Shown here: piece by piece, positions 1 through 56,374 of the stretch
Numbering within the stretch: the first letter of the stretch is position 1
Layout: each line of letters starts with the position of its first letter
Assembly (NCBI GenBank): GCA_001914955.1
Contig: MNDM01000086.1
Location: 1 to 56,374, forward strand
Direction of reading: 5' to 3'
Length of the DNA stretch: 56,374 bases
From: Nitrospirae bacterium 13_2_20CM_2_62_8
GTDB taxonomy: Bacteria; Nitrospirota; Nitrospiria; Nitrospirales; Nitrospiraceae
The notes under the pieces: generated by a model
The model's input: only the letters and a program-made list of their open reading frames with translations
Database searches by the model: none
Told to the model about the DNA's origin: nothing
Made by a program: the position numbers and the translations under genes

Positions 1-70
1 ACCGCATTCTTTATGGGTCACGTGTATCCTGCTCATCGGAGTCCTCCCCCCGCAGTCTGGGAATAAAAAA

Positions 71-361
71 TCAGGGCGCCAGGTGCTGGTCCGGCGGCCA
101 CGAGCTCCCCTCATCAAGCAACTCGTCGGGTTCTGATTCCTCTGCCGCTGCATCGGTCCCTGCCGAGCGAGCGTAGTGTTTTGCCCAGGAGAGATAGATG
201 TTTCCACTGTCGCGCATGGCATGGGTCGCCGTCAGCCATTGTGTGAGCGCCTTGGCATCCCCCGCCTGTCGCAGCGCGTCCGCACGCTTTTCAAACGCCT
301 GGTTCAGACGTTCAATCGCGAGGGCCGCGGCGAGAACCGATTGTCGGATCTCCTCGTTCAT
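71..361 (-). CDS. Small acidic-tailed protein of unknown function
   Basis: A 96-residue protein beginning MNEEIRQSVLAAALAIERLN. I do not recognise the family. It is predicted mostly helical with an acidic C-terminal third (EESEPDELLDE) and no signal peptide or membrane segment. The ATG at 361 was chosen because it lies ten bases after the stop of the upstream gene, with a GGAGG about 16 bases ahead. The same frame stays open further upstream inside the neighbour, but that extension is Ser/Arg-rich and looks like shadow sequence. It is probably co-transcribed with the FHA-like gene. A run of T follows the stop on the transcribed strand, without a convincing stem. Confidence 0.6.
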   Translation of the reverse strand: MNEEIRQSVLAAALAIERLNQAFEKRADALRQAGDAKALTQWLTATHAMRDSGNIYLSWAKHYARSAGTDAAAEESEPDELLDEGSSWPPDQHLAP

Positions 362-371
362 ACCGGTCCCG

Positions 372-1208
372 TTATGTCCTCCGAGCGCTTCCGGCCCCCG
401 TGAGAAGGAGCGAATCGACCACTGCGCTGAAGAAGCTGGTTTCAAAATTTTGGTGCGAGTGCAAGAATTTTTCCAACACGAAGCGACCTCGCTTGACGAT
501 ATTCTTGTGCTCTCCGGGGTCGGTGCTTCGGAGGAAGGCTTCCGCGAGCTGTTCATACCGGGTCAACCCGTCTCTGGTAAGGAGGTCGATGCGGCTGCCG
601 TTCAAGGTATTATGGTCCTCCACACCAACCTCATCACCGGATAACGTGATCGTCACCTGCTTCTTGTCGATATATCTGCCTTCGACCTGCAGGTAATTAA
701 CTTCCCCGGCCTCCGGGGGACGACTTCCGATCATATAGACGCCGTCTCGAAGACGTCGCGTGAGGCTGAAATCTCTTCCGATCGTGGTATCCCGGATGGT
801 CACCATCCACACCGCAGCCAGGTTGTCCCGGACGAAGAACAGGGAAAGAACACCGATATTCAGACGGAAAATCGGGGATCGGAAGCCATAGAGCGTGTTC
901 CCCATCCCTCCGAGAAAGGCGTGCTCGATGTTCTTTTCCTCTTTGTCAAAGAACAGCCGCGCTTTGAACGATCCAGCACCGATTTCGACGGCGTGGCCCG
1001 CCTCGACGAGCTTGCGCAAACCGGTCGTCATCTCCTCGATGGCTTGAGACTTCTTCTGCGGATCTTTGGCGGCCTGAGGAGTGAGGGACCGGGCCACCTC
1101 TTCGGCCGTGTAGGTGCGATGTGGTTCGGCTTGGAGAAATTTTAGCACGGGATCCTTCTGCTCGGATGCGGCCGGCCGAGAAGTGTGCGGCTCAGCGGTG
1201 TGTGCCAT
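372..1208 (-). CDS. Hypothetical protein with possible FHA-like domain
   Basis: About 278 residues. The first ~90 residues resemble a winged-helix or coiled region (TYTAEEVARSL, then an Lys/Glu-rich helix). A later stretch reading IGSRP ... YIDKKQVTITL ... VEDHNTLNGSRIDLL resembles the strand-and-loop pattern of a forkhead-associated (FHA) phosphothreonine-binding fold. The canonical Arg and Ser of the binding face are not clearly present, so this is tentative. The ATG at 1208 follows a GGAG only three bases away; an in-frame GTG at 1217 is the alternative. It lies just after the terminator of the oxidoreductase operon, so its expression may depend on read-through. The function is unknown. 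Confidence 0.6.
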   Translation of the reverse strand: MAHTAEPHTSRPAASEQKDPVLKFLQAEPHRTYTAEEVARSLTPQAAKDPQKKSQAIEEMTTGLRKLVEAGHAVEIGAGSFKARLFFDKEEKNIEHAFLGGMGNTLYGFRSPIFRLNIGVLSLFFVRDNLAAVWMVTIRDTTIGRDFSLTRRLRDGVYMIGSRPPEAGEVNYLQVEGRYIDKKQVTITLSGDEVGVEDHNTLNGSRIDLLTRDGLTRYEQLAEAFLRSTDPGEHKNIVKRGRFVLEKFLHSHQNFETSFFSAVVDSLLLTGAGSARRT

Positions 1209-1235
1209 ACTCTCCACGCGTGAAGGACCAGGAAT

Positions 1236-1266
1236 AAAAAACCCCCATCGCGAGCAGGCATGGGGG
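1236..1266 (-). terminator. Rho-independent terminator of the oxidoreductase operon
   Basis: On the minus strand a seven-base perfect stem (CCCCCAT at 1242-1248 pairing with ATGGGGG at 1260-1266, plus-strand letters) with an 11-base loop is followed by six T. It begins about 20 bases after the stop of the delta subunit gene. Confidence 0.85.
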
Positions 1267-1287
1267 CTTGGTGTCGCTGGCGGGAAG

Positions 1288-1575
1288 TTAGCCTTGGTAG
1301 GCCTGGCCCAAGGCCGCTGCCTCTGCCTTTTGCTTGTCCAACATGATCTCGCCCGTGGCTCCGTTGACGGGGGCCATCAGGATGGCCTGGTGTTTGGCGG
1401 CGTTGCAGACGACCACGCACAGCTCGCAGCCCTTGCATCGGTCCACGACGACGAACGCCTTCATCTTCCGGGTGTCCAGCCGGATGCAGTCAGCCTCCGG
1501 ACAGAACATGATGCAGAGCCGACAGCCCTTCTGCGCGACGCATTTCTCGTCTTCCACGAACGCGACGTTATACAT
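1288..1575 (-). CDS. 2-oxoacid:ferredoxin oxidoreductase, delta (ferredoxin) subunit
   Basis: A 95-residue protein with two [4Fe-4S] motifs: C-x5-C-x2-C-x3-CP (CVAQKGCRLCIMFCPE) and C-x2-C-x2-C-x3-C (CKGCELCVVVC). This is the ferredoxin-like electron-transfer subunit of a 2-oxoacid:ferredoxin oxidoreductase, passing electrons between the thiamine centre of the beta subunit and soluble ferredoxin. The start at MYNVAF was preferred over an in-frame upstream extension because that extension is Arg/Ser-rich shadow sequence overlapping the gamma gene. It is the last gene of the five-gene operon and is closed by the terminator at 1236-1266. No family symbol is given because pyruvate and 2-oxoglutarate forms cannot be told apart here. 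Confidence 0.9.
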   Translation of the reverse strand: MYNVAFVEDEKCVAQKGCRLCIMFCPEADCIRLDTRKMKAFVVVDRCKGCELCVVVCNAAKHQAILMAPVNGATGEIMLDKQKAEAAALGQAYQG

Positions 1576-1594
1576 TCGGCTTGATTCCCCTCTG

Positions 1595-2278
1595 TTACAC
1601 CGCGACCGCCAGCTTCTCACTCTCGGCCCAAGCAGCCGCCAACTCGTAGGATTTCCTGATCGTGGCCATGTTCTTCGCGAGCAACTGCTCCTTCTTGGCA
1701 AACTTCTTCTTGATCGCTTCATCCAGTGAGGCCGTTCCTCCGGAGGCGACAAACTTCTTTCCAAAGCGTTCCTGGATGGCCAGGTCTAAGCTCTCAAGCG
1801 TCACCACCTTGGAGATGCCGGCTACCGCTCCGATCATGGCCATGTTGGAGGAGAGCTCGGTGCCCGCGATCTCGATGGCGAGGGAGGTCCCATCAAAGGT
1901 ATAGACCGATACATTGAGGTTGGCCAGATACGCCTTGTCTTCCTCGGAGAGAAGCTCCGAATTCGAGTTAATGATCAGAACCCCGCCCTTCTTAATCCCC
2001 GAATAGAAGGGCGCAGTATAGCTTTTCTGTAACGTGATGACCTGAGGGTGGAACACCATAATAATGTCCGGGTACACGAGCTCGCCCCGATCATAAATGC
2101 GCTCCGAGCCGATCCGGCAATAACTCTCCGCAGGGGCCATCCGTTTTTCGGCGCCAAAGAACGGGTTCGAGATTGAAAACTTCCCATCCTTATTTGCCGC
2201 CATGGCCATCACGTGGGCTGCCGTGACCGCACCCTGACCGCCCAGTCCGGACATCCGAATATTCGTGCGCTTCCTCAT
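1595..2278 (-). CDS. 2-oxoacid:ferredoxin oxidoreductase, gamma subunit
   Basis: A 227-residue protein with the gamma-domain signature near the N-terminus (RMSGLGGQGAVTAAHVMA) and the AESYCRIG-type segment that follows in this family. The gamma subunit packs against the alpha/beta catalytic core and may help in CoA handling. The ATG at 2278 has a GAGGGAAG site about seven bases upstream. It sits between the beta and delta genes with short gaps, so co-transcription is very likely. Length and motif order fit the separate gamma subunits of four- and five-subunit enzymes. Confidence 0.9.
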   Translation of the reverse strand: MRKRTNIRMSGLGGQGAVTAAHVMAMAANKDGKFSISNPFFGAEKRMAPAESYCRIGSERIYDRGELVYPDIIMVFHPQVITLQKSYTAPFYSGIKKGGVLIINSNSELLSEEDKAYLANLNVSVYTFDGTSLAIEIAGTELSSNMAMIGAVAGISKVVTLESLDLAIQERFGKKFVASGGTASLDEAIKKKFAKKEQLLAKNMATIRKSYELAAAWAESEKLAVAV

Positions 2279-2321
2279 GTCTTCCCTCGTCTATGAGTGG
2301 TGGGCCCTTCCAGCAACAGGG

Positions 2322-3212
2322 TCAGGCCTCTATCGCCGTGGCTGCCGTCTGTTTATCCTTGGCTTCCAAGTCCGCCAAGAACTGCTTCGCCGAATCCGTG
2401 ACGTACTCGTAATACCGGAACCGCTCCCCAGGCTTCTCGGAGTCCCGCATCTCCTGGAGGCCCTCCATGCTGTTCTTTCCGATTTCGAGAATGCACGGGG
2501 TGTACAGCTGCAGGTAGGTCGGTCCGATTTCCCGTGCGATCAGCACGGCGTTCCGGATGACCTTCTCGACCAGGTTTGGCTTACTCACGGTGCAGTTGAC
2601 CACGTAGGCGCACCCGGATTCGCGAGCGATCTCCGGCAGCCTGACTTTGTCGAACGTCTTGCCCACCGGGGCCATCTTGGCCACGAAGCCCTTTCGCATC
2701 AGGCCGGATTCCTGTCCACCGGTGTTGGCATAGAGTTCATTGTCGAAACAGATGGTGGTGAATTTCTCCTGCCGGAACCAGGCCTGGAGCGTCATGTCCA
2801 GGCCAATGTCCACGGTCGCCCCGTCACCGGCCAGAACGACCACATCCTTGATTCGACCGGGAAACCGGACGCTGAGGGCGCGCTTCAGTCCGCTCGCGAC
2901 GGCATTCTGGTTTCCGAAGAGGGAGTGGATGTTGTGCACCGCCACCATCGGAAAGACCAGACTGGTGCAGCCGGTCGAGCCCACCATCACGGTGTCTTCC
3001 GGGTTAGGGAGGGAGGCCAGGATGTACCGGAATGCCATGGATTCAGGGCATCCGGCACAGAGCGAGTGACTCTCAATGAGCTCCTTGCTTTGCCCGATGT
3101 CCTTCCAACCACGTCCCTCTTTCCCGTAGGTGGCCTGCTCCACCAGATCACGATACTCGGGGGGCATGATGTCATAAAACTCCGGGCAGATCTGAATCTT
3201 CTCTTTGCTCAT
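2322..3212 (-). CDS. 2-oxoacid:ferredoxin oxidoreductase, beta (thiamine-binding) subunit
   Basis: About 296 residues. The thiamine diphosphate/Mg motif is visible as GDGATVDIG followed some 20 residues later by DNELYANTGGQ. Cysteines in CAGCPES, in STGCTS and in VVNCTV are placed like those that hold the proximal [4Fe-4S] cluster in this family. The subunit catalyses oxidative decarboxylation, or in the reductive TCA cycle the reverse carboxylation, of pyruvate or 2-oxoglutarate. The ATG at 3212 is preceded by AAAGGAG at good spacing; the open frame extends 16 codons upstream without support. Residues alone do not fix which 2-oxoacid is used. Confidence 0.92.
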   Translation of the reverse strand: MSKEKIQICPEFYDIMPPEYRDLVEQATYGKEGRGWKDIGQSKELIESHSLCAGCPESMAFRYILASLPNPEDTVMVGSTGCTSLVFPMVAVHNIHSLFGNQNAVASGLKRALSVRFPGRIKDVVVLAGDGATVDIGLDMTLQAWFRQEKFTTICFDNELYANTGGQESGLMRKGFVAKMAPVGKTFDKVRLPEIARESGCAYVVNCTVSKPNLVEKVIRNAVLIAREIGPTYLQLYTPCILEIGKNSMEGLQEMRDSEKPGERFRYYEYVTDSAKQFLADLEAKDKQTAATAIEA

Positions 3213-3240
3213 GCTCGCTCTCCTTTCAGGCGTTTGAGGC

Positions 3241-4467
3241 TCAACTTCCTCGCCCAGCAAGGGTCGTCACATGTCGGCCCAGAGCTTTCTGGATCGCTTC
3301 CACGATGACTTCCGCCGGCATCGTCATGCCCCCTGCGACATGGGGTCCGGCAATCACCCGGTGGTTATCGGGAATGGTTGCTTTGACTTCTTGGGCCAGC
3401 CACCCGATCACGTTGAACTCCGGCACGAAAATATGCTTCGCATTCTTGGTGGCTTCACGGATTTCCTGACCAGGCCACGGCCGGAGGGTCTTGACCTTGA
3501 CCAGCCCGACCCGTATCCCCTCATCTTCCAGCAGCCGAATCGCCTCTCGTCCCTGCGAGACAGCGGTGCCCGATGCCACGATGAGGATCTCAGCATCCGT
3601 GTTTTCGGCCTCGATCAGTCCACCGATCATGGGAATGGTGTGTTTGCGGGATCGTTCACAGGCCCCTCGGGTTTCCTCTTGCCAGGACGCGTGGGTCATA
3701 TAACTGATGTAGTTGGACTTCATGACAAAAGGATCTCGCATCATCCGGACCGGCGGCGTCTCCATGTCCATGCAGGGAACCGGCGAGCGGTAGGGGTCAT
3801 ACGGCGGCAGACACATCTCCGGCGGCGTGAGCAGCACCGTGTCCTTTGTGTGTGTGACAAAGAAACCGTCACAGCAGACGGCGATGGGCAGGTGCACGTC
3901 CGGTTGCTCCGCGACGATATACCCTTTGAGGATCCAGTCAAAAAAGTCCTGCGCGGTCTCGGCATGCCACACCAGCATCCCCGTCCCCAGCAGGAAGTAC
4001 ATCTCCAGGGTATCGGGTTGAATGCTCAGGGGTGAGTTGATTCCCCGGCAGGTGACGATCACCTGGATGGGCAACCGGGACCCCACCCACATCGGAAAGT
4101 TCTCGAACGCCCGCATCGTGCCAGGTCCGGCGGTGGTGGTGAAGACACGAGCCCCACCGAAGGCCGCCCCGGCGCACTGGCCCATCACCGCGAACTCGCT
4201 CTCCCCGCGCATGTAATCAGCCACATACCCTTCCGCATAGAGCTCCCCGATCAAGGCTGCCGCTTCACTCTGGGGGGTGATGGGATAGGCCACCATGACG
4301 TCCACGCTGGCTCGACGGATGGCCTCTTTGATGACCTCGCTGCCCGTGAAAAACGCCGGCGTCCGTGGTGCCTCGAAGAACAGGTGTTGGGGGTCCGTGT
4401 AGGTCTGCCCTTTCTTGTTCTGCTTCCCGATCAGACTTCGCTGGACTTCCGAGAGCTCGTTTGCCAT
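3241..4467 (-). CDS. 2-oxoacid:ferredoxin oxidoreductase, alpha subunit
   Basis: A 408-residue alpha subunit. After a ~35-residue lead the family pattern starts: FFTGSEVIKEAIRRA, then YPITPQSEAA with the conserved Glu of the pyrimidine-binding domain, then the RGESEFA and TTTAGPG segments. The C-terminal third (residues ~285-390) has the transketolase C-terminal-like domain II, including ILIVASGTAVSQGREA. Together with beta it forms the thiamine active site. The ATG has GGAGG six bases upstream and follows the epsilon gene stop by two bases, indicating tight coupling. The enzyme is a hallmark of reductive TCA carbon fixation but also occurs in heterotrophs. Confidence 0.92.
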   Translation of the reverse strand: MANELSEVQRSLIGKQNKKGQTYTDPQHLFFEAPRTPAFFTGSEVIKEAIRRASVDVMVAYPITPQSEAAALIGELYAEGYVADYMRGESEFAVMGQCAGAAFGGARVFTTTAGPGTMRAFENFPMWVGSRLPIQVIVTCRGINSPLSIQPDTLEMYFLLGTGMLVWHAETAQDFFDWILKGYIVAEQPDVHLPIAVCCDGFFVTHTKDTVLLTPPEMCLPPYDPYRSPVPCMDMETPPVRMMRDPFVMKSNYISYMTHASWQEETRGACERSRKHTIPMIGGLIEAENTDAEILIVASGTAVSQGREAIRLLEDEGIRVGLVKVKTLRPWPGQEIREATKNAKHIFVPEFNVIGWLAQEVKATIPDNHRVIAGPHVAGGMTMPAEVIVEAIQKALGRHVTTLAGRGS

Positions 4468-4469
4468 GG

Positions 4470-5129
4470 TTAGCCTCCGTCGGCCAATTTTACAAAGACG
4501 TTGTCACTGTACCGATGCCCACCGTCACCGCTCGTCTTCTCGTCAACCGGTCTGACAAACGGGACACCCTTGAGTTTACTCACCCATTCCGCCAACCTGA
4601 GGATTTTCTCGGCCGTGGCATCTCGAAATGACAGCATGGCATCCTCATGGCCAGCTTGGGCACACATGGCAATCGTAAAACAGTCCGTCCCGCCTCGAAT
4701 AATTTTCAGCGAAAGATTGGCCTGATGACAGTGCACCCCCACGAACAGGCATACATCCTCCTTGTTGTGCCAGATGGTGAGATTGGGGTGATTGGGGTTG
4801 ATCTCCACGTCCGGATTGATCTTCGGATACTTCGGTCGGTAATCCGGCATCGGAATAATGCGGGCCGGGATACACTCCGCCAGGATCTTAATGGCCTTGG
4901 CTTTTTTGGCTGCTTTCTCATTCCAATTCCAGAGGACCAACGGTCCGGGATGAAGCGTGGGGTTTTTGGCATCCAAGAGCTTCCGAGCGGCGTACTCCAT
5001 CGCCTTCTCTTCCGGAACAATCACCCCTTCAATATGGGCTTCTCCCGGTTCCGGAAGCACAATGCCCATCCTGGCTGCCGAGGGTGTAAAATAAGCCTCT
5101 GGTCCCGGCACCACACGATAGTCAGTCAT
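4470..5129 (-). CDS. 2-oxoacid:ferredoxin oxidoreductase, epsilon-type fifth subunit
   Basis: About 219 residues, first gene of the operon. It lacks the common oxidoreductase domains but fits the extra subunit known from five-subunit enzymes of Hydrogenobacter/Aquifex type; this assignment rests mostly on position. Visible features are a central Pro-rich segment (PKYPKINPDVEINPNHPN) and clustered Cys/His (VGVHCHQANLS, GTDCFTIAMCAQAGHED) that could bind metal. The ATG at 5129 was chosen because a GAGGGGG lies about 11 bases upstream; a TTG at 5213 would add 28 residues. The promoter at 5329-5358 leaves a leader of roughly 190 bases. Confidence 0.72.
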   Translation of the reverse strand: MTDYRVVPGPEAYFTPSAARMGIVLPEPGEAHIEGVIVPEEKAMEYAARKLLDAKNPTLHPGPLVLWNWNEKAAKKAKAIKILAECIPARIIPMPDYRPKYPKINPDVEINPNHPNLTIWHNKEDVCLFVGVHCHQANLSLKIIRGGTDCFTIAMCAQAGHEDAMLSFRDATAEKILRLAEWVSKLKGVPFVRPVDEKTSGDGGHRYSDNVFVKLADGG

Positions 5130-5264
5130 CAGAACCAATGCCCCCTCAGACGATGGCCAACACCCTGTCACGTCAATTACGCTGACTCTAGGCTTCGCTA
5201 CAGTATTTAGCAAGCCGGCAGAAGGCCTACCCCTCGGAGATTATGGTCTAGGGACGTAAAAGCG

Positions 5265-5284
5265 CCTGGGCCTTCCGGGCCCAA
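5265..5284 (-). other. Hairpin in the leader of the oxidoreductase operon
   Basis: TGGGCC at 5267-5272 pairs with GGCCCA at 5278-5283 around a five-base loop. On the transcribed minus strand it is followed four bases later by TTTT. It lies between the promoter and the first gene. It could be a weak attenuator or only a stabilising stem. In the rest of 5130-5440 I see only the promoter. Confidence 0.45.
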
Positions 5285-5328
5285 GTCATTGAGGATATTC
5301 ATGCAATCTCGCGCCGAAGTGACCGCGT

Positions 5329-5358
5329 AGTATAGCGATTCTCTCTTCCGAATGTCAA
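5329..5358 (-). promoter_or_regulatory. Sigma70-type promoter for the oxidoreductase operon
   Basis: Read on the minus strand: TTGACA (5358-5353), an 18-base spacer, then TATACT (5334-5329). This is a perfect -35 and a five-of-six -10. Transcription would start near 5322. Confidence 0.75.
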
Positions 5359-5440
5359 CGACTAACTTCTCTATCCCACCGGCGAAATCCCGTCTTGTCG
5401 GGGAGCTCTGCGGAGCGGCAGAGGGGGGCTGGCGAGGCCG

Positions 5441-6706
5441 TTATCGGACCGCCGCGCAGGCTTCTTCCAGGCCCTGGTCGCAAGCCCGTTCAAAGTCGTC
5501 CTTGGCCAGTCTGCCCTGCATCAGGCGTTGGTAGAGTTGAGCCCGGCGCAGAAGCGCCTGCGCGTTCGACGGGTCAACCCGCACCACGGTCGTCAGATCC
5601 TCGACGGCCGACTCGAGGTCTCCTAATTTCGTATAGATGTGGCTTCGCAGGAGATAGGCTTCCTTCTGCTGTGCCGCCCAGCTCTGGGGGATCTCCGCGT
5701 TCAGCAACTTGTCAAGGGTGGCGAGGGCCTGCCGCCATTGTCGCGCCGCCGTCTGTTTTTTCGCGATCGTCGTAGAGAGAGTGATCAACCGTTCACGTGC
5801 GATGTCGAAGAGCGGATCGAGCTCGAGGACTCGTTCGTAATCCTGAGCCGCTTCCGGCATCTTCCGCTGCCACGTGTGCGCATCGCCTCGCCCCAGCAGC
5901 GCCCACGTGCTGCTCCGGTCAAGGGTCAGAGCCCGATCAAAATCCGAGATCGCCTGGTCGACATAGCCGTTCAGCTCGTCCCGTTTGCTCTTCTTTGAGG
6001 AAGCCAGGGACGCGACCCGCAGGTAGGTCTGACCCCTCACGATATAGGCGTCCACGTTGCGGCCGTCGACGGCGATGGCTTGGGACGCGAGGTCGATCTT
6101 CTCAGGCAGGCTTGTGACCTGCATCGCTGACCGGACCAGGTCACCCGCAGCACGGCGACTTTTCAGGGCGGAGGCCTGCTCCGTCTCGCGGGTGCCGGAC
6201 TCCTGAAGGTGCTTGCGAAGCTGGTCCAATTCGGTCTTGAGTTGTTTGTTCTCCGACTGCAGCTGGCGATGGTGCTCCGCCAGCCGCTCGTCGGACTGCA
6301 GGCGCGCAATCGCCTGCGCCAGCGTGTCGAGGTGGACCGTGGCTCGAATCTTGACGTAAAACACGAGGCGCTCGTCGTCCAGGGACCGCCGCTTTTCCAA
6401 CGTCTCGACCTCCGTCACGGCGGCGGTCAGCGTCCGCACCCCCAAGGAATTCAGGCGAGAGGTTTTGCCGGCGGCCTGTGTTTCGATGTCCTGGGATAAC
6501 GCCTCGATGTAGACTCCCGTCTCTTCAACCGCCTTTCGTTTGGCTCTCAGCAGCGCGTTTTCTTCCGCCCCAGCCAGCGTGTCGGCGTCACCCATCACGT
6601 AACTGGCGTCGGCCACGACCACCTTCACGTTCTCGGCGAACGCCGTGGTGCTCAACAAGGCCGTCATCATCAGCCACGCGGAGGAGACTCGCCATCGCAT
6701 GCTCAT
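5441..6706 (-). CDS. Exported TPR-repeat protein
   Basis: A 421-residue protein with a Sec signal peptide (hydrophobic core WLMMTALLSTTAFA, likely cut after residue 24). Residues ~25-130 resemble the N-terminal domain of periplasmic LPP20/FlgT-like proteins (GAEENALLRAKRKAVEETGVYIEA). A coiled coil follows at ~130-180, then at least three TPR units (AISDFDRALTLD, AAQDYERVLELDP, AVEDLTTVVRVDPSNAQALLRRA). It ends with CDQGLEEACAAVR. It probably acts in the periplasm as a binding scaffold; no partner is evident. No strong ribosome site precedes the ATG, and a second ATG lies two codons in. Confidence 0.8.
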   Translation of the reverse strand: MSMRWRVSSAWLMMTALLSTTAFAENVKVVVADASYVMGDADTLAGAEENALLRAKRKAVEETGVYIEALSQDIETQAAGKTSRLNSLGVRTLTAAVTEVETLEKRRSLDDERLVFYVKIRATVHLDTLAQAIARLQSDERLAEHHRQLQSENKQLKTELDQLRKHLQESGTRETEQASALKSRRAAGDLVRSAMQVTSLPEKIDLASQAIAVDGRNVDAYIVRGQTYLRVASLASSKKSKRDELNGYVDQAISDFDRALTLDRSSTWALLGRGDAHTWQRKMPEAAQDYERVLELDPLFDIARERLITLSTTIAKKQTAARQWRQALATLDKLLNAEIPQSWAAQQKEAYLLRSHIYTKLGDLESAVEDLTTVVRVDPSNAQALLRRAQLYQRLMQGRLAKDDFERACDQGLEEACAAVR

Positions 6707-6835
6707 ACTATATCGCTCATGCCCTGCGCCGGCAATGCGGACTCGAATTGAAGGCGGTGGAGGCTCGAGGTGGAAGGCGGCGATCGCGCTGGCAGAATCA
6801 GCGGGGCGCGTGCGGGTGACGGGGCCGGAATGCCG

Positions 6836-7123
6836 CTACCGGCCGCGATTCTCCTTTGGAAAGACCTGAAGGAACGGGTGGACCTCCACCCGCTCGAAGA
6901 CCCCGTTGACCGTGTAGGGGTCCTCTCTGGCGAACGCCTCCGCGTCTGCGAGCGACTCGGCCTCGATGACGATGAGGCTGCCGGTCTTGTCGATCAGCGG
7001 ACCTGCCAGCACCACCCGCCCTTGAGCGTCCAGCGGTTCCATGCGAGCGAGGTGGGCGGGCCGGTGAAGCTTGCGCTTGGCTTCTCCCTCCGGCCCATCG
7101 AAGCCGAGGATGACGAATTTCAT
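6836..7123 (-). CDS. YciI-family protein
   Basis: A 95-residue protein matching the YciI (YCII-related) fold: the MKFVILGFDG first strand, His24 in HRPAHLARM, GRVVLAGPL, then an Asp in EDPYTVNGVFERVEVHPF. His and Asp at these positions are the usual putative catalytic pair. The family includes small dimeric enzymes and hydrolase-like proteins; the substrate is unknown. The ATG at 7123 was chosen over an in-frame upstream TTG-type extension because homologous sequence begins here. The DUF2203 gene ends 11 bases upstream, so the two are probably co-transcribed. Confidence 0.82.
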   Translation of the reverse strand: MKFVILGFDGPEGEAKRKLHRPAHLARMEPLDAQGRVVLAGPLIDKTGSLIVIEAESLADAEAFAREDPYTVNGVFERVEVHPFLQVFPKENRGR

Positions 7124-7133
7124 GGCCGGCGTC

Positions 7134-7553
7134 TTAGGATTCCTTCTCGCGCTCCAGGGGCTGCCGACCCGAATATCCGCTGTTGACTTCATGCCACCAC
7201 TGGACCTCGGTCTCTCCTAACTTCCAACACAGGTACACGATCCGCCCATCCATTAGATGCGGGAAGTCACAGAGCCCGATCTCGAGATCCTTCACCAGCA
7301 CGCCCAGTTCTTGGATCTCTTGAAGATGCTCGCTGACGAGTTCGAGCGCCATGAGATAATGCGGGCCGGCATAACTGCCCCCTCCTAACTGGGCTTTGGA
7401 ACTGGCTTTTTTGACCTCGTCCTTCGTGCGGAGCAGGACCGCTTTCCCCCGCTTCACGGCGGTCAGGTGTTCTTCAAGCTGGGGGAGCAGGCGGTTGGCC
7501 TCGGAGAGGGTGAAGATTTTCTCTAAGTTCTGTCCTTCTTCTCGGTGCGCCAT
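7134..7553 (-). CDS. DUF2203 family protein
   Basis: A 139-residue protein with the features of DUF2203: a KIFTLSEANRLLPQLEEHL opening, a helical middle, the GVLVKDLEIGLCDFPHL block, then YLCWKLGE and a terminal W-H-E segment (VQWWHEVNSGYSGRQPLE). The family is small, cytoplasmic and uncharacterised. It is first of a pair with the YciI-like gene. Upstream on the minus strand there is a TTGACA at 7590-7585, but no -10 at normal spacing, so the promoter is unclear. The gene is divergent from rho. Confidence 0.8.
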   Translation of the reverse strand: MAHREEGQNLEKIFTLSEANRLLPQLEEHLTAVKRGKAVLLRTKDEVKKASSKAQLGGGSYAGPHYLMALELVSEHLQEIQELGVLVKDLEIGLCDFPHLMDGRIVYLCWKLGETEVQWWHEVNSGYSGRQPLEREKES

Positions 7554-7674
7554 AAACTGTTTACCTGTTTAGCACAAACATGGCTGTCAAGCAACGGTGA
7601 GTTGAGACGGCGCATACGGTTCCCTCTTGCCGGGGCACCCGGAAAAGGCCCACAGTGACATGAGAAAATTGCTA

Positions 7675-7703
7675 TTGACAAAAAAACCATCGACCGATAG
7701 TAT
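7675..7703 (+). promoter_or_regulatory. Sigma70-type promoter for rho
   Basis: TTGACA at 7675-7680, 17 bases, then TAGTAT at 7698-7703 (four of six). An overlapping TATTAT at 7701-7706 is an alternative -10. Transcription would start about 7710, giving a leader of ~340 bases. Confidence 0.65.
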
Positions 7704-7709
7704 TATAGG

Positions 7710-8047
7710 CGTCTTCGCTTTCCGAATCGGCCGAAATTCACTTCCAACCCTGTGTAGCTTCCCGGGGCTGATCTCGAATCAAGCCATCATCTTCTGAAGC
7801 TAGGCAGTCGGACAGAGGGGGAGCGTTTCCCCGTGACTGAGGTAGCGACCGACTATCACGTGATGGAAGCGCCAGAGCGGCAGTGAACAACAGTAACCAA
7901 TAGTCCTTCGCGGGCCACCTCTCCTGACAGGCATATTCACCTTCACCAGTTCGTCCATGTTCGACATCAACTGTACTGTCGCTCGTCACGACTTCGGACC
8001 CAGAGGGGCCCGTTGAGTCGGCGAGCCTCGTGTCAAGGGAGACGACC
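7710..8047 (+). other. Long untranslated leader of rho
   Basis: No protein gene is supported here. The stretch contains a short GGGG...CCCC stem near 7818-7832 and two tiny open frames: a 17-codon frame starting GTG at 7833 after a GAGGGGG, and a 19-codon ATG frame near 7957. Rho leaders in other bacteria are used for autoregulation by premature termination; this leader could do the same, but nothing in it proves so. Confidence 0.4.
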
Positions 8048-9295
8048 ATGCATCTTGCAGAGTTGAAGCAGAAGACCATCGCTGATCTGAACGAAGTGGC
8101 CCGGGACCTCAAGATCGAAGGAGCGCCCAACCTGCGCAAGCAGGAGTTGATCTTTGCCATCCTCCAGGCTCAGACCGAAAAGAACGGTGTGATCTTCGGA
8201 GAGGGAGTCCTGGAAACCTTGCCGGACGGCTTTGGGTTCCTTCGGGCGCCGGATTCCAATTACCTGCCCGGCCCGGATGACATTTATATCTCTCCCTCTC
8301 AGATCCGCCGCTTCAATCTCAGGACCGGTGATATCGTGTCCGGGCAGATCCGTCCTCCGAAGGAGAGCGAACGGTATTTCGCCCTCCTTAAGGTGGAAAA
8401 GGTCAATTTCGAGGATCCGGAGGTTGCGCGGGATAAGATCCTGTTCGACAACCTGACGCCCCTCTACCCCGAAGAGCGGATCCATCTGGAATTCGATCCT
8501 GAAGAATATTGCACCCGCGTGATGGAATTGATTACGCCGATCGGCAAGGGACAACGGGGACTGATCGTGGCGGCGCCCAGGACCGGCAAGACCATGCTCC
8601 TGCAAGCGATCGCTCGGGCGATTCTCAAGAACCATGCCGAGGCCACCCTGATCGTGCTCCTGATCGACGAGCGCCCAGAAGAGGTGACGGATTGGCAGCG
8701 GCAGGTCAAGGCGGAAGTGATCAGCTCGACGTTCGATGAGCCCCCTCAGCGCCATGCCCAGGTGGCCGAAATGGTGCTGGAGAAGGCCAAGCGGCTGGTC
8801 GAACACAAACGGGACGTGGTGATTCTTCTGGACAGCCTGACCCGGCTGGCCAGGGCCTATAACACCATTGCGCCTCCCAGCGGAAAGGTCCTCTCGGGCG
8901 GGCTGGATTCAAACGCGCTCCAGCGTCCGAAGCGGTTCTTCGGGGCGGCCCGGAACATCGAAAACGGCGGGAGCCTGACGATCATGGCCACCGCCATCGT
9001 CGATACCGGCAGTCGAATGGACGACGTCATCTTCGAGGAGTTCAAAGGCACCGGCAACATGGAGGTCCACCTGGATCGCCGGTTGGCCGACAAGCGGATT
9101 TTCCCCGCGATCGATATCAGTCAGTCCGGTACCCGCAAGGAAGAGCTGCTGGTGGACCGGGATCGGTTGAATAAGATGTGGATCCTCAGGAAGGTGCTCA
9201 GTCCGCTCGGCACGATGGAAGCGATGGAGTTTCTGATGGACAAGATTGGCGGGACGAAGTCGAACCAGGATTTTCTGCAGTCGATGAACCGGTAA
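8048..9295 (+). CDS. rho: Transcription termination factor Rho
   Basis: A 415-residue hexameric RNA helicase that ends transcription of untranslated RNA. The N-terminal helix bundle starts [19 protein letters not shown]. The cold-shock-like RNA-binding domain carries the DGFGFLR motif, and the Walker A is APRTGKT with Lys181. The Q-loop/R-loop region includes the [21 protein letters not shown] segment, where Rho contacts RNA in the central channel. The ATG at 8048 follows AAGGGAG; an in-frame GTG six codons earlier is less likely. No extra N-terminal insertion is present, so it is of the compact type. Confidence 0.97.
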
Positions 9296-9296
9296 C

Positions 9297-9381
9297 ATAG
9301 CCAATAGCTGATAGCGAATAGCGAACAGCCTGAAATTCGGTTCTCTTGGCTGCCAGCTACCCGCTGTTCGCTGCTCGCTTA
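9297..9381. repeat. Degenerate inverted repeat, AGCGAATAGC-type unit
   Basis: Between rho and rpmE, direct AATAGC/GCGAATAGC-like units are followed by their inverse. GCGAACAGC at 9321-9329 pairs perfectly with GCTGTTCGC at 9363-9371. Related copies occur at 28927, 34123 and 42337. Confidence 0.65.
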
Positions 9382-9390
9382 GGAGCGGAC

Positions 9391-9597
9391 ATGAAACAGG
9401 GGATTCATCCGGCTTACAAGGAGGCGATGGTCAGCTGTGCCTGCGGCGCAAAGTTCAAAACTCGTTCCACGGTCGGTGATATCAAGGTGGATATCTGCTC
9501 GAGCTGCCATCCGTTCTTTACGGGGACGCAGAAGATCGTGGACACCGAAGGCCGTGTGGAGCGATTTAAGAAGAAGTACGCGAAGAAGAAACAGTAG
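9391..9597 (+). CDS. rpmE: Ribosomal protein bL31, zinc-binding form
   Basis: A 68-residue protein starting [19 protein letters not shown], typical of bL31 of the large ribosomal subunit. Four cysteines (C-A-C and CSSC) mark the zinc-containing C+ type. The ATG at 9391 has AGGAG with six bases of spacing; the frame is open further upstream but that part is repeat-derived. rho-rpmE-prfA-prmC is a common gene order. A terminator follows at 9624. Confidence 0.95.
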
Positions 9598-9623
9598 GGC
9601 CGCTCAGGGACACACGAAAGGAC

Positions 9624-9657
9624 CCTGCCTCGCCGAGGGGCAGGTCTTTTTGTTTTT
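9624..9657 (+). terminator. Rho-independent terminator after rpmE
   Basis: CCTGCC at 9624-9629 pairs with GGCAGG at 9639-9644, followed by a T-rich tract (TCTTTTTGTTTTT). It lies just before prfA, so prfA must use read-through or a promoter not seen here. Confidence 0.85.
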
Positions 9658-9674
9658 GGGGCCTGTGAGACGTT

Positions 9675-10775
9675 ATGGCGAACACGCACACCTCGGAGAC
9701 TGAGTCTCCGCTGTTCTTGAAATTGGAGGCGGTGGCGAACCGTTATGCGGAGCTGAACAAGCAGCTCATCGACCCGTCCGTCCTCAATCAACCGGCGCTC
9801 ATCCATAAATTGAATAAAGAACGGACCGAAATCCAGGAACTCACCGAGCTGTTCTACGAGTACCGCGTGGTGCTGAGAGAGCTTGACGAGGCGGACCAGA
9901 TCCTGAAGGACCCTGGCGCAGAAGCTGAGCTGCAGAAGCTCGCGGCCGATGAAGCTCGCAGGCTGCAGGCGCGCAGGCGCGAGATCGAGGGGCGGGCCCT
10001 CGAGCTGCTGGCCCCCAAGGACCCCCGCGACGAGAAGAATATTTTCGTGGAGATTCGTGCGGGAACGGGCGGTGAAGAGGCCGCCCTCTTTGCCGGAGAC
10101 CTGTTTCGGATGTACGTGAAGTACGCCGAAAAGAAACGCTTGCGCGCGGAAGTCGTGGAGGCGCACGAGACCGGCATCGGCGGCTACAGGGACGTGATCA
10201 TGCTGGTGGAAGGAAAAGGAGCCTACGGGCATTTTAGGCACGAGAGCGGCGTGCACCGTGTGCAGAGGGTCCCGGCCACCGAGGCCAGCGGGCGCATTCA
10301 TACCTCGACGGTGACCGTCGCAGTGATGCCCGAAGTGGCGGAGATCGACGTGCAGATCAACCCCAATGATCTCAGGATCGACACCTTCTGCTCGTCGGGC
10401 GCCGGCGGCCAGAGCGTCAACACGACTTACTCGGCCGTGCGGATTACGCACCTGCCCACGGGAGTCGTGGTGACCTGTCAGGACGAGCGCTCCCAGCTGA
10501 AGAATCGCACCAAGGCGATGAGGACACTCCGCGCGCGGATCGTGGAGGCCGAACGAGCGAAGCAAGAAGCGGAGACTGCCCAGACCCGCAAGTCCCAGGT
10601 CGGCACGGGAGACCGCAGCGAAAAGATCCGGACGTACAATTTTCCGCAGAACCGCGTGACGGATCATCGGATCGGTCTGACGCTGCACAAGCTCGACCAG
10701 GTACTGGCCGGTGATTTGGACGAGATCGTGGAAGGGTTGCGGGCGAATGGAGGCCTCGGTGAGCCACACGGCTGA
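9675..10775 (+). CDS. prfA: Peptide chain release factor 1
   Basis: A 366-residue release factor that reads UAA and UAG. The tripeptide PAT at residues 200-202 (the stop-codon reader of RF1, where RF2 has SPF) and GGQ at 244-246 (peptidyl-tRNA hydrolysis) are both intact. The first ~115 residues are the usual helical domain 1. The downstream methyltransferase prmC, which modifies the GGQ glutamine, overlaps its end, fitting the functional link. The ribosome site is weak (GAGACG). Confidence 0.97.
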   Translation: MANTHTSETESPLFLKLEAVANRYAELNKQLIDPSVLNQPALIHKLNKERTEIQELTELFYEYRVVLRELDEADQILKDPGAEAELQKLAADEARRLQARRREIEGRALELLAPKDPRDEKNIFVEIRAGTGGEEAALFAGDLFRMYVKYAEKKRLRAEVVEAHETGIGGYRDVIMLVEGKGAYGHFRHESGVHRVQRVPATEASGRIHTSTVTVAVMPEVAEIDVQINPNDLRIDTFCSSGAGGQSVNTTYSAVRITHLPTGVVVTCQDERSQLKNRTKAMRTLRARIVEAERAKQEAETAQTRKSQVGTGDRSEKIRTYNFPQNRVTDHRIGLTLHKLDQVLAGDLDEIVEGLRANGGLGEPHG

Positions 10776-11649
10776 AGTCAGACCCACGACCCTCGCCGGC
10801 CTGCTCCGCGAGGGGATCTCGATCCTGTCGGCGAGCGGGATCCGGAACGCCGAGCATGAGGCGGTCTGGATCATGGACTTCGCACTCGGAGCCTCACGCC
10901 TGACGCTTCGGCTGGAAGGACAGCGTCAGGTCACGGCAGAAGACCGGAGCCGGGCGATTGAGCTGTTTGGGAGACGGGCTGCGCGTGAACCGCTCCAGTT
11001 TATTCTGGGCACGCAGGAGTTTTGCGGCCTGGAGTTCGAGGTGGGGCCGGCGGCGCTGATCCCCCGCCCCGAAACCGAGCTGCTGGTCGAGGAGGTCCTG
11101 CGGCACTGCGTCTCCGGTTCTCATCCGATGATCGCCGATATCGGCACCGGGTCAGGATGCGTCGCGGTGGCGCTGGCGCACTCGCTCCCGTCCGCCTCGC
11201 TGTATGCGACAGACCTGTCTCCGGCGGCGTTGGATCTGGCCCGGAGCAATGCGGCGCGACATGCAGTGGAGCATCGAGTGGTCTTCCTGACGGGGGATCT
11301 CTTCGAACCGCTCCGGGGTCGTGGCCTGGAGGGAAGGCTGGCGGCGGTCGTCTCCAATCCCCCGTATATCGCTGACGGCGAGGGGGCCGGTCTTCCCCCC
11401 GAAGTGGGCTCGTTCGAACCGAAGCTGGCTCTGGCCGGTGGGGTGGACGGTCTGGCCCTCCACCGCCGACTGCTGGACGAAGCACCCGAGTTTCTCACGC
11501 CGGGGGGGCTTCTGGCCCTGGAGGTGGGACTAGGCCAGGCCGATCGGCTCCGTCGCATGGCCTTGGTGGGAGGCGGGTACGACTGGATCCGAACGACACC
11601 GGATGCCGCGGGCATCGAGCGGGTGGTGTGCTTTCTTAAGAAGGGCTGA
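10759..11649 (+). CDS. prmC: Release factor glutamine methyltransferase
   Basis: About 296 residues; methylates the Gln of GGQ in RF1/RF2 using S-adenosylmethionine. The SAM-binding motif ADIGTGSGCVAVAL and the NPPY motif (Asn200, numbering from the chosen start) that grips the glutamine side chain are present. The GTG at 10759 was chosen because GGAGG lies five bases ahead; an ATG at 10747 is the alternative. Either way it overlaps the end of prfA. An extended intergenic inverted repeat follows before murA. Confidence 0.93.
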   Translation: MSHTAEVRPTTLAGLLREGISILSASGIRNAEHEAVWIMDFALGASRLTLRLEGQRQVTAEDRSRAIELFGRRAAREPLQFILGTQEFCGLEFEVGPAALIPRPETELLVEEVLRHCVSGSHPMIADIGTGSGCVAVALAHSLPSASLYATDLSPAALDLARSNAARHAVEHRVVFLTGDLFEPLRGRGLEGRLAAVVSNPPYIADGEGAGLPPEVGSFEPKLALAGGVDGLALHRRLLDEAPEFLTPGGLLALEVGLGQADRLRRMALVGGGYDWIRTTPDAAGIERVVCFLKKG

Positions 11650-11736
11650 GTAACGAGTAATGAGTGCTGAGTTGAAGCGGGGGCTACGAAGCATAATACT
11701 CAGCACTCAGGACTCAGCACTCGGCACTCGGGGCTG
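11650..11736. repeat. Inverted repeat of GAGTGCTGAGT units
   Basis: TGAGTGCTGAGT at 11661-11672 is perfectly complementary to ACTCAGCACTCA at 11698-11709, and a further copy of ACTCAGCACTC follows at 11712-11722. It fills most of the prmC-murA gap and leaves murA without a clear ribosome site. Confidence 0.75.
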
Positions 11737-11739
11737 AAG

Positions 11740-13026
11740 ATGGATCGGATCGTCATCACAGGTGGCAAGCCTCTGCGCGGGGAGGTCCGGGTCAGTGGAG
11801 CGAAAAACGCGGCGCTCCCGATCCTGGCTTCGACCATCCTGGGAGGAGGGGAATGCGTCATCACCAATGTCCCCCGGGTGGTGGATGTCGTCACGATGAG
11901 CAAGCTGCTTGATCTGTTAGGGGCCTCGGTCAGGACTGAGGGAAGCCAAGTGGCGGTGAGCGTGGAACGCCTGCGTTCGACCGAGGCTCCCTACGAGCTG
12001 GTCAAGACGATGCGCGCATCGGTCCTGGTCTTGGGACCCCTGCTCGCGCGATGGGGCGAAGCGACCGTGTCGTTGCCCGGGGGCTGCGCCATTGGAACGA
12101 GACCGGTGAATTTGCACCTGGCCGGCTTGGCGAGGCTTGGCGCCGAGCTGACTCTTGAGCACGGGTACATCAGGGCGAAGGCCGGGCGTCTGAGAGGGGC
12201 GAGGATCTGCCTCGATACGCCCACCGTGACCGGCACCGAAAATTTGATGATGGCGGCCTGCCTCGCCGACGGGACGACGGTGATCGAGAACGCGGCCAAG
12301 GAGCCCGAGGTGGCCGATCTGGCCGCATTCTTGGCCAAACGCGGGGGGAGGATCGCGGGGGCCGGCTCTGATGTGATCACGGTGGAGGGCGTGCAGGCAC
12401 TTCACGGAGCCGATCACGAAGTGATTCCGGACCGGATCGAAGCCGGCACCTACCTGGCGGCCGGGGCGATGACGGGTGGCGACATCTGCGTCGAAGGGTG
12501 CCTGCCTTGGCACATGGAAGCGGTGGTCATGAAGCTGCGCGAGGCCGGCGCCGAGCTGGTCGAGGGAAAGGAAAGCATCCGCCTCAAGGCCCCGCGGCGG
12601 CTGAGAGGGGTGGATGTCAAGACATTCGCCTATCCGGGATTTCCGACCGACATGCAGGCGCAGATGATGGCGCTGATGTGTGTGGCCCAGGGCACGAGCA
12701 TGATCACCGAAACGGTCTTCGAAAGCCGATTCATCCACGTTCCGGAGTTGCGGCGCATGGGGGCGGACATCAAGGTGGAAGGCAACCACGCGGTGGTGAA
12801 CGGGATCGAGAAGATGACCGGCGCTCCGGTCATGGCGTCTGACCTCCGGGCCAGCGCCGGCCTGATTCTGGCCGGGCTGGCGGCGGAGGGGGACACCGTG
12901 ATCTCCCGGGTGTATCATCTGGATCGCGGGTATGAACGGATCGAGGAGAAGCTGGGCGGCCTGGGGGCGATGATTCGACGCGTGAAGGGCGGGACCGGCG
13001 TCGCCGCGGCCGGTCGAAGAGCATGA
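11740..13026 (+). CDS. murA: UDP-N-acetylglucosamine 1-carboxyvinyltransferase
   Basis: A 428-residue enzyme of the first committed step of peptidoglycan synthesis, adding enolpyruvate from PEP to UDP-GlcNAc. Lys22-Asn23 in SGAKNAALP and the catalytic cysteine at position 116 in LPGGCAIGTRPVNLH are present. A Cys there is the form sensitive to fosfomycin. FPTDMQAQ carries the conserved Asp. Its last four bases overlap the start of hisG (ATGA), so cell-wall and histidine genes appear to be translationally coupled. No canonical ribosome site is visible. Confidence 0.97.
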   Translation: MDRIVITGGKPLRGEVRVSGAKNAALPILASTILGGGECVITNVPRVVDVVTMSKLLDLLGASVRTEGSQVAVSVERLRSTEAPYELVKTMRASVLVLGPLLARWGEATVSLPGGCAIGTRPVNLHLAGLARLGAELTLEHGYIRAKAGRLRGARICLDTPTVTGTENLMMAACLADGTTVIENAAKEPEVADLAAFLAKRGGRIAGAGSDVITVEGVQALHGADHEVIPDRIEAGTYLAAGAMTGGDICVEGCLPWHMEAVVMKLREAGAELVEGKESIRLKAPRRLRGVDVKTFAYPGFPTDMQAQMMALMCVAQGTSMITETVFESRFIHVPELRRMGADIKVEGNHAVVNGIEKMTGAPVMASDLRASAGLILAGLAAEGDTVISRVYHLDRGYERIEEKLGGLGAMIRRVKGGTGVAAAGRRA

Positions 13027-13697
13027 TCACGGTCGCGTTGTCGAAAGGGAAGTTGCTCGCGCCGACCCTCGAACGGTTCAAGCAGGCGGGATATGCCAGC
13101 GACGGGCTGTCGGCTGAGAGCCGCCGTCTGGTGTTCACGTGCCCCGATAATGAGACCACGCTGCTGATCGTGCGGCCGAGCGATGTGCCGACCTACGTGG
13201 AGTACGGCGCGGCCGATGCCGGAGTGGTCGGCAAGGATATGCTGCTGGAGCAGGACCGGGATGTCTGCGAACCATTGGATCTGAAATTCGGCGCATGCAG
13301 GATCGTGGTGGCCGCGCTCCGGGGACAGGAGCTGCACGACCGGCTCTCGTCGAAAATCCGGGTCGCGACCAAATATCCGAACATCACCGAACGGTACTTC
13401 AATCAAAAAGGGATTGCCGTCGAGATCATCAAGCTCTACGGGTCGATTGAGCTCGCGCCCGTCGTCGGGCTGGCCGAGCGCATCGTGGACCTGGTTTCCA
13501 CCGGGAGAACCCTCAGAGCCCATGATCTGGTTGAAGTCGAAGTCATCGCGGAGTCCACTGCCAGGCTGATCGTGAACCGCGCCAGCCTGAAGATGAAGCA
13601 TGGGGGCCTCACCGATCTGATCGCCAGGCTACGGGACGGCCGATCGGGGAACGGTGGGCGAACACGTAGCCCGAGGGATCAAGGCCAGGGCGGGTGA
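13023..13697 (+). CDS. hisG: ATP phosphoribosyltransferase, short form
   Basis: A 224-residue enzyme joining ATP and PRPP in the first step of histidine synthesis. The PRPP-loop region (DLVSTGRTLRAHDL) and the N-terminal MITVALSKGKLL are typical. At ~210 residues plus a basic tail it lacks the C-terminal regulatory ACT-like domain of the long form. Short HisG normally works with HisZ, a histidyl-tRNA-synthetase-like regulator; none is encoded in this window. It overlaps murA by four bases. Confidence 0.95.
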   Translation: MITVALSKGKLLAPTLERFKQAGYASDGLSAESRRLVFTCPDNETTLLIVRPSDVPTYVEYGAADAGVVGKDMLLEQDRDVCEPLDLKFGACRIVVAALRGQELHDRLSSKIRVATKYPNITERYFNQKGIAVEIIKLYGSIELAPVVGLAERIVDLVSTGRTLRAHDLVEVEVIAESTARLIVNRASLKMKHGGLTDLIARLRDGRSGNGGRTRSPRDQGQGG

Positions 13698-13754
13698 GCG
13701 CCCGGACCATGGCCTTGCATGCGGTGGGATCATGACGCGGCGGAGGGAGCGGCC

Positions 13755-15038
13755 ATGAAAGTGATAGCGAGTACAGACCGGGCCTTCAAGGTCATGGTCA
13801 AGCGGATCACGACTCGATCCAATTTGCAGGGTAGCGCCGTAGAGACGACCGTGAGGACTATTCTCAGCGCGGTCGCTCGCGGCGGGGATCAGGCGCTCGT
13901 CCGCTACACGAAGAAATATGACAAGGTGTCTCTCAAGCCCCCGCAGTTCCGCGTCAGCCCGGAACAGGTCAAGGAAGCGTACTACCAGATCCGGAAGGAG
14001 GAGGGAGACGCGCTTCGCTATGCCGCGCAGCGGATCATGGCGTTCCACGAGCGGCAACGGAGCAAGACCTGGATGTACCAGGACAACGGAGCGACGCTGG
14101 GGCAGGTGGTCGTGCCGCTGGATGCCGTGGGGCTCTACGTGCCCGGCGGGAAGGCGGTCTATCCGTCCTCAGTCCTCATGTGCGCGATTCCGGCGAAGGT
14201 GGCCGGGGTGAAGCGGGTCGTGATGTGCACGCCGGCTTCCAAGGTCGGGATCAGCCCTTACCTGCTCGTGGCCGCCGACATCGCCGGCGTGGACGAGGTG
14301 TACCGGATCGGAGGCGCGCAGGCGATCGCCGCCATGGCATACGGGACAAAGACCATCGCACGGGTGGATAAGATCGTGGGGCCGGGCAACATCTTTGTGG
14401 CCACGGCGAAACGTCTTCTCTACGGCACGGTGGATATCGATATGATCGCGGGCCCCAGTGAACTCCTGGTGATCGCCGACGAGGCCGCCAATCCGGTTCA
14501 CGTGGCGGCCGACCTGCTGTGCGAGGCGGAACACGATGAGGAAGCCCGGGTGTACCTGGTCACCACCTCCGACCGCCTGGCCAAGGAGGTCGTCCGTCAG
14601 GTGCAGGATCAGCTCAAGCGGCTGAATCGGATGAAGATCGTCGCCAAGTCGCTCGCTCGCTACGCGGTCGCGTTCGTGGTCGCCAGTATGGAGGAGGCAA
14701 TCGATCTCGCCAATGACATCGCCCCGGAGCATCTGACGCTGTCGGTGGACCGGCCGTTCGACTACCTGGAAAAAGTCCGGCATGCCGGGGCGTTGTTCCT
14801 CGGCCGCTACACCCCGCCGGCGGTAGCGGACTACGTCGCCGGACCGAACCACGTCCTGCCCACCGGAGGCACCGCACGATTCTTCTCGCCGCTCTCGTTT
14901 GACGATTACGTCAAGAAGAGCAACATTATCGCCTACAGCAAAGAGGAGCTGGTCAAAGTGAGAGACCATCTCTCGCGGATCGCGCACATGGAAGGGCTGG
15001 ATGCGCACGCCAAATCAGTGGAGAGCCGACAGGTATGA
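13755..15038 (+). CDS. hisD: Histidinol dehydrogenase
   Basis: About 427 residues. Catalyses the last two NAD-dependent oxidations of histidinol to histidine. The [13 protein letters not shown] nucleotide loop, the [11 protein letters not shown] motif, the zinc-ligand region (AEHDEEA) and the [12 protein letters not shown] motif are all present. The ATG at 13755 has a GGAGGGAG site ahead; the open frame begins 12 codons earlier. It overlaps hisB by four bases. Confidence 0.97.
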
Positions 15039-15637
15039 AGACCGCAAAAGCCAATCGCCAGGCCACCATCGAACGGACCACCACCGAGACGGCGGTGAAG
15101 GTTGACTTGACGCTGGATGGAACCGGCCGGGGCCAGATCAAGACCACGCTCCCCTTCCTGGACCACATGCTGACCCTCTTGGCGAAGCACGGGTTCTTCG
15201 ATCTCACGGTTCAGGCCAAGGGAGATACAGAGATCGATGACCATCACACGGTCGAGGATGTCGGCATCGTCATCGGCGACGCGCTGAAGCAGGCGCTCGG
15301 GACGAAGGAGGGGGTGCGCCGGTTCGGATGGGCGTTGGTCCCGCTGGACGAGACCCTGGCCCAGGTCAGCGTGGATCTCAGCGGCCGGCCCTATCTGGTC
15401 TATCGCGTGGAGCTTCCGCAGCGCCGGATCAAGGCCTTTGACCTCGGACTCTTCGAGGATTTTTTCCAAGCCTTCACGACCCACGCGGCGCTGAACCTCC
15501 ATATCAACTTGCTCTACGGCCGCAATCCGCACCACATCATGGAGGCGGTGTTCAAGGCGTTGGCGAAAGCGTTGGATCAGGCGACCGCGTTGGATGACCG
15601 GCTGGCCGGGGTCTTGTCGACGAAAGGAAAGCTGTAG
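15035..15637 (+). CDS. hisB: Imidazoleglycerol-phosphate dehydratase
   Basis: A 200-residue monofunctional HisB (no phosphatase domain). The two metal-binding DHHTxED-type motifs are visible: [11 protein letters not shown] and, later, [24 protein letters not shown]. It makes imidazole-acetol phosphate in histidine synthesis. The ATGA overlap with hisD indicates coupled translation, and hisH starts 14 bases downstream. Confidence 0.97.
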
Positions 15638-15651
15638 AGGCGAGTTCACCC

Positions 15652-16284
15652 ATGATTGCCATCATCGACTACGGCATGGGCAACCTCAGGAGCGTCCAGA
15701 AGGCGTTCGAAGCCGCGGGACATCAGGCGGTCGTGACGCGTGAACGCCGGATCCTGAACGATGCCAGCCATCTCGTGCTGCCGGGCGTGGGGGCCTTTGC
15801 CGACTGTATGGCCAACCTCGAGCAGTACGGATTGATCGAGCCCATTCGAGCCGCGATCGCTCGCGGAAAACCGTTCCTCGGGATCTGCTTGGGCCTCCAG
15901 CTCCTGTTCACCGAAAGCGAGGAGTTCGGCCTTCACAAAGGGTTGGATCTCGTGCCCGGCAGGGTCAAGCGATTCCCCGGGGGACTGGCTCCCGCAAGGG
16001 TGCCTGTCCCTCGGCTCAAAGTCCCTCACATGGGGTGGAACGCCTTGACGATCACGCGTGAGGCGCCGCCCTTACGAGGCGTCGAGACGGGAGCCCACTT
16101 CTATTTCGTGCACTCCTACTACGTGGAGCCCTCCGATCCCTCGGTGGCCTGCACGATGACGGAGTACGGGATCCCGTTCGTCTCGAGCATCTGGCGAGAC
16201 AACGTCTTTGCCTGCCAGTTTCACCCTGAAAAGAGCCAAACGGTTGGCCTCCGCATCGTCCGGAACTTCGGCGCATGGAGATGA
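15652..16284 (+). CDS. hisH: Imidazole glycerol phosphate synthase, glutaminase subunit
   Basis: A 210-residue class I glutamine amidotransferase that supplies ammonia to HisF. The triad is present: Cys in FLGICLGLQLLF, and His and Glu in FACQFHPEKS. The opening IAIIDYGMGNLRSV is typical. There is a slightly long segment around KRFPGGLAPARVPVPRLKVPHMGWN compared with most HisH. A lipoprotein gene starts eight bases after its stop, separating it from hisA. Confidence 0.97.
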   Translation: MIAIIDYGMGNLRSVQKAFEAAGHQAVVTRERRILNDASHLVLPGVGAFADCMANLEQYGLIEPIRAAIARGKPFLGICLGLQLLFTESEEFGLHKGLDLVPGRVKRFPGGLAPARVPVPRLKVPHMGWNALTITREAPPLRGVETGAHFYFVHSYYVEPSDPSVACTMTEYGIPFVSSIWRDNVFACQFHPEKSQTVGLRIVRNFGAWR

Positions 16285-16291
16285 GGAAAGC

Positions 16292-17032
16292 GTGATCGGG
16301 CCTCAGCGGCAAGCTGCCCAGCGCGTTTCACTGGCTGCGACCCTCCTGGTCCTGGGAGGATGCGTTCCGTCCAAGGTGACGATCGAGACGTCGCCGAAGA
16401 TCGACGAGTATCGTGTCAAAACGGTGGTGGTGATGCCGTTCGAGGCGCTCGCCACTCCTCAGGTCACTTCCCCGAACGTCCCCGAGATCCAAGCCCCGCA
16501 GGGAGCCAAACGGTCCGACATTTCATTTGCCGCCCCCCAGGCGACTGAAAAGCTGGACCAGCCGACCGCCACGGTTCCCCCGCAGGCGGCCGGGAAGATC
16601 ACGCAGATTGTGTATGGGAGGCTCAAACTTTGGGAGGGAGTCCGGTTTCTCCCGCCGGACCAAGCGGCCGGCGCGTTGAAAGCGCTCGGGCCCGCGGCGC
16701 GGGGGCTCACGCCGGAAGAGAGGGCCCGGCAGGTCGCGCAACGACTGTCGGCTGATGCAGCGCTCTTTGGACGAGTGCTGGTGTACCAGGAGCGGGTCGG
16801 CAGTAAATTGGGCGCTGACCCTGCCGCGGTGGGCTTCGAGGTGAAACTGGTCGCTGCGGACGGCACCGTCTTGTGGGCCGGCAACTACTACGAGAAACAA
16901 CGGCCGATGAACGAGGATTTCATCGGATCGGTTCGGCGGGGATTTGCGTTCGTCACGGCCGAGGAGTTGGCCGAGTATGGCGCCGAGCGCGTGATCCGCA
17001 GTTTTCCGTTCGGCGGGCGGTCGCCCCGTTGA
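16292..17032 (+). CDS. Putative lipoprotein inside the his cluster
   Basis: About 246 residues with a lipoprotein signal: a basic N-terminus, a hydrophobic stretch and a lipobox ending LGG-Cys24. After the Cys a [11 protein letters not shown] strand opens a domain resembling the ABC-transporter-auxiliary-like or GNA1162-type lipoproteins, with the later segment [18 protein letters not shown] and [11 protein letters not shown]. The GTG at 16292 has GAGGAAA six bases ahead. It would be anchored in the envelope; no role in histidine synthesis is expected. Its placement between hisH and hisA is unusual but the reading frame is intact. Partner and function are unknown. Confidence 0.82.
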
Positions 17033-17060
17033 TATCCGGCGCTGAACAGAAGGGCCGCCC

Positions 17061-17783
17061 GTGCTTCTGATCCCCGCCATAGACCTGAAGGACGGGCGCT
17101 GTGTCCGTCTCAGGCAGGGAGACATGCGCCGGGAGACGATCTATTCCGAGGATCCTGTCGCGGTGGCCTTGCAGTGGGAGCAGCTCGGCGCCCCGCTGCT
17201 CCACGTCGTGGACCTGAACGGGGCGATCGAAGGCCGGCCGGCGAACCTTGCCCAGATCGAAGCCATCCTGAATGCGGTGTCGGTCCCGATCCAGGTCGGG
17301 GGCGGGGTCCGGACGCTCGACACGGTGAGGACGTATCTCGGATGCGGCGCGAAGCGGGTCGTGATGGGCACCGCCGTGCTCCAGGATCGTGCCGTGCTGG
17401 AAGATGCCTGCGAACTGTTCCCGGAGCGTATCCTGGTCGGCATTGACGCCAAAAACGGGAAGGTGGCGGTGAAGGGATGGACGGCCGTGTCGGACACCTC
17501 GGCTCGCGACCTGGTCAAGACGCTTGCAGGCCTGAACTTGGCCGGCGTGATCTACACCGATATCTCCCGAGACGGGATGTTGGAAGGACCGGATCTCTCG
17601 TCCCTGAAAGCCTTCGTGAAGGACTCGCCCGTGCCGGTGATCGCGTCCGGCGGGATCACTCGAATCGAGGACATCCGGGCTATCCAGGCGCTCGACCCAC
17701 GCATTGAGGGAGTCATCGTGGGCAAGGCGCTCTACGACGGGAAACTGGACCTCAAGGCCGCGCTGGCGGCGGTCGCCGGCTAG
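17061..17783 (+). CDS. hisA: Phosphoribosylformimino-AICAR-phosphate isomerase
   Basis: A 240-residue (beta/alpha)8-barrel isomerase of histidine synthesis. The catalytic Asp in [13 protein letters not shown] and the second one in [14 protein letters not shown] are in place, with the phosphate-binding IASGGI and GVIVGKALY motifs. The start is GTG with AAGGG six bases upstream. It is separated from hisF by 136 bases that contain a large hairpin, an unusually long gap in an otherwise compact operon. Confidence 0.97.
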
Positions 17784-17853
17784 CCACTTCTCACCACCGG
17801 GCCAGAACGGTATACTCTTCTCTCTAGCTCGTTCGTGCACCTGCAGGATAATC

Positions 17854-17907
17854 AAAAAGGCCGTCCAGCGAGGCCGCAGCGAGCGGGAACGAAGCTGGAG
17901 GCCTTTT
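17854..17907. other. Large hairpin between hisA and hisF
   Basis: AAAAGGCC at 17855-17862 followed by CCAGC at 17865-17869 pairs with GCTGG at 17894-17898 and GGCCTTTT at 17900-17907. The A- and T-flanked stem could end transcription in both directions. Its right arm contains GGAGG, the only Shine-Dalgarno-like sequence before hisF. A TATACT at 17811-17816 just upstream may be a -10 but has no good -35. Confidence 0.55.
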
Positions 17908-17919
17908 CCAACATCCGTC

Positions 17920-18780
17920 ATGCTGACCAAACGCATCATTCCCTGCCTGGACGTGAAGGACGGCCGTGTGGTGAAAGGCGTGTCCTTCGTGAACCTGCGC
18001 GACGCGGGCGATCCGGTCGAGATTGCCAAGGCGTATGACCGGGACGGCGCGGACGAGCTCTGTTTTCTGGACATCACGGCCTCGTATGAAAACCGGAAGA
18101 CGATCCTGGGTGTCGTGACGAGGACCGCGGAGCAGGTGTTCATGCCGCTGACCGTGGGGGGCGGCGTGGGGACGCTGGAGGACATCCGCACCTTATTGAC
18201 AGCCGGGGCGGACAAAGTCAGTATCAACACGGCGGCGGTCGAGCAGCCGGACTTCGTGAAAGCCGCGGCCGAGCGGTTCGGCACCCAGTGCATCGTGGTG
18301 GCCATCGACGCGAAGCGCCGTACAACTGACGCGAAGCGTCGTGCCACTAGCGCGAAGCGTCGTGCGACTGGTGCGAAGGATCATGCCGATGGCACCAAAC
18401 GGGGCCAGGCTCCCGCGGCCGGATGGGAGGTCTTCACCCACGGAGGACGACGACCGACAGGACTGGATGTGGTGGAATGGGCGCGCAGGATGGAAGGCTA
18501 CGGAGCCGGTGAGATTCTCCTGACCAGCATGGACCGGGACGGCACCCTCAAGGGCTATGATGTGGAACTCACGGCGGCCGTGTCCGAGGCCGTCTCCGTC
18601 CCCGTGATTGCCTCGGGCGGGGCCGGGACGCTGGAGCACCTGTACGAGGGGTTCATCCATGGTGGTGCCGATGCCGTGTTGGTGGCGTCGATCTTCCACT
18701 ACCGGACCCACACCATTCCCGAGGCCAAGGCCTACCTACGCGAGCGCGGCATCGCGGTGAGGATGACCAGTGATAAGTGA
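17920..18780 (+). CDS. hisF: Imidazole glycerol phosphate synthase, cyclase subunit, with repeat insertion
   Basis: A 286-residue HisF, about 30 longer than the usual ~253. It cyclises PRFAR with ammonia from HisH. Asp11 ([13 protein letters not shown]) and Asp130 (VVAIDAKR) are at the same positions as the catalytic pair of the Thermotoga enzyme. Immediately after Asp130 comes the insertion, a tandem array of seven-residue units ([28 protein letters not shown] and a partial), before the normal [10 protein letters not shown] segment resumes. The rest of the barrel, including LLTSMDRDG and IASGGAG, is normal. The C-terminus (MTSDK) lies in an intergenic-repeat-like sequence. The ATG has no close ribosome site. 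Confidence 0.95.
18307..18408 (+). repeat. 21-bp tandem repeat within hisF
   Basis: Four full 21-base units start at 18307, 18328, 18349 and 18370, with a fifth partial unit at 18391-18408. Units 1-3 share GCGAAGCG(C/T)CGT; unit 4 is more diverged. Because 21 is a multiple of three, the frame is kept and each unit adds seven residues. Confidence 0.9.
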
Positions 18781-18815
18781 CGAGTAACGAGTAGAAGAAG
18801 CGGTCCTCTTAAACA

Positions 18816-19646
18816 ATGGACTTCACGCACCTCAAATTCGATGATCAGGGCTTGATCCCGGCTGTCGTGCAGGATTGGCGGGACGGCACCGTGCTCATGC
18901 TCGGCTTCATGAATGCCGACGCCCTCAAGAAGACGCTGGAGACCAAGTCCGTCCACTTCTGGAGCCGTTCGCGGAACCGGCTCTGGGAGAAAGGGGAGAC
19001 CTCCGGACATAGATTGATCCTGAAGGATCTGTTTGTGGACTGCGACGGGGACACCGTCCTGGTCAAGGCCGAGCCGGTCGGCCCCACCTGCCACACGGGG
19101 GAGAAGGCCTGCTTCTTCACCCGCCTGCAGTCCGACGGGAAGGCCGACGGGCACAAGACACACGATGCCTTCGGCGGTATCCTCGAGCGGCTGTACCAGA
19201 CGATTCAGGATCGGAAGCGGTCGCCCAAACCGGATTCCTATGTGTCCTCACTGCTGCGCGGTGGCGCCGACAAGGTTCTCAAGAAGGTGGTCGAGGAGGC
19301 AGGAGAGGTCGCGCTGGCCGCCAAGGGTGGCAAGCGCGAAGAGATCATTTACGAGGCGGCCGATCTCCTGTTTCACACCCTCCTGGTTCTGGGCTATCAG
19401 GAGATCGAGCCCCAGGAGATCTATCAGGAGCTCGCGCGGAGGTTCGGGAAACCCGGTCTTCGCCCGCAACGCACCGGGACAGGGGAGGGGCACACCATGG
19501 AACGAGGCGACCAGGAGCGTCGAAGCGGCAGGGAAAGAAGAGAAAGGGCCGAACGGAGGACCAGCCACCAGAAACAGGCGCGCACAGAGAGAAGAAAAGG
19601 GGGCCAGCGGCGAGGGGGTCAGGACCGACGGGGGAGGCACAAATGA
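18816..19646 (+). CDS. hisIE: Phosphoribosyl-AMP cyclohydrolase / phosphoribosyl-ATP pyrophosphatase
   Basis: A 276-residue fusion covering steps two and three of histidine synthesis. HisI spans ~1-110 with zinc-site cysteines Cys76, Cys92 and Cys99 (CDGDT, TCHTGEKAC). HisE spans ~117-212 with the KVVEEAGEVALAAK and EAADLLFH helices. An unusual Arg-rich tail of about 60 residues follows (~217-276, for example RRSGRERRERAERR). The tail is in frame and not explained by either enzyme. An internal ATG at 19498 has GGAGG eight bases ahead, so the tail could also be translated alone. Its stop overlaps the HIT gene (ATGA). Confidence 0.93.
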   Translation: MDFTHLKFDDQGLIPAVVQDWRDGTVLMLGFMNADALKKTLETKSVHFWSRSRNRLWEKGETSGHRLILKDLFVDCDGDTVLVKAEPVGPTCHTGEKACFFTRLQSDGKADGHKTHDAFGGILERLYQTIQDRKRSPKPDSYVSSLLRGGADKVLKKVVEEAGEVALAAKGGKREEIIYEAADLLFHTLLVLGYQEIEPQEIYQELARRFGKPGLRPQRTGTGEGHTMERGDQERRSGRERRERAERRTSHQKQARTERRKGGQRRGGQDRRGRHK

Positions 19647-19987
19647 GCGACTGCATCTTCTGCAAGATCGCCGAGAAGAAGATTCCCTCCAAGATCGTCC
19701 ATGAAGATGATCGCGCGGTGGCATTCGAAGATATCAATCCCCAGGCGCCGGTCCATGTGCTCGTGGTGCCGAAGCGGCACGTGCAGTCGGTCGCCGAGCT
19801 GAATGCGGCGGATGCCGGCTTCCTCGGGCACCTGCTGCTGACCGGCGCGGCGATCGCCAAACAAAGGGGCATCGCGGACTCCGGCTACCGGCTGGTGCTC
19901 AACACCGGGAAGCACGGGGGACAGACCGTCTTTCACCTCCACGTCCACGTCCTCGGCGGCCGCCCCATGCACTGGCCTCCGGGGTGA
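19643..19987 (+). CDS. HIT-family nucleotide-binding protein
   Basis: A 114-residue histidine-triad protein of the HINT type. The catalytic triad HLHVHVLGG is at His98, His100 and His102; zinc-type Cys4 and Cys7 (CIFC) are also present. Such proteins hydrolyse purine nucleotide phosphoramidates. It overlaps the end of hisIE by four bases and is probably coupled to it. Length and motif layout are standard for the family. Confidence 0.93.
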   Translation: MSDCIFCKIAEKKIPSKIVHEDDRAVAFEDINPQAPVHVLVVPKRHVQSVAELNAADAGFLGHLLLTGAAIAKQRGIADSGYRLVLNTGKHGGQTVFHLHVHVLGGRPMHWPPG

Positions 19988-20203
19988 GCCTTCGGAAATT
20001 CCTTCGCGGACTCGTCACCCGTCAAACGGGTACCCGGTTTCCGCTTTCCTTTCTGGCAGAGTCTCGGTGGGTCCCCCGCTCCTCCGGCGAAGTCCGCTCT
20101 GAGCCCAGGCATGCCCTGTGAGCGGGTATGGTAAGAAACGTGTCGGGAACCGTTTTCTGAAATGCCACCTTTTTCTGAGACTTGATAGCTGATAAAGGGC
20201 GGG

Positions 20204-20521
20204 ATGGATCTTGAGGCGTTCCGGCAGATGGTGGCCAAGAATCCCAAGGGATTTTTGGGGCGGTACGGCCTTGGGAACAAGCTGCTACAGGACGGCGGGA
20301 GTTTGGAAGAGGCGGTCGAACATCTTCGCGTTGCGGTCCAGCTTGATCCCGTGCATGTCGCGTCTCACTTAGCCCTTGCTCGTGCTCTAATTAAGCTTGG
20401 ACGGAAGGAAGAGGCTAAACCAATCCTCACGGCCGGCATCAACGCGGCCACATCGGGCCGCTCGAGCGGTGGCGTGGACCTCATTCCGGAAATGCGCGCG
20501 TTGCTCCAGTCGTTAGGCTAA
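20204..20521 (+). CDS. Small TPR protein
   Basis: A 105-residue soluble protein with about two TPR units: FLGRYGLGNKLLQDGGSLEEAVEHLRVAVQLDP and VASHLALARALIKLGRKEEAKPIL. There is no signal peptide or membrane segment. The ATG follows AAGGGCGGG very closely. It stands 216 bases after the HIT gene and before the dnaG promoter. The 216-base gap holds no gene I can support. Such small TPR proteins usually serve as protein-binding modules; the partner is unknown. Confidence 0.78.
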   Translation: MDLEAFRQMVAKNPKGFLGRYGLGNKLLQDGGSLEEAVEHLRVAVQLDPVHVASHLALARALIKLGRKEEAKPILTAGINAATSGRSSGGVDLIPEMRALLQSLG

Positions 20522-20530
20522 AAAAGAAAA

Positions 20531-20559
20531 GGTCATGCGGGAGCGAAGGCCGCATGGCC
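20531..20559. other. Hairpin after the small TPR gene
   Basis: GGTCATGCGG at 20531-20540 pairs with CCGCATGGCC at 20550-20559 over a nine-base loop. No T-run follows on the plus strand, but on the minus strand it is followed by TTTTCTTTTTT. It has terminator form only for minus-strand transcription, where no gene is seen. Confidence 0.5.
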
Positions 20560-20573
20560 ACGACAACCCGCCG

Positions 20574-20603
20574 TTGACATGGATTCCTTCGGTCTGTTAG
20601 AGT
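20574..20603 (+). promoter_or_regulatory. Sigma70-type promoter for dnaG-rpoD
   Basis: TTGACA at 20574-20579, 18 bases, then TAGAGT at 20598-20603. Expected start near 20610, about 90 bases before dnaG. Confidence 0.55.
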
Positions 20604-20697
20604 TACAAGTCAACTTTGTGCGACTTTTCAATCCCTTCCAGTTCAGCGTCGCCGGCTCGGTTCGAGGCAACACCATGAGGCGGGAGCGGAATCGACG

Positions 20698-22545
20698 GTG
20701 AGCCAAGGCCTCATCCCTCAAGACGTCATCGATCACATCAAGGAACGGACCGACATCGCCGAGGTGGTGTCCGGCTACGTGGCCTTATCCAGGACCGGGC
20801 AGAACCTGAAAGGCCTGTGTCCTTTCCACGCCGAGAAAACTCCGTCCTTCACGGTGAGCCCTTCCCGCCAGATTTTTCACTGCTTCGGGTGCGGGGTGGG
20901 TGGCAACGTCTATACCTTTGTGATGAAGATCGAAGGCACGTCGTTCCCCGAGACGGTGCGCGAGCTGGCCCGCAAGGCCGGCATCGAGGTGCCGGTCGTC
21001 CAGGGCGCGAGACCGGCGCAAAACTCCGACAACCGTGAGCGGTTGGAACAGCTCAATGACGTGGCGGCGGCCTGGTTCCGGAGCAACTTGCGTGAGGCCA
21101 GGACCGGCAAGGAGGCCCTGGCTTATCTCCACGAGCGGGGCATGACGAACGAGACCATCGAGGCCTTCGGGTTTGGCTTCGCGCTGGACTCCTGGGACGG
21201 CCTGTTGCGCCGGCTGACGAAGGAGGGCTACACGACAGAAGACATGCTCTTGGCCGGGCTGATCGTGCCGAGGGAGCAGGCGGGGCGCACGTCACAGGAG
21301 GCGGCCGGTTTCTACGATCGGTTTCGCTCGCGCATCATGCTGCCCATCTGCGATCTCCGCAAGAAGGTGATTGGCTTCGGTGGCCGTATCTTCGGGGACG
21401 GGATGCCGAAGTACCTCAACTCGCCGGATACCCCCCTCTTCAACAAGGGGCGCACGCTCTATCTGTTGGAGCGGGCGCGAGAGGCGACGAGCCGTCAGGA
21501 CACGATGATTATCGTCGAGGGCTATTTTGATGCGATCGCGCTGCATCAGTCCGGGATCACCAACGTCGTCGCCACGCTCGGCACGGCCCTGACGCCCGAT
21601 CACGTCCGGACGATCCGGCGCTTCGTCACGAAAGTGGTGTTGTTGTTCGATCCCGATCCGGCCGGCGTGCGGGCAGCGTTGCGGACCCTGGATCTGTTCG
21701 TGGATAGCGGGATCGGGGTCAGGGTCGTGTCCCTCCCGGCCGGAGACGATCCGGACGTATTCGTGAGGAAGCATGGGGCTGACTCGTTCGTGCAGCTCCA
21801 GCAGTCCGCGCCCACCCTGCTGGACTTTGCGGTCGAGCACAGCTTGCAGAGCGCTGAATCGGGAGCCCTCGAAGATCGCATCCGCGGCGTGGACGAGATC
21901 CTGCGCATCCTTCAGAAAACCGCCAACAGAATCGAGAAGGAGGAGTGCATCCGGCGTGTCGCGGAACGACTCGGGATCAGCCAGAAGCGCTTGATCGAAC
22001 GCTACCCGGAGCTGCTGCCGAAGGAAGAACGGAGGACTGTTCGGTCGGCGGGTCCGCCGGCGGACGACAGCCGCTTCAAGGGGATCCCCGAAGAACGGGA
22101 CCTCGTCCACTTGTTGCTGCAGGGACACCTGAGTCCGGCGGATATTGGAGCGTTGAACGCCGAGGCCTTCTCCGTGCCGGCCTGCCGTCGGATTGTGGAG
22201 ATGGCGCACCGGCACCTGGACCAGGATGGTCGCGTCCAGGTCCGGGAGACCCTCGACGAGGCGGTGGCCGATCCGGCATGCGGGCCGGTCGCCACGGAGC
22301 TGTCGGTGTCCGAGCGGCATTATGATGACATCCCGGCCTACGTGCAGGGGTGCCTGGCGACGCTGAACCGGAAACAGCGCGAACTGGCGTTCGGGGAGCT
22401 GATCGTTAGACTCAGAGCGGCCGAGCAGGCAGGGCGTACGGAAGAGGCGCAACGGTTGAACGCGCAAGTGAACGCGATGCGCGTGAGCAAGGCCGACTCG
22501 CCGTCCCTCCCATCGCATCCTTCGCCGCCGAGCCGGAGCCTGTAG
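20698..22545 (+). CDS. dnaG: DNA primase
   Basis: A 615-residue primase that lays RNA primers at the replication fork. The N-terminal CHC2 zinc motif is Cys41, His44, Cys62, Cys65. The RNA-polymerase core (FGFGFALDSWDGL) and TOPRIM domain (IVEGYFDAIALHQSG, then LFDPDPAG with the metal-binding acids) are intact. The C-terminal ~170 residues form the helicase-binding region. The start is GTG. dnaG followed by rpoD is the conserved core of the macromolecular-synthesis operon; rpsU is not at its head here. Confidence 0.96.
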   Translation: MSQGLIPQDVIDHIKERTDIAEVVSGYVALSRTGQNLKGLCPFHAEKTPSFTVSPSRQIFHCFGCGVGGNVYTFVMKIEGTSFPETVRELARKAGIEVPVVQGARPAQNSDNRERLEQLNDVAAAWFRSNLREARTGKEALAYLHERGMTNETIEAFGFGFALDSWDGLLRRLTKEGYTTEDMLLAGLIVPREQAGRTSQEAAGFYDRFRSRIMLPICDLRKKVIGFGGRIFGDGMPKYLNSPDTPLFNKGRTLYLLERAREATSRQDTMIIVEGYFDAIALHQSGITNVVATLGTALTPDHVRTIRRFVTKVVLLFDPDPAGVRAALRTLDLFVDSGIGVRVVSLPAGDDPDVFVRKHGADSFVQLQQSAPTLLDFAVEHSLQSAESGALEDRIRGVDEILRILQKTANRIEKEECIRRVAERLGISQKRLIERYPELLPKEERRTVRSAGPPADDSRFKGIPEERDLVHLLLQGHLSPADIGALNAEAFSVPACRRIVEMAHRHLDQDGRVQVRETLDEAVADPACGPVATELSVSERHYDDIPAYVQGCLATLNRKQRELAFGELIVRLRAAEQAGRTEEAQRLNAQVNAMRVSKADSPSLPSHPSPPSRSL

Positions 22546-22554
22546 GGAATCAGT

Positions 22555-24354
22555 ATGGCCAAAGAAGAATTGCTCGGTGAGGTCAAGAAGCTGATCTCGC
22601 GCGGGAAGGAGAAAGGCTACCTGACCTACGAGGAGCTGAACAGCACCTTGCCGGCCGACCTGGTGTCGTCCGAGCAGCTCTCCAACCTCATGACCATCTT
22701 CGGCGAGATGGACATCGAGATCGTCGACGCCGCCGAAGGCGATCGCGCACAGAAGATGGCCGACGGCGGTGAGGCAGCCGAGGAGGCCCCGGAGACCGAG
22801 GAATTGGAGGAGGGCGAAAAGGAGATCGATCTCACTCCGGGCGTGCTCAGCCGGACCGATGACCCTGTCAGGCTGTATCTCAAAGAAATGGGCAGCGTCG
22901 CCCTGTTGAGTCGGGAAGGCGAAATTGAGATCGCGAAGCGCATTGAAGAAGGAAAGAAGGATATTTCGTCCGTCGTGTTCGGCATGCCGATGGGCATCCA
23001 GTTCGTCCTGTCGCTGCGGGACAAGCTCAAGGCCGATAAGATCAACATCCGGGAGATCGTGTCGGCCTACGAAGAGGAGTTCGAGGAGGAGCCCACGGAG
23101 CACGACGACAAGGAGCTCCGGGACCACACGTTCGAGGGGCTGAACAAAGTTCGCAAGCTGTCGAAGTCCCTGATGGCGTTGTATGAGAAGAGCCGGCGGA
23201 GTGGAAGCGAACCGGCCAGGCAGCATCGGCTCAAACAGCAGATCAAAGACATTCGACTGCAGGTGGTCGAGAAAATGGACTCGATCAACCTGCACGCGAT
23301 CCTGAAGGACCGGATGGTCCAGCGCGTCAGAGATCTGGCGCAGGAGATCCGCGCGGCGGAACGGGAGATCGCGCAGTGCCAGCGGAAACTGAGCGTGTCC
23401 GGCGAGGCGGGGATGGACCTCCTGCGGCGGCTCAGCCGGAGCCGTCGCGATCTATTAGCCGTCCGCCGCAAGACCGGTCTTTCTGAAGAGACCCTGCAAG
23501 AGATCAAAAAGATCTTTCAGGCGGCCAGGGGCCGTATCCGTCGCCTCGAGACCGAGGAAGCGTTAGTGTCCGCCGATGAAATCAAGGATGCCGTCCGCCA
23601 CCTCGATCTGGCGGCCGAGAAGGTGAAACGAGGCAAAGCCGAACTCGTCGAGGCCAACCTCCGGCTGGTGGTCAGCATCGCAAAAAAGTACACCAACCGC
23701 GGACTCCAGTTTCTGGACCTGATCCAGGAAGGCAACATCGGCCTGATGAAAGCCGTGGACAAGTTCGAGTATAAACGTGGCTATAAGTTCAGCACCTATG
23801 CCACGTGGTGGATCCGGCAGGCCATTACCCGCGCGATCGCCGACCAGGCGAGGACGATCCGGATTCCGGTGCACATGATCGAAACGATCAACAAGCTCAT
23901 CAGAACCTCGCGCCATTTGGTGCAGAAGCTCGGGCGCGAGCCGACCCCGGAAGAGATCGCGGAACGGATGGATCTGCCGCTGGATAAAGTGCGCAAGATT
24001 CTGAAAATCGCCCGAGAGCCTATTTCGCTCGAGACGCCCATCGGCGAAGAGGAGGACAGCCACCTGGGCGACTTCATCGAGGACAAGAAAGCCATTTCTC
24101 CTTTGGAGGCGGCGATTCGGTACGATCTGCAACGTCAGATCAACAATGCGCTGGAGACACTCACGCCGCGCGAAGAAAAGGTCCTCAGGAAACGGTTCGG
24201 GATCGGAGAGAGCACCGATCACACGCTGGAGGAGGTCGGCCAGGATTTCGAGGTGACACGGGAACGGATCAGGCAGATCGAGGCCAAGGCCCTCCGCAAG
24301 CTGCGTCATCCGAGTCGAAGCAAGAAGCTCAAGAGCTTCGTCGAAAGCTTGTAG
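22555..24354 (+). CDS. rpoD: Primary RNA polymerase sigma factor (sigma70/RpoD)
   Basis: A 599-residue housekeeping sigma factor. Region 1.1 is the acidic N-terminal ~90 residues. Region 1.2 starts at [13 protein letters not shown], followed by a non-conserved region of ~230 residues. Region 2 carries the promoter-melting and -10 reading segment ([21 protein letters not shown]). Region 4.2 ends the protein with [20 protein letters not shown] for -35 recognition. Promoters seen in this window match its expected TTGACA/TATAAT preference. The ATG follows AGGGA at six bases. Confidence 0.96.
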
Positions 24355-24402
24355 TATCGTCGGGCAGGGGCTCGGGCGGAGTGATGGAGAGAGCGGCTTT
24401 GA

Positions 24403-24432
24403 TTGACACCGGTCCCCTGGCGGTCTTAGAAT
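24403..24432 (+). promoter_or_regulatory. Sigma70-type promoter for the tRNA gene
   Basis: TTGACA at 24403-24408, 18 bases, then TAGAAT at 24427-24432 (five of six). It lies ~45 bases before the tRNA. Confidence 0.75.
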
Positions 24433-24483
24433 TGTCCTCCTGGCCATGCGTCTGGCACAGTCGCCAGGGCGGGAGAACCTACG

Positions 24484-24560
24484 GGGCCCATAGCTCAGGT
24501 GGTCAGAGCGGCTGACTCATAATCAGCTGGTCCCAGGTTCGAGTCCTGGTGGGCCCACCA
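24484..24560 (+). tRNA. tRNA with CAT anticodon, probably tRNA-Ile2 (lysidine type)
   Basis: A full cloverleaf with encoded CCA: acceptor GGGCCCA/TGGGCCC, D-stem GCTC/GAGC, anticodon stem GCTGA/TCAGC with loop CTCATAA, and T-stem CCAGG/CCTGG with loop TTCGAGT. A CAT anticodon belongs to initiator Met, elongator Met or Ile2. The first acceptor pair is G-C, which argues against an initiator. C4-G69 and C5-G68 are present, the pairs known to favour the lysidine synthetase TilS, so tRNA-Ile2 is preferred over elongator tRNA-Met. Confidence 0.9.
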
Positions 24561-24611
24561 GCCGTCCGGTACGCGTCGTAAGCCGAGCACGATGATGGAA
24601 CAGAGGCACAG

Positions 24612-25388
24612 TTGAACCCACAGCTTCAGCCGCTGGTCGACCTGCAGGCCCTTGATCTCCGGATCATGGACATCAAGGAGAAACAGAAAAAAATCCCCCA
24701 TCTCATCGAAACCGCGGAAGCCCCCCTCAGGAGCGCTGCCCAGCAACTCAAGGACATGACCACCTCGGGCGAGACGCTGGTGAAGGAGCGCCGCGACCGT
24801 GAGCGCGACCTGGAGATTCATGAGGCGCAGGTTGAGAAACTCAGGGCGCGGCTCACCGAGTTGAAGACGAACAAAGAGTACCAGGCGCATCTCTTTGAGA
24901 TCGAGATGGCCAACAAGAAAAAAGGCGAGATCGAGGAGCAGATCCTCACGCTCATGGAGCGGGTCGAGAAGGGTCAGCAGGAAACCAAACAGGCGCAGAC
25001 CAGGGCGAAAGAGGCGGAACGCCTGTTTGTCCAGGAGAAGACCAGGCTGGAGACGCTGTCGGCCGGTTTGGCGGCGGAACTTGCGCAACTGGACCAGAAG
25101 CGCAGCAAAGCGGGAGCGCTCCTGGACAAAACCATCCTCGTTCGATACACCAAACTGAAGGCTGCCAGGAAGGAACTTGCGGTCGCCCCGGTTAGAGACG
25201 GAACCTGCTTCGGATGCCGGCTTCAGCTCCCCCCCCAGTTAGTCGCCGAGGTGAAGCGGTCGGATCAGCTGCAGACCTGCACGTACTGCCAGCGGATTCT
25301 CTATTGGGATGGGGAGCCGTTGACCGTGCCAACCACGACCCCTGATTCGTTGGAAAACGCGGCCGACGACATGCAGGAAACGGTCTAA
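24612..25388 (+). CDS. Coiled-coil zinc-ribbon protein
   Basis: A 258-residue protein: a long helical coiled coil over residues ~1-190, then a C-terminal zinc ribbon with CFGC and CTYC. This matches the C4-type zinc-ribbon family (DUF164/CdsZ-like), found widely in bacteria with roles that remain poorly defined. The ribbon suggests nucleic-acid or protein contacts. It starts with TTG (MNPQLQPLVDLQALD) with a GAGG nearby and lies 51 bases after the tRNA. The convergent RNase HIII gene ends 30 bases downstream. Confidence 0.85.
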   Translation: MNPQLQPLVDLQALDLRIMDIKEKQKKIPHLIETAEAPLRSAAQQLKDMTTSGETLVKERRDRERDLEIHEAQVEKLRARLTELKTNKEYQAHLFEIEMANKKKGEIEEQILTLMERVEKGQQETKQAQTRAKEAERLFVQEKTRLETLSAGLAAELAQLDQKRSKAGALLDKTILVRYTKLKAARKELAVAPVRDGTCFGCRLQLPPQLVAEVKRSDQLQTCTYCQRILYWDGEPLTVPTTTPDSLENAADDMQETV

Positions 25389-25418
25389 GACAAAGCAACC
25401 TCTTCCGAAGCCTCAGCC

Positions 25419-26111
25419 TCAACCTGAACCTTCCGCCAGGACCGCCTGCGTCGTCTTGAAGTGCATCTTGGCGATCGTGGCCAGACGATCCTTTCCGTGT
25501 TTCTTCAGGACCATCCGCGCGGCCAGCTCCACCGCTGAAGAGGCGCCCTTCGGCAAGGAAGTTCCCACATCCTCCGACAGCCGTTTCAGTCGCAGGAGGA
25601 ATTCGGCGCGGGCCAGGATCGACGCGGCGGCCACCGCGAGGTCGGTTTCCGCTTTCGGCTTCTGAATCAAGCGCACCTGCTTCCCTTTTTCCAGCAGCGC
25701 ACTCCTCACAAACCGCTCATCCCCGAACTGATCGGCGATGACCAGACCGCAGTCCACCTGTTCGAGCAGGTTTTCCAACGCCCGCGCGTGTCCCCAGCCC
25801 AGCAGCCGGTTGAGATTCCTGATTTTCGCATAGAGCTCGTTGTAGCGCTGGGGGCCGATGGCCACCACGCTGTGCTTGCAGGCCTGGCGGATGTCCGGGG
25901 CCATCTCCAGGATGCGGCCGTCGGAAATCCGCTTGCTGTCCCGGACCTCCATCAGCCGGAGGTCCGGTTCGCTCTCGGCGTTGACGTAAACCGCGGCGAT
26001 CACCAGGGGGCCGAAATAGTCCCCTTTCCCGGATTCGTCGATGCCGATCCGGCCGCTCTTCACGTCGGGATCCTGGGAGTCAGAAGGACTGCGCTTGAGG
26101 TGAGCGGACAT
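25419..26111 (-). CDS. rnhC: Ribonuclease HIII lacking the N-terminal TBP-like domain
   Basis: A 230-residue nuclease that cuts RNA in RNA-DNA hybrids. The motif GIDESGKGDYFGPLV (Asp25, Glu26, Gly30) is the HIII form, where HII has DEAGRGPLAGPV. The remaining acids lie in VRDSKRISD and in VIADQFGDE. Typical HIII enzymes are ~300 residues with an N-terminal TBP-like substrate-binding domain; here only ~20 residues precede the motif, so that domain is missing. It is divergent from rnpB, about 85 bases apart. Confidence 0.88.
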   Translation of the reverse strand: MSAHLKRSPSDSQDPDVKSGRIGIDESGKGDYFGPLVIAAVYVNAESEPDLRLMEVRDSKRISDGRILEMAPDIRQACKHSVVAIGPQRYNELYAKIRNLNRLLGWGHARALENLLEQVDCGLVIADQFGDERFVRSALLEKGKQVRLIQKPKAETDLAVAAASILARAEFLLRLKRLSEDVGTSLPKGASSAVELAARMVLKKHGKDRLATIAKMHFKTTQAVLAEGSG

Positions 26112-26162
26112 AGTCTGCTGGGGCGGGTAATCTAACAGACCCCATGAGCCCGGTCAATTCGC

Positions 26163-26191
26163 TTGAATCCCTGCTGTGCAGCCGGTATACT
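26163..26191 (+). promoter_or_regulatory. Promoter of the RNase P RNA gene
   Basis: TTGAAT at 26163-26168, exactly 17 bases, then TATACT at 26186-26191. The predicted start near 26198 coincides with the 5' arm of helix P1. Confidence 0.85.
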
Positions 26192-26198
26192 CGGCAGG

Positions 26199-26652
26199 CG
26201 CACTGGAGGAGACCGGGTGGTCGCCCGCGGGCAGTTAGCCGCGGGAGGAAAGTCCGGACTCCAAGGGCAGGGTGCTGGGTAACGCCCAGGCGGAGCGATC
26301 CGACACCGGCGCCACAGAGAATAGACCGCCGATGGCCGAGTCGAGGCGCGTGCAGGGGACGCAACGCACGACCTCATCTCGGCTCAGGCAAGGGTGAAAC
26401 GGCGGGGTAAGAGCCCACCGCGTCTCGTGGTGACATGGACGGCACGGCAAGCGTCGCCCGGAGCAAGACCAAATAGGAGGACGGCCGAGACGCGACTCGT
26501 TCTCGTCTCGGACGCGGCTGGCCCGGCCGAGGTCCTCGGGTAGGTCGCTTGAGGCTCGGGGTAACTCGAGCCCTAGAGAAATGGCCGCCCCCGCCGTAGC
26601 GTCGCGCGAAGGCGGGACAGAATCCGGCTTATAGGTTTTCTCCAGCGCGCTC
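26199..26652 (+). ncRNA. rnpB: RNase P RNA, type A
   Basis: The catalytic RNA of RNase P, which trims tRNA 5' ends. Conserved blocks are visible in order: GGAGGAAAGTCCGGACTCC, the CAGGGTGCTGGGTAACGCC region, ACAGAGAATAGACCGCC, GGTAAGAGCCCACCG, GGAGCAAGACCAAATAGG, and finally GACAGAATCCGGCTTATAGG. Helix P1 pairs GCGC-A-CTGGAG near 26198-26208 with CTCCAGCGC near 26640-26648, and a TCTTTTTA run follows as the terminator. The 3' 80 bases overlap, in antisense, the end of a glutaredoxin-like gene. Confidence 0.95.
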
Positions 26653-26884
26653 TTTTTATCGCCCGCCGCAGGTCCGCTTCCGTGATCGCCCCCGAGCCTA
26701 TCTCGACCTGGTCAATCAGGAGGACCGGGACACGGGACCCGTAGCGAGCGAGGAGCTGCGCGTCTGCATCAATGTTCACGTGATTCAAGCCGAACGGCGT
26801 GGTGGCCTGCAGGCGGCGAGCCATGTTCAGCACGACGTCACACAGCTCGCACTGGTGCCGTGACAGAATCGTGACCTGAATCAT
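26573..26884 (-). CDS. Glutaredoxin-like (DUF836) protein overlapping rnpB
   Basis: A 103-residue thioredoxin-fold protein of the glutaredoxin-like DUF836 family: MIQVTILSRHQCELCDVVLNM with a C-x-x-C pair at Cys12 and Cys15, and the cis-Pro segment YGSRVPVLLID. The last ~25 residues (Arg-rich, ending ATLRRGRPFL) run past the normal end of the fold and are encoded on the strand opposite to the 3' end of rnpB. A thiol-disulfide role is likely but not shown. It is convergent with rnpB. Confidence 0.82.
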   Translation of the reverse strand: MIQVTILSRHQCELCDVVLNMARRLQATTPFGLNHVNIDADAQLLARYGSRVPVLLIDQVEIGSGAITEADLRRAIKRARWRKPISRILSRLRATLRRGRPFL

Positions 26885-27053
26885 TCTCGCACCTGCCCAT
26901 AGCTGAGCCGGCCCTCGCTGCCGACGGAATCAAGACATCCTGACCGGAGCTCCTGGAACTGAGATGGTCCTACCGTACACGGGTTGCCCGGGGTCTCTCA
27001 ACGTCGACAGGGAGACAAATCTGTAAACATCGGCGGCGGAAAGTAATTCCTAG

Positions 27054-27083
27054 TTGACTTGAAAACGGGGCTAGTGATAGTAT
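27054..27083 (+). promoter_or_regulatory. Sigma70-type promoter for the ilv operon
   Basis: TTGACT at 27054-27059, 18 bases, then TAGTAT at 27078-27083. The expected start is near 27090, leaving a ~60-base leader. The leader has a CCCATGCATGGG palindrome just before the ribosome site. Confidence 0.65.
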
Positions 27084-27152
27084 TCGCGTCTGATTCCCTT
27101 TGTTTTTCAGCGAGATTCGTTCGGTTGATGGCCCATGCATGGGGGATGAGCC

Positions 27153-28928
27153 ATGAAGGTCACGGGCGCAGAGATTTTTGTGGAATGCCTCAAGCGTGAG
27201 GGGGTGAAGACCCTCTTCGCCTTGCCGGGGGGAGTCGTACTCAAGATCTTCGATGTGCTTCACCAGCAGAAGGACATCGACGTGATCCTTACCCGGCACG
27301 AGCAGGGGGCGGGGCACATGGCCGAAGGGTACGCCAAGGCCACCGGCAAGCCCGGGGTGGCGTTGGTGACATCGGGGCCCGGCATGAGCAATATCGTCAC
27401 CGCGCTGGTTGATGCCTCGATGGACTCGGTGCCGCTCGTCTGCTTCTCGGGCCAGGTCTCGACCAGCCTGATCGGGAACGATGCCTTCCAGGAGGCCGAC
27501 AATATCGGCTTGAGCCGGCCGTGCACCAAGTACAACTTTCTTGTGAAGGATGTGAATGATTTGGCGGTGACCATCAAAGAGGCATTCTACATCGCCACGA
27601 CCGGACGACCGGGGCCGGTGCTCGTGGACATTCCGAAAGACGTGTCCATGAACAAGACGGATTTCAAGTATCCCGGCTCCGTGTCGATCCGAGGGTACAA
27701 TCCGACGTACGACGGGAACAAGTGGCAGATCAAGCAGGCGGCAGAGGCGATTGTGAAGGCCAAGAAGCCGATCCTCTATGTGGGCGGGGGTGTCATCTTC
27801 TCAGGAGCTTCCGAGGAGCTGCTCGAGCTGGCCGAGCTGACGCAGATCCCGGTCGATATGACGCTGATGGCCCTCGGCGCGTTCCCCGGCGAGCATCCGC
27901 TCTCGATGGGCATGATGGGGATGCACGGGACCTACTGGGCCAATATGGCGGTGCATTATTCCGACCTGGTGATTGCCGTGGGAGCCCGGTTCGATGATCG
28001 GGTGACCGGCAAAGTCTCCGAATTTTGTCCCCACGCCAAAGTCATCCACATCGACATTGATCCCACCTCCATCCGGAAAAATGTCAATGTGGACATCCCG
28101 ATCGTCGGGGACTGTAAACGCGTGCTCCGGGAGCTGAACCAGATCATTCGCGCGACCGTGAATGGCGAACAGAGAGAGCTGAGGAAACCCTGGTGGGACC
28201 AGATTCACGAGTGGAAGCGGGCGCACCCGCTCACCTATGAGCAGGACCCGCAAGGCCCGATCAAGCCACAGCATCTGATCAAACGTCTCTACGAGCTGAC
28301 CAAGGATCGGGATCCGATCGTATCCACCGATGTCGGTCAGCATCAGATGTGGGCGGCCCAGTACTTCACGCTGGCCAAGCCGCACCGCTGGCTCACGTCG
28401 GGAGGGCTGGGGACCATGGGGTTCGGATTTCCGGCCGCCATGGGCGCACAAGCCGCGTTTCCGAACCGCCTGGTGCTCTGCATCGCGGGCGACGGCAGCG
28501 TGCAGATGAACATGCAGGAGCTGGCCACCGCGGTCGTGAATAAGCTTCCGGTCAAGGTCTTCATCGTGAACAACCAATATCACGGCATGGTGCGCCAATG
28601 GCAGGACCTGTTCTATGAGGGGCGTTACGCGTCCAGCTATCTGGATGTGGTGCCGGATTTCGTCAAGCTGGCGGAGGCCTATGGCGCCGTGGGCTTGCGC
28701 GCGGCCAAGGTCTCGGAGGTTGATGACGTCATTCGGGAAGCCCTGGCAGCGGACAAGCCGGTGATCGTGGATGTGCCGGTGGACAAGTTCGAGAACTGTT
28801 ATCCGATGATTCCGGCCGGCGGCTGCAACCATGAAATGATCCTGGCGGATCCGCCGGAACTCAAGAAAAAGCAGGCTGCGGGCGCGCAGGTGGTCGGGGA
28901 AGACAAGGACACGGTGCTGACAGCGTAA
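27153..28928 (+). CDS. ilvB: Acetolactate synthase, large subunit
   Basis: A 591-residue thiamine/FAD enzyme condensing two pyruvates (valine, leucine) or pyruvate with 2-oxobutyrate (isoleucine). The catalytic Glu lies in TRHEQGAGHMAEGYA. The thiamine motif is GDGSVQMNMQEL...NNQYHG. The FAD-domain segment GVIFSGASEELLELAELTQIPV is present. It is first in a five-gene unit with ilvN, ilvC, psd and pssA. The ATG follows a GGGGGATG site. I see no attenuator peptide or riboswitch in its short leader. Confidence 0.96.
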   Translation: MKVTGAEIFVECLKREGVKTLFALPGGVVLKIFDVLHQQKDIDVILTRHEQGAGHMAEGYAKATGKPGVALVTSGPGMSNIVTALVDASMDSVPLVCFSGQVSTSLIGNDAFQEADNIGLSRPCTKYNFLVKDVNDLAVTIKEAFYIATTGRPGPVLVDIPKDVSMNKTDFKYPGSVSIRGYNPTYDGNKWQIKQAAEAIVKAKKPILYVGGGVIFSGASEELLELAELTQIPVDMTLMALGAFPGEHPLSMGMMGMHGTYWANMAVHYSDLVIAVGARFDDRVTGKVSEFCPHAKVIHIDIDPTSIRKNVNVDIPIVGDCKRVLRELNQIIRATVNGEQRELRKPWWDQIHEWKRAHPLTYEQDPQGPIKPQHLIKRLYELTKDRDPIVSTDVGQHQMWAAQYFTLAKPHRWLTSGGLGTMGFGFPAAMGAQAAFPNRLVLCIAGDGSVQMNMQELATAVVNKLPVKVFIVNNQYHGMVRQWQDLFYEGRYASSYLDVVPDFVKLAEAYGAVGLRAAKVSEVDDVIREALAADKPVIVDVPVDKFENCYPMIPAGGCNHEMILADPPELKKKQAAGAQVVGEDKDTVLTA

Positions 28929-29000
28929 GCTGGCAGCGAATAGCCAGCAGCGAGTAGCTCGGAGCTTCCGGCTGCTCGCTCTAAGCTATTTGCTATTGGC
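28927..29000. repeat. Degenerate inverted repeat, AGCGAATAGC-type unit
   Basis: Fills the ilvB-ilvN gap. AGCGAGTAGC at 28949-28958 pairs with GCTGCTCGCT at 28971-28980 (one G-T pair). Further AGCGAATAGC and GCTATTTGCTATTGGC units flank it. It leaves ilvN without a recognisable ribosome site. Confidence 0.65.
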
Positions 29001-29008
29001 TCTCTTGT

Positions 29009-29527
29009 ATGGAACACATCATCTCCGTCACCGTCGAGAACAAGTTCGGGGTGCTGTCACGCGTGGCCGGCCTGTTCAGCGGGCGCGGGTTCAACATCGA
29101 AAGTCTGTCGGTCGCGCCTTCGTTGGACCCCTCCACCTCCATGATGACGATCGTGACCTCGGGGGATGACCGGATCATCGAGCAGATCGTGAAACAACTC
29201 AACAAGCTGATCGATGTGATCAAGGTGGTGGACCTCAACGAAAGCGAGTTCGTCGAGCGCGAGACCGCACTCATCAAGGTGCATACGAAGCCTGAAGATC
29301 GGGCGGAAGCCTTACGGATCGCGGATATCTTTCGCGCGAACGTGGTCGACTCGACCTCGATGACGTACACGATCGAGATCACGGGTGGTACCAAGAAGAT
29401 CGAGGCGATCATCAACCTGCTGCAACCGCTCGGCATCAAAGAACTGATCAGAACCGGCCGGGTCGCCATCGCGCGGGAACCGATTCGGCCCGCGGTGGCT
29501 CAGCCGAAGCGGGTCGCAAAGGAGTGA
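29009..29527 (+). CDS. ilvN: Acetolactate synthase, small regulatory subunit
   Basis: A 172-residue regulatory subunit with an N-terminal ACT domain (MEHIISVTVENKFGVLSRVAG and GRGFNIESLSVAPS) that binds the feedback inhibitor valine, and the usual C-terminal domain ending in a conserved GLKELIRTGRVA-like segment. It activates and regulates IlvB. No Shine-Dalgarno sequence precedes the ATG, because the repeat at 28927-29000 runs almost to the start. Confidence 0.95.
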   Translation: MEHIISVTVENKFGVLSRVAGLFSGRGFNIESLSVAPSLDPSTSMMTIVTSGDDRIIEQIVKQLNKLIDVIKVVDLNESEFVERETALIKVHTKPEDRAEALRIADIFRANVVDSTSMTYTIEITGGTKKIEAIINLLQPLGIKELIRTGRVAIAREPIRPAVAQPKRVAKE

Positions 29528-29537
29528 GCTCACGTGA

Positions 29538-30575
<1,038 letters not shown>

Positions 30576-30619
30576 CGTATCAGGTCTCTCTCCGGCGCAG
30601 AGAGCGGAGGGCGGTTCGG

Positions 30620-31300
30620 ATGGCAGATCGAGCAGTCGGCATTCCAATTGTCCGGGAAGGGCTTCCGTTCGTGGCCGCGGCAGGCGGGTTGACGGCGCTG
30701 GCCGGGTCGCTCGGCTGGGTCGGCCCCGCGGTTGTTCTCGGCACGCTGACGTTGTTGACGGCCTGGTTTTTCCGGAACCCGAGACGGCACGCGCCCCAGA
30801 CGGCGGGAGCCGTGGTGGCGCCCGGCGATGGCCGCGTCCTCGCGGTCCATGAAGAGTATGAACCGCGATTTCTCAAGGATCGGAGCACTCGAGTCAGCAT
30901 CTTTCTGAGCATATTCGATGTGCACGTGACCCGCATTCCGTGCGACGGGACAATCGAAAAGATTGCCTATCAGCCCGGTCGCTTTCTGGCGGCCAACCGG
31001 CCGGAAGCCACGCTGCGAAACGAGCAGAACGGCCTTCTGATACGAACGGCGGGGGGCGCGAAGGTGCTCTGTGTCCAAGTGGCCGGGCTGCTCGCCCGGC
31101 GAATCGTCTGTTGGGCCTTTCCGGGTGAGGCAGTGGCCTGCGGCGAGCGCTTCGGTCTGATCAGATTTGGATCGCGCGTGGACATGTACCTTCCCCTCGG
31201 GGCCAAAGTGCGGGTGACGGTCGGAGATCACGTGAAGGGCGGCGAGACCGTCCTTACGGAGTTGAGCGACGAGGAGTCGTCATGCGGACTGCGCTCATGA
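30620..31300 (+). CDS. psd: Phosphatidylserine decarboxylase, short form
   Basis: A 226-residue membrane-associated proenzyme making phosphatidylethanolamine. Hydrophobic segments cover residues ~12-50. The self-cleavage site is the Gly-Ser in RFGSRVDMYLP, whose Ser becomes the pyruvoyl group. The active-site segment FDVHVTRIPCDG is present. The length matches the short, archaeal-like group rather than the ~320-residue E. coli enzyme. It overlaps pssA by 19 bases, so both phospholipid steps are coupled. Confidence 0.93.
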   Translation: MADRAVGIPIVREGLPFVAAAGGLTALAGSLGWVGPAVVLGTLTLLTAWFFRNPRRHAPQTAGAVVAPGDGRVLAVHEEYEPRFLKDRSTRVSIFLSIFDVHVTRIPCDGTIEKIAYQPGRFLAANRPEATLRNEQNGLLIRTAGGAKVLCVQVAGLLARRIVCWAFPGEAVACGERFGLIRFGSRVDMYLPLGAKVRVTVGDHVKGGETVLTELSDEESSCGLRS

Positions 31301-32070
31301 AAGAACCCAAACGAAAACGGGGGATCTATCTGATCCCCAACCTGCTGACCACCGGGAACCTGTTCAGCGGGTTGTTCTCGATCCTTGCCGTCTTCAACGC
31401 CAATTACGTGACGGCGGCGATCGCCATCCTGGTGGCCCTGATCTTCGATATGCTGGACGGCAAGTCGGCCCGCTTGATGAACAGCACCAGCCAGTTCGGA
31501 GTGGAGTATGACTCCTTGGCCGACCTCGTCTCCTTCGGGGTCGCGCCGGGACTGCTGATTTACTCCTGGGCCTTGAGCGCGCACGGCATGTTGGGCTCAG
31601 CGGTCATGTTTTCGTTTGTCGCCTGCGGGGCGCTGCGGCTCGCACGGTACAACGCCTTGGCGGCCACCACCGAGAACAAGAATTTTACCGGCCTTCCGAT
31701 TCCGGCCGCGGCCGGCGTGATCGCCACGCTGGTGGTGTTTGACCATCACATCGTGCGGATGGGCGCGGAGGTCAAACCGCTCCTGATCCTCATCATGACC
31801 CTCACGCTGGCATTCTTGATGGTCAGCACGATCAAGTACCGGAGTTTCAAGGATCTCAAGTTCCGCGGTGGTCGCCATTTCAACTACCTGGTCTGGGCGA
31901 TTCTCTCGCTGATGCTGATCGCGGCGTGGCCCCAAGTGATGTTGTTCGTCGTGTTCGCGGGCTATGCGGTGTCGGGGGTCGTTGAGAAAGGGCTGAGCCT
32001 CCTCGTCAAGGCAGTGGGCAATCGACGGGGGGCGGGGTCCGATCAACCGGTGCTGGAGAGGAAAGAGTAG
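31282..32070 (+). CDS. pssA: CDP-diacylglycerol-serine O-phosphatidyltransferase
   Basis: A 262-residue integral membrane enzyme that makes phosphatidylserine for Psd. The CDP-alcohol phosphotransferase motif D-G-x2-A-R-x8-G-x3-D-x3-D is complete (DMLDGKSARL ... FGVEYDSLAD). About seven hydrophobic segments are visible. The start at 31282 has GGAG six bases ahead; a second ATG at 31297 would give an ATGA overlap with psd. The T-box leader of leuA begins just after its stop. Confidence 0.93.
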   Translation: MRTALMKEPKRKRGIYLIPNLLTTGNLFSGLFSILAVFNANYVTAAIAILVALIFDMLDGKSARLMNSTSQFGVEYDSLADLVSFGVAPGLLIYSWALSAHGMLGSAVMFSFVACGALRLARYNALAATTENKNFTGLPIPAAAGVIATLVVFDHHIVRMGAEVKPLLILIMTLTLAFLMVSTIKYRSFKDLKFRGGRHFNYLVWAILSLMLIAAWPQVMLFVVFAGYAVSGVVEKGLSLLVKAVGNRRGAGSDQPVLERKE

Positions 32071-32079
32071 AGCGGCTGC

Positions 32080-32253
32080 AACGGGCGAGTAAGAGTCCCC
32101 GCCTGACCGGCGTGAAGGGTCACACGAAGGGTGTCCGGCTGCTCGTCGAAGCGGGGCACCGAATCAGGGTGGTACCACGGAGCGCGCTGAGCCTTCGTCC
32201 GGGGTGCCCGTTGCCCGTTTTATTGCAACGGGCCCTGGGAGGAAGGTTTTTTT
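32080..32253 (+). promoter_or_regulatory. T-box riboswitch upstream of leuA
   Basis: The conserved T-box AGGGTGGTACCACGG is at 32166-32180; its TGGT can pair with the ACCA end of an uncharged tRNA. The antiterminator pairs GG and ACG of the T-box with CGT and CC in CCTTCGTCC (32192-32200). The competing terminator uses the same CCTTCGTCC with GGGAGGAAGG, extended by GCCCGTTGC (32206-32214) with GCAACGGGC (32225-32233), and ends in seven T (32247-32253). Upstream, CCCCGC (32097-32102) pairs with GCGGGG (32151-32156). The internal loop above holds CTG/CTC leucine codons (32139-32144), the likely specifier. Confidence 0.85.
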
Positions 32254-32538
32254 GTTTGGGGGTGTGGCTGGGTTCGTCCCATGCTCCCGCACCCCGCACA
32301 CACCTGAAGGGGGTGCAGCGGCCAGGCTCCCTCCTGTGCTCGCGCGTCGCGCACTCAAGATTTATTGGTTCCGGGCCTCCGCGGATGGAGTGCTCGCCGG
32401 ACGCGCGCAGTTGGAGGCAGCCTGGCCACTGCCCCTCAGGATGGGAGGAACGGGGAGTGTGCCGGGTGATGACGCGCGCGTAGGGACTAGCCAGGCCACC
32501 CGTCAGCAATTTGTTCGTGTTGAAGAGGAGTAATGAGT
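32254..32538 (+). other. Untranslated stretch between the T-box terminator and leuA
   Basis: About 285 bases without a supported gene. GC-rich short stems are possible but none stands out. Open frames here show no family features. The final bases carry the leuA ribosome site GAGGAG. Confidence 0.5.
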
Positions 32539-34086
32539 ATGACGCGGATGATTCGGATCTTTGACACCACCTTGCGGGACGGCGAGCAATCGCCCGGGGC
32601 TGGCATGAATGTCGAGGAAAAGGTGATGATCGCCAAACAGCTGGCCAGGCTCGGGGTGGACATTATCGAGGCTGGATTCGCCTACAGTTCGCCGGGCGAT
32701 TTCGAAGCGGTCCGGCAAGTGGCCCAGGAAGTGGAGGGACCGACGATCTGCAGCCTGGCCAGGGCCAAGAAGGAAGACATCGACCGGGCGTGGGAAGCGC
32801 TGAAGGGCGCTCCGAAAGTTCGAATCCACACGTTCCTCTCGACCTCGGACATCCATCTAAAGTATCAGTTCCGGATCAGTCGGGAGGAGGCGTTGAAACG
32901 GGCGGTCGAGATGGTCCAGTGTGCGCGCAGCTACGTGGACGACGTCGAGTTCTCGCCGATGGACGCCAGCCGCTCGGATCCGAGCTACCTGTACGAGGTG
33001 CTGGAAGCGGTGATCGAGGCGGGAGCCGGAACCGTCAATCTTCCCGACACGGTCGGGTATGCATCCCCTCAGGAATTCGGGCTGCTGATCCGCGGGATCG
33101 GCGAGCGCGTTCGGAACAGCGGTCGCGCCGTGATCTCGGTCCACTGCCACAACGACCTCGGCCTGGCCGTGGCCAATTCACTGGCGGCGATCCTGGAGGG
33201 GGCCGGTCAAGTGGAATGCACGATCAACGGGATCGGCGAGCGGGCCGGCAATGCGTCGCTTGAGGAGATCGTGATGGGGCTCCGGACCCGCAAGGATTTC
33301 TACAAGGCGGATACGGGGATCCGCACCGAGGAGATTTCCAAGACCAGTCGCCTCGTCAGCAAGATCACGGGCATGGTGGTCCAGCCGAACAAGGCGATCG
33401 TCGGCGCCAATGCCTTCGCCCACACCTCCGGCATCCATCAAGACGGACTGCTGAAGGAGAAGAGCACGTACGAGATCATGCGACCCGAGTCGATCGGTCT
33501 GGTCCAGAGCCGGATGGTGATGGGGAAGCTGTCGGGCCGGCATGCCTTCCGGCAGCGGCTCGAAGAGTTGGGCTACAAACCGTCCGATGACGAGATCAAT
33601 CGGGCGTTCGACCGGGTGAAGCGGCTGGCGGATCAGAAACAAGAGATCTATGAAGAGGACCTGGAGGTCATCATCTCCGAAGAGATCGCCAAAATTCAGG
33701 AACGCGTTCAGCTCAAAACGTTGTATGTCGAAAGCGGGACCAACCAGGTACCGACCGCCACGGTGGAATTGGAGATCGACGGCCGACTCGTGAAACAGAC
33801 CGGAACGGGCGACGGGCCGGTGGACGCCGCGTATCGGACCATCGCCGCCATGACGCAGACCAAGAGCCGCCTGCTGACCTATTCGGTCAAGGCCATTACC
33901 GGCGGAACCGACGCGCAAGGCGAGGTCTCGGTGCGGCTGGAAGAGGGAGGCAAGACGGCCATCGGCCACGGAGCGGATACCGATATAATTCTGGCCTCGG
34001 CCCGGGCCTACCTCAATGCGCTCAACAAACTGGCCTACTGGGCCTCAAAGCAGGCCGATCCGGCGCAGAAGGTCGGCTTGATTTGA
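32539..34086 (+). CDS. leuA: 2-isopropylmalate synthase
   Basis: A 515-residue enzyme of the first leucine-specific step, adding acetyl-CoA to 2-oxoisovalerate. The catalytic barrel opens with [17 protein letters not shown]. The metal-binding [13 protein letters not shown] and the [11 protein letters not shown] segment follow. The C-terminal ~130 residues are the leucine-sensing regulatory domain, so feedback inhibition is likely in addition to the T-box. The ATG at 32539 is eight bases after GGAG; an ATG at 32533 lies too close to that site. Confidence 0.96.
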
Positions 34087-34122
34087 GCGACGAGGGCGGG
34101 GTAGAGTGACCGCTGCCACTGA

Positions 34123-34204
34123 AGCGAGCAGCGGACAGCTAATAGCAAACAGATCAGAGGCTAGCAATTCCTGGCTACCAGCTATTCGCTGCTTGCTGCT
34201 CGCT
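34123..34204. repeat. Degenerate inverted repeat, AGCGAATAGC-type unit
   Basis: Between leuA and leuC. AGCGAGCAGC at 34123-34132 is perfectly complementary to GCTGCTCGCT at 34195-34204. Inner units (CTAATAGC, GCTATTCGCT) are related. Confidence 0.75.
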
Positions 34205-34226
34205 AGGTTGAAGGGGAATGCCGCCG

Positions 34227-35552
34227 ATGGGCATGAACATGACCGAGAAGATCCTGGCCCGCCACGCCGGCAAGGTGAGCGTGGCGCCGGGAGAGAATAT
34301 CTGGGTGGACGTGGACGTCCTGATGACGCACGACGTGTGCGGACCGGGGACCATCCAGATTTTCCACAAGCAATTCGGGGCCGCCGCCAGGGTGTGGGAT
34401 CGTGAGAAGGTCGTGGTGATTCCGGATCATTACATTTTCACCAAGGACCTCCACGCTCACCGCAACCTGGATCTCCTGAGGAGCTTCGTGACGGAACAGC
34501 AGCTTCCGTATTTCTATGACGTCGGCACGCCCAAGTACAAAGGCGTGTGTCACATCGCGTTGCCGGAGGAAGGACACACGAGGCCCGGCGAGGTGCTGTT
34601 CGGAACGGACTCGCATACCTGCACGGCCGGAGCGTTCGGAGAATTCGCGACCGGGATCGGCAACACGGACGCCGCCCTGATCATGGGGATCGGCAAGCTG
34701 TGGGTCAAGGTGCCGGAAACCATGCGCTTCGTCTTCGAAGGGCCGCTTCCTCCGTACCTGATGGCCAAGGATCTGATCCTGCATATCATCGGAGACATCG
34801 GGGTGGACGGCGCCACGTACCGTGCGATGGAGTTTGCGGGAGATGGGGTGATGGCGCTCAGCATCGAAGAGCGGATGACCCTGTGTAACATGGTCATCGA
34901 GGCCGGCGGCAAGAATGGCATCATCGCCCCGGACGAGGTCACGGAGGCCTTCGTCAGGTCGAAGACCAACCGGCCGTATGAGGTGGTGGCCAATGATGCT
35001 GACGCCCGGTTCCACAGCCTGCGGGTCTATCAGACGAAGGAGATCGAGCCGACGGTGGCCAAGCCGCATTCTCCGGACAATCGGGATACGGCGTTCCGGT
35101 GCCGGGACGTGGTGGTGGACCGGGCCTATATCGGCTCGTGCACGGGAGGCAAGGTCACGGATTTCCGAGCGGCGGCGAGTATCCTGAAGGGCAAGCAGGT
35201 GAAAGTGGACACGTTCGTGGTCCCGGCCACCACCGAGGTCGCCCGCGCGCTGGCGACGGAATATCTGGACGGCGAATCCCTGCAGTCTATTTTCGAAAGC
35301 GCCGGGGCCAGAATCGCGGAGGGTGCCTCCTGCGCGGCCTGCCTGGGAGGTCCGTCGGATACGTTCGGACGGCTCAACAAGAGCGAGGTCTGTATCTCCA
35401 CGACAAACCGGAACTTCCCCGGTCGGATGGGGTCGAAATCAGCGCAAGTCTACCTGGCTTCTCCTTACACCGTCGCGGCTTCCGCCGTCACCGGGAAAAT
35501 CACCGACCCTCGCGAGTTTCTGGCGGCCCGGGCCGACCGACGGTCGTGTTGA
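34227..35552 (+). CDS. leuC: 3-isopropylmalate dehydratase, large subunit
   Basis: About 441 residues, an aconitase-family [4Fe-4S] enzyme. The cluster cysteines are in IGSCTGGKV and GASCAACLGG. The active-site TDSHTCTAGAFGEFA and the start TEKILARHAGK are typical. Its length is that of the shorter (archaeal-like) LeuC type, not the ~466-residue E. coli form. The ATG at 34227 has a GGGG ten bases upstream; ATGs at 34218 and 34233 are alternatives. It works with LeuD, but a cupin gene separates the two. Confidence 0.95.
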   Translation: MGMNMTEKILARHAGKVSVAPGENIWVDVDVLMTHDVCGPGTIQIFHKQFGAAARVWDREKVVVIPDHYIFTKDLHAHRNLDLLRSFVTEQQLPYFYDVGTPKYKGVCHIALPEEGHTRPGEVLFGTDSHTCTAGAFGEFATGIGNTDAALIMGIGKLWVKVPETMRFVFEGPLPPYLMAKDLILHIIGDIGVDGATYRAMEFAGDGVMALSIEERMTLCNMVIEAGGKNGIIAPDEVTEAFVRSKTNRPYEVVANDADARFHSLRVYQTKEIEPTVAKPHSPDNRDTAFRCRDVVVDRAYIGSCTGGKVTDFRAAASILKGKQVKVDTFVVPATTEVARALATEYLDGESLQSIFESAGARIAEGASCAACLGGPSDTFGRLNKSEVCISTTNRNFPGRMGSKSAQVYLASPYTVAASAVTGKITDPREFLAARADRRSC

Positions 35553-35968
35553 TCACCAGCCTGAACCGGTGTGAAGAATTTCTTGCGGGCGACCACACGC
35601 GGTTGCGAGAGTTGCTGCATCCCTCTCGCCTCCCCGTCGCAATTCGATACAGCCTGGCCCATGGGCGGTTGGAGCCGGGGAGACGCTCGAAGCTGCATCG
35701 TCTGGCGTCGTCGGAGGTCTACTATTTTTTAGTCGGCCACGGGGTCTTCCGGGTTGGAGACGAATCGGCTGCGGTGGAGCCGGGCACGGTGGTCTATGTG
35801 CCGCCGGGAATGGCGCAGACCCTGGAAAATACCGGGGGCGCCGGACTCGAGTTCCTGTGCCTGGTTGACCCGGCGTGGAGGTCCCAGGACGAAGACGTGA
35901 TCGAAGAGCGGGACAGAAGCTCCGCACCGGATCGGACCGGATCGGAGCGGGACAGGATACAGAGGTGA
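35546..35968 (+). CDS. Cupin-domain protein between leuC and leuD
   Basis: About 140 residues with a single cupin barrel. The first motif reads PGRRSKLHRLASSEVYYFLVGHG with a His and Glu for metal. The second is GTVVYVPPGMAQTLENTG, where the usual His is replaced by Gln, so metal binding may be altered. A charged tail follows (~115-140). Starting at GTG 35546 it overlaps the last seven bases of leuC. It may be a small sensor or isomerase-like enzyme; a role in leucine synthesis is only suggested by position. Confidence 0.8.
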   Translation: MLITSLNRCEEFLAGDHTRLRELLHPSRLPVAIRYSLAHGRLEPGRRSKLHRLASSEVYYFLVGHGVFRVGDESAAVEPGTVVYVPPGMAQTLENTGGAGLEFLCLVDPAWRSQDEDVIEERDRSSAPDRTGSERDRIQR

Positions 35969-35989
35969 GCAGGAGGACGGGGGACGGGG

Positions 35990-36550
35990 ATGAGAGACGT
36001 GATTCGCGGGAAAGCCTACGTGCTGGGCCACAATATCGATACGGATCAGATTATTCCCGCCAAGCATCTCGTCTATAGCCTCGCCGATCCGGAAGAGCGA
36101 AAATTGTACGGGACCTACGCGCTATCGGGGGTCCCGGACCAGGCGGCTGGGCTGCCGGCCGGGCATGTGAAGTTCGTGCCGGACGGCCAGCACCGGTCGG
36201 AGTTTCGTGTGCTCGTCGCGGGCAAGAACTTCGGCTGCGGCTCTTCACGGGAACACGCGCCCGTGGCGCTGCAGATTGCGGGCGTCGAGGCGGTCGTCGC
36301 CGAGTCCTACGCGCGAATCTTTTACCGCAATGCGGTGAACGGCGGCTTCCTGCTGCCGTTCGAGCTGGTCGAGTCGGTCTGGCAGAGGGTGAAGACGGGT
36401 GACGAACTGGAGATTCAAGTCTCCACGGGGACCCTCCGGAACCTGACCGCCGGGGAGGCCTATGCGCTCAGGTCTCTGGGGGACGTCATCGGGATCCTGA
36501 AGGCGGGCGACGTCTTTGCGTACGCCAAGCAGAGCGGGCTGATGAAGTAG
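35990..36550 (+). CDS. leuD: 3-isopropylmalate dehydratase, small subunit
   Basis: A 186-residue swivelling subunit that completes isopropylmalate isomerase with LeuC. Conserved segments are GHNIDTDQIIPAKHL near the start and GKNFGCGSSREHAPVAL, which closes over the substrate. A GGAGG lies about 14 bases before the ATG, with a G-rich stretch between. It ends 12 bases before leuB. Confidence 0.95.
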   Translation: MRDVIRGKAYVLGHNIDTDQIIPAKHLVYSLADPEERKLYGTYALSGVPDQAAGLPAGHVKFVPDGQHRSEFRVLVAGKNFGCGSSREHAPVALQIAGVEAVVAESYARIFYRNAVNGGFLLPFELVESVWQRVKTGDELEIQVSTGTLRNLTAGEAYALRSLGDVIGILKAGDVFAYAKQSGLMK

Positions 36551-36562
36551 GCGGGAGGCATT

Positions 36563-38755
36563 GTGAAAGCTCGAATTGCGGTCCTGGCTGGTGATGGGGT
36601 CGGGCAGGAGATCGTTCCCGAGGCGGTCAAACTCCTCAAGGCGGTCGGTGAACGATTTCACCATGCCTTCGAGTTCGTCACCGGCGACGTCGGCGGGTAC
36701 GCCATCGACAAGGTCGGTGTGCCCCTCCCGCAGGAGACGCTCGCGCTGGCGAAGCAGAGCGATGCCGTGCTGTTGGGTGCCGTGGGCGGGCCTCGGTGGG
36801 AAGGGTTGGCATACAGTCTGCGTCCCGAACGTGCCCTCCTCGGCCTGCGCGAGCAACTCGGCCTGTTCGCCAACCTTCGTCCTGCCAAGCTGTACCCGAT
36901 GCTGGCCGAGGCGTCCACGCTGAAGCGGGAGGTGATCGAGGGGATCGATCTCCTCGTGGTCAGAGAGCTGACGGGAGGAATTTATTTCGGAAAACCGAAG
37001 GGGATCGAGAAGACCGCCGGCGGAGAGAAGGGCGTCAACACCGAGGTGTACACCACCGAGGAAATTCGGCGCATTGCGAAAGTGGCGTTCGAGGTGGCTC
37101 GCAAGCGGAGACGTCGGGTCACGTCCGTGGACAAGGCCAATGTGCTGGAGTCCTCTGAACTCTGGAGGCGAGTGGTCATCGAGGTCCACACAGGCTATCC
37201 GGACGTCGAACTCAGCCATATGTACGTCGACAACTGCGCCATGCAACTCATCAGAAACCCGAGGCAGTTCGATGTCCTGCTCACCACGAACCTCTTCGGC
37301 GATATCCTGAGCGATGAAGCGGCGATGCTGACGGGCTCGATCGGGATGCTCCCGTCCGCCAGCCTCGGCGCGCGCGCGGGCCTGTATGAGCCGATTCACG
37401 GCAGCGCGCCGGACATCGCGGGAAAAAACCTGGCGAATCCCATCGCCACCATCGCGTCGGCCGCCATGATGCTGGCTTACACGTTTGATCTCGAAAAGGA
37501 GGCCGAGGCGGTCGAGCACGCCATCTTCAAAGCGCTCGAGCAGGGGTATCGGACGAAAGACATTCACAGTCACGGGACCAAGCTGGTGGGGACGACGGAA
37601 ATGGGCCAGGGGGACGGCGGACCGGCAGTCTCCGCTGCCCTGAACGAGCCGAGGAACATCGCGCTGGATCGTGCCGGGCACCTCTACATTGCCGACTCTG
37701 AAAATCACGTGATCAGGAGGGTCGATCTCAAGACCGGAATCGTCGTCACCGTTGCGGGCTGTCCAGGGGCCGGGTCCTCCGGACAGGAGGTCGGGGATCT
37801 TCGCGGGACTTCGGCTGCCGAGCAGGCCGAGGATGACCCCTTCGGGGGGCCCGAACAATCAACGCCGCAAAAGTTTGCGCAACTGGCGGACCTTAGCGGA
37901 ACCGTACGGTTTGTGGTGGGGACCGCGGCCGGCGCCGGGCGATTTCACGGGGACGGCGGTCCCGCGTCTCACGCGACGCTGAACGTTCCAAGCGCTGTGG
38001 TGGCGGACGAAGCGGGCCACCTCTATATCGCCGATACGATGAACCACCGGATCCGAAAAGTGGAGGCCGCTACCGGAACCATGACGACCATTGCCGGAAC
38101 GGGGCAGCATCGATTCTCCGGAGACGGCGGACCGGCCGTCTCCGCGGCCCTGAACGAGCCGACGGCCCTGGCGGTGGATCGCAAAGGGCACTTGTACATC
38201 GCCGATCAGAGCAACAATCGAGTCCGCCGGCTGGATCTGGCCACGGGAGTCATCACCACGGTGGCAGGCACCGGTGAGGCGGGGTATACGGGAGACGGCA
38301 TCGTGGCGTCTGAGGCCGGCCTGTCCGGGCCCAGCGGCCTGGCCTTAGGTCCCGACGGCGCGCTGTATATCGCCGATACCTTTAACGGCCGGATTCGCCG
38401 GGTGGATCCGGAGACCGGCTTCATCAGCACCGTGGCAGGAGACGGCGGGGAGTACCGGTACCAGGGACGGGCGAACGAGTTTTCGACGAGTCTGTCTCGT
38501 CCCTATGGAATTGCCCTGGATCCGGAGGGGCATATCCTGATCACCGATTCCGACAGCCATCTCATCCGGAAATGGGACAGCACGAGAAAGATCGTCAGAC
38601 GAGTGGCCGGGAACGGCATGGCTCAGTTCGGGGGCGATGGCGGCCCGCCTGAGGACTGTAGCCTGAATTACCCGTTCGGAGTCGCGGTCGATGACCAGGG
38701 GAATCTGTACATCGCCGACACCTTTAATCATCGGGTCCGTATGATCGCCGCCTGA
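36563..38755 (+). CDS. leuB: 3-isopropylmalate dehydrogenase fused to an NHL beta-propeller
   Basis: A 730-residue protein. Residues 1-348 are a complete Leu[36 protein letters not shown], the catalytic Tyr in [10 protein letters not shown], the Lys in [10 protein letters not shown], the [14 protein letters not shown] metal site, GSAPDIAGK, and the normal end [10 protein letters not shown]. The frame then continues directly into [14 protein letters not shown] and six recognisable NHL repeats starting near residues 360, 473, 530, 587, 644 and 701. The period is 57, and one decayed unit probably fills the 360-473 gap. There is no signal peptide, so the propeller would be cytoplasmic. GTG start with GGAGG five bases ahead. 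Confidence 0.93.
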
Positions 38756-38766
38756 ATTGCGTTAAG

Positions 38767-39792
38767 ATGGAATCGCCCATGCTGAGCAAGAAACTGGCCT
38801 ACCACGTTGCCATTGTCGGGGTGACCGGAGCGGTCGGGGCCCAGATGATCGAGGTGTTGGAGGAGCGGAAATTTCCGGTCGGGACCCTTCGTCCGCTGGC
38901 CTCCTCCCGATCGGTTGGTGGAACTGTGTCGTTCCAGGGGGCCGATCTCCCGGTGCAGTTGCTGACACATGACTCGTTCGCGGGGATCGACCTGGCACTC
39001 TTCTCAGCCGGCAGCGATGTCGGCAAGGAATTCGCGCCGGTGGCGGCCAAGGCCGGCGCGATCGTCATCGATAACAGCGCCGCCTGGCGTATGGATCAGG
39101 GCGTCCCGCTGGTGGTGCCCGAGGTCAACCCCGACGACCTTGCCCGACACCGGGGCATTATCGCCAACCCCAATTGCTCCACGATTCAAATGGTGGTCGC
39201 GCTCAAACCGCTGCATGATCGGGCGCGGATCAGGCGGATCGTGGTGACCACCTTCCAATCGGTCTCCGGAACCGGCAAGGAGGCGATGGATGAGCTGATC
39301 GATGAGTGCAAGGACCTGCTGAGTTTCAGGCAACCTCAGCCGACCGTGTACCCGTTCCAGATCGCGTTTAACTGCTTGCCCCACATCGATGAGTTTCTCC
39401 CGTCCGGATACACGAAAGAAGAGATGAAACTGGTCCATGAGACCAGAAAAATCATGGGCGATCAGTCGATCCAGATCACCGCCACCACGGTGCGGGTTCC
39501 GGTCTATGTCGGTCATTCCGAGTCGGTCAACATCGAGACGGAACGAAAACTGACTGCCGACGAAGCTCGCGCGATTCTCTCGACGGCGCCGGGCGTCCTG
39601 GTGTACGACGATCCATCGCACGCCATCTACCCGATGCCCCTGGCGGTGGCCGGCAAAGACGAGGTCTACGTCGGCCGGATTCGCGAGGACGAGTCCATCC
39701 AGAACGGGCTGAACCTCTGGGTGGTGGCGGACAACCTCAGAAAGGGGGCGGCGCTGAACGCTGTCCAAATCGCCGAGCTCCTCGTGAGGTAA
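38767..39792 (+). CDS. asd: Aspartate-semialdehyde dehydrogenase
   Basis: A 341-residue NADP-dependent enzyme of the lysine/threonine/methionine branch point. The nucleotide motif is VGVTGAVGAQM and the catalytic Cys is in IANPNCSTIQMV. The later FNCLPHIDEF and HSESVNIETE segments are typical. It follows the leuB-NHL gene by 11 bases. An ATG four codons in (38779) is an alternative start. The leucine cluster to asd spacing suggests one transcript. Confidence 0.95.
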   Translation: MESPMLSKKLAYHVAIVGVTGAVGAQMIEVLEERKFPVGTLRPLASSRSVGGTVSFQGADLPVQLLTHDSFAGIDLALFSAGSDVGKEFAPVAAKAGAIVIDNSAAWRMDQGVPLVVPEVNPDDLARHRGIIANPNCSTIQMVVALKPLHDRARIRRIVVTTFQSVSGTGKEAMDELIDECKDLLSFRQPQPTVYPFQIAFNCLPHIDEFLPSGYTKEEMKLVHETRKIMGDQSIQITATTVRVPVYVGHSESVNIETERKLTADEARAILSTAPGVLVYDDPSHAIYPMPLAVAGKDEVYVGRIREDESIQNGLNLWVVADNLRKGAALNAVQIAELLVR

Positions 39793-39795
39793 GCC

Positions 39796-40032
39796 ATGCC
39801 GGACTGGAGTGACGTGGGAAAGACGCTGATTCTCGTGGGCGGGGTCCTTGCCCTGCTCGGTGCTCTCCTGACTCTGTTCGGCAAGATGGGCAGCGGCTTC
39901 GGCGGGTTCGGCAGGTTGCCCGGCGATATCCTGATCAAGCGGGACAACTTTACCCTTTACTTCCCTCTGACGACCAGTATCCTGATCAGCGTTGCGTTGA
40001 GCCTGCTGATGTACTTCCTCTCCAAACGGTGA
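39796..40032 (+). CDS. DUF2905 small membrane protein
   Basis: A 78-residue protein with two membrane segments (~9-28 and ~56-76) around the conserved FGRLPGDILIKRDNFTLYFPLTTSI signature of DUF2905. Its function is unknown. GAGG lies seven bases before the ATG. It starts three bases after asd and overlaps the SpoIID-like gene by four, so it belongs to the same transcription unit. Confidence 0.9.
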   Translation: MPDWSDVGKTLILVGGVLALLGALLTLFGKMGSGFGGFGRLPGDILIKRDNFTLYFPLTTSILISVALSLLMYFLSKR

Positions 40033-41315
40033 TGACGATGATCGCGGTCTGCGCGCTCTGGGGCATGCTGTTCTCGGTCCTGCTCGCCGAACCAGTCCAG
40101 GCGGCGGACCTGATCCGCGCCCTGATGTTTCAGGAAGCCCAGCGGGTGCTGATCACGTCCGGACGGGGACTCGTCCGCCAGTTCCCCGACGGCGCCGAAC
40201 AGGTCATGTCCACTCCAGTGGTCGTGACGCAGCTCGATGGCGGCATGACCTTGAACGGAGCACGGGCTGCTTCCGACATGGTGAAAGTCCGTGGACGTGA
40301 CGACGACCTCATCATCACTGTCGCGGAGACCCCGGTCTCGGATCAGCCGCAGGATCGACTTTCTGACAAGGTCTCCGACGCCGCCGGAAGCGCGGTTCCA
40401 CCCGCGGAGCTGGGTCCACCTCCGATGGGAGCTCTCCGAGGGCCGGCGCCCCTCCACACACTGGTACTGGCCGGAGCGGTGCAGGTCATACGCCGCGGGA
40501 AGAGCCTGATGGTCATCAATGAGGTGGATCTCGAAGAATACGTGAAGGGGGTGGTGCCCTCGGAGATGAGTTCCGGCTGGCATCTGGAAGCTCTCAAAGC
40601 GCAGGCGGTCGCCGCCCGGACCTATGCGCTCTACCAACGGATGATGAATGCAGGCCGCGACTACGACGTCGTCGCCGGTGTCCAGGACCAGGTCTATCGA
40701 GGCCGGCGTGGGGTCGATGAGCGCGTCCAGCAGGCGGTGGAAGCTACGCGCGGGGTGGTGCTCATGCACCAGAACGCCCCGGTGTTCGCCGCCTTCTCCT
40801 CTACCGCCGCCGGTCCTACCGAAGACGCGATCAATGTCTGGTCGAAGGACCTGCCGTACCTGAAGGGCGTGGAGTGCCCCTTCGATGCGAATTCTCCCTA
40901 CTATCGCTGGAGGGCCGAGGTGAGCCTGCAGGATCTCGAGAACAATCTCAGACGTCAAGGAATCGCGGTGGGCACCATTGCCAGCGTGACGCCCTTCTCG
41001 TTCAGCCGTGCCGGTCGGGTAGGCCGGCTCAGGATCCTGCATTCCGAGGGAGAGCTGATCCTGCGCGGCACGGATTTTCGGCGTGTGGTGGGCTATACGG
41101 CGGTCCGGAGCACGCAGTTTGAGGTCCAATCAGTGGGAAGGACCATCGTGCTGGCCGGGCGCGGATCGGGTCATGCGGTGGGTCTCTGCCAGTGGGGAGC
41201 GAAGGAATTGGCGGAACTCGGCTATTCCTTCGCCGTCATCTTGACATATTATTTCCCGGGGACCGAATTCAATAACACCCGGTTTGGAGCGCAAGCCCCC
41301 TCGTCCACTCCTTGA
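40029..41315 (+). CDS. SpoIID/LytB-domain protein
   Basis: A 428-residue exported protein with a signal peptide cut near VQA-AD (residue ~25). The SpoIID/amidase-enhancer domain spans ~160-410: the EEYVKGVVPSEM motif with the catalytic-type Glu, LKAQAVAARTYAL, FSSTAAGPTE, and the terminal GHAVGLCQWGAKELA. Homologues include lytic transglycosylases that process denuded glycan strands. In a non-sporulating lineage it likely acts in wall remodelling. It has an ATGA overlap with the gene before and a one-base overlap with queA. Confidence 0.9.
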   Translation: MMTMIAVCALWGMLFSVLLAEPVQAADLIRALMFQEAQRVLITSGRGLVRQFPDGAEQVMSTPVVVTQLDGGMTLNGARAASDMVKVRGRDDDLIITVAETPVSDQPQDRLSDKVSDAAGSAVPPAELGPPPMGALRGPAPLHTLVLAGAVQVIRRGKSLMVINEVDLEEYVKGVVPSEMSSGWHLEALKAQAVAARTYALYQRMMNAGRDYDVVAGVQDQVYRGRRGVDERVQQAVEATRGVVLMHQNAPVFAAFSSTAAGPTEDAINVWSKDLPYLKGVECPFDANSPYYRWRAEVSLQDLENNLRRQGIAVGTIASVTPFSFSRAGRVGRLRILHSEGELILRGTDFRRVVGYTAVRSTQFEVQSVGRTIVLAGRGSGHAVGLCQWGAKELAELGYSFAVILTYYFPGTEFNNTRFGAQAPSSTP

Positions 41316-42334
41316 TGTTGCTCTCGGACTTCGATTTTCCCTTCGACCCCACACTGATCGCCGACCGCCCGATCGAGCCTCGTGAGCAGGCGCGGTTGCT
41401 CGTGCTGCCGCGCGGAGGCGGTGCCTGCTCCCATCACCGCGTGGCAGACCTGCCAACCTTGCTGGCCCCCGGAGATGTGGTGGTGGTGAACGACACAAAG
41501 GTGGCGGCGGTCCGATTGACCGGCCGCAAGTGCCCGGGGGGAGGCAAAATCGAGCTGGTCTTGGTGAAGGATCTGGGGGAGGACCGGTGGGAGGTCCTGC
41601 TCAAGGGGAAGGTGACAGCGGGACAGGTGATCGAGTTCGACCACCATGCCTGGGCCACCGTGTTGACTCGGGGGCCGTCGGGAACGGTGATCAGGATCAC
41701 CAGCAGATCCCCAGTCCACGAGCTGATCCGAGCCATCGGGCAGATGCCCTTACCTCCCTACATCAAACGAGCCCCGACAGAGGCGGACCGGACGTGGTAT
41801 CAGACCGTGTTTGCTCGGGTCGAAGGATCGATCGCCGCTCCCACGGCTGGCCTGCACTTGACGAACGACCTGCTGGAGGCATTGCGTCACCGTGGCATCA
41901 GCACGGCCGCCGTCACATTGCATGTGGGGCCGGCGACGTTTCGGCCGGTCACTGTCGCGCGCATTCAAGATCACCCGATGGGGTTCGAACGGGTCGAGGT
42001 GTCCGCGGAGGCTGTCGCGATGATCCAGCGTGTCAAGGCCGATGGCGGCCGGATTGTGGCGGTCGGGACGACGGTGGTGCGCGCCCTGGAAACTGCCGCC
42101 GATGCTGGCGGGACGCTACGGCCCAGGAACGGGGAGACAGGGTTGTTCATCAGCCCGGGATATCGGTTCCGAGTTGTCGACGTGATGATGACGAATTTTC
42201 ACCTGCCCCGAACCACCCTCTTGATGTTGGTGTCGGCTTTTACGGGACTGGAGCGATTGCGGCAGGCCTACCGAGAAGCGATCGGCGAGCGCTACCGATT
42301 GTACAGTTACGGGGACGCGATGCTGATCTTGTGA
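41315..42334 (+). CDS. queA: tRNA preQ1(34) S-adenosylmethionine ribosyltransferase-isomerase
   Basis: A 339-residue enzyme of queuosine synthesis that moves the ribosyl group of SAM to preQ1 in tRNA. Family blocks are visible: DFDFPFDPTLIADRP, VVVNDTKVAAVRL, MPLPPYIKR, EGSIAAPTAGLHLT, and MTNFHLPRTTLLMLVSAF. The ATG at 41315 overlaps the previous stop by one base; a TTG three bases earlier is possible. It is the last plus-strand gene of the leu-asd stretch. Confidence 0.95.
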   Translation: MLLSDFDFPFDPTLIADRPIEPREQARLLVLPRGGGACSHHRVADLPTLLAPGDVVVVNDTKVAAVRLTGRKCPGGGKIELVLVKDLGEDRWEVLLKGKVTAGQVIEFDHHAWATVLTRGPSGTVIRITSRSPVHELIRAIGQMPLPPYIKRAPTEADRTWYQTVFARVEGSIAAPTAGLHLTNDLLEALRHRGISTAAVTLHVGPATFRPVTVARIQDHPMGFERVEVSAEAVAMIQRVKADGGRIVAVGTTVVRALETAADAGGTLRPRNGETGLFISPGYRFRVVDVMMTNFHLPRTTLLMLVSAFTGLERLRQAYREAIGERYRLYSYGDAMLIL

Positions 42335-42336
42335 GC

Positions 42337-42372
42337 TAATAGCTGATAGCTCGGAGCTATTCGCTGCTTGCT
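42337..42372. repeat. Degenerate inverted repeat, AGCGAATAGC-type unit
   Basis: Between the convergent queA and SurA-like genes. AATAGCT at 42339-42345 pairs with AGCTATT at 42356-42362, and GCTATTCGCTGCTTGCTATGC runs on. The location suggests it may also act as a terminator stem. Confidence 0.6.
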
Positions 42373-42377
42373 ATGCT

Positions 42378-43076
42378 CTAGAGGAGTTCCCTGTGGATTT
42401 CGATCGGCACTCTGGCTTTGACCGCTTCTTTGTACGCCATCACCGCTCGTTGCTGCTTTTGGAACAGAAAAGCCTGCAGGATCCTGTCCCCCGTCGGTGC
42501 GCCTGAGGCGGACTCTCCTGGCGGCTGTTGGGCCATGAGTGCCTGGCCTTCCGCAATCTCGGCCGGCGTGAGCGCAACCGAGTCCAGGACGATCGTCCGG
42601 GCTTTATTGCGCAGCAACTCCATACCCTGCTGCGCCTCGAAGAGCGAGGGGGTCAGACGGTTGGCAGCCAGCAGGCGGCGATACAGTTCGGGATCAAACT
42701 TGCCGTTTCTTGAAAACTCTTCGCGCCCGATGATCTCGTCGCGCAATTCGCTGGGGGTGACGGTCAGTCCCATCTCCTCGGCGACCAACGTCCAGATTTT
42801 GTCTTCGATCAATCCCTCGATGACGAACTGCTTCAGCGTTTCGTCCTTGAAATCCCCTTGCACCTTCTCCTTGTAGAACCGGTAGGTGTTTTGATACGCG
42901 CGCAAAAACTCGTCGCGCGTCACCGTCAGGTTCCCGACCGAGGCCACGGCGTCAGTTTCTTGCTCACCGAATCCCCACCACCCCATGGTGATCACGAACG
43001 CGATCGCTAAAATCCCCATGGCTGACTTCAGCAGCCAGGGATACTTGTGGGCACTTTCCCGCATCAATTTGATCAT
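42378..43076 (-). CDS. SurA/PpiD-like N-terminal domain protein
   Basis: A 232-residue inner-membrane-anchored chaperone-like protein. A single membrane helix covers ~14-36 (YPWLLKSAMGILAIAFVITMGWWGF), then a periplasmic SurA-N type domain: VGNLTVTRDEFLRAYQN and IEDKIWTLVAEEMGLTVTPSELRDEI. No parvulin isomerase domain follows, so it is shorter than PpiD. It likely helps fold outer-membrane or periplasmic proteins. GGAGG lies eight bases before the ATG. Confidence 0.85.
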   Translation of the reverse strand: MIKLMRESAHKYPWLLKSAMGILAIAFVITMGWWGFGEQETDAVASVGNLTVTRDEFLRAYQNTYRFYKEKVQGDFKDETLKQFVIEGLIEDKIWTLVAEEMGLTVTPSELRDEIIGREEFSRNGKFDPELYRRLLAANRLTPSLFEAQQGMELLRNKARTIVLDSVALTPAEIAEGQALMAQQPPGESASGAPTGDRILQAFLFQKQQRAVMAYKEAVKARVPIEIHRELL

Positions 43077-43102
43077 GCCGGTTTCCTCCGTGATGTGCAG
43101 AA

Positions 43103-43131
43103 ATTGTACCGGTCATCCCCCTCGAAGGCAA
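43103..43131 (-). promoter_or_regulatory. Candidate promoter for the SurA-like gene
   Basis: On the minus strand TTGCCT (43131-43126), 17 bases, then TACAAT (43108-43103). The expected start is ~20 bases before the ATG at 43076. Confidence 0.5.
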
Positions 43132-43215
43132 GGGCGCGCACGTCGAGGAACACACCCGGAGCGGGGACTCGGTCCGTCGGACGGGGGGCGGTCCTGGTCG
43201 CAACCGGGCGTAAGT

Positions 43216-43244
43216 TTGTGGAAGAGCGAGAAATTTGTTATACT
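43216..43244 (+). promoter_or_regulatory. Candidate promoter for the RDD-mre operon
   Basis: TTGTGG at 43216-43221, 17 bases, then TATACT at 43239-43244. The expected start is near 43251, about 20 bases before the RDD gene. Confidence 0.55.
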
Positions 43245-43269
43245 GCCGGACTGACTGCGAGGAAGGGGC

Positions 43270-43728
43270 TTGTCGGAGGAGGGGTCGGGAACAGGCCCTT
43301 TGGGCGGAGGGGTCCATCCCAAAGCGCGTGTTCTGAACCGATTCATTGCGAAATTTGTGGACCTTATCGTGGTGGCTGCGGCAGGTCAGGTCGTGCCCCC
43401 GGTGGGCTGGTTAGCGGGGTTAGCCTACGTGCTGATCGGCGACGGGTTAACGGGAGGGCAGAGTCTCGGCAAGCGCTTGATCGGTCTGCAGACCGTGGTC
43501 CCCCGCAGCCGAGAGGTCTCCGGATTCAGGGAGTCCATCATCCGTAACTTGCCCCTCGCGCTGGCCTATCTTCTGTTTCCGATCCCTTATATCGGGTGGG
43601 CATTGGCGACCGCCGTCGTCCTCTTAGAAGCATTGTTGATCATCGGCAATGAGCAGGGCCTCCGGCTGGGGGATGAGATCGCGCATACGCAGGTGTTGGA
43701 TGCGGGACAGCTCGATCTACGCGACTGA
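43270..43728 (+). CDS. RDD-family membrane protein
   Basis: A 152-residue protein with three to four membrane segments (~27-58 and ~92-125). The RDD hallmark Arg and Asp residues are at VLNRFIAKFVDLIVV, with the LTGGQSLGKRLIGLQTV segment typical of the family. The function of RDD proteins is generally transport-related but unsettled. It begins with TTG after GAGGAAGG and leads the cell-shape operon, 68 bases before mreB. Confidence 0.8.
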   Translation: MSEEGSGTGPLGGGVHPKARVLNRFIAKFVDLIVVAAAGQVVPPVGWLAGLAYVLIGDGLTGGQSLGKRLIGLQTVVPRSREVSGFRESIIRNLPLALAYLLFPIPYIGWALATAVVLLEALLIIGNEQGLRLGDEIAHTQVLDAGQLDLRD

Positions 43729-43796
43729 CTCCTGGTCCATCCACCACGCACCGGGCCCTGGTCACCGCCATCAGTGGCTGAAGAAGGGAGTATGTC

Positions 43797-44846
43797 GTGG
43801 GACTCGCGGGTGACATCGTAGGCTGGTTCTCGAACGATCTGGCGATCGATTTGGGAACCGCGACCACCTTGGTCTATGTTCGCGGGAAAGGGATCGTCCT
43901 GAACGAACCATCCGTCGTGGCGATTGAGAAGAAGAGCGAGAAAGTCCTGGCGGTCGGGGCCGAGGCCAAGAAAATGCTCGGCCGCACCCCCGGGAACATC
44001 ACGGCGATCCGGCCGATGAAAGAGGGAGTCATCGCGGACTTCGAGATGGCCGAGCGCATGCTGAAGTATTTCATCACCAAAGCGCACAACCGGAGCATGT
44101 TCGTCAGGCCACGCATCATCATCGGCGTGCCGTCACGGATCACGCAGGTCGAACAGCGCGCCGTTCGGGATTCGGCTGAGCTGGCCGGCGGCCATGAGGT
44201 CTATCTCATCGAGGAGCCGGTGGCCGCGGCGATCGGGGCGGGGCTGCCGATCACCGAGCCGTCCGGGAACATGGTCGTGGACGTGGGCGGCGGCACGACC
44301 GATATCGCGGTCATCTCCCTCGGCGGGATCGTCTACAGCGAGTCCGTGAAGGTGGCGGGCGATCGGATGGATGACGCGATCATGAACTACATCAAGAAGA
44401 AGTATAACCTCCTGATCGGAGAGCACATGGCCGAACGTGTCAAAGTTGAGATCGGCTCGGCGTATCCGTTCGAGGAGAAGAAAACCATGATGATCAAAGG
44501 GCGGGATCTGATCTCGGGCATTCCCCGTACGATTATGGTGGATGACGCCGAGATCCGGGAAGCTTTGCAGGAGCCCATCGGCACGATTGTGAACGCGATC
44601 AAGGTGGCTCTGGAGAACACCCCCCCTGAGCTGGCTGGAGATATCATCGACCGTGGCATTGTGCTCACCGGAGGAGGGTCCTTGCTGAAAGGCATGGATA
44701 CGAGATTTCGAGAGGAGACCAATCTGCCGATCATCACGGTGGATGACCCCTTGACGTCGGTGGTGCTGGGGGTCGGCAAGCTCCTCGACGAACTGGACCT
44801 TCTGCGCAAGATCTCGGTGATGTCACAGTACGGCAGCTCCCGCTAG
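43797..44846 (+). CDS. mreB: Rod-shape-determining protein MreB
   Basis: A 349-residue bacterial actin. Phosphate-1 motif [15 protein letters not shown], phosphate-2 [15 protein letters not shown] and the adenosine motif [12 protein letters not shown] are in order, with [12 protein letters not shown] between. It forms membrane-bound filaments guiding lateral wall growth, so a rod-like or curved cell is expected. GTG start with AAGGGAG six bases ahead. Confidence 0.97.
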
Positions 44847-44871
44847 GCTTCCCATCCCGCACGTGGAGGCA

Positions 44872-45753
44872 ATGCTTCGTTCGACATCCGGACCAAGGCG
44901 GGTGGTGCTGGTCCTGTTTGCCCTCCTCGTCTCGGTCTTCTTGGTCCTCCCGAAACAGACCCGTAGCCTCCTGCAGCACCTCGGACAGCCGCTCGCGCAG
45001 ATCGTCGCGTTCCCGCTCGGAGCTTTGGCTGCGCTGGATCGAAGCCTTCGGGAGGCGTGGGGCGGGTATGTCGCCCTGCGGCATGTCTACGACGAAAACC
45101 ATCGCCTGCGTCGCGAGATCGAGTTCTTACGGGGCCAGAATAGCGAGCTTCGGGAAGTCGCGACGGCCAGCCAGCGCCTGGCCGCCTTGCTGGAATTCAA
45201 GGAAGGGACGGGATCCGAGACCATCGCCGCGCAGGTCATCGGTCGTGACGCCACCAGTTGGTATCGAGCCCTGGTGCTGAACAGAGGCGAGCGTGACGGC
45301 ATCCGTCCGGAGATGGGCGTCATGACACAGGCCGGAGTGGTCGGACGAGTCGTGAAAGCCAACTCGTCGACTGCCGTGGTGCTCCTGATCACGGATCCCA
45401 ATAATGCGGTGACGGGGTTGATTCAGCGGACCAGGGACGAAGGGATCGTCGAGGGAACCGTGCGGGGACTCGCGCGCATGAAGTATATCCCTCTGCTGTC
45501 CGCCGCGCGGGTGGGAGATACCGTGGTGACGTCGGGTCTCACCGGCGGCTTCCCGAAGGGGCTGGTGATCGGGTCGGTCAGGAGCATTGAGAGGGTGGAG
45601 GGCGATCTCTTCCAGTCGGCCGACATTACCCCTGAGGTGGATGTCTCGAAGCTCGAGGAGGTGCTGGTCATCTCCACTCCGCGTCAGTTCGATGAGCGCG
45701 CCACGGACGCCGGGTCGTTGCTTCCGAAACAGCCCGAGAAGAGGGAGCGGTGA
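44872..45753 (+). CDS. mreC: Rod-shape-determining protein MreC
   Basis: About 293 residues: a short cytoplasmic lead, one membrane helix (VVLVLFALLVSVFLVLP), a coiled coil at ~70-110 (DENHRLRREIEFLRGQNSELRE), then two beta domains with the typical VIGRDATSWYRALVLNRGERDGI and GLTGGFPKGLVIG segments. It links MreB to the elongation synthases in the periplasm. The ATG at 44872 follows GGAGG closely; GTG at 44863 is the alternative. It overlaps mreD by four bases. Confidence 0.94.
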   Translation: MLRSTSGPRRVVLVLFALLVSVFLVLPKQTRSLLQHLGQPLAQIVAFPLGALAALDRSLREAWGGYVALRHVYDENHRLRREIEFLRGQNSELREVATASQRLAALLEFKEGTGSETIAAQVIGRDATSWYRALVLNRGERDGIRPEMGVMTQAGVVGRVVKANSSTAVVLLITDPNNAVTGLIQRTRDEGIVEGTVRGLARMKYIPLLSAARVGDTVVTSGLTGGFPKGLVIGSVRSIERVEGDLFQSADITPEVDVSKLEEVLVISTPRQFDERATDAGSLLPKQPEKRER

Positions 45754-46262
45754 AACGGGCATTGTATGCAGGGCTGGTGCTCGGGCTGGTGCCGATTCAG
45801 ACGACGGTGCTCCAGTATGCGAGCATCGGCGGGATCCGGCCGGACCTGTGCTTGATCGCGGTCTGCCTCGTGGGATTCGTTGCCGGGGAGCGTGAAGGGA
45901 TGCTATTGGGGTTCGTGTTGGGCTTGATCCAGGATCTCTTCTCGGCTGGAGACCCGGGGCTCAATTTGGTGACCAAAGGGTTGATCGGGTTCCTCGCGGG
46001 CCTCGTGGGGAAGTTGCTCGCCAATGCGACACCAGTCGCGATGCTGGCCACATTGCTGGGTCTGTCGGTGGTCTCCGGCACGGTCTTCCTCATGGCCGTG
46101 CGGGTGGGGGAAGGTCTGGCGGACCTCTTCTTTGTCACACGGTCCGTCCTGCTGCCGCAGGCCTTGATTGACGCGGTCGTGGGCACGGGCGCGTACTGGT
46201 TGATCGCGAGGCGCGGTCAAGCTGATCAGGCGACTCAGGAAAAACACGGTCCGCTCTGGTAG
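45750..46262 (+). CDS. mreD: Rod-shape-determining protein MreD
   Basis: A 170-residue integral membrane protein with five to six hydrophobic segments, including the family-typical start LVLGLVPIQTTVLQYASIGGIRPDL and GFVLGLIQDLFSAGDPG. GTG start within the end of mreC. Gene order mreB-mreC-mreD-mrdA-rodA is the classical elongasome operon. Confidence 0.92.
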   Translation: MKRALYAGLVLGLVPIQTTVLQYASIGGIRPDLCLIAVCLVGFVAGEREGMLLGFVLGLIQDLFSAGDPGLNLVTKGLIGFLAGLVGKLLANATPVAMLATLLGLSVVSGTVFLMAVRVGEGLADLFFVTRSVLLPQALIDAVVGTGAYWLIARRGQADQATQEKHGPLW

Positions 46263-46316
46263 CAGACATGATCGGCATGAGACGGACGACCTGAACCCAA
46301 CGACTGGCTGGGGGCA

Positions 46317-48200
46317 ATGCTGGACCTCTCACCGCAACAGGACGAGCTCCGTGAGCTCCAGGGGCACCTGACGATCCTCAAGGTCGGCCTACTGCTGGTC
46401 GTCGCCCTCTTGGCGATTCGTCTGTGGCACCTTCAAGTCCGAGAGGGCCAGTACTATCGGGATCTTTCCGAGAATAACCGGACCCGATCCGTCATCCTCG
46501 AGCCGGCCCGTGGTCTGATCTATGACCGGAATGGGGTGTTGCTCGCGAACAATGTGCCCAGCTTCAATCTGTACGTCACCCTCGAGGATGTCACTGATCG
46601 CGAAGCCTTGATCAAACGGCTGGTCGGCCTCATCGGGCTCGATGAGGCGAGCCTTCGCAAGAGGCTGTCCGAGCGTGGAGCCAAACTGCTCGCCAGGAAA
46701 TTGAAGGGCGGACTCACGCTGCGGGAGGCAGCGCTCATCGAATCTCATCGTCTGGATCTTCCAGGCGTCATGGTCCAGGCGGAATCTCAGCGGAACTACC
46801 CGGCGAGACTGACCGCGTCGCATTTGCTGGGATACGTCGGGGAAGTGTCGGCGGACCAGTTGGAGAAACCTGAATTCGGGGGTCTTCATCAGGGCAGTGT
46901 TGTCGGCCAGTATGGCGTGGAGCACACCTACGACCGGTTTCTCAGGGGCCGCGCAGGACAGAAGGTGATCGAAGCCGATGCCCTGGGGCATGAGAAGCGG
47001 ACGGTTGAGGTCCAGAAACCAGAGGCCGGCGATGATCTGTATTTGACCATCGACCTGCGTCTGCAAAAGCTGGCGGAAGATCTCCTGGGAGGAGAGGCCG
47101 GCGCGATTGTGGCGGTGGACCCGGCCACCGGCGAAGTGCTGGCGCTGGCCAGCCGACCGGCCTTCGATCCCAACGTGCTGTCACGGGAACTGACCCCCAA
47201 GCAATGGGAGGACATCGTCCAGGACGAGGGCCATCCGCTGACGAATCGGGCGACGCAAGGACAGTATCCGCCCGGCTCGACGTTCAAGATCGTCATGGCG
47301 GCAGCCGCTCTTGAAACGAACACCATCGACCCCGCCACGACGATCCGGTGCTTCGGCAGTTATCAGTTCGGTCGGCGTCTGTACAAGGACTGGAAAGCAG
47401 GCGGGCACGGCACGATGGACGTGAGCCAGGCGATCGTCGACTCCTGCGATGTGTTTTTTTATACGATTGGACAGCGCATGGGCATCGAGGCCATTGCCTC
47501 CTACGCCACCCAGTTCGGCCTGGGCCGTGAAACCGGGATCGAGCTTCCGTCCGAGCGAGTGGGGATCGTGCCATCTCCCGCCTGGAAGGAGAAAGCTCGC
47601 AGCGAACCGTGGCTGCCCGGGGAAACCATCTCGGCCTCGATCGGCCAAGGGTATGTGACCGTGACGCCCCTCCAAATGACCAGTCTGATCGCAACCGTCG
47701 GCAATAACGGGGTGTCATTCCGACCTCGCCTGATCCGGGCGGTGATGGAGCGAACGACCGGACGACTGCAGGAATTACCGGCCGTGGCGCGCGGTCAACT
47801 CGCGATCAGGCCAGAAACGCTCGCGCTGATTCAGCATGCCCTTGCCGGCGTGGTGACTGAGGGGACGGCGCGACGAGCCAAATCATCTCTCGTGACCATT
47901 GCCGGGAAGACCGGAACGGCACAGGCCGTGGCGGCTCGTCCAGGACCGGAGGAGGATCTGCCGAAGAAGTTGCGGGATCATGCCTGGTTCATCTCGTACG
48001 CCCCGACCGTGACGCCGCGCATCGCCGTCGGCGTGCTGGTCGAGCACATGGGACACGGTGGATCAGCGGCCGCGCCGCTGGCGAAACAATTGATCGAAAC
48101 CTTCATCAAGCTGGCGCCGCATGAGCCGCTCATTGCCGACTCCCCATCACCGGCGCGGTCGCCCATGACGGTGATGGCTCGACAGGAACCCCGTGATTGA
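46317..48200 (+). CDS. mrdA: Penicillin-binding protein 2
   Basis: A 627-residue transpeptidase of lateral wall growth. It has one N-terminal membrane helix (~21-38), the dimerisation domain with ARGLIYDRNGVLLANN, and the transpeptidase domain with Ser321-x-x-Lys324 in PPGSTFKIVM, S-x-N-like SCDVFFYTIG, and the KTG motif at Lys531 (AGKTGTAQA). It polymerises crosslinks together with RodA, encoded directly after it. Class B PBPs of this type are targets of beta-lactams such as mecillinam. Confidence 0.95.
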   Translation: MLDLSPQQDELRELQGHLTILKVGLLLVVALLAIRLWHLQVREGQYYRDLSENNRTRSVILEPARGLIYDRNGVLLANNVPSFNLYVTLEDVTDREALIKRLVGLIGLDEASLRKRLSERGAKLLARKLKGGLTLREAALIESHRLDLPGVMVQAESQRNYPARLTASHLLGYVGEVSADQLEKPEFGGLHQGSVVGQYGVEHTYDRFLRGRAGQKVIEADALGHEKRTVEVQKPEAGDDLYLTIDLRLQKLAEDLLGGEAGAIVAVDPATGEVLALASRPAFDPNVLSRELTPKQWEDIVQDEGHPLTNRATQGQYPPGSTFKIVMAAAALETNTIDPATTIRCFGSYQFGRRLYKDWKAGGHGTMDVSQAIVDSCDVFFYTIGQRMGIEAIASYATQFGLGRETGIELPSERVGIVPSPAWKEKARSEPWLPGETISASIGQGYVTVTPLQMTSLIATVGNNGVSFRPRLIRAVMERTTGRLQELPAVARGQLAIRPETLALIQHALAGVVTEGTARRAKSSLVTIAGKTGTAQAVAARPGPEEDLPKKLRDHAWFISYAPTVTPRIAVGVLVEHMGHGGSAAAPLAKQLIETFIKLAPHEPLIADSPSPARSPMTVMARQEPRD

Positions 48201-49314
48201 CCGTGTCATCAGCAGCCGGGCGCCCGATAATTTCGAGTGGCGATATGTCGCGATCATCGGCGCCATCCTCTCACTTGGCCTGCTGTCCATCTACAGTGTC
48301 ACCCATGCGCAGCCGGGGAGTGGCGTGCCGCTCTACGCCAGACAGATGCTCTGGGTCGTGATGGGCGGTGCCGCCTTTCTGGTGATGCTGGTGTTCGACT
48401 ATCACAAGATTGCGAGGCTGTCGTACCTGTTCTATGTCGTCGCACTGGTGTTGCTGGCCGTCGTCTTGGTCATCGGCAAGACGAGCCGAGGTGCGCAACG
48501 GTGGTTTCCCATCGGGCCGTTTGCGTTTCAACCGGCGGAGTTCGCGAAGGTGGTCCTGATCCTCGTGCTGGCCAGTTACTATGCGAGCAGTCCGCGCGAG
48601 GGCTGGCGGCAGAGGGTGGTCCTGCCCGGTCTCATCATGGCGCCCGGCCTTCTGCTGATTCTCAAGCAGCCGGACCTGGGGAGCGGCCTCAGTTTTCTGG
48701 CGATTTACGTTTCGATGCTGCTGGTGGTGGGGGTGCGCTCCAAAGCGCTGGGGGTGCTTCTCCTTCTTGCGCTCATGCTGTTTCCGTTCGCGTGGGAAGT
48801 CATGTGGGGGGCCCTCCATGATTACCAGCGGGAGCGAATCCTGACCTTCGTGAACCCCGCCTACGACCCGGGCGGGAAGGGCTACCATGCGCTCCAGTCG
48901 CGTATCGCCATCGGGTCGGGAGAGCTGCTGGGAAAAGGGCTCTACGGGGGGACCCAGAGCCAACTCAAATTCTTGCCGGAAGGACACACGGACTTCGTGT
49001 TCGCCGTGTTCGCCGAGGAATGGGGATTTCTGGGCGTGCTGCTGTTGCTGGGGCTCTTTCTCGGGCTGATCATGCTGTCGATAGAGATCGCGTCGAGGGC
49101 CAAGGATATCCTCGGGGCGCTGTTGGCAGCCGGGGTGATCGCCATGATCGGGTTCAGCATGGTGATCAACATCGGGATGACCGCGGGCATCTTTCCCATC
49201 GTCGGCATCCCACTGCCGCTGATGAGCTACGGCGGAAGCGCGATTGTCACGACGATGGCCGCCTTGGGTCTGTTACTGAACGTCAAGCGTCGGCGCCTGA
49301 CGCTGTTTTATTGA
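48193..49314 (+). CDS. rodA: Peptidoglycan glycosyltransferase RodA
   Basis: A 373-residue SEDS-family polymerase with about ten membrane segments. Family motifs include RGAQRWFPIGPFAFQPAEFAK, LLILKQPDLGSGLSFL, the conserved catalytic-type Asp region around that helix, and the final GIFPIVGIPLPLMSYGGSAIVTTM. It polymerises lipid II into glycan strands with PBP2. The GTG start overlaps the end of mrdA by eight bases. Confidence 0.95.
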   Translation: MIDRVISSRAPDNFEWRYVAIIGAILSLGLLSIYSVTHAQPGSGVPLYARQMLWVVMGGAAFLVMLVFDYHKIARLSYLFYVVALVLLAVVLVIGKTSRGAQRWFPIGPFAFQPAEFAKVVLILVLASYYASSPREGWRQRVVLPGLIMAPGLLLILKQPDLGSGLSFLAIYVSMLLVVGVRSKALGVLLLLALMLFPFAWEVMWGALHDYQRERILTFVNPAYDPGGKGYHALQSRIAIGSGELLGKGLYGGTQSQLKFLPEGHTDFVFAVFAEEWGFLGVLLLLGLFLGLIMLSIEIASRAKDILGALLAAGVIAMIGFSMVINIGMTAGIFPIVGIPLPLMSYGGSAIVTTMAALGLLLNVKRRRLTLFY

Positions 49315-49332
49315 ACATCTTTCGGCACGGCT

Positions 49333-49404
49333 GGCTCCGGCAACCAGCGTGGTTGGCCGACACCAGCCGGAGCCGAACCCTCAGACAGATCGGAGGGTTT
49401 GAGT
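49333..49404 (+). terminator. Nested hairpins ending in a terminator after rodA
   Basis: First stem: GGCTCCGG (49333-49340) with CCGGAGCC (49367-49374), enclosing CAACCA-gcg-TGGTTG (49341-49355). Second stem: AACCCTC (49376-49382) with GAGGGTT (49393-49399), followed by TGAGTTTT. The second has terminator form; the first could be a stabilising stem or part of a small RNA. The remaining ~140 bases to rng show nothing clear. Confidence 0.6.
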
Positions 49405-49545
49405 TTTACAGACACAATTCAAGTGCAGCCTGGTGGGTGGACGCCGCGGAATTCGGGAGAAGAGGCCGTGCGGTCTGACCACTCTGCGATCGTGGTGCGC
49501 GGCTGACAGTCGTCGACCCGGTCGGATAGGCTGCAGGGAGCGGAT

Positions 49546-51054
49546 ATGGGACTAGAAATAGCGATCAATGTGACGCGGGAAGAGACCCGAGTGGCGGTGC
49601 TGGATCATCGGGTGCTGACGGAACTGTATGTGGATCGGGCCAAGACGAAAGATTTCGTCGGGAACATCTACAAAGGGAAGGTCGTCAAAGTCCTTCCAGG
49701 CATGCAGGCGGCTTTTGTCGACATCGGAATGGAACGGGCGGCCTTCATCCATGTCTCGGATCTGTCGAACGACACGGAGCCCGGGGATACCCTCGTCGAC
49801 AGCGAGGAAGATGACAAGGGCCCCGAGCTCCCCAGGCCTCGTCGCCAGACCACGCGGCCCATCGAGCAACTGCTGAAAGAAGGCCAGGAGCTCATGGTGC
49901 AGATTTCAAAGGGACCGATCGGGACCAAGGGGCCGCGGGTCACGACCTATGTTTCCCTCCCCGGACGGTACCTCGTGTTTATGCCCAACGTTGAGCACGT
50001 CGGGGTGTCCAGGCGGATTCCGAAGGACGAGGAACGGGCCCGGCTGAAGGAGATCATGAAGCGGCTACGCCGACCCGGCTATGGCTACATCGTCCGGACG
50101 GTGAGCGAAGGCGTCAAGGAGGAGGAACTCCGGTCCGATGTGGAATTCCTGAACGTGCTGTGGCAGGACGTCATGAAGAAACGTGACCAGCAGCCGGCCC
50201 CAACCCTGCTGCACACCGACTTGACGCTGACATTCCGGGTGGTCCGCGATCTGTTTACCAAGAAAGTGGAGAGGCTGCTGATCGACTCGAAACAGGAGTA
50301 TGAAGCCGTCAGGGATTTTGTTCATCGCTTTCTGCCTGAGCAGACCTCCCGGGTCCACTATTACGACAAAGACGAGAGCCTGTTCGATCACTTGGGAGTC
50401 GAGATGGAGATCACCCGAGCGTTGAGCCGCAAGGTGTGGTTGAAGTCCGGCGGCCACATCGTCATCGATCATACCGAAGCGATGACGGTGATTGACGTGA
50501 ACACGGGACGCTTCGTCGGGAAACGCGACCAGGAAGAAACCATTCTCAAGAACAATCTGGAAGCGGTCAAGGAGGTCGCCTACCAGATCAAGCTGCGCGG
50601 TATCGGTGGTCTCATCATCATCGACTTCATTGACATGGAGCGTGAGAAGAATCGCGAACGGGTCTATCAGGCCTTGGTGGACGCGATGGCCAGCGACAAG
50701 GCGCGGACCAGAATCTCGCACATCTCCGACCTTGGCCTGATCGAGATCTCACGCGAACGGGTCCGCGAGGACCTGTTGCGGACGATGTCCGAGCCCTGTC
50801 ACTACTGCGAGGGACGGGGATACACGAAGTCACCCACGACCGTGGTGTACGAGATCTTCCGGGAGCTCCGTCGGATCGGACGCTTGCCCGATGAGCAGAA
50901 GATCGTGATCGGCGTGCATCCCGGTGTCGCCGAGCTTCTGTACGAGGAAGAGCGTCACGGGGTCGAGGACTTGGAACGCGAGCAAGGCACGAAGATCATC
51001 GTCAACGCTGACCAGACGCTTCACTTGGAACAGTATGACATCGTCGTGCTCTAA
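49546..51054 (+). CDS. rng: Ribonuclease G/E family endoribonuclease
   Basis: A 502-residue RNase G-like enzyme for rRNA maturation and mRNA decay. The S1 RNA-binding domain is at ~35-130 (GNIYKGKVVKVLPGMQAAFVDIG) and the 5'-sensor region follows. The catalytic DNase I-like domain has metal-binding Asp residues in VIDVNTGRFVG and IIIDFIDME. The zinc-link is CHYC (Cys418, Cys421). There is no long C-terminal scaffold, so it is the RNase G size class. Ribosome site AGGGAG. Confidence 0.95.
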   Translation: MGLEIAINVTREETRVAVLDHRVLTELYVDRAKTKDFVGNIYKGKVVKVLPGMQAAFVDIGMERAAFIHVSDLSNDTEPGDTLVDSEEDDKGPELPRPRRQTTRPIEQLLKEGQELMVQISKGPIGTKGPRVTTYVSLPGRYLVFMPNVEHVGVSRRIPKDEERARLKEIMKRLRRPGYGYIVRTVSEGVKEEELRSDVEFLNVLWQDVMKKRDQQPAPTLLHTDLTLTFRVVRDLFTKKVERLLIDSKQEYEAVRDFVHRFLPEQTSRVHYYDKDESLFDHLGVEMEITRALSRKVWLKSGGHIVIDHTEAMTVIDVNTGRFVGKRDQEETILKNNLEAVKEVAYQIKLRGIGGLIIIDFIDMEREKNRERVYQALVDAMASDKARTRISHISDLGLIEISRERVREDLLRTMSEPCHYCEGRGYTKSPTTVVYEIFRELRRIGRLPDEQKIVIGVHPGVAELLYEEERHGVEDLEREQGTKIIVNADQTLHLEQYDIVVL

Positions 51055-51087
51055 GGGCACCACGGCAAGAGGTCACGGTGACGCGGG

Positions 51088-52218
51088 GTGTGCGTGAGCA
51101 CCGCGTCGCTTCGCTCCTGGCTGGCGCTGCGCGCGGTCAGGGGGCTGGACGATGCGACGGTGTGTCGCCTTGTCCAGACGTTCGGGTCGCCGGAGGCGGT
51201 CCAGGCCGCCTCGATAGATTCCCTCATGGCGTCCGGATGCATCAGCGCGTCGCTCGCGCAGGCCATTCGGCGGGGTCCGGACGACCACACTCAACAGGGC
51301 CTCGACCGCGACCTGAAGACCCTGGAGCGGTTGCAACTGTCGGTGGTCACCTGTCTCGACCCGGACTACCCGCCGCGGCTCAAGATGATCCACGACCCGC
51401 CACCTCTGCTGTATGTGAGCGGGGCTCTGACCCAAGCGGACCGCCACGCGGTGGCCATCGTGGGGGCGCGGCGGGCGACCGCGGCCGGTCGCTTGCTGAC
51501 CGAAGAGCTGAGCCGGGACCTGGCTTCTGCCGGGTTCACCATCGTCAGCGGTCTGGCGAGGGGAGTGGACGCGGCCGCCCATCGGGGCGCGCTCGCGGCG
51601 CAGGGCAGGACCGTCGCGGTGCTGGGCTGCGGGATTGACCAGACCTACCCGCCGGAGCATCAATCGCTGAGGAAGGAGATCGAATCGAATGGAGCCGTGG
51701 TGGCCGAGCTTCCACTGGGGTCGTATCCGCACGGGTATCATTTTCCGCGCCGGAACCGAATTATCAGCGGAATGTGCCTCGGGGTGGTGGTCACCGAAGC
51801 GGCGATCCAGAGCGGGTCGCTCATCACCGCGCGACTCGCCGCCGACCAGGGCCGGGAGGTCTTTGCCGTACCGGGATTCGTGAAGGCGGACAACAGTCGT
51901 GGTCCCAACGGGCTCATCAAGCAGGGGGCCAAGCTGGTTGAGACTGTCGAGGATATCATCGACGAACTCTTGCCCCAGCTCGACGCGCCCTTCCGCGAGC
52001 GTCTGAAGGGGCGTGTCCCGCATCCCGTCGAATCACCGCCTCAGTTGGGCAAGGCGGAGGCGACGATCTATCTCGCGCTGTCCTTTGAACCGACGCACAT
52101 CGACGACCTGATCACCAACAGCCGACTGCCCGCGGCCGATGTTGCTGCGCATCTCCTTGCACTGGAACTCAAACATTTGGTCCGCCAACTGCCCGGCCAA
52201 ACCTACCTTCGGCTATAA
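51088..52218 (+). CDS. dprA: DNA-processing protein DprA
   Basis: A 376-residue protein that loads RecA on incoming single-stranded DNA. An N-terminal SAM-like helical region covers ~1-85. The Rossmann domain spans ~110-300 with VAIVGARRATAAG, ISGLARGVDAAAHRGAL-type helix, AVLGCGIDQTYPPEH and FPRRNRIISGMC. A C-terminal winged helix is at ~315-376. It suggests a competence-like uptake or recombination route. Start at GTG 51088, or two codons later at 51094. Paired with topA as in many genomes. Confidence 0.94.
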   Translation: MCVSTASLRSWLALRAVRGLDDATVCRLVQTFGSPEAVQAASIDSLMASGCISASLAQAIRRGPDDHTQQGLDRDLKTLERLQLSVVTCLDPDYPPRLKMIHDPPPLLYVSGALTQADRHAVAIVGARRATAAGRLLTEELSRDLASAGFTIVSGLARGVDAAAHRGALAAQGRTVAVLGCGIDQTYPPEHQSLRKEIESNGAVVAELPLGSYPHGYHFPRRNRIISGMCLGVVVTEAAIQSGSLITARLAADQGREVFAVPGFVKADNSRGPNGLIKQGAKLVETVEDIIDELLPQLDAPFRERLKGRVPHPVESPPQLGKAEATIYLALSFEPTHIDDLITNSRLPAADVAAHLLALELKHLVRQLPGQTYLRL

Positions 52219-52229
52219 TCGTATATAAT
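52214..52229 (+). promoter_or_regulatory. Tandem -10 hexamers before topA
   Basis: Two perfect TATAAT sequences at 52214-52219 and 52224-52229, overlapping the dprA stop. No good -35 is seen at 16-18 bases for either, so promoter strength is uncertain. Confidence 0.4.
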
Positions 52230-52314
52230 AGGAAGGCTTGAAGAGCATGCCGGCATCGGGATATGTCACAGCCCCCTTCTGGGCACCGGCCTCGGACGAG
52301 ACACAGGAGCGCGA

Positions 52315-54645
52315 ATGGCGAAATCGTTGATCATTGTGGAGTCCCCAACCAAAGCCAGAACGATCACCAGGTATTTGGGCCGCGGCTACACGGTTCTGGC
52401 CTCCGTCGGCCACGTGAAGGATCTCCCCACCAGCAAGTTGGGCGTCGACCTCGAGCATGACTTCAAGCCGCAGTACGTGATCATCAAGGGCAAAGCCAAA
52501 ATCCTCGCCGAGATTAAACAAAGGGCGAAGGAAGCCGACGCGGTGTTCCTTGCCCCTGACCCGGACCGCGAGGGCGAAGCGATTGCGTGGCATATCGCCG
52601 AAGAGATCGACGGCAAGTCGAGAGGGAACAATCGAAAAGTGTTCCGCGTGCTCTTCAACGAAATCACCGAGTCGGCCATCAAACGTGCGCTCCAGTCTCC
52701 CGGGAAGATCGATATGAAGCTGGTCAATGCCCAGCAGGCCCGTCGCGTGCTGGACCGCATCGTTGGGTACCAGGGCAGCCAGTTGCTGTGGAAAAAAGTG
52801 CGACGGGGCCTCAGCATGGGCCGCGTCCAATCAGTGACCGTGAGACTGATCTGCGATCGGGAGCGAGAGCGCGAGGCATTCCGCCCGGAGGAGTACTGGT
52901 CGCTCACGGCGACGCTGGCCGGCGCCAACCCGCCGCCGTTCGAGGCGAGACTCAAGAGCATCAACGGCCGGGATGCAGACATCCCGGGGGTTCAAGCGGC
53001 CGAACGCCTCGTGGCTGCCGTGCGGGGGAAGGACTTCGTCGTTCAGTCCATCGAGCGCCAGGAGAAGCGGCGCAACCCTGCGGCTCCCTTCATCACGAGC
53101 CGGCTTCAGCAGGAGGCGGCTCGCAAGCTTCGTTTCACCCCGAAGAAGACCATGACGCTGGCCCAGCAACTCTACGAAGGAACGGAGATCGGCCAGGAAG
53201 GTCCCGTCGGTCTGATCACCTACATGCGGACGGACTCCCCACGGATCTCGCACGAGGCCGCCGAGGAGGCACGACGACTCATTCGCGAACGGTTCGGGGA
53301 CCAGTACTTGCCGGCCACCCCCAATGTGTACAAGACCCAGAAGGCTGCCCAGGAGGCCCACGAGGCCATCCGGCCGACGTCGGCAGGCCGCGACCCGGAA
53401 TCGATCAAACAATTCTTAGAAAAGGACCACTATCAGCTGTATAAGCTGATCTGGAATCGCTTCATCGCCTCGCAGATGACCCCGGCCGTCTTGGAAGTGA
53501 CCCGCGTCGATTGCGTGCCTCAGGGCTCACGGGACGCGTACCTGTTCCGGGCCAACGGGACCGTGGTGAAATTCCCCGGTCACACGGCGGTCTATCTGGA
53601 GGGGGAGGACGCGAACGGCGCCGCTCGGGGCCGCAAGACTGAGCAGGAAATTGAGGACGAGGCCGAACGACAGCTCCCCGTCTTGACCGAGGGGGAACGC
53701 TTGCGACTGGTTGCCCAGGAGGGACAAACGGCGCCAGGTCTCTTGCTGAAGCAGCACTTCACCCAGCCCCCGCCTCGATACAACGAGGCCCTGTTGATCC
53801 GCGAGCTGGAGGAAAAGGGCATCGGCCGGCCGTCAACCTACGCCAGCATTATCTCCACGATCCAGGAGCGCAGGTACGTCGATAAGGTGGAAGGCCGATT
53901 CGCCCCCACAGAGACCGGTCTAACCGTCAACGACTTCCTGGTCAAGGGATTTCCAGACATCCTCAATGTGGACTTCACCTCCTTGATGGAAAAGGAGCTG
54001 GATGAGGTGGAAGAAGGCGAGAAACCGTGGGTGGCGGTGGTGCGGGATTTCTACGTGCCGTTCACCAAGGACATGGCCAAGGCCAAGACCATTCCGGGTC
54101 CCAAAGACATCGTGCAGCCTCCCACGAGCATTCGCTGCGAGAAGTGCGGGCGGATGATGGAGATCAAATGGGGCCGGAACGGGAAGTTCCTGGCCTGCCC
54201 TGGTTACAAGGACGATCCGCCCTGCAAGAACACCAAGAATTTCGAGAAGCTCGCTGACGGGACTATCAAGATCGTCGCGAATCAGGAGCAGACCACGAAC
54301 GAGAAGTGCGAGAAGTGCGGGTCGCCCATGGTGGTCAAAGCCGGCCGGTTCGGTAAGTTCCTGGCCTGCTCGGCGTACCCCACCTGCAAGACCACGAAGC
54401 CCATCCCGCTCGGCGTCAAATGTCCCCAAGACGGAGGCGACCTGACCCAGAAGCGGACCAAGAAAGGCCGTACGTTTTACGCCTGCACGAATTACCCGAA
54501 ATGCGAGTTCGCGCTCTGGGACCGGCCGGTCAATAAACCCTGCCCAAACTGCAAGTCACCGTTCCTCGTCGAAAAGTTCAGCAAGCAGGCCGGCACGACC
54601 GTCCAGTGCCGGAACGAAGACTGCGGCTACAAAGAAGCGGGCTGA
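52315..54645 (+). CDS. topA: DNA topoisomerase I
   Basis: A 776-residue type IA enzyme that relaxes negative supercoils. The TOPRIM domain has VESPTKA and DPDREGEAIAWH. The catalytic tyrosine is Tyr303 in GLITYMRTDSPRIS. SMGRVQSVTVRLI is the conserved binding motif. The C-terminal ~180 residues hold four tandem zinc-ribbon units, each with Cys pairs (CEKCGRMMEI, CEKCGSPMVV, CPQDGGDL where one Cys is replaced, CPNCKSPF). Ribosome site AGGAG. Confidence 0.97.
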   Translation: MAKSLIIVESPTKARTITRYLGRGYTVLASVGHVKDLPTSKLGVDLEHDFKPQYVIIKGKAKILAEIKQRAKEADAVFLAPDPDREGEAIAWHIAEEIDGKSRGNNRKVFRVLFNEITESAIKRALQSPGKIDMKLVNAQQARRVLDRIVGYQGSQLLWKKVRRGLSMGRVQSVTVRLICDREREREAFRPEEYWSLTATLAGANPPPFEARLKSINGRDADIPGVQAAERLVAAVRGKDFVVQSIERQEKRRNPAAPFITSRLQQEAARKLRFTPKKTMTLAQQLYEGTEIGQEGPVGLITYMRTDSPRISHEAAEEARRLIRERFGDQYLPATPNVYKTQKAAQEAHEAIRPTSAGRDPESIKQFLEKDHYQLYKLIWNRFIASQMTPAVLEVTRVDCVPQGSRDAYLFRANGTVVKFPGHTAVYLEGEDANGAARGRKTEQEIEDEAERQLPVLTEGERLRLVAQEGQTAPGLLLKQHFTQPPPRYNEALLIRELEEKGIGRPSTYASIISTIQERRYVDKVEGRFAPTETGLTVNDFLVKGFPDILNVDFTSLMEKELDEVEEGEKPWVAVVRDFYVPFTKDMAKAKTIPGPKDIVQPPTSIRCEKCGRMMEIKWGRNGKFLACPGYKDDPPCKNTKNFEKLADGTIKIVANQEQTTNEKCEKCGSPMVVKAGRFGKFLACSAYPTCKTTKPIPLGVKCPQDGGDLTQKRTKKGRTFYACTNYPKCEFALWDRPVNKPCPNCKSPFLVEKFSKQAGTTVQCRNEDCGYKEAG

Positions 54646-54717
54646 CCGTTCCCCACGATCCGAACGGGTTCTCCTCCAGCGGACGCGTTCACAAGGCCAG
54701 GTAGTGACCTGACGGCG

Positions 54718-54753
54718 CAGCGCCCGAGACCGCTTGTGCGACCTCGGGCGCTG
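54718..54753. terminator. Perfect hairpin between topA and the convergent redox gene group
   Basis: CAGCGCCCGAG (54718-54728) pairs over 11 bases with CTCGGGCGCTG (54743-54753), loop 14 bases. There is no T-run on either side, so it may block transcription from both directions with Rho rather than act as an intrinsic terminator. Confidence 0.5.
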
Positions 54754-54803
54754 GACTCGTACTCTCGCCTCATGGACTGGCTGCAGGGGACGACGAGGTC
54801 ACG

Positions 54804-55316
54804 TTATTCACTGCTGTCCGGGGCCATCAGCGGCGATTGGATGAACCACATCTCATAGAGTGGGAGCGCCATCATGATGAGGAAGCTCACGACCATCAGG
54901 GTGTCGCCCCCCAGCATGGTCAGGACAAAGACCGGCGAGACATATCTGATGAGCCAGGGTGAGGCCAGATCCAGGATCACGCCGCTAAACGCCATCCACG
55001 TCATCCCGATTTTTAGTCTATTGCTCGCCCCGGTCAGATAGAGGACGTGCACGAGGATCATAAAGACGACCGGCATGGTAAACAGGTGAAAGTGGGTGAT
55101 TTCTGCCAGCTCTCGGAATGACATGGGTTCGCCGAAGGTCGCGTCAGACCCACGATAGTGAGCGGCGATTCCGCCGGGCGAGAGGCCGGTCATGCTGTGG
55201 GCCCAGAAAAAAGAAAACCCAAAGCCGATGAACATGAGCGTGAGAAACAGAGTGTAGACGAGCCGGATATGACGATCGGTGTCCCGCAGGCGGAACCGCG
55301 TATTAAAATTTCGCAT
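54804..55316 (-). CDS. Four-helix membrane protein with conserved histidines
   Basis: A 170-residue integral membrane protein. Predicted helices are ~19-40, ~76-97, ~104-123 and ~128-152. His75 and His77 (ITHFHLFTM) lie at the start of helix 2 and His90 (MILVHVLYL) inside it, a pattern that could hold haem. I do not recognise the family. It is the last gene of a group with an exported FMN-binding protein 17 bases upstream, which supports a redox role. A haem role is inference only. Confidence 0.75.
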   Translation of the reverse strand: MRNFNTRFRLRDTDRHIRLVYTLFLTLMFIGFGFSFFWAHSMTGLSPGGIAAHYRGSDATFGEPMSFRELAEITHFHLFTMPVVFMILVHVLYLTGASNRLKIGMTWMAFSGVILDLASPWLIRYVSPVFVLTMLGGDTLMVVSFLIMMALPLYEMWFIQSPLMAPDSSE

Positions 55317-55333
55317 TCGGTCCCATCCGGCGC

Positions 55334-56011
55334 TCAGTCACCAAACAGCGATTCAAAGAATCCCTTCTCCGCCTTCCGCGCCGCCATCGTGTCGCTCCCG
55401 AGCCCGTTCGGTTTCAGATAGAATTCGTCAATCAGGACTAAGACGCGTTTCACTCCCGCGCTAATGGAGCGTACCGACATGGTCGCCCCGCTGATATTGA
55501 TGATGTCCTTGTTGATGCGGATGGGGTCCAGCACCGTCTTGCCCTCGTACTGCGAATTGAACCGCTTTCGCCCCACTTCGCTTCCCCGCGCTTCGCGGAA
55601 GACCAGCAATTCCACGTCGGTGCAGTAGCCCATCGGATCCGCACCAACCACGTAGGTCATGTGTTTGTGCTTGCCGATCGTGTTGTGGACCATCGCGTAG
55701 CCGTCCACTTTGTCGGCGGTTTCTCCGATATAGACTTCGAAGGAATCTTCGGGGAATTTCCATCCAATCCGCTGCTCCACCATCTCCTTTTTCTCCTGAC
55801 TCAGCCGTAGCATCTCCTTCCGGATCCGCTGCGACTTCGGCAGCATGATCTTGACCGCCTCCTCCTCGGTCATAAACACCTCGGCGTGAGTCAACTCTTC
55901 TTCAGTGAGATAGCGCTTCAGCTCACTGTCCCATACCCTTTCCGCCCAGGCAGGGATGGCCAAGAAGCTGCAGGCAAGAACCGGCGCAACGAAGCGATGG
56001 AAGAAGCTCAT
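55334..56011 (-). CDS. Exported FMN-binding domain protein
   Basis: A 225-residue protein with a signal peptide (core VLACSFLAIP, cut near AWA-ER, residue 23). The C-terminal half resembles FMN-binding domains of the RnfG/NqrC kind; SGATMS at 174-179 matches the site where FMN is attached to Thr (here Thr177) by ApbE. The Asp that usually sits three residues before the Ser is Ile here, with an Asp two further upstream, so flavinylation is likely but not certain. The ATG at 56011 overlaps the stop of the upstream gene by four bases. It would act outside the cytoplasm as an electron carrier. Confidence 0.8.
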   Translation of the reverse strand: MSFFHRFVAPVLACSFLAIPAWAERVWDSELKRYLTEEELTHAEVFMTEEEAVKIMLPKSQRIRKEMLRLSQEKKEMVEQRIGWKFPEDSFEVYIGETADKVDGYAMVHNTIGKHKHMTYVVGADPMGYCTDVELLVFREARGSEVGRKRFNSQYEGKTVLDPIRINKDIINISGATMSVRSISAGVKRVLVLIDEFYLKPNGLGSDTMAARKAEKGFFESLFGD

Positions 56012-56374
56012 GTCGGAGAGCATCCCCGTTCTTTCAGCTTGGCATTCAGTTTGTTCATCACGGCGGCCATGGCCTCTTCCGATGGCTCGACCGGCCACCA
56101 CTTTGTAGCTTGTTGGGTCACCCCGCCACGCAGATGCCAGCGCTGTCTGTTTTCAACCAGGCTGACTTTCGTCACGTCATCTGCCCGCTTGACGACGAAG
56201 GACATTCTGGCTCGCTCTTTACTGTCAAAGAGCTCACGATCGAATGCGCCGAACCCGCGTCTGCCAACCTCCATTTCAGTCCAGTCCGTTTCGATCAGAC
56301 CAACTTCCTTATCCTTCCGAGTCAAAGGCCGGTCTTTCAGTGTCTCCAGCGCTGCGTCCCAAACGGTGTCGTAG
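56008..56374 (-). CDS. BamC-like protein, 5' end beyond the window
   Basis: A partial gene: 121 residues are seen and the frame stays open to the window edge, starting YDTVWDAALETLKDR. The pattern VWDAALETLKD...VGLIETDW and the following beta-rich, charged segment resemble BamC-type or similar outer-membrane lipoproteins. The N-terminus with any lipobox is missing. It is coupled by an ATGA overlap to the FMN-binding gene, so it is the first visible member of that group. Confidence 0.65.
   Translation of the reverse strand, partial: YDTVWDAALETLKDRPLTRKDKEVGLIETDWTEMEVGRRGFGAFDRELFDSKERARMSFVVKRADDVTKVSLVENRQRWHLRGGVTQQATKWWPVEPSEEAMAAVMNKLNAKLKERGCSPT

Follow-up and report, generated by a model that had tools for sequence, protein, structure and literature searches.

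Organization of the pssA-leuA region

The DNA that we analyzed (the window) is a stretch of 56,374 nucleotides from Nitrospirae bacterium 13_2_20CM_2_62_8 (genome G000). According to the gene calls, the leader studied here lies within the gene order ilvB, ilvN, ilvC, psd, pssA, leuA, leuC, leuD, leuB, asd. The upstream gene pssA (positions 31282 to 32070; TIGR00473, 134 bits with a cutoff of 107) ends in a stop codon at 32068 to 32070, and the regulated gene leuA (32533 to 34086; TIGR00973, 729.7 bits with a cutoff of 598.7) encodes 2-isopropylmalate synthase. Both genes, and all features in the gap between them (32071 to 32532), are on the forward strand. leuA and leuB are separated by leuC and leuD (34218 to 36550), which are of an archaeal/homoaconitase-like type; in the four relatives examined, leuB comes after leuA without leuC or leuD in between. 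The window also contains a tRNA-Met(CAT) gene (24484 to 24557) and a class A bacterial RNase P RNA (26205 to 26647; 257.9 bits).

In T-box riboswitches, an uncharged tRNA stabilizes the antiterminator by pairing its anticodon with the specifier and its 3' NCCA end with a UGGN bulge. A preliminary description of the locus had reported such an element with all core parts visible, and for the 3' half of the leader this was largely borne out. The T-box sequence AGGGTGGTACCACG (32166 to 32179) contains the bulge TGGTACC (32170 to 32176), whose UGGU (32170 to 32173) matches the 3' ACCA of tRNA. Antiterminator helix A2 (32177 to 32198) is intact, as ACGGAG (32177 to 32182) finds the claimed partner, CTTCGT, at 32193 to 32198. 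The strong competing terminator is present as well (32192 to 32253), ending in seven T residues (32247 to 32253). Stem III with its flanking purines extends from 32129 to 32163, and the flanks, as defined in PMC7778990 and PMC7583486, are GGGTG (RRRNG; 32129 to 32133) and AA (32162 to 32163). Upstream, conserved columns in 78 leaders delimit a Stem IIA hairpin at 32104 to 32131 (TGACC/GGTCA with CGTGA in the loop, plus an ACGAAGG strand), which was assigned to IIA/B on the basis of the T-box anatomy described in PMC7583486.

The claim does not hold for the 5' half, as the window copy lacks Stem I, the specifier, and one strand (5') of Stem II. The other Stem II strand is kept in part: alignment with loci L074 and L138 identifies, at 32080 to 32100, a remnant of this 3' strand (AGTAAGAGTCCCC) and, 5' of it, the 3' half of a palindromic repeat (GCAACGGGCG). 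The junction of the presumed deletion (AGCGGC followed by TGC) falls at 32071 to 32079, as judged from the alignment with L074 and from the distance between the pssA stop codon and the T-box motif. Stem I had been described as short, with CTG/CTC codons in its internal loop. It is absent rather than short, the pssA stop codon being only 95 nt 5' of the T-box motif, and its hallmarks (AGUA opposite GAA-codon-purine, and the AGAGA/GGUG apical motifs) were not found in the window leader. The proposed CTG/CTC specifier near 32103 was rejected: CTG at 32103 to 32105 lies at the base of the IIA hairpin, and the triplet aligned to it varies among relatives (GTG, CTT, ATG, and others), many of which have no leucine codon there.

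The covariance check suggested for the element was run with the Rfam T-box model (RF00230). The window gave no match at the gathering score of 93 bits, and a whole-genome search of G000 found no match anywhere. The best local score in the window leader, 11.1 bits, covered model positions 189 to 214, that is, the antiterminator only.

Intact leaders in the Nitrospira family

A DNA search with the window leader matched 37 of 61 relatives, 35 of them within the Nitrospira family, and the family leaders read from this search are located ahead of leuA. The window element is not a chance sequence, because the stretch from 32085 to 32200 is conserved in these leuA leaders. In the relatives, including Nitrospira moscoviensis and "Candidatus Nitrospira defluvii," the leader and its Stem I begin about 10 nt past the pssA stop codon and show GAGGAGUAGUAGGCG, AGAGAGCUGGUGG, UGGUGCGAACCAGC, and CGCCGAACUCGCCUC, then Stem II, IIA/B, Stem III, and the antiterminator, in agreement with the T-box layout of PMC7583486 and PMC7778990. 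The distance from the pssA stop codon to the T-box motif is about 180 to 350 nt, versus 95 nt in the window. Each of the 80 other distinct leaders read (window copy excluded) has the Stem I motifs, and the specifier is GAA-CUC in 77 of these and GAA-CUG in 3; both encode leucine, which fits leuA. CUC is the specifier of 74% of leucine T-boxes in TBDB (PMC7778990).

These intact relatives settle the lineage, and with it the earlier assignment of the element to the T-box family, to leucine, to leuA as target, to a place between pssA and leuA, and to a phylum outside the Firmicutes. They also dispose of a new class of T-box with a short Stem I, which was rejected because the relatives carry a full Stem I.

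The T-box model matched 162 of 175 Nitrospira-family genomes at an E value of ≤0.001 (70 exceed the cutoff), including 113 of 114 good-quality ones, usually once per genome; among the matches listed, those in the family are full length (model positions 1 to 219). The T-box core motif is the same in 158 of the 175 genomes, G000 included. The core motif occurs without a match to the model in just two genomes, G000 and G009, and the contig of the latter begins inside Stem I. The genomes with weak matches (G376, G380, G339, G026, and G027) all retain Stem I, and the G376 element is cut by a contig end. Hence, G000 is the only genome of the 175 that has the 3' core, lacks Stem I, and has a contig that continues upstream.

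Could the leader instead be a leader-peptide attenuator? A 123-codon frame starting at 32112 does contain Leu-Leu. However, it has no run of leucine codons, no peptide is conserved across relatives, the features that are conserved are those of a T-box, and the relatives match the Rfam T-box model over its full length; we therefore give an attenuator almost no credence.

Several otherwise intact T-boxes (L002, L004, L023, L173 to L176, and L200) carry repeat-like or palindromic insertions within Stem I, II, or III, as if the loops of these T-boxes tolerated repeats.

Antiterminator and terminator of the window copy

The discriminator core of the window copy is mostly intact (UGGUACC, RRRNG, AA, and helix A2), and the copy departs from 4 of 51 conserved columns, compared with 5 for L007 and 8 for L010. 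The damage is in antiterminator helix A1 (32165 to 32203). Here, CAGGG (32165 to 32169) faces CCGGG (32199 to 32203) instead of the expected CCCTG, owing to substitutions in alignment columns 166 and 167. As a result, helix A1 has 2 of its 5 pairs, versus 4 or 5 in all 79 other leaders scored.

Folding energies were predicted for single strands, ignoring cotranscriptional folding. On this basis the window antiterminator is the weakest of 80 (-8.8 kcal/mol; mean of the others, -14.6, range, -19.2 to -10.7) and the window terminator is the strongest of 80 (-40.1 kcal/mol; mean of the others, -24.0, range, -39.2 to -18.6). Formation of the antiterminator is predicted to cost 20.1 kcal/mol in the window versus 4.6 kcal/mol, a low value, in G001 (isolate nzgw276, of the same genus and the nearest relative compared). 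The strength of the window terminator is due in part to a palindromic repeat, GCCCGTTGC..GCAACGGGC, that lies in the terminator loop (32206 to 32233); it has three perfect copies in G000 and occupies the same place in G001.

Downstream of the terminator, the spacer that leads to leuA (32256 to 32532) contains a high-copy dispersed repeat, for which G000 has 48 matches and G001 has 60. A repeat search of 32060 to 32260 found none at the settings used.

Is the loss of Stem I real?

G001 has the full element, and the window is a net 184 bp shorter; the distance from stop codon to T-box is 95 nt in the window versus 279 nt in G001. By alignment with L074, the sequence missing relative to G001 comprises the whole of Stem I plus the 5' Stem II strand, as far as the 3' half of the palindromic repeat. 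The deletion call rests on one repeat-rich assembly that is 72.9% complete and consists of 86 contigs. An alternative is, therefore, that the organism has a full T-box and that the assembler lost Stem I at the palindromic repeat. The junction adjoins the 3' half of a repeat that L138 carries in Stem II, as does L074 in rearranged form; the G000 genome abounds in repeats; the full element is present in all but one of the good-quality family genomes; and the same window has a second apparent deletion, in which leuB is fused with an NHL gene. However, the missing Stem I piece is not on any other G000 contig, where nothing beyond a 22-base match was found, the junction is internal to a 57-kb contig, and the independent change of CCCTG to CCGGG in helix A1 fits relaxed selection in a real genome. 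We consider an assembly artifact a serious alternative, albeit an unlikely one.

The second apparent deletion concerns a frame of 730 amino acids (36563 to 38755) in which LeuB runs on in frame into NHL repeats. LeuB (frames of 357 to 401 amino acids) and an NHL-repeat frame are separate neighbors in four relatives, so that the window seems to have either a fusing deletion or an assembly error here.

A T-box that has probably lost its sensing domain

Our preferred interpretation is that the window element descends from a normal leucine T-box, was recently broken, and now mainly terminates transcription; on the evidence above we regard this as probable. The ancestor would have been a standard leucine T-box riboswitch, as found between pssA and leuA throughout the Nitrospira family. 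In the intact relatives, the anticodon of uncharged tRNA-Leu would pair with the Stem I specifier, CUC (or CUG), and the ACCA end of the tRNA would pair with UGGU in the antiterminator bulge. Binding of uncharged tRNA-Leu would thus block the terminator and allow transcription of the leu genes, and charged tRNA-Leu would not. Two tRNA-Leu genes (UAG and CAG) were found in G000, and both end in ACCA; a GAG tRNA was not found in the G000 assembly, which is 73% complete.

In the window genome, a deletion would have taken Stem I and half of Stem II, and two substitutions would have left helix A1 with two pairs; the terminator is longer than usual. According to a review (PMC7583486), tRNA could no longer induce read-through in vivo once the platform that Stem I provides for the tRNA elbow was disrupted, and what drives the switch is the stacking of the tRNA end on helix A1. 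With Stem I absent and the helix A1 platform lost, the window leader presumably cannot recruit tRNA-Leu and should terminate by default; leuA would therefore need read-through or a promoter located within the spacer. A scan of 31900 to 32600 found no sigma-70-like promoter. The preliminary description had further suggested that the leader can uncouple the leu genes from ilv-psd-pssA. Such uncoupling by leucine is likely in the relatives but is not expected for the window copy as assembled.

Alternatively, the window copy could be a working minimal T-box whose discriminator alone senses uncharged tRNA, with neither Stem I nor a specifier. The Stem III purines, the UGGU bulge, and helix A2 are retained, and the discriminator has been described as necessary and sufficient for aminoacylation sensing (PMC7583486). 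However, helix A1, the stacking platform for the tRNA end, is down to two pairs, the terminator is the strongest of 80, the form is absent from other family genomes, and without Stem I nothing selects tRNA-Leu. Such a minimal sensor is in our judgment very improbable, and we attach equally little weight to the role it would imply, that of a nonspecific starvation sensor or of a still functional step on the way to losing riboswitch control.

The direct homologues of the window copy are the family leuA T-boxes, such as those of "Candidatus Nitrospira defluvii" (FP929003.1) and N. moscoviensis (NZ_CP011801.1), which share the place between pssA and leuA, Stem IIA, Stem III, the T-box, and the terminator; unlike the window copy, they keep Stem I (AGUAGUA/GAACUC), a whole Stem II, and a helix A1 of five pairs. 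The leuA T-boxes of Geobacter sulfurreducens and Pelobacter carbinolicus (PMC2494555), compared here by description, are likewise ahead of leuA and outside the Firmicutes, but they are typical T-boxes and belong to another phylum. The translational T-boxes of Actinobacteria (PMC7583486, PMC7778990) have a short Stem I and thus a 5' domain that is reduced, as in the window copy; however, they have retained the specifier and Stem II, and they regulate translation, whereas the window copy lacks both and has an intrinsic terminator. Taken alone, the window copy is a well-understood device in a damaged, derived form that lacks two defining features. If the deletion is confirmed, it would represent a natural case of a riboswitch that has shed its sensing domain while the gene is retained.

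Leucine T-boxes in Nitrospirota

Leucine T-box control of leuA appears to be near universal in the Nitrospira family and also occurs in other families of the Nitrospirota. Of the 296 genomes sampled from the phylum, 93 match the T-box model, 15 of these outside the Nitrospira family; no match was found in the sister families sampled from the same order. Seven T-box loci outside the family were read, and all have GAACUC, with six located ahead of leuA. An older survey listed T-boxes in Firmicutes, Actinobacteria, Chloroflexi, and Deinococcus and two deltaproteobacterial leuA leaders (PMC2494555). We found no papers on T-boxes in Nitrospirota in the literature searched, which left out most subscription papers.

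Genome G017 has a second T-box (L042; G017:C132:258-523), apparently before an isoleucyl-tRNA synthetase frame, and its contig is perhaps a contaminant. According to a review (PMC7583486), a G-U wobble is conserved at the base of helix A2 and serves to reject 3'-aminoacyl tRNA. The family T-box reads ACCACG (position 32177 in the window), which gives an A-U pair at this base, versus ACCGCG at the Nitrospirota loci L172, L175, and L176.

Follow-up and report, generated by a model that had tools for sequence, protein, structure and literature searches.

Genomic context of the gene trio

The window analysed here, a 56,374-nucleotide stretch of a contig from an incomplete Nitrospirota MAG (72.9% complete), ends in a group of three minus-strand genes that encode, in order of transcription, a BamC-like lipoprotein, an FMN_bind protein and a four-helix membrane protein (Table 1). 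The trio exists as the initial annotation had described it, with an exported FMN_bind protein that carries an SGAT motif, and the tight packing noted there is equally real: the BamC-like stop and the FMN start overlap by 4 nt (ATGA), and 17 bp separate the FMN stop from the start of the membrane-protein gene. The BamC-like and FMN genes are likely to be translationally coupled at the ATGA overlap. The contig runs past the window end (56374) to position 57432, and this extension, to which the initial annotation had pointed, holds the remainder of the BamC-like gene and, upstream of it, the C-terminal 297 aa of a porin that is 78% identical to the porin of a related locus (L003). Because the window stops before them, the porin, an apbE gene, a conserved operator and an island of iron genes were invisible in that first reading; together these elements likely provide the module's purpose.

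Table 1. Features of the trio, in window coordinates
Feature	Position	Strand	Basis or remark
Four-helix membrane protein, 170 aa, candidate haem-b quinol:flavoprotein electron carrier	54804..55316	(-)	No family over cut-off
His90 codon, helix 2	55047..55049	(-)	Invariant in 15/15 wide and 81/81 near sequences
His75-Phe76-His77 codons, helix 2	55086..55094	(-)	H75 and H77 invariant; HxH kept in the haem-c-fused clade
Exported FMN_bind protein, 225 aa from the ATG at 56011, Sec-type signal peptide	55334..56011	(-)	Pfam
SGAT flavinylation motif	55481..55492	(-)	Thr, predicted to bear FMN, is residue 178 of P0001 (numbering begins one residue ahead of the Met)
ATG of the FMN gene, within the ATGA overlap with the BamC-like stop	56009..56011	(-)	ORF reading
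BamC-like lipoprotein, C-terminal 121 codons and stop	56008..56374, on to contig position 56469	(-)	GTG start, lipobox-like CSAC

A membrane protein with conserved histidines and no family match

The membrane protein (P0002) has four hydrophobic segments, and its AF2 model contains four long helices (mean pLDDT 76.9). The initial annotation had counted three histidines; conservation was borne out, while the count was not. The protein holds six, of which five (H40, H53, H75, H77 and H90) are identical in all 81 close sequences, the window's included, and three (H75, H77 and H90) are invariant in a 15-member alignment reaching down to 23% identity. The full set of residues that never vary among these 15 FMN-associated sequences is M1, Y54, G56, E72, H75, H77, H90, F110 and W121. 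This pattern of histidine conservation suggests that the protein may bind haem b.

Searches assigned the protein to no described family. Pfam gave no family for P0002 and scattered single weak matches among the 15 members (best E 0.012), and NCBIfam returned a weak holin_phiLC3 match alone (E 0.025; 14.9 bits against a cut-off of 39.7). A PDB sequence search with 22 near sequences found no match, and one with the 15 wider sequences found two weak ones, the better (E 0.0059) covering 31 residues of a cytochrome c555 construct. Foldseek comparison of the model with PDB and BFVD gave no match at E 0.001. VIA-align reached Z scores of up to 9.2, which we treat as unspecific since the matched entries are helix bundles of unrelated proteins. 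The plasmid collection held no relative. A PepSY- or MsrQ-like cytochrome was rejected, as PF03929/PF16357 and PF01794 are absent in the 15 members scanned. We likewise rejected DUF4405 (PF14358), with no Pfam match and an hhalign probability of 0.7% (E 0.083) against a thin, three-sequence DUF4405 profile. The likeness to the DUF4405/FezC proteins described in Huang 2024 (PMC10979944) is that of small, helical, putatively haem-binding membrane proteins associated with flavinylation and with iron, but those have six helices and four central histidines (FezC by description), whereas the protein studied here has four helices and three far-conserved histidines, all on one helix; a dimer could mimic the six-helix site.

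The FMN_bind protein and its ApbE

The FMN_bind protein (P0001) matches Pfam PF04205 with 23.6 bits against a cut-off of 22, and with 25.6 bits in the genome search. A [ST]GAT motif is present in 74 of 74 near sequences (window included) and in 12 of 12 further members; L007 has an extra TGAT upstream. In Nitrospirales the motif mostly reads NKDIINISGATMSVRS or close to it. An Asp usually stands three residues before the Ser/Thr of a flavinylation motif, and in most Nitrospirales this position is Ile. The SGAT threonine is the residue predicted to carry covalent FMN. An N-terminal hydrophobic segment with neither lipobox nor RR motif is found in all 70 of the FMN proteins that could be parsed (4 of 74 could not).

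The nearest solved relative of P0001 is RnfG (9eri, E 7e-5), and its best NCBIfam match is the RnfG model TIGR01947. P0001 differs from RnfG/NqrC-type FMN_bind subunits in scoring far below that model (20.2 bits against a cut-off of 102), so we rejected an RnfG identity; inspection by eye of the neighbours listed found no Rnf or Nqr genes. The ApbE proteins of relatives score 257-270 bits and match FMN transferases in the PDB at E 8e-49. Nitrospirales encode ApbE separately, and 52 of 56 of these ApbE proteins show a lipobox-like stretch by a loose pattern.

The BamC-like lipoprotein

The full BamC-like ORF spans 153 aa, 8 of them inside a masked stretch. The partial ORF within the window gives a partial match to DUF3576 (26.2 bits, cut-off 25) and stays under the Lipoprotein_18 cut-off (18.7 against 25), as does the L136 protein (14.7). 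A lipobox pattern is met by 61 of 71 relatives' BamC-like proteins; the window's CSAC falls outside it. We modelled the L003 protein, which is 83% identical to the window's (pLDDT 80.8), and its 13 best Foldseek matches in the PDB are all BamC or chain C/D of BAM-type complexes. Its match to the BamC N-terminal domain has an E value of 5.7e-6, a probability of 1.00 and TM scores of 0.48/0.64. The protein thus shares the N-terminal BamC fold and a lipoprotein signal with BamC of the E. coli BAM complex, but differs from it in its length of about 150 aa, in having its best matches to the N-terminal domain and in scoring below the Lipoprotein_18 cut-off. The likeness to BamC proposed initially therefore stands at the level of fold.

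Conservation of the module and its distant relatives

We scanned GTDB contigs with the membrane protein and kept the best 80 of 146 relatives (72-85% identical), nearly all titled Nitrospira, Nitrospiraceae, Nitrospirae or Nitrospirota. Conserved linkage had been set beforehand as a test of the module, and the trio is linked more often than chance would allow: the 80 near loci, many of them cut by contig ends, contain the FMN gene in 79 cases, the BamC-like gene in 72, the porin in 72 and apbE in 59. Among the 47 near loci with full flanks the corresponding counts are 47, 45, 45 and 45. The initial annotation had raised apbE as a gene to be sought in relatives, where these counts place it (same-genus L148 included); none was found in the window's own MAG (73% complete), whose contig stops before the expected place. 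At one near locus (L011:5681-6495) about 120 bp separate the operator from a remnant of the FMN gene that encodes just the final 51 residues, and an intact membrane gene comes next. Neither the BamC-like gene nor the bulk of the FMN gene was found there, through either deletion or an assembly error.

A profile of the membrane protein found a match at E 0.01 in 103 of 295 sampled Nitrospirota genomes, three of these matches being weak (0.003-0.007) and some belonging to a haem-c clade only; the other 192 genomes gave none. Among the genomes listed without a match are 14 of the window's own family, all at least 93% complete.

We took 26 stretches around weak and strong matches from distant relatives. 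In the case of 11 weak matches (L112-L121 and L123), an FMN domain adjoins the membrane protein, and a porin is present in 9 of these 11 loci and a BamC-like gene in none. The BamC-like protein, counted by the initial annotation as one of the trio, therefore looks like an addition in Nitrospirales that lies outside the core of the module. By Pfam names, the same 11 loci contain Fur in 9, FbpB and FbpC in 4, FTR1 with a cupredoxin in 2 and ferritin in 1; the L123 stretch shows no Fur, and L118 is cut by a contig end.

The haem-c clade comprises proteins of about 250 aa that keep the HxH pair and lack H90. In nine of the 11 members examined (L122, L124 and L126-L132, e.g. L130:5817-6548) the four-helix core has an insertion after helix 1, before helix 2, that bears a CxxCH haem-c motif; the two without it are L125, a fragment, and L133. 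Six genomes (G060, G117, G119, G254, G260 and G288) encode both the FMN type and the haem-c type. Inspection by eye of six loci from this clade and its kin revealed no neighbour common to all. Next after the haem-c-type gene in L128 and L130 come genes for a small cytochrome c and for a long protein containing a CSDCH motif, and in L133 (5474-6705) the membrane relative is overlapped by an FMN_bind-like ORF that lacks [ST]GA[ST].

A conserved operator and an iron island

Upstream of the porin lies a conserved operator, GATATTAATAATCGTTCTCAATTTCA in consensus, with CTTGACA 16 bp ahead of it; the columns of the operator block are 90-100% identical. It occurs within three mismatches in 63 of the 80 near loci, which are related, so that the 63 sites are not independent; it is absent in 17, several of them truncated (L061 and L065 are not). 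Searched through eight genomes at up to three mismatches, the operator gave one site each, except for three in G284, and a reversed control gave a single site in total. At up to one mismatch it is present in 10 of 31 relatives and absent in 21, among them the window's own MAG, whose contig stops inside the porin. The CTTGACA block 16 bp upstream indicates that part of the conservation is probably that of a promoter. A copy also stands immediately ahead of a Fur gene in G284 and G305, which argues for regulation. The L159 stretch contains the motif a second time, about 2.9 kb downstream from where the membrane gene begins.

We scored these regions against a Fur-box consensus, calling a best site significant when no more than 5 of 100 shuffles reached its score. 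Significant sites were found by this consensus in 47 of 65 near loci and in 5 of 13 further loci, leaving 8 further loci with none. The best match to this consensus is in L123 (18/19), followed by L115 and L120 (16/19) and L121 (15/19). The operator resembles a Fur box, and Fur may bind there.

Fur genes are absent from the 80 near loci with 6-kb flanks and appear with wider flanks only. In its fullest form the island reads fur–fbpA–fbpB–fbpC–exbB–exbD–tonB–apbE (opposite strand)–operator–porin–bamC-like–FMN–membrane gene, with bacterioferritin genes beyond. Across 20 genomes with wide flanks (L151-L170), scored for the markers named in this sentence, apbE, the porin, the BamC-like, FMN and membrane genes are found in 20/20, Fur in 17, the operator in 15, FbpB and FbpC in 14 (none shown in the other 6), ExbB and ExbD in 13, bacterioferritin in 10 and TonB in 9. 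None of the iron markers sought lies within the stretches examined of L123, L161 and L165. The window's own contig stops before the island, and the one Fur of its MAG is on another contig.

For FbpA from N. defluvii (L151), 25 of the 28 best PDB matches are named for iron binding or iron transport (best E 3e-49), and the protein retains the Tyr-Tyr pair; FbpA in L157 was recognised by eye. Both bacterioferritins scanned exceed their NCBIfam equivalog cut-off. FbpC and Fur fall below theirs, and for FbpC an aminoethylphosphonate model outscores the ferric model, so the transported metal is assigned from FbpA. In N. defluvii the interval from the membrane gene to the bacterioferritins is occupied by genes for an AraC-type regulator and an HD_5-domain protein (L151:3150-4511), the HD gene having relatives in 56 other loci. 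In the same genome, a 123-aa protein with a lipobox-like start and no Pfam family adjoins apbE (L151:9453-9824) and is found in 21 other loci.

Fused ApbE–FMN_bind proteins with a twin-arginine signal between the halves

Other families of the class encode ApbE and FMN_bind as a single protein, in 16 of 269 genomes (L196-L211) and in addition in L118, cut by a contig end. All 16 fusions (e.g. L198:1501-3024) have a twin arginine followed by a hydrophobic stretch between their two halves, for instance SRRRFLALASLLLAGLFLP, and all 16 loci also hold the membrane protein. Judged by hydropathy only, 15 of the 16 show no clear N-terminal signal; the N-terminus of L210 is incomplete. TatC is encoded in 13 of the 16 genomes and in 11 of the 11 more complete ones. 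The union of ApbE and FMN domain in one protein with an internal twin-arginine signal suggests that flavinylation could take place in the cytosol and be followed by Tat export. A link of Tat export with an ApbE-type flavin transferase is shared with NosX, the Tat-exported ApbE of Paracoccus as described in PMC7660919. In that account ApbE itself is exported, whereas in the fusions the ApbE half has no signal and the Tat-like signal separates it from the half that carries the flavin.

Discussion

The module belongs to a kind already known, ApbE-flavinylated extracytosolic electron transfer, and apparently adds a new, previously undescribed membrane partner of flavinylated proteins. As presented in Meheust 2021 (PMC8238504), such systems likewise combine ApbE, an exported FMN_bind protein and a His-conserved membrane protein in one cluster, and their classes are NapH-, MsrQ-, PepSY-, DsbD- and NQR/RNF-like. 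Two likenesses to that account concern iron: its PepSY-like class is linked to Fur, TonB and iron uptake, as in the Nitrospirota module, and its P19-associated clusters contain FTR1, as do some of the distant Nitrospirota loci. The differences from its classes are that the four-helix protein has no Pfam match to any of them and that the porin and BamC-like partners are distinct. The terms 'Nitrospira', 'Nitrospirae' and 'porin' are absent from its main text, and among the matches listed in a search of titles and abstract beginnings in the open-access literature there was no paper on a flavin-based iron reductase of Nitrospira or on this system. The filter described there required predicted signal peptides or lipidation sites and could drop fusions with an internal Tat signal.

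We consider it reasonably probable that these genes form a Fur-regulated, flavin-based extracytosolic electron-transfer module for iron assimilation. The data establish gene linkage, domain identities, the conservation of motif and histidines, and the conserved operator; covalent FMN, haem, quinol as donor, iron as acceptor, dimerisation and Fur binding are proposals. A 13-residue histidine spacing is of the kind that two stacked haems need, as in cytochrome b and NOX-type proteins. Helix 2 has this spacing between H77 and H90, so that a homodimer could complete two bis-His haem sites. Such a homodimer of the membrane protein might hold two stacked b-haems on helix 2, in the manner proposed for FezC, whose haem sites are suggested to form by homodimerisation (Huang 2024, PMC10979944). 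The membrane protein would draw electrons from the quinol pool and hand them to the periplasmic FMN_bind protein, a soluble carrier, in the quinol-to-flavin direction that the initial annotation had envisaged. ApbE, whose gene is a neighbour of the module in relatives, would attach the FMN to the threonine of SGAT, and the BamC-fold lipoprotein probably assists the assembly or tethering of the porin or of the flavoprotein at the outer membrane. The reduced flavin would in turn reduce ferric iron or a ferric chelate entering via the operon's porin or a TonB-dependent route, and the iron so freed would pass to the importer encoded in that island, FbpABC or FTR1, and to storage in bacterioferritin.

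Several results weigh against this reading: the membrane protein shows no kinship to known flavinylation cytochromes in the searches above, FbpC and Fur score below their cut-offs, 6 of the 20 wide-flank genomes show no FbpB or FbpC, and Fur is missing from the near loci with 6-kb flanks. To these come the loci and relatives in which the operator or a significant Fur-box site was not found, the 192 sampled genomes with no match to the membrane-protein profile, the FMN_bind-like ORF of L133 that lacks the motif, and the Ile in place of the usual Asp. FbpABC and FTR1 are both classed as ferric transporters, so a reduction before uptake is not obviously needed, which likewise speaks against it. 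The same fact lends itself to electron flow in the opposite direction, in which the flavoprotein oxidises ferrous iron and passes the electron to quinone, feeding the ferric-specific importers. Possible reversal of direction is noted in the available account of flavinylated systems (PMC8238504), but the flavins of FMN_bind proteins, generally of low potential, would be poor oxidants for ferrous iron, and we regard this arrangement as very unlikely. Iron need not be the acceptor at all: the proteins could form a periplasmic reductase for another acceptor that shares regulation with iron genes merely through its need for haem. The three loci without an iron marker fit such a role, and the iron chemistry of the module is itself read from gene context; yet linkage to iron genes recurs in two separate arrangements (FTR1 with cupredoxin, and FbpBC) across families, and we judge this explanation quite improbable.

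The haem-c clade invites another explanation, to which we give a small chance: under iron limitation, Fur would derepress a flavin carrier that replaces haem-c periplasmic electron transfer and so spares iron, iron not being the substrate. The shared four-helix core with CxxCH in most members, the genomes that hold both types and the pattern of flavin/cytochrome exchange described in PMC8238504 are all compatible with such a swap. Against it, the module sits beside transporters, ExbBD/TonB and bacterioferritin, a setting of uptake rather than respiration, and the haem-c loci and their kin lack a common neighbour. For the iron-assimilation reading, a fuller version is possible but doubtful: the membrane protein would be a homodimeric four-helix haem-b quinol:flavoprotein reductase of Nitrospirota, a further kind of carrier, yielding periplasmic ferrous iron under Fur control, while the ApbE–FMN fusions of sister families would be flavinylated in the cytosol, folded and exported by Tat, the flavinylation site thus having moved across the membrane in the evolution of one system.

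If the fusions act as suggested, they would show flavinylation in the cytosol and subsequent export of the folded protein occurring in nature, an arrangement that filters for N-terminal signals can hide. Should the assignment of the membrane protein be correct, an unnamed family would gain a function, and the list of membrane carriers linked to flavinylation would lengthen. Nitrospira are major nitrite oxidisers, and for this group the module would, if the reading is true, supply a concrete step of iron reduction.
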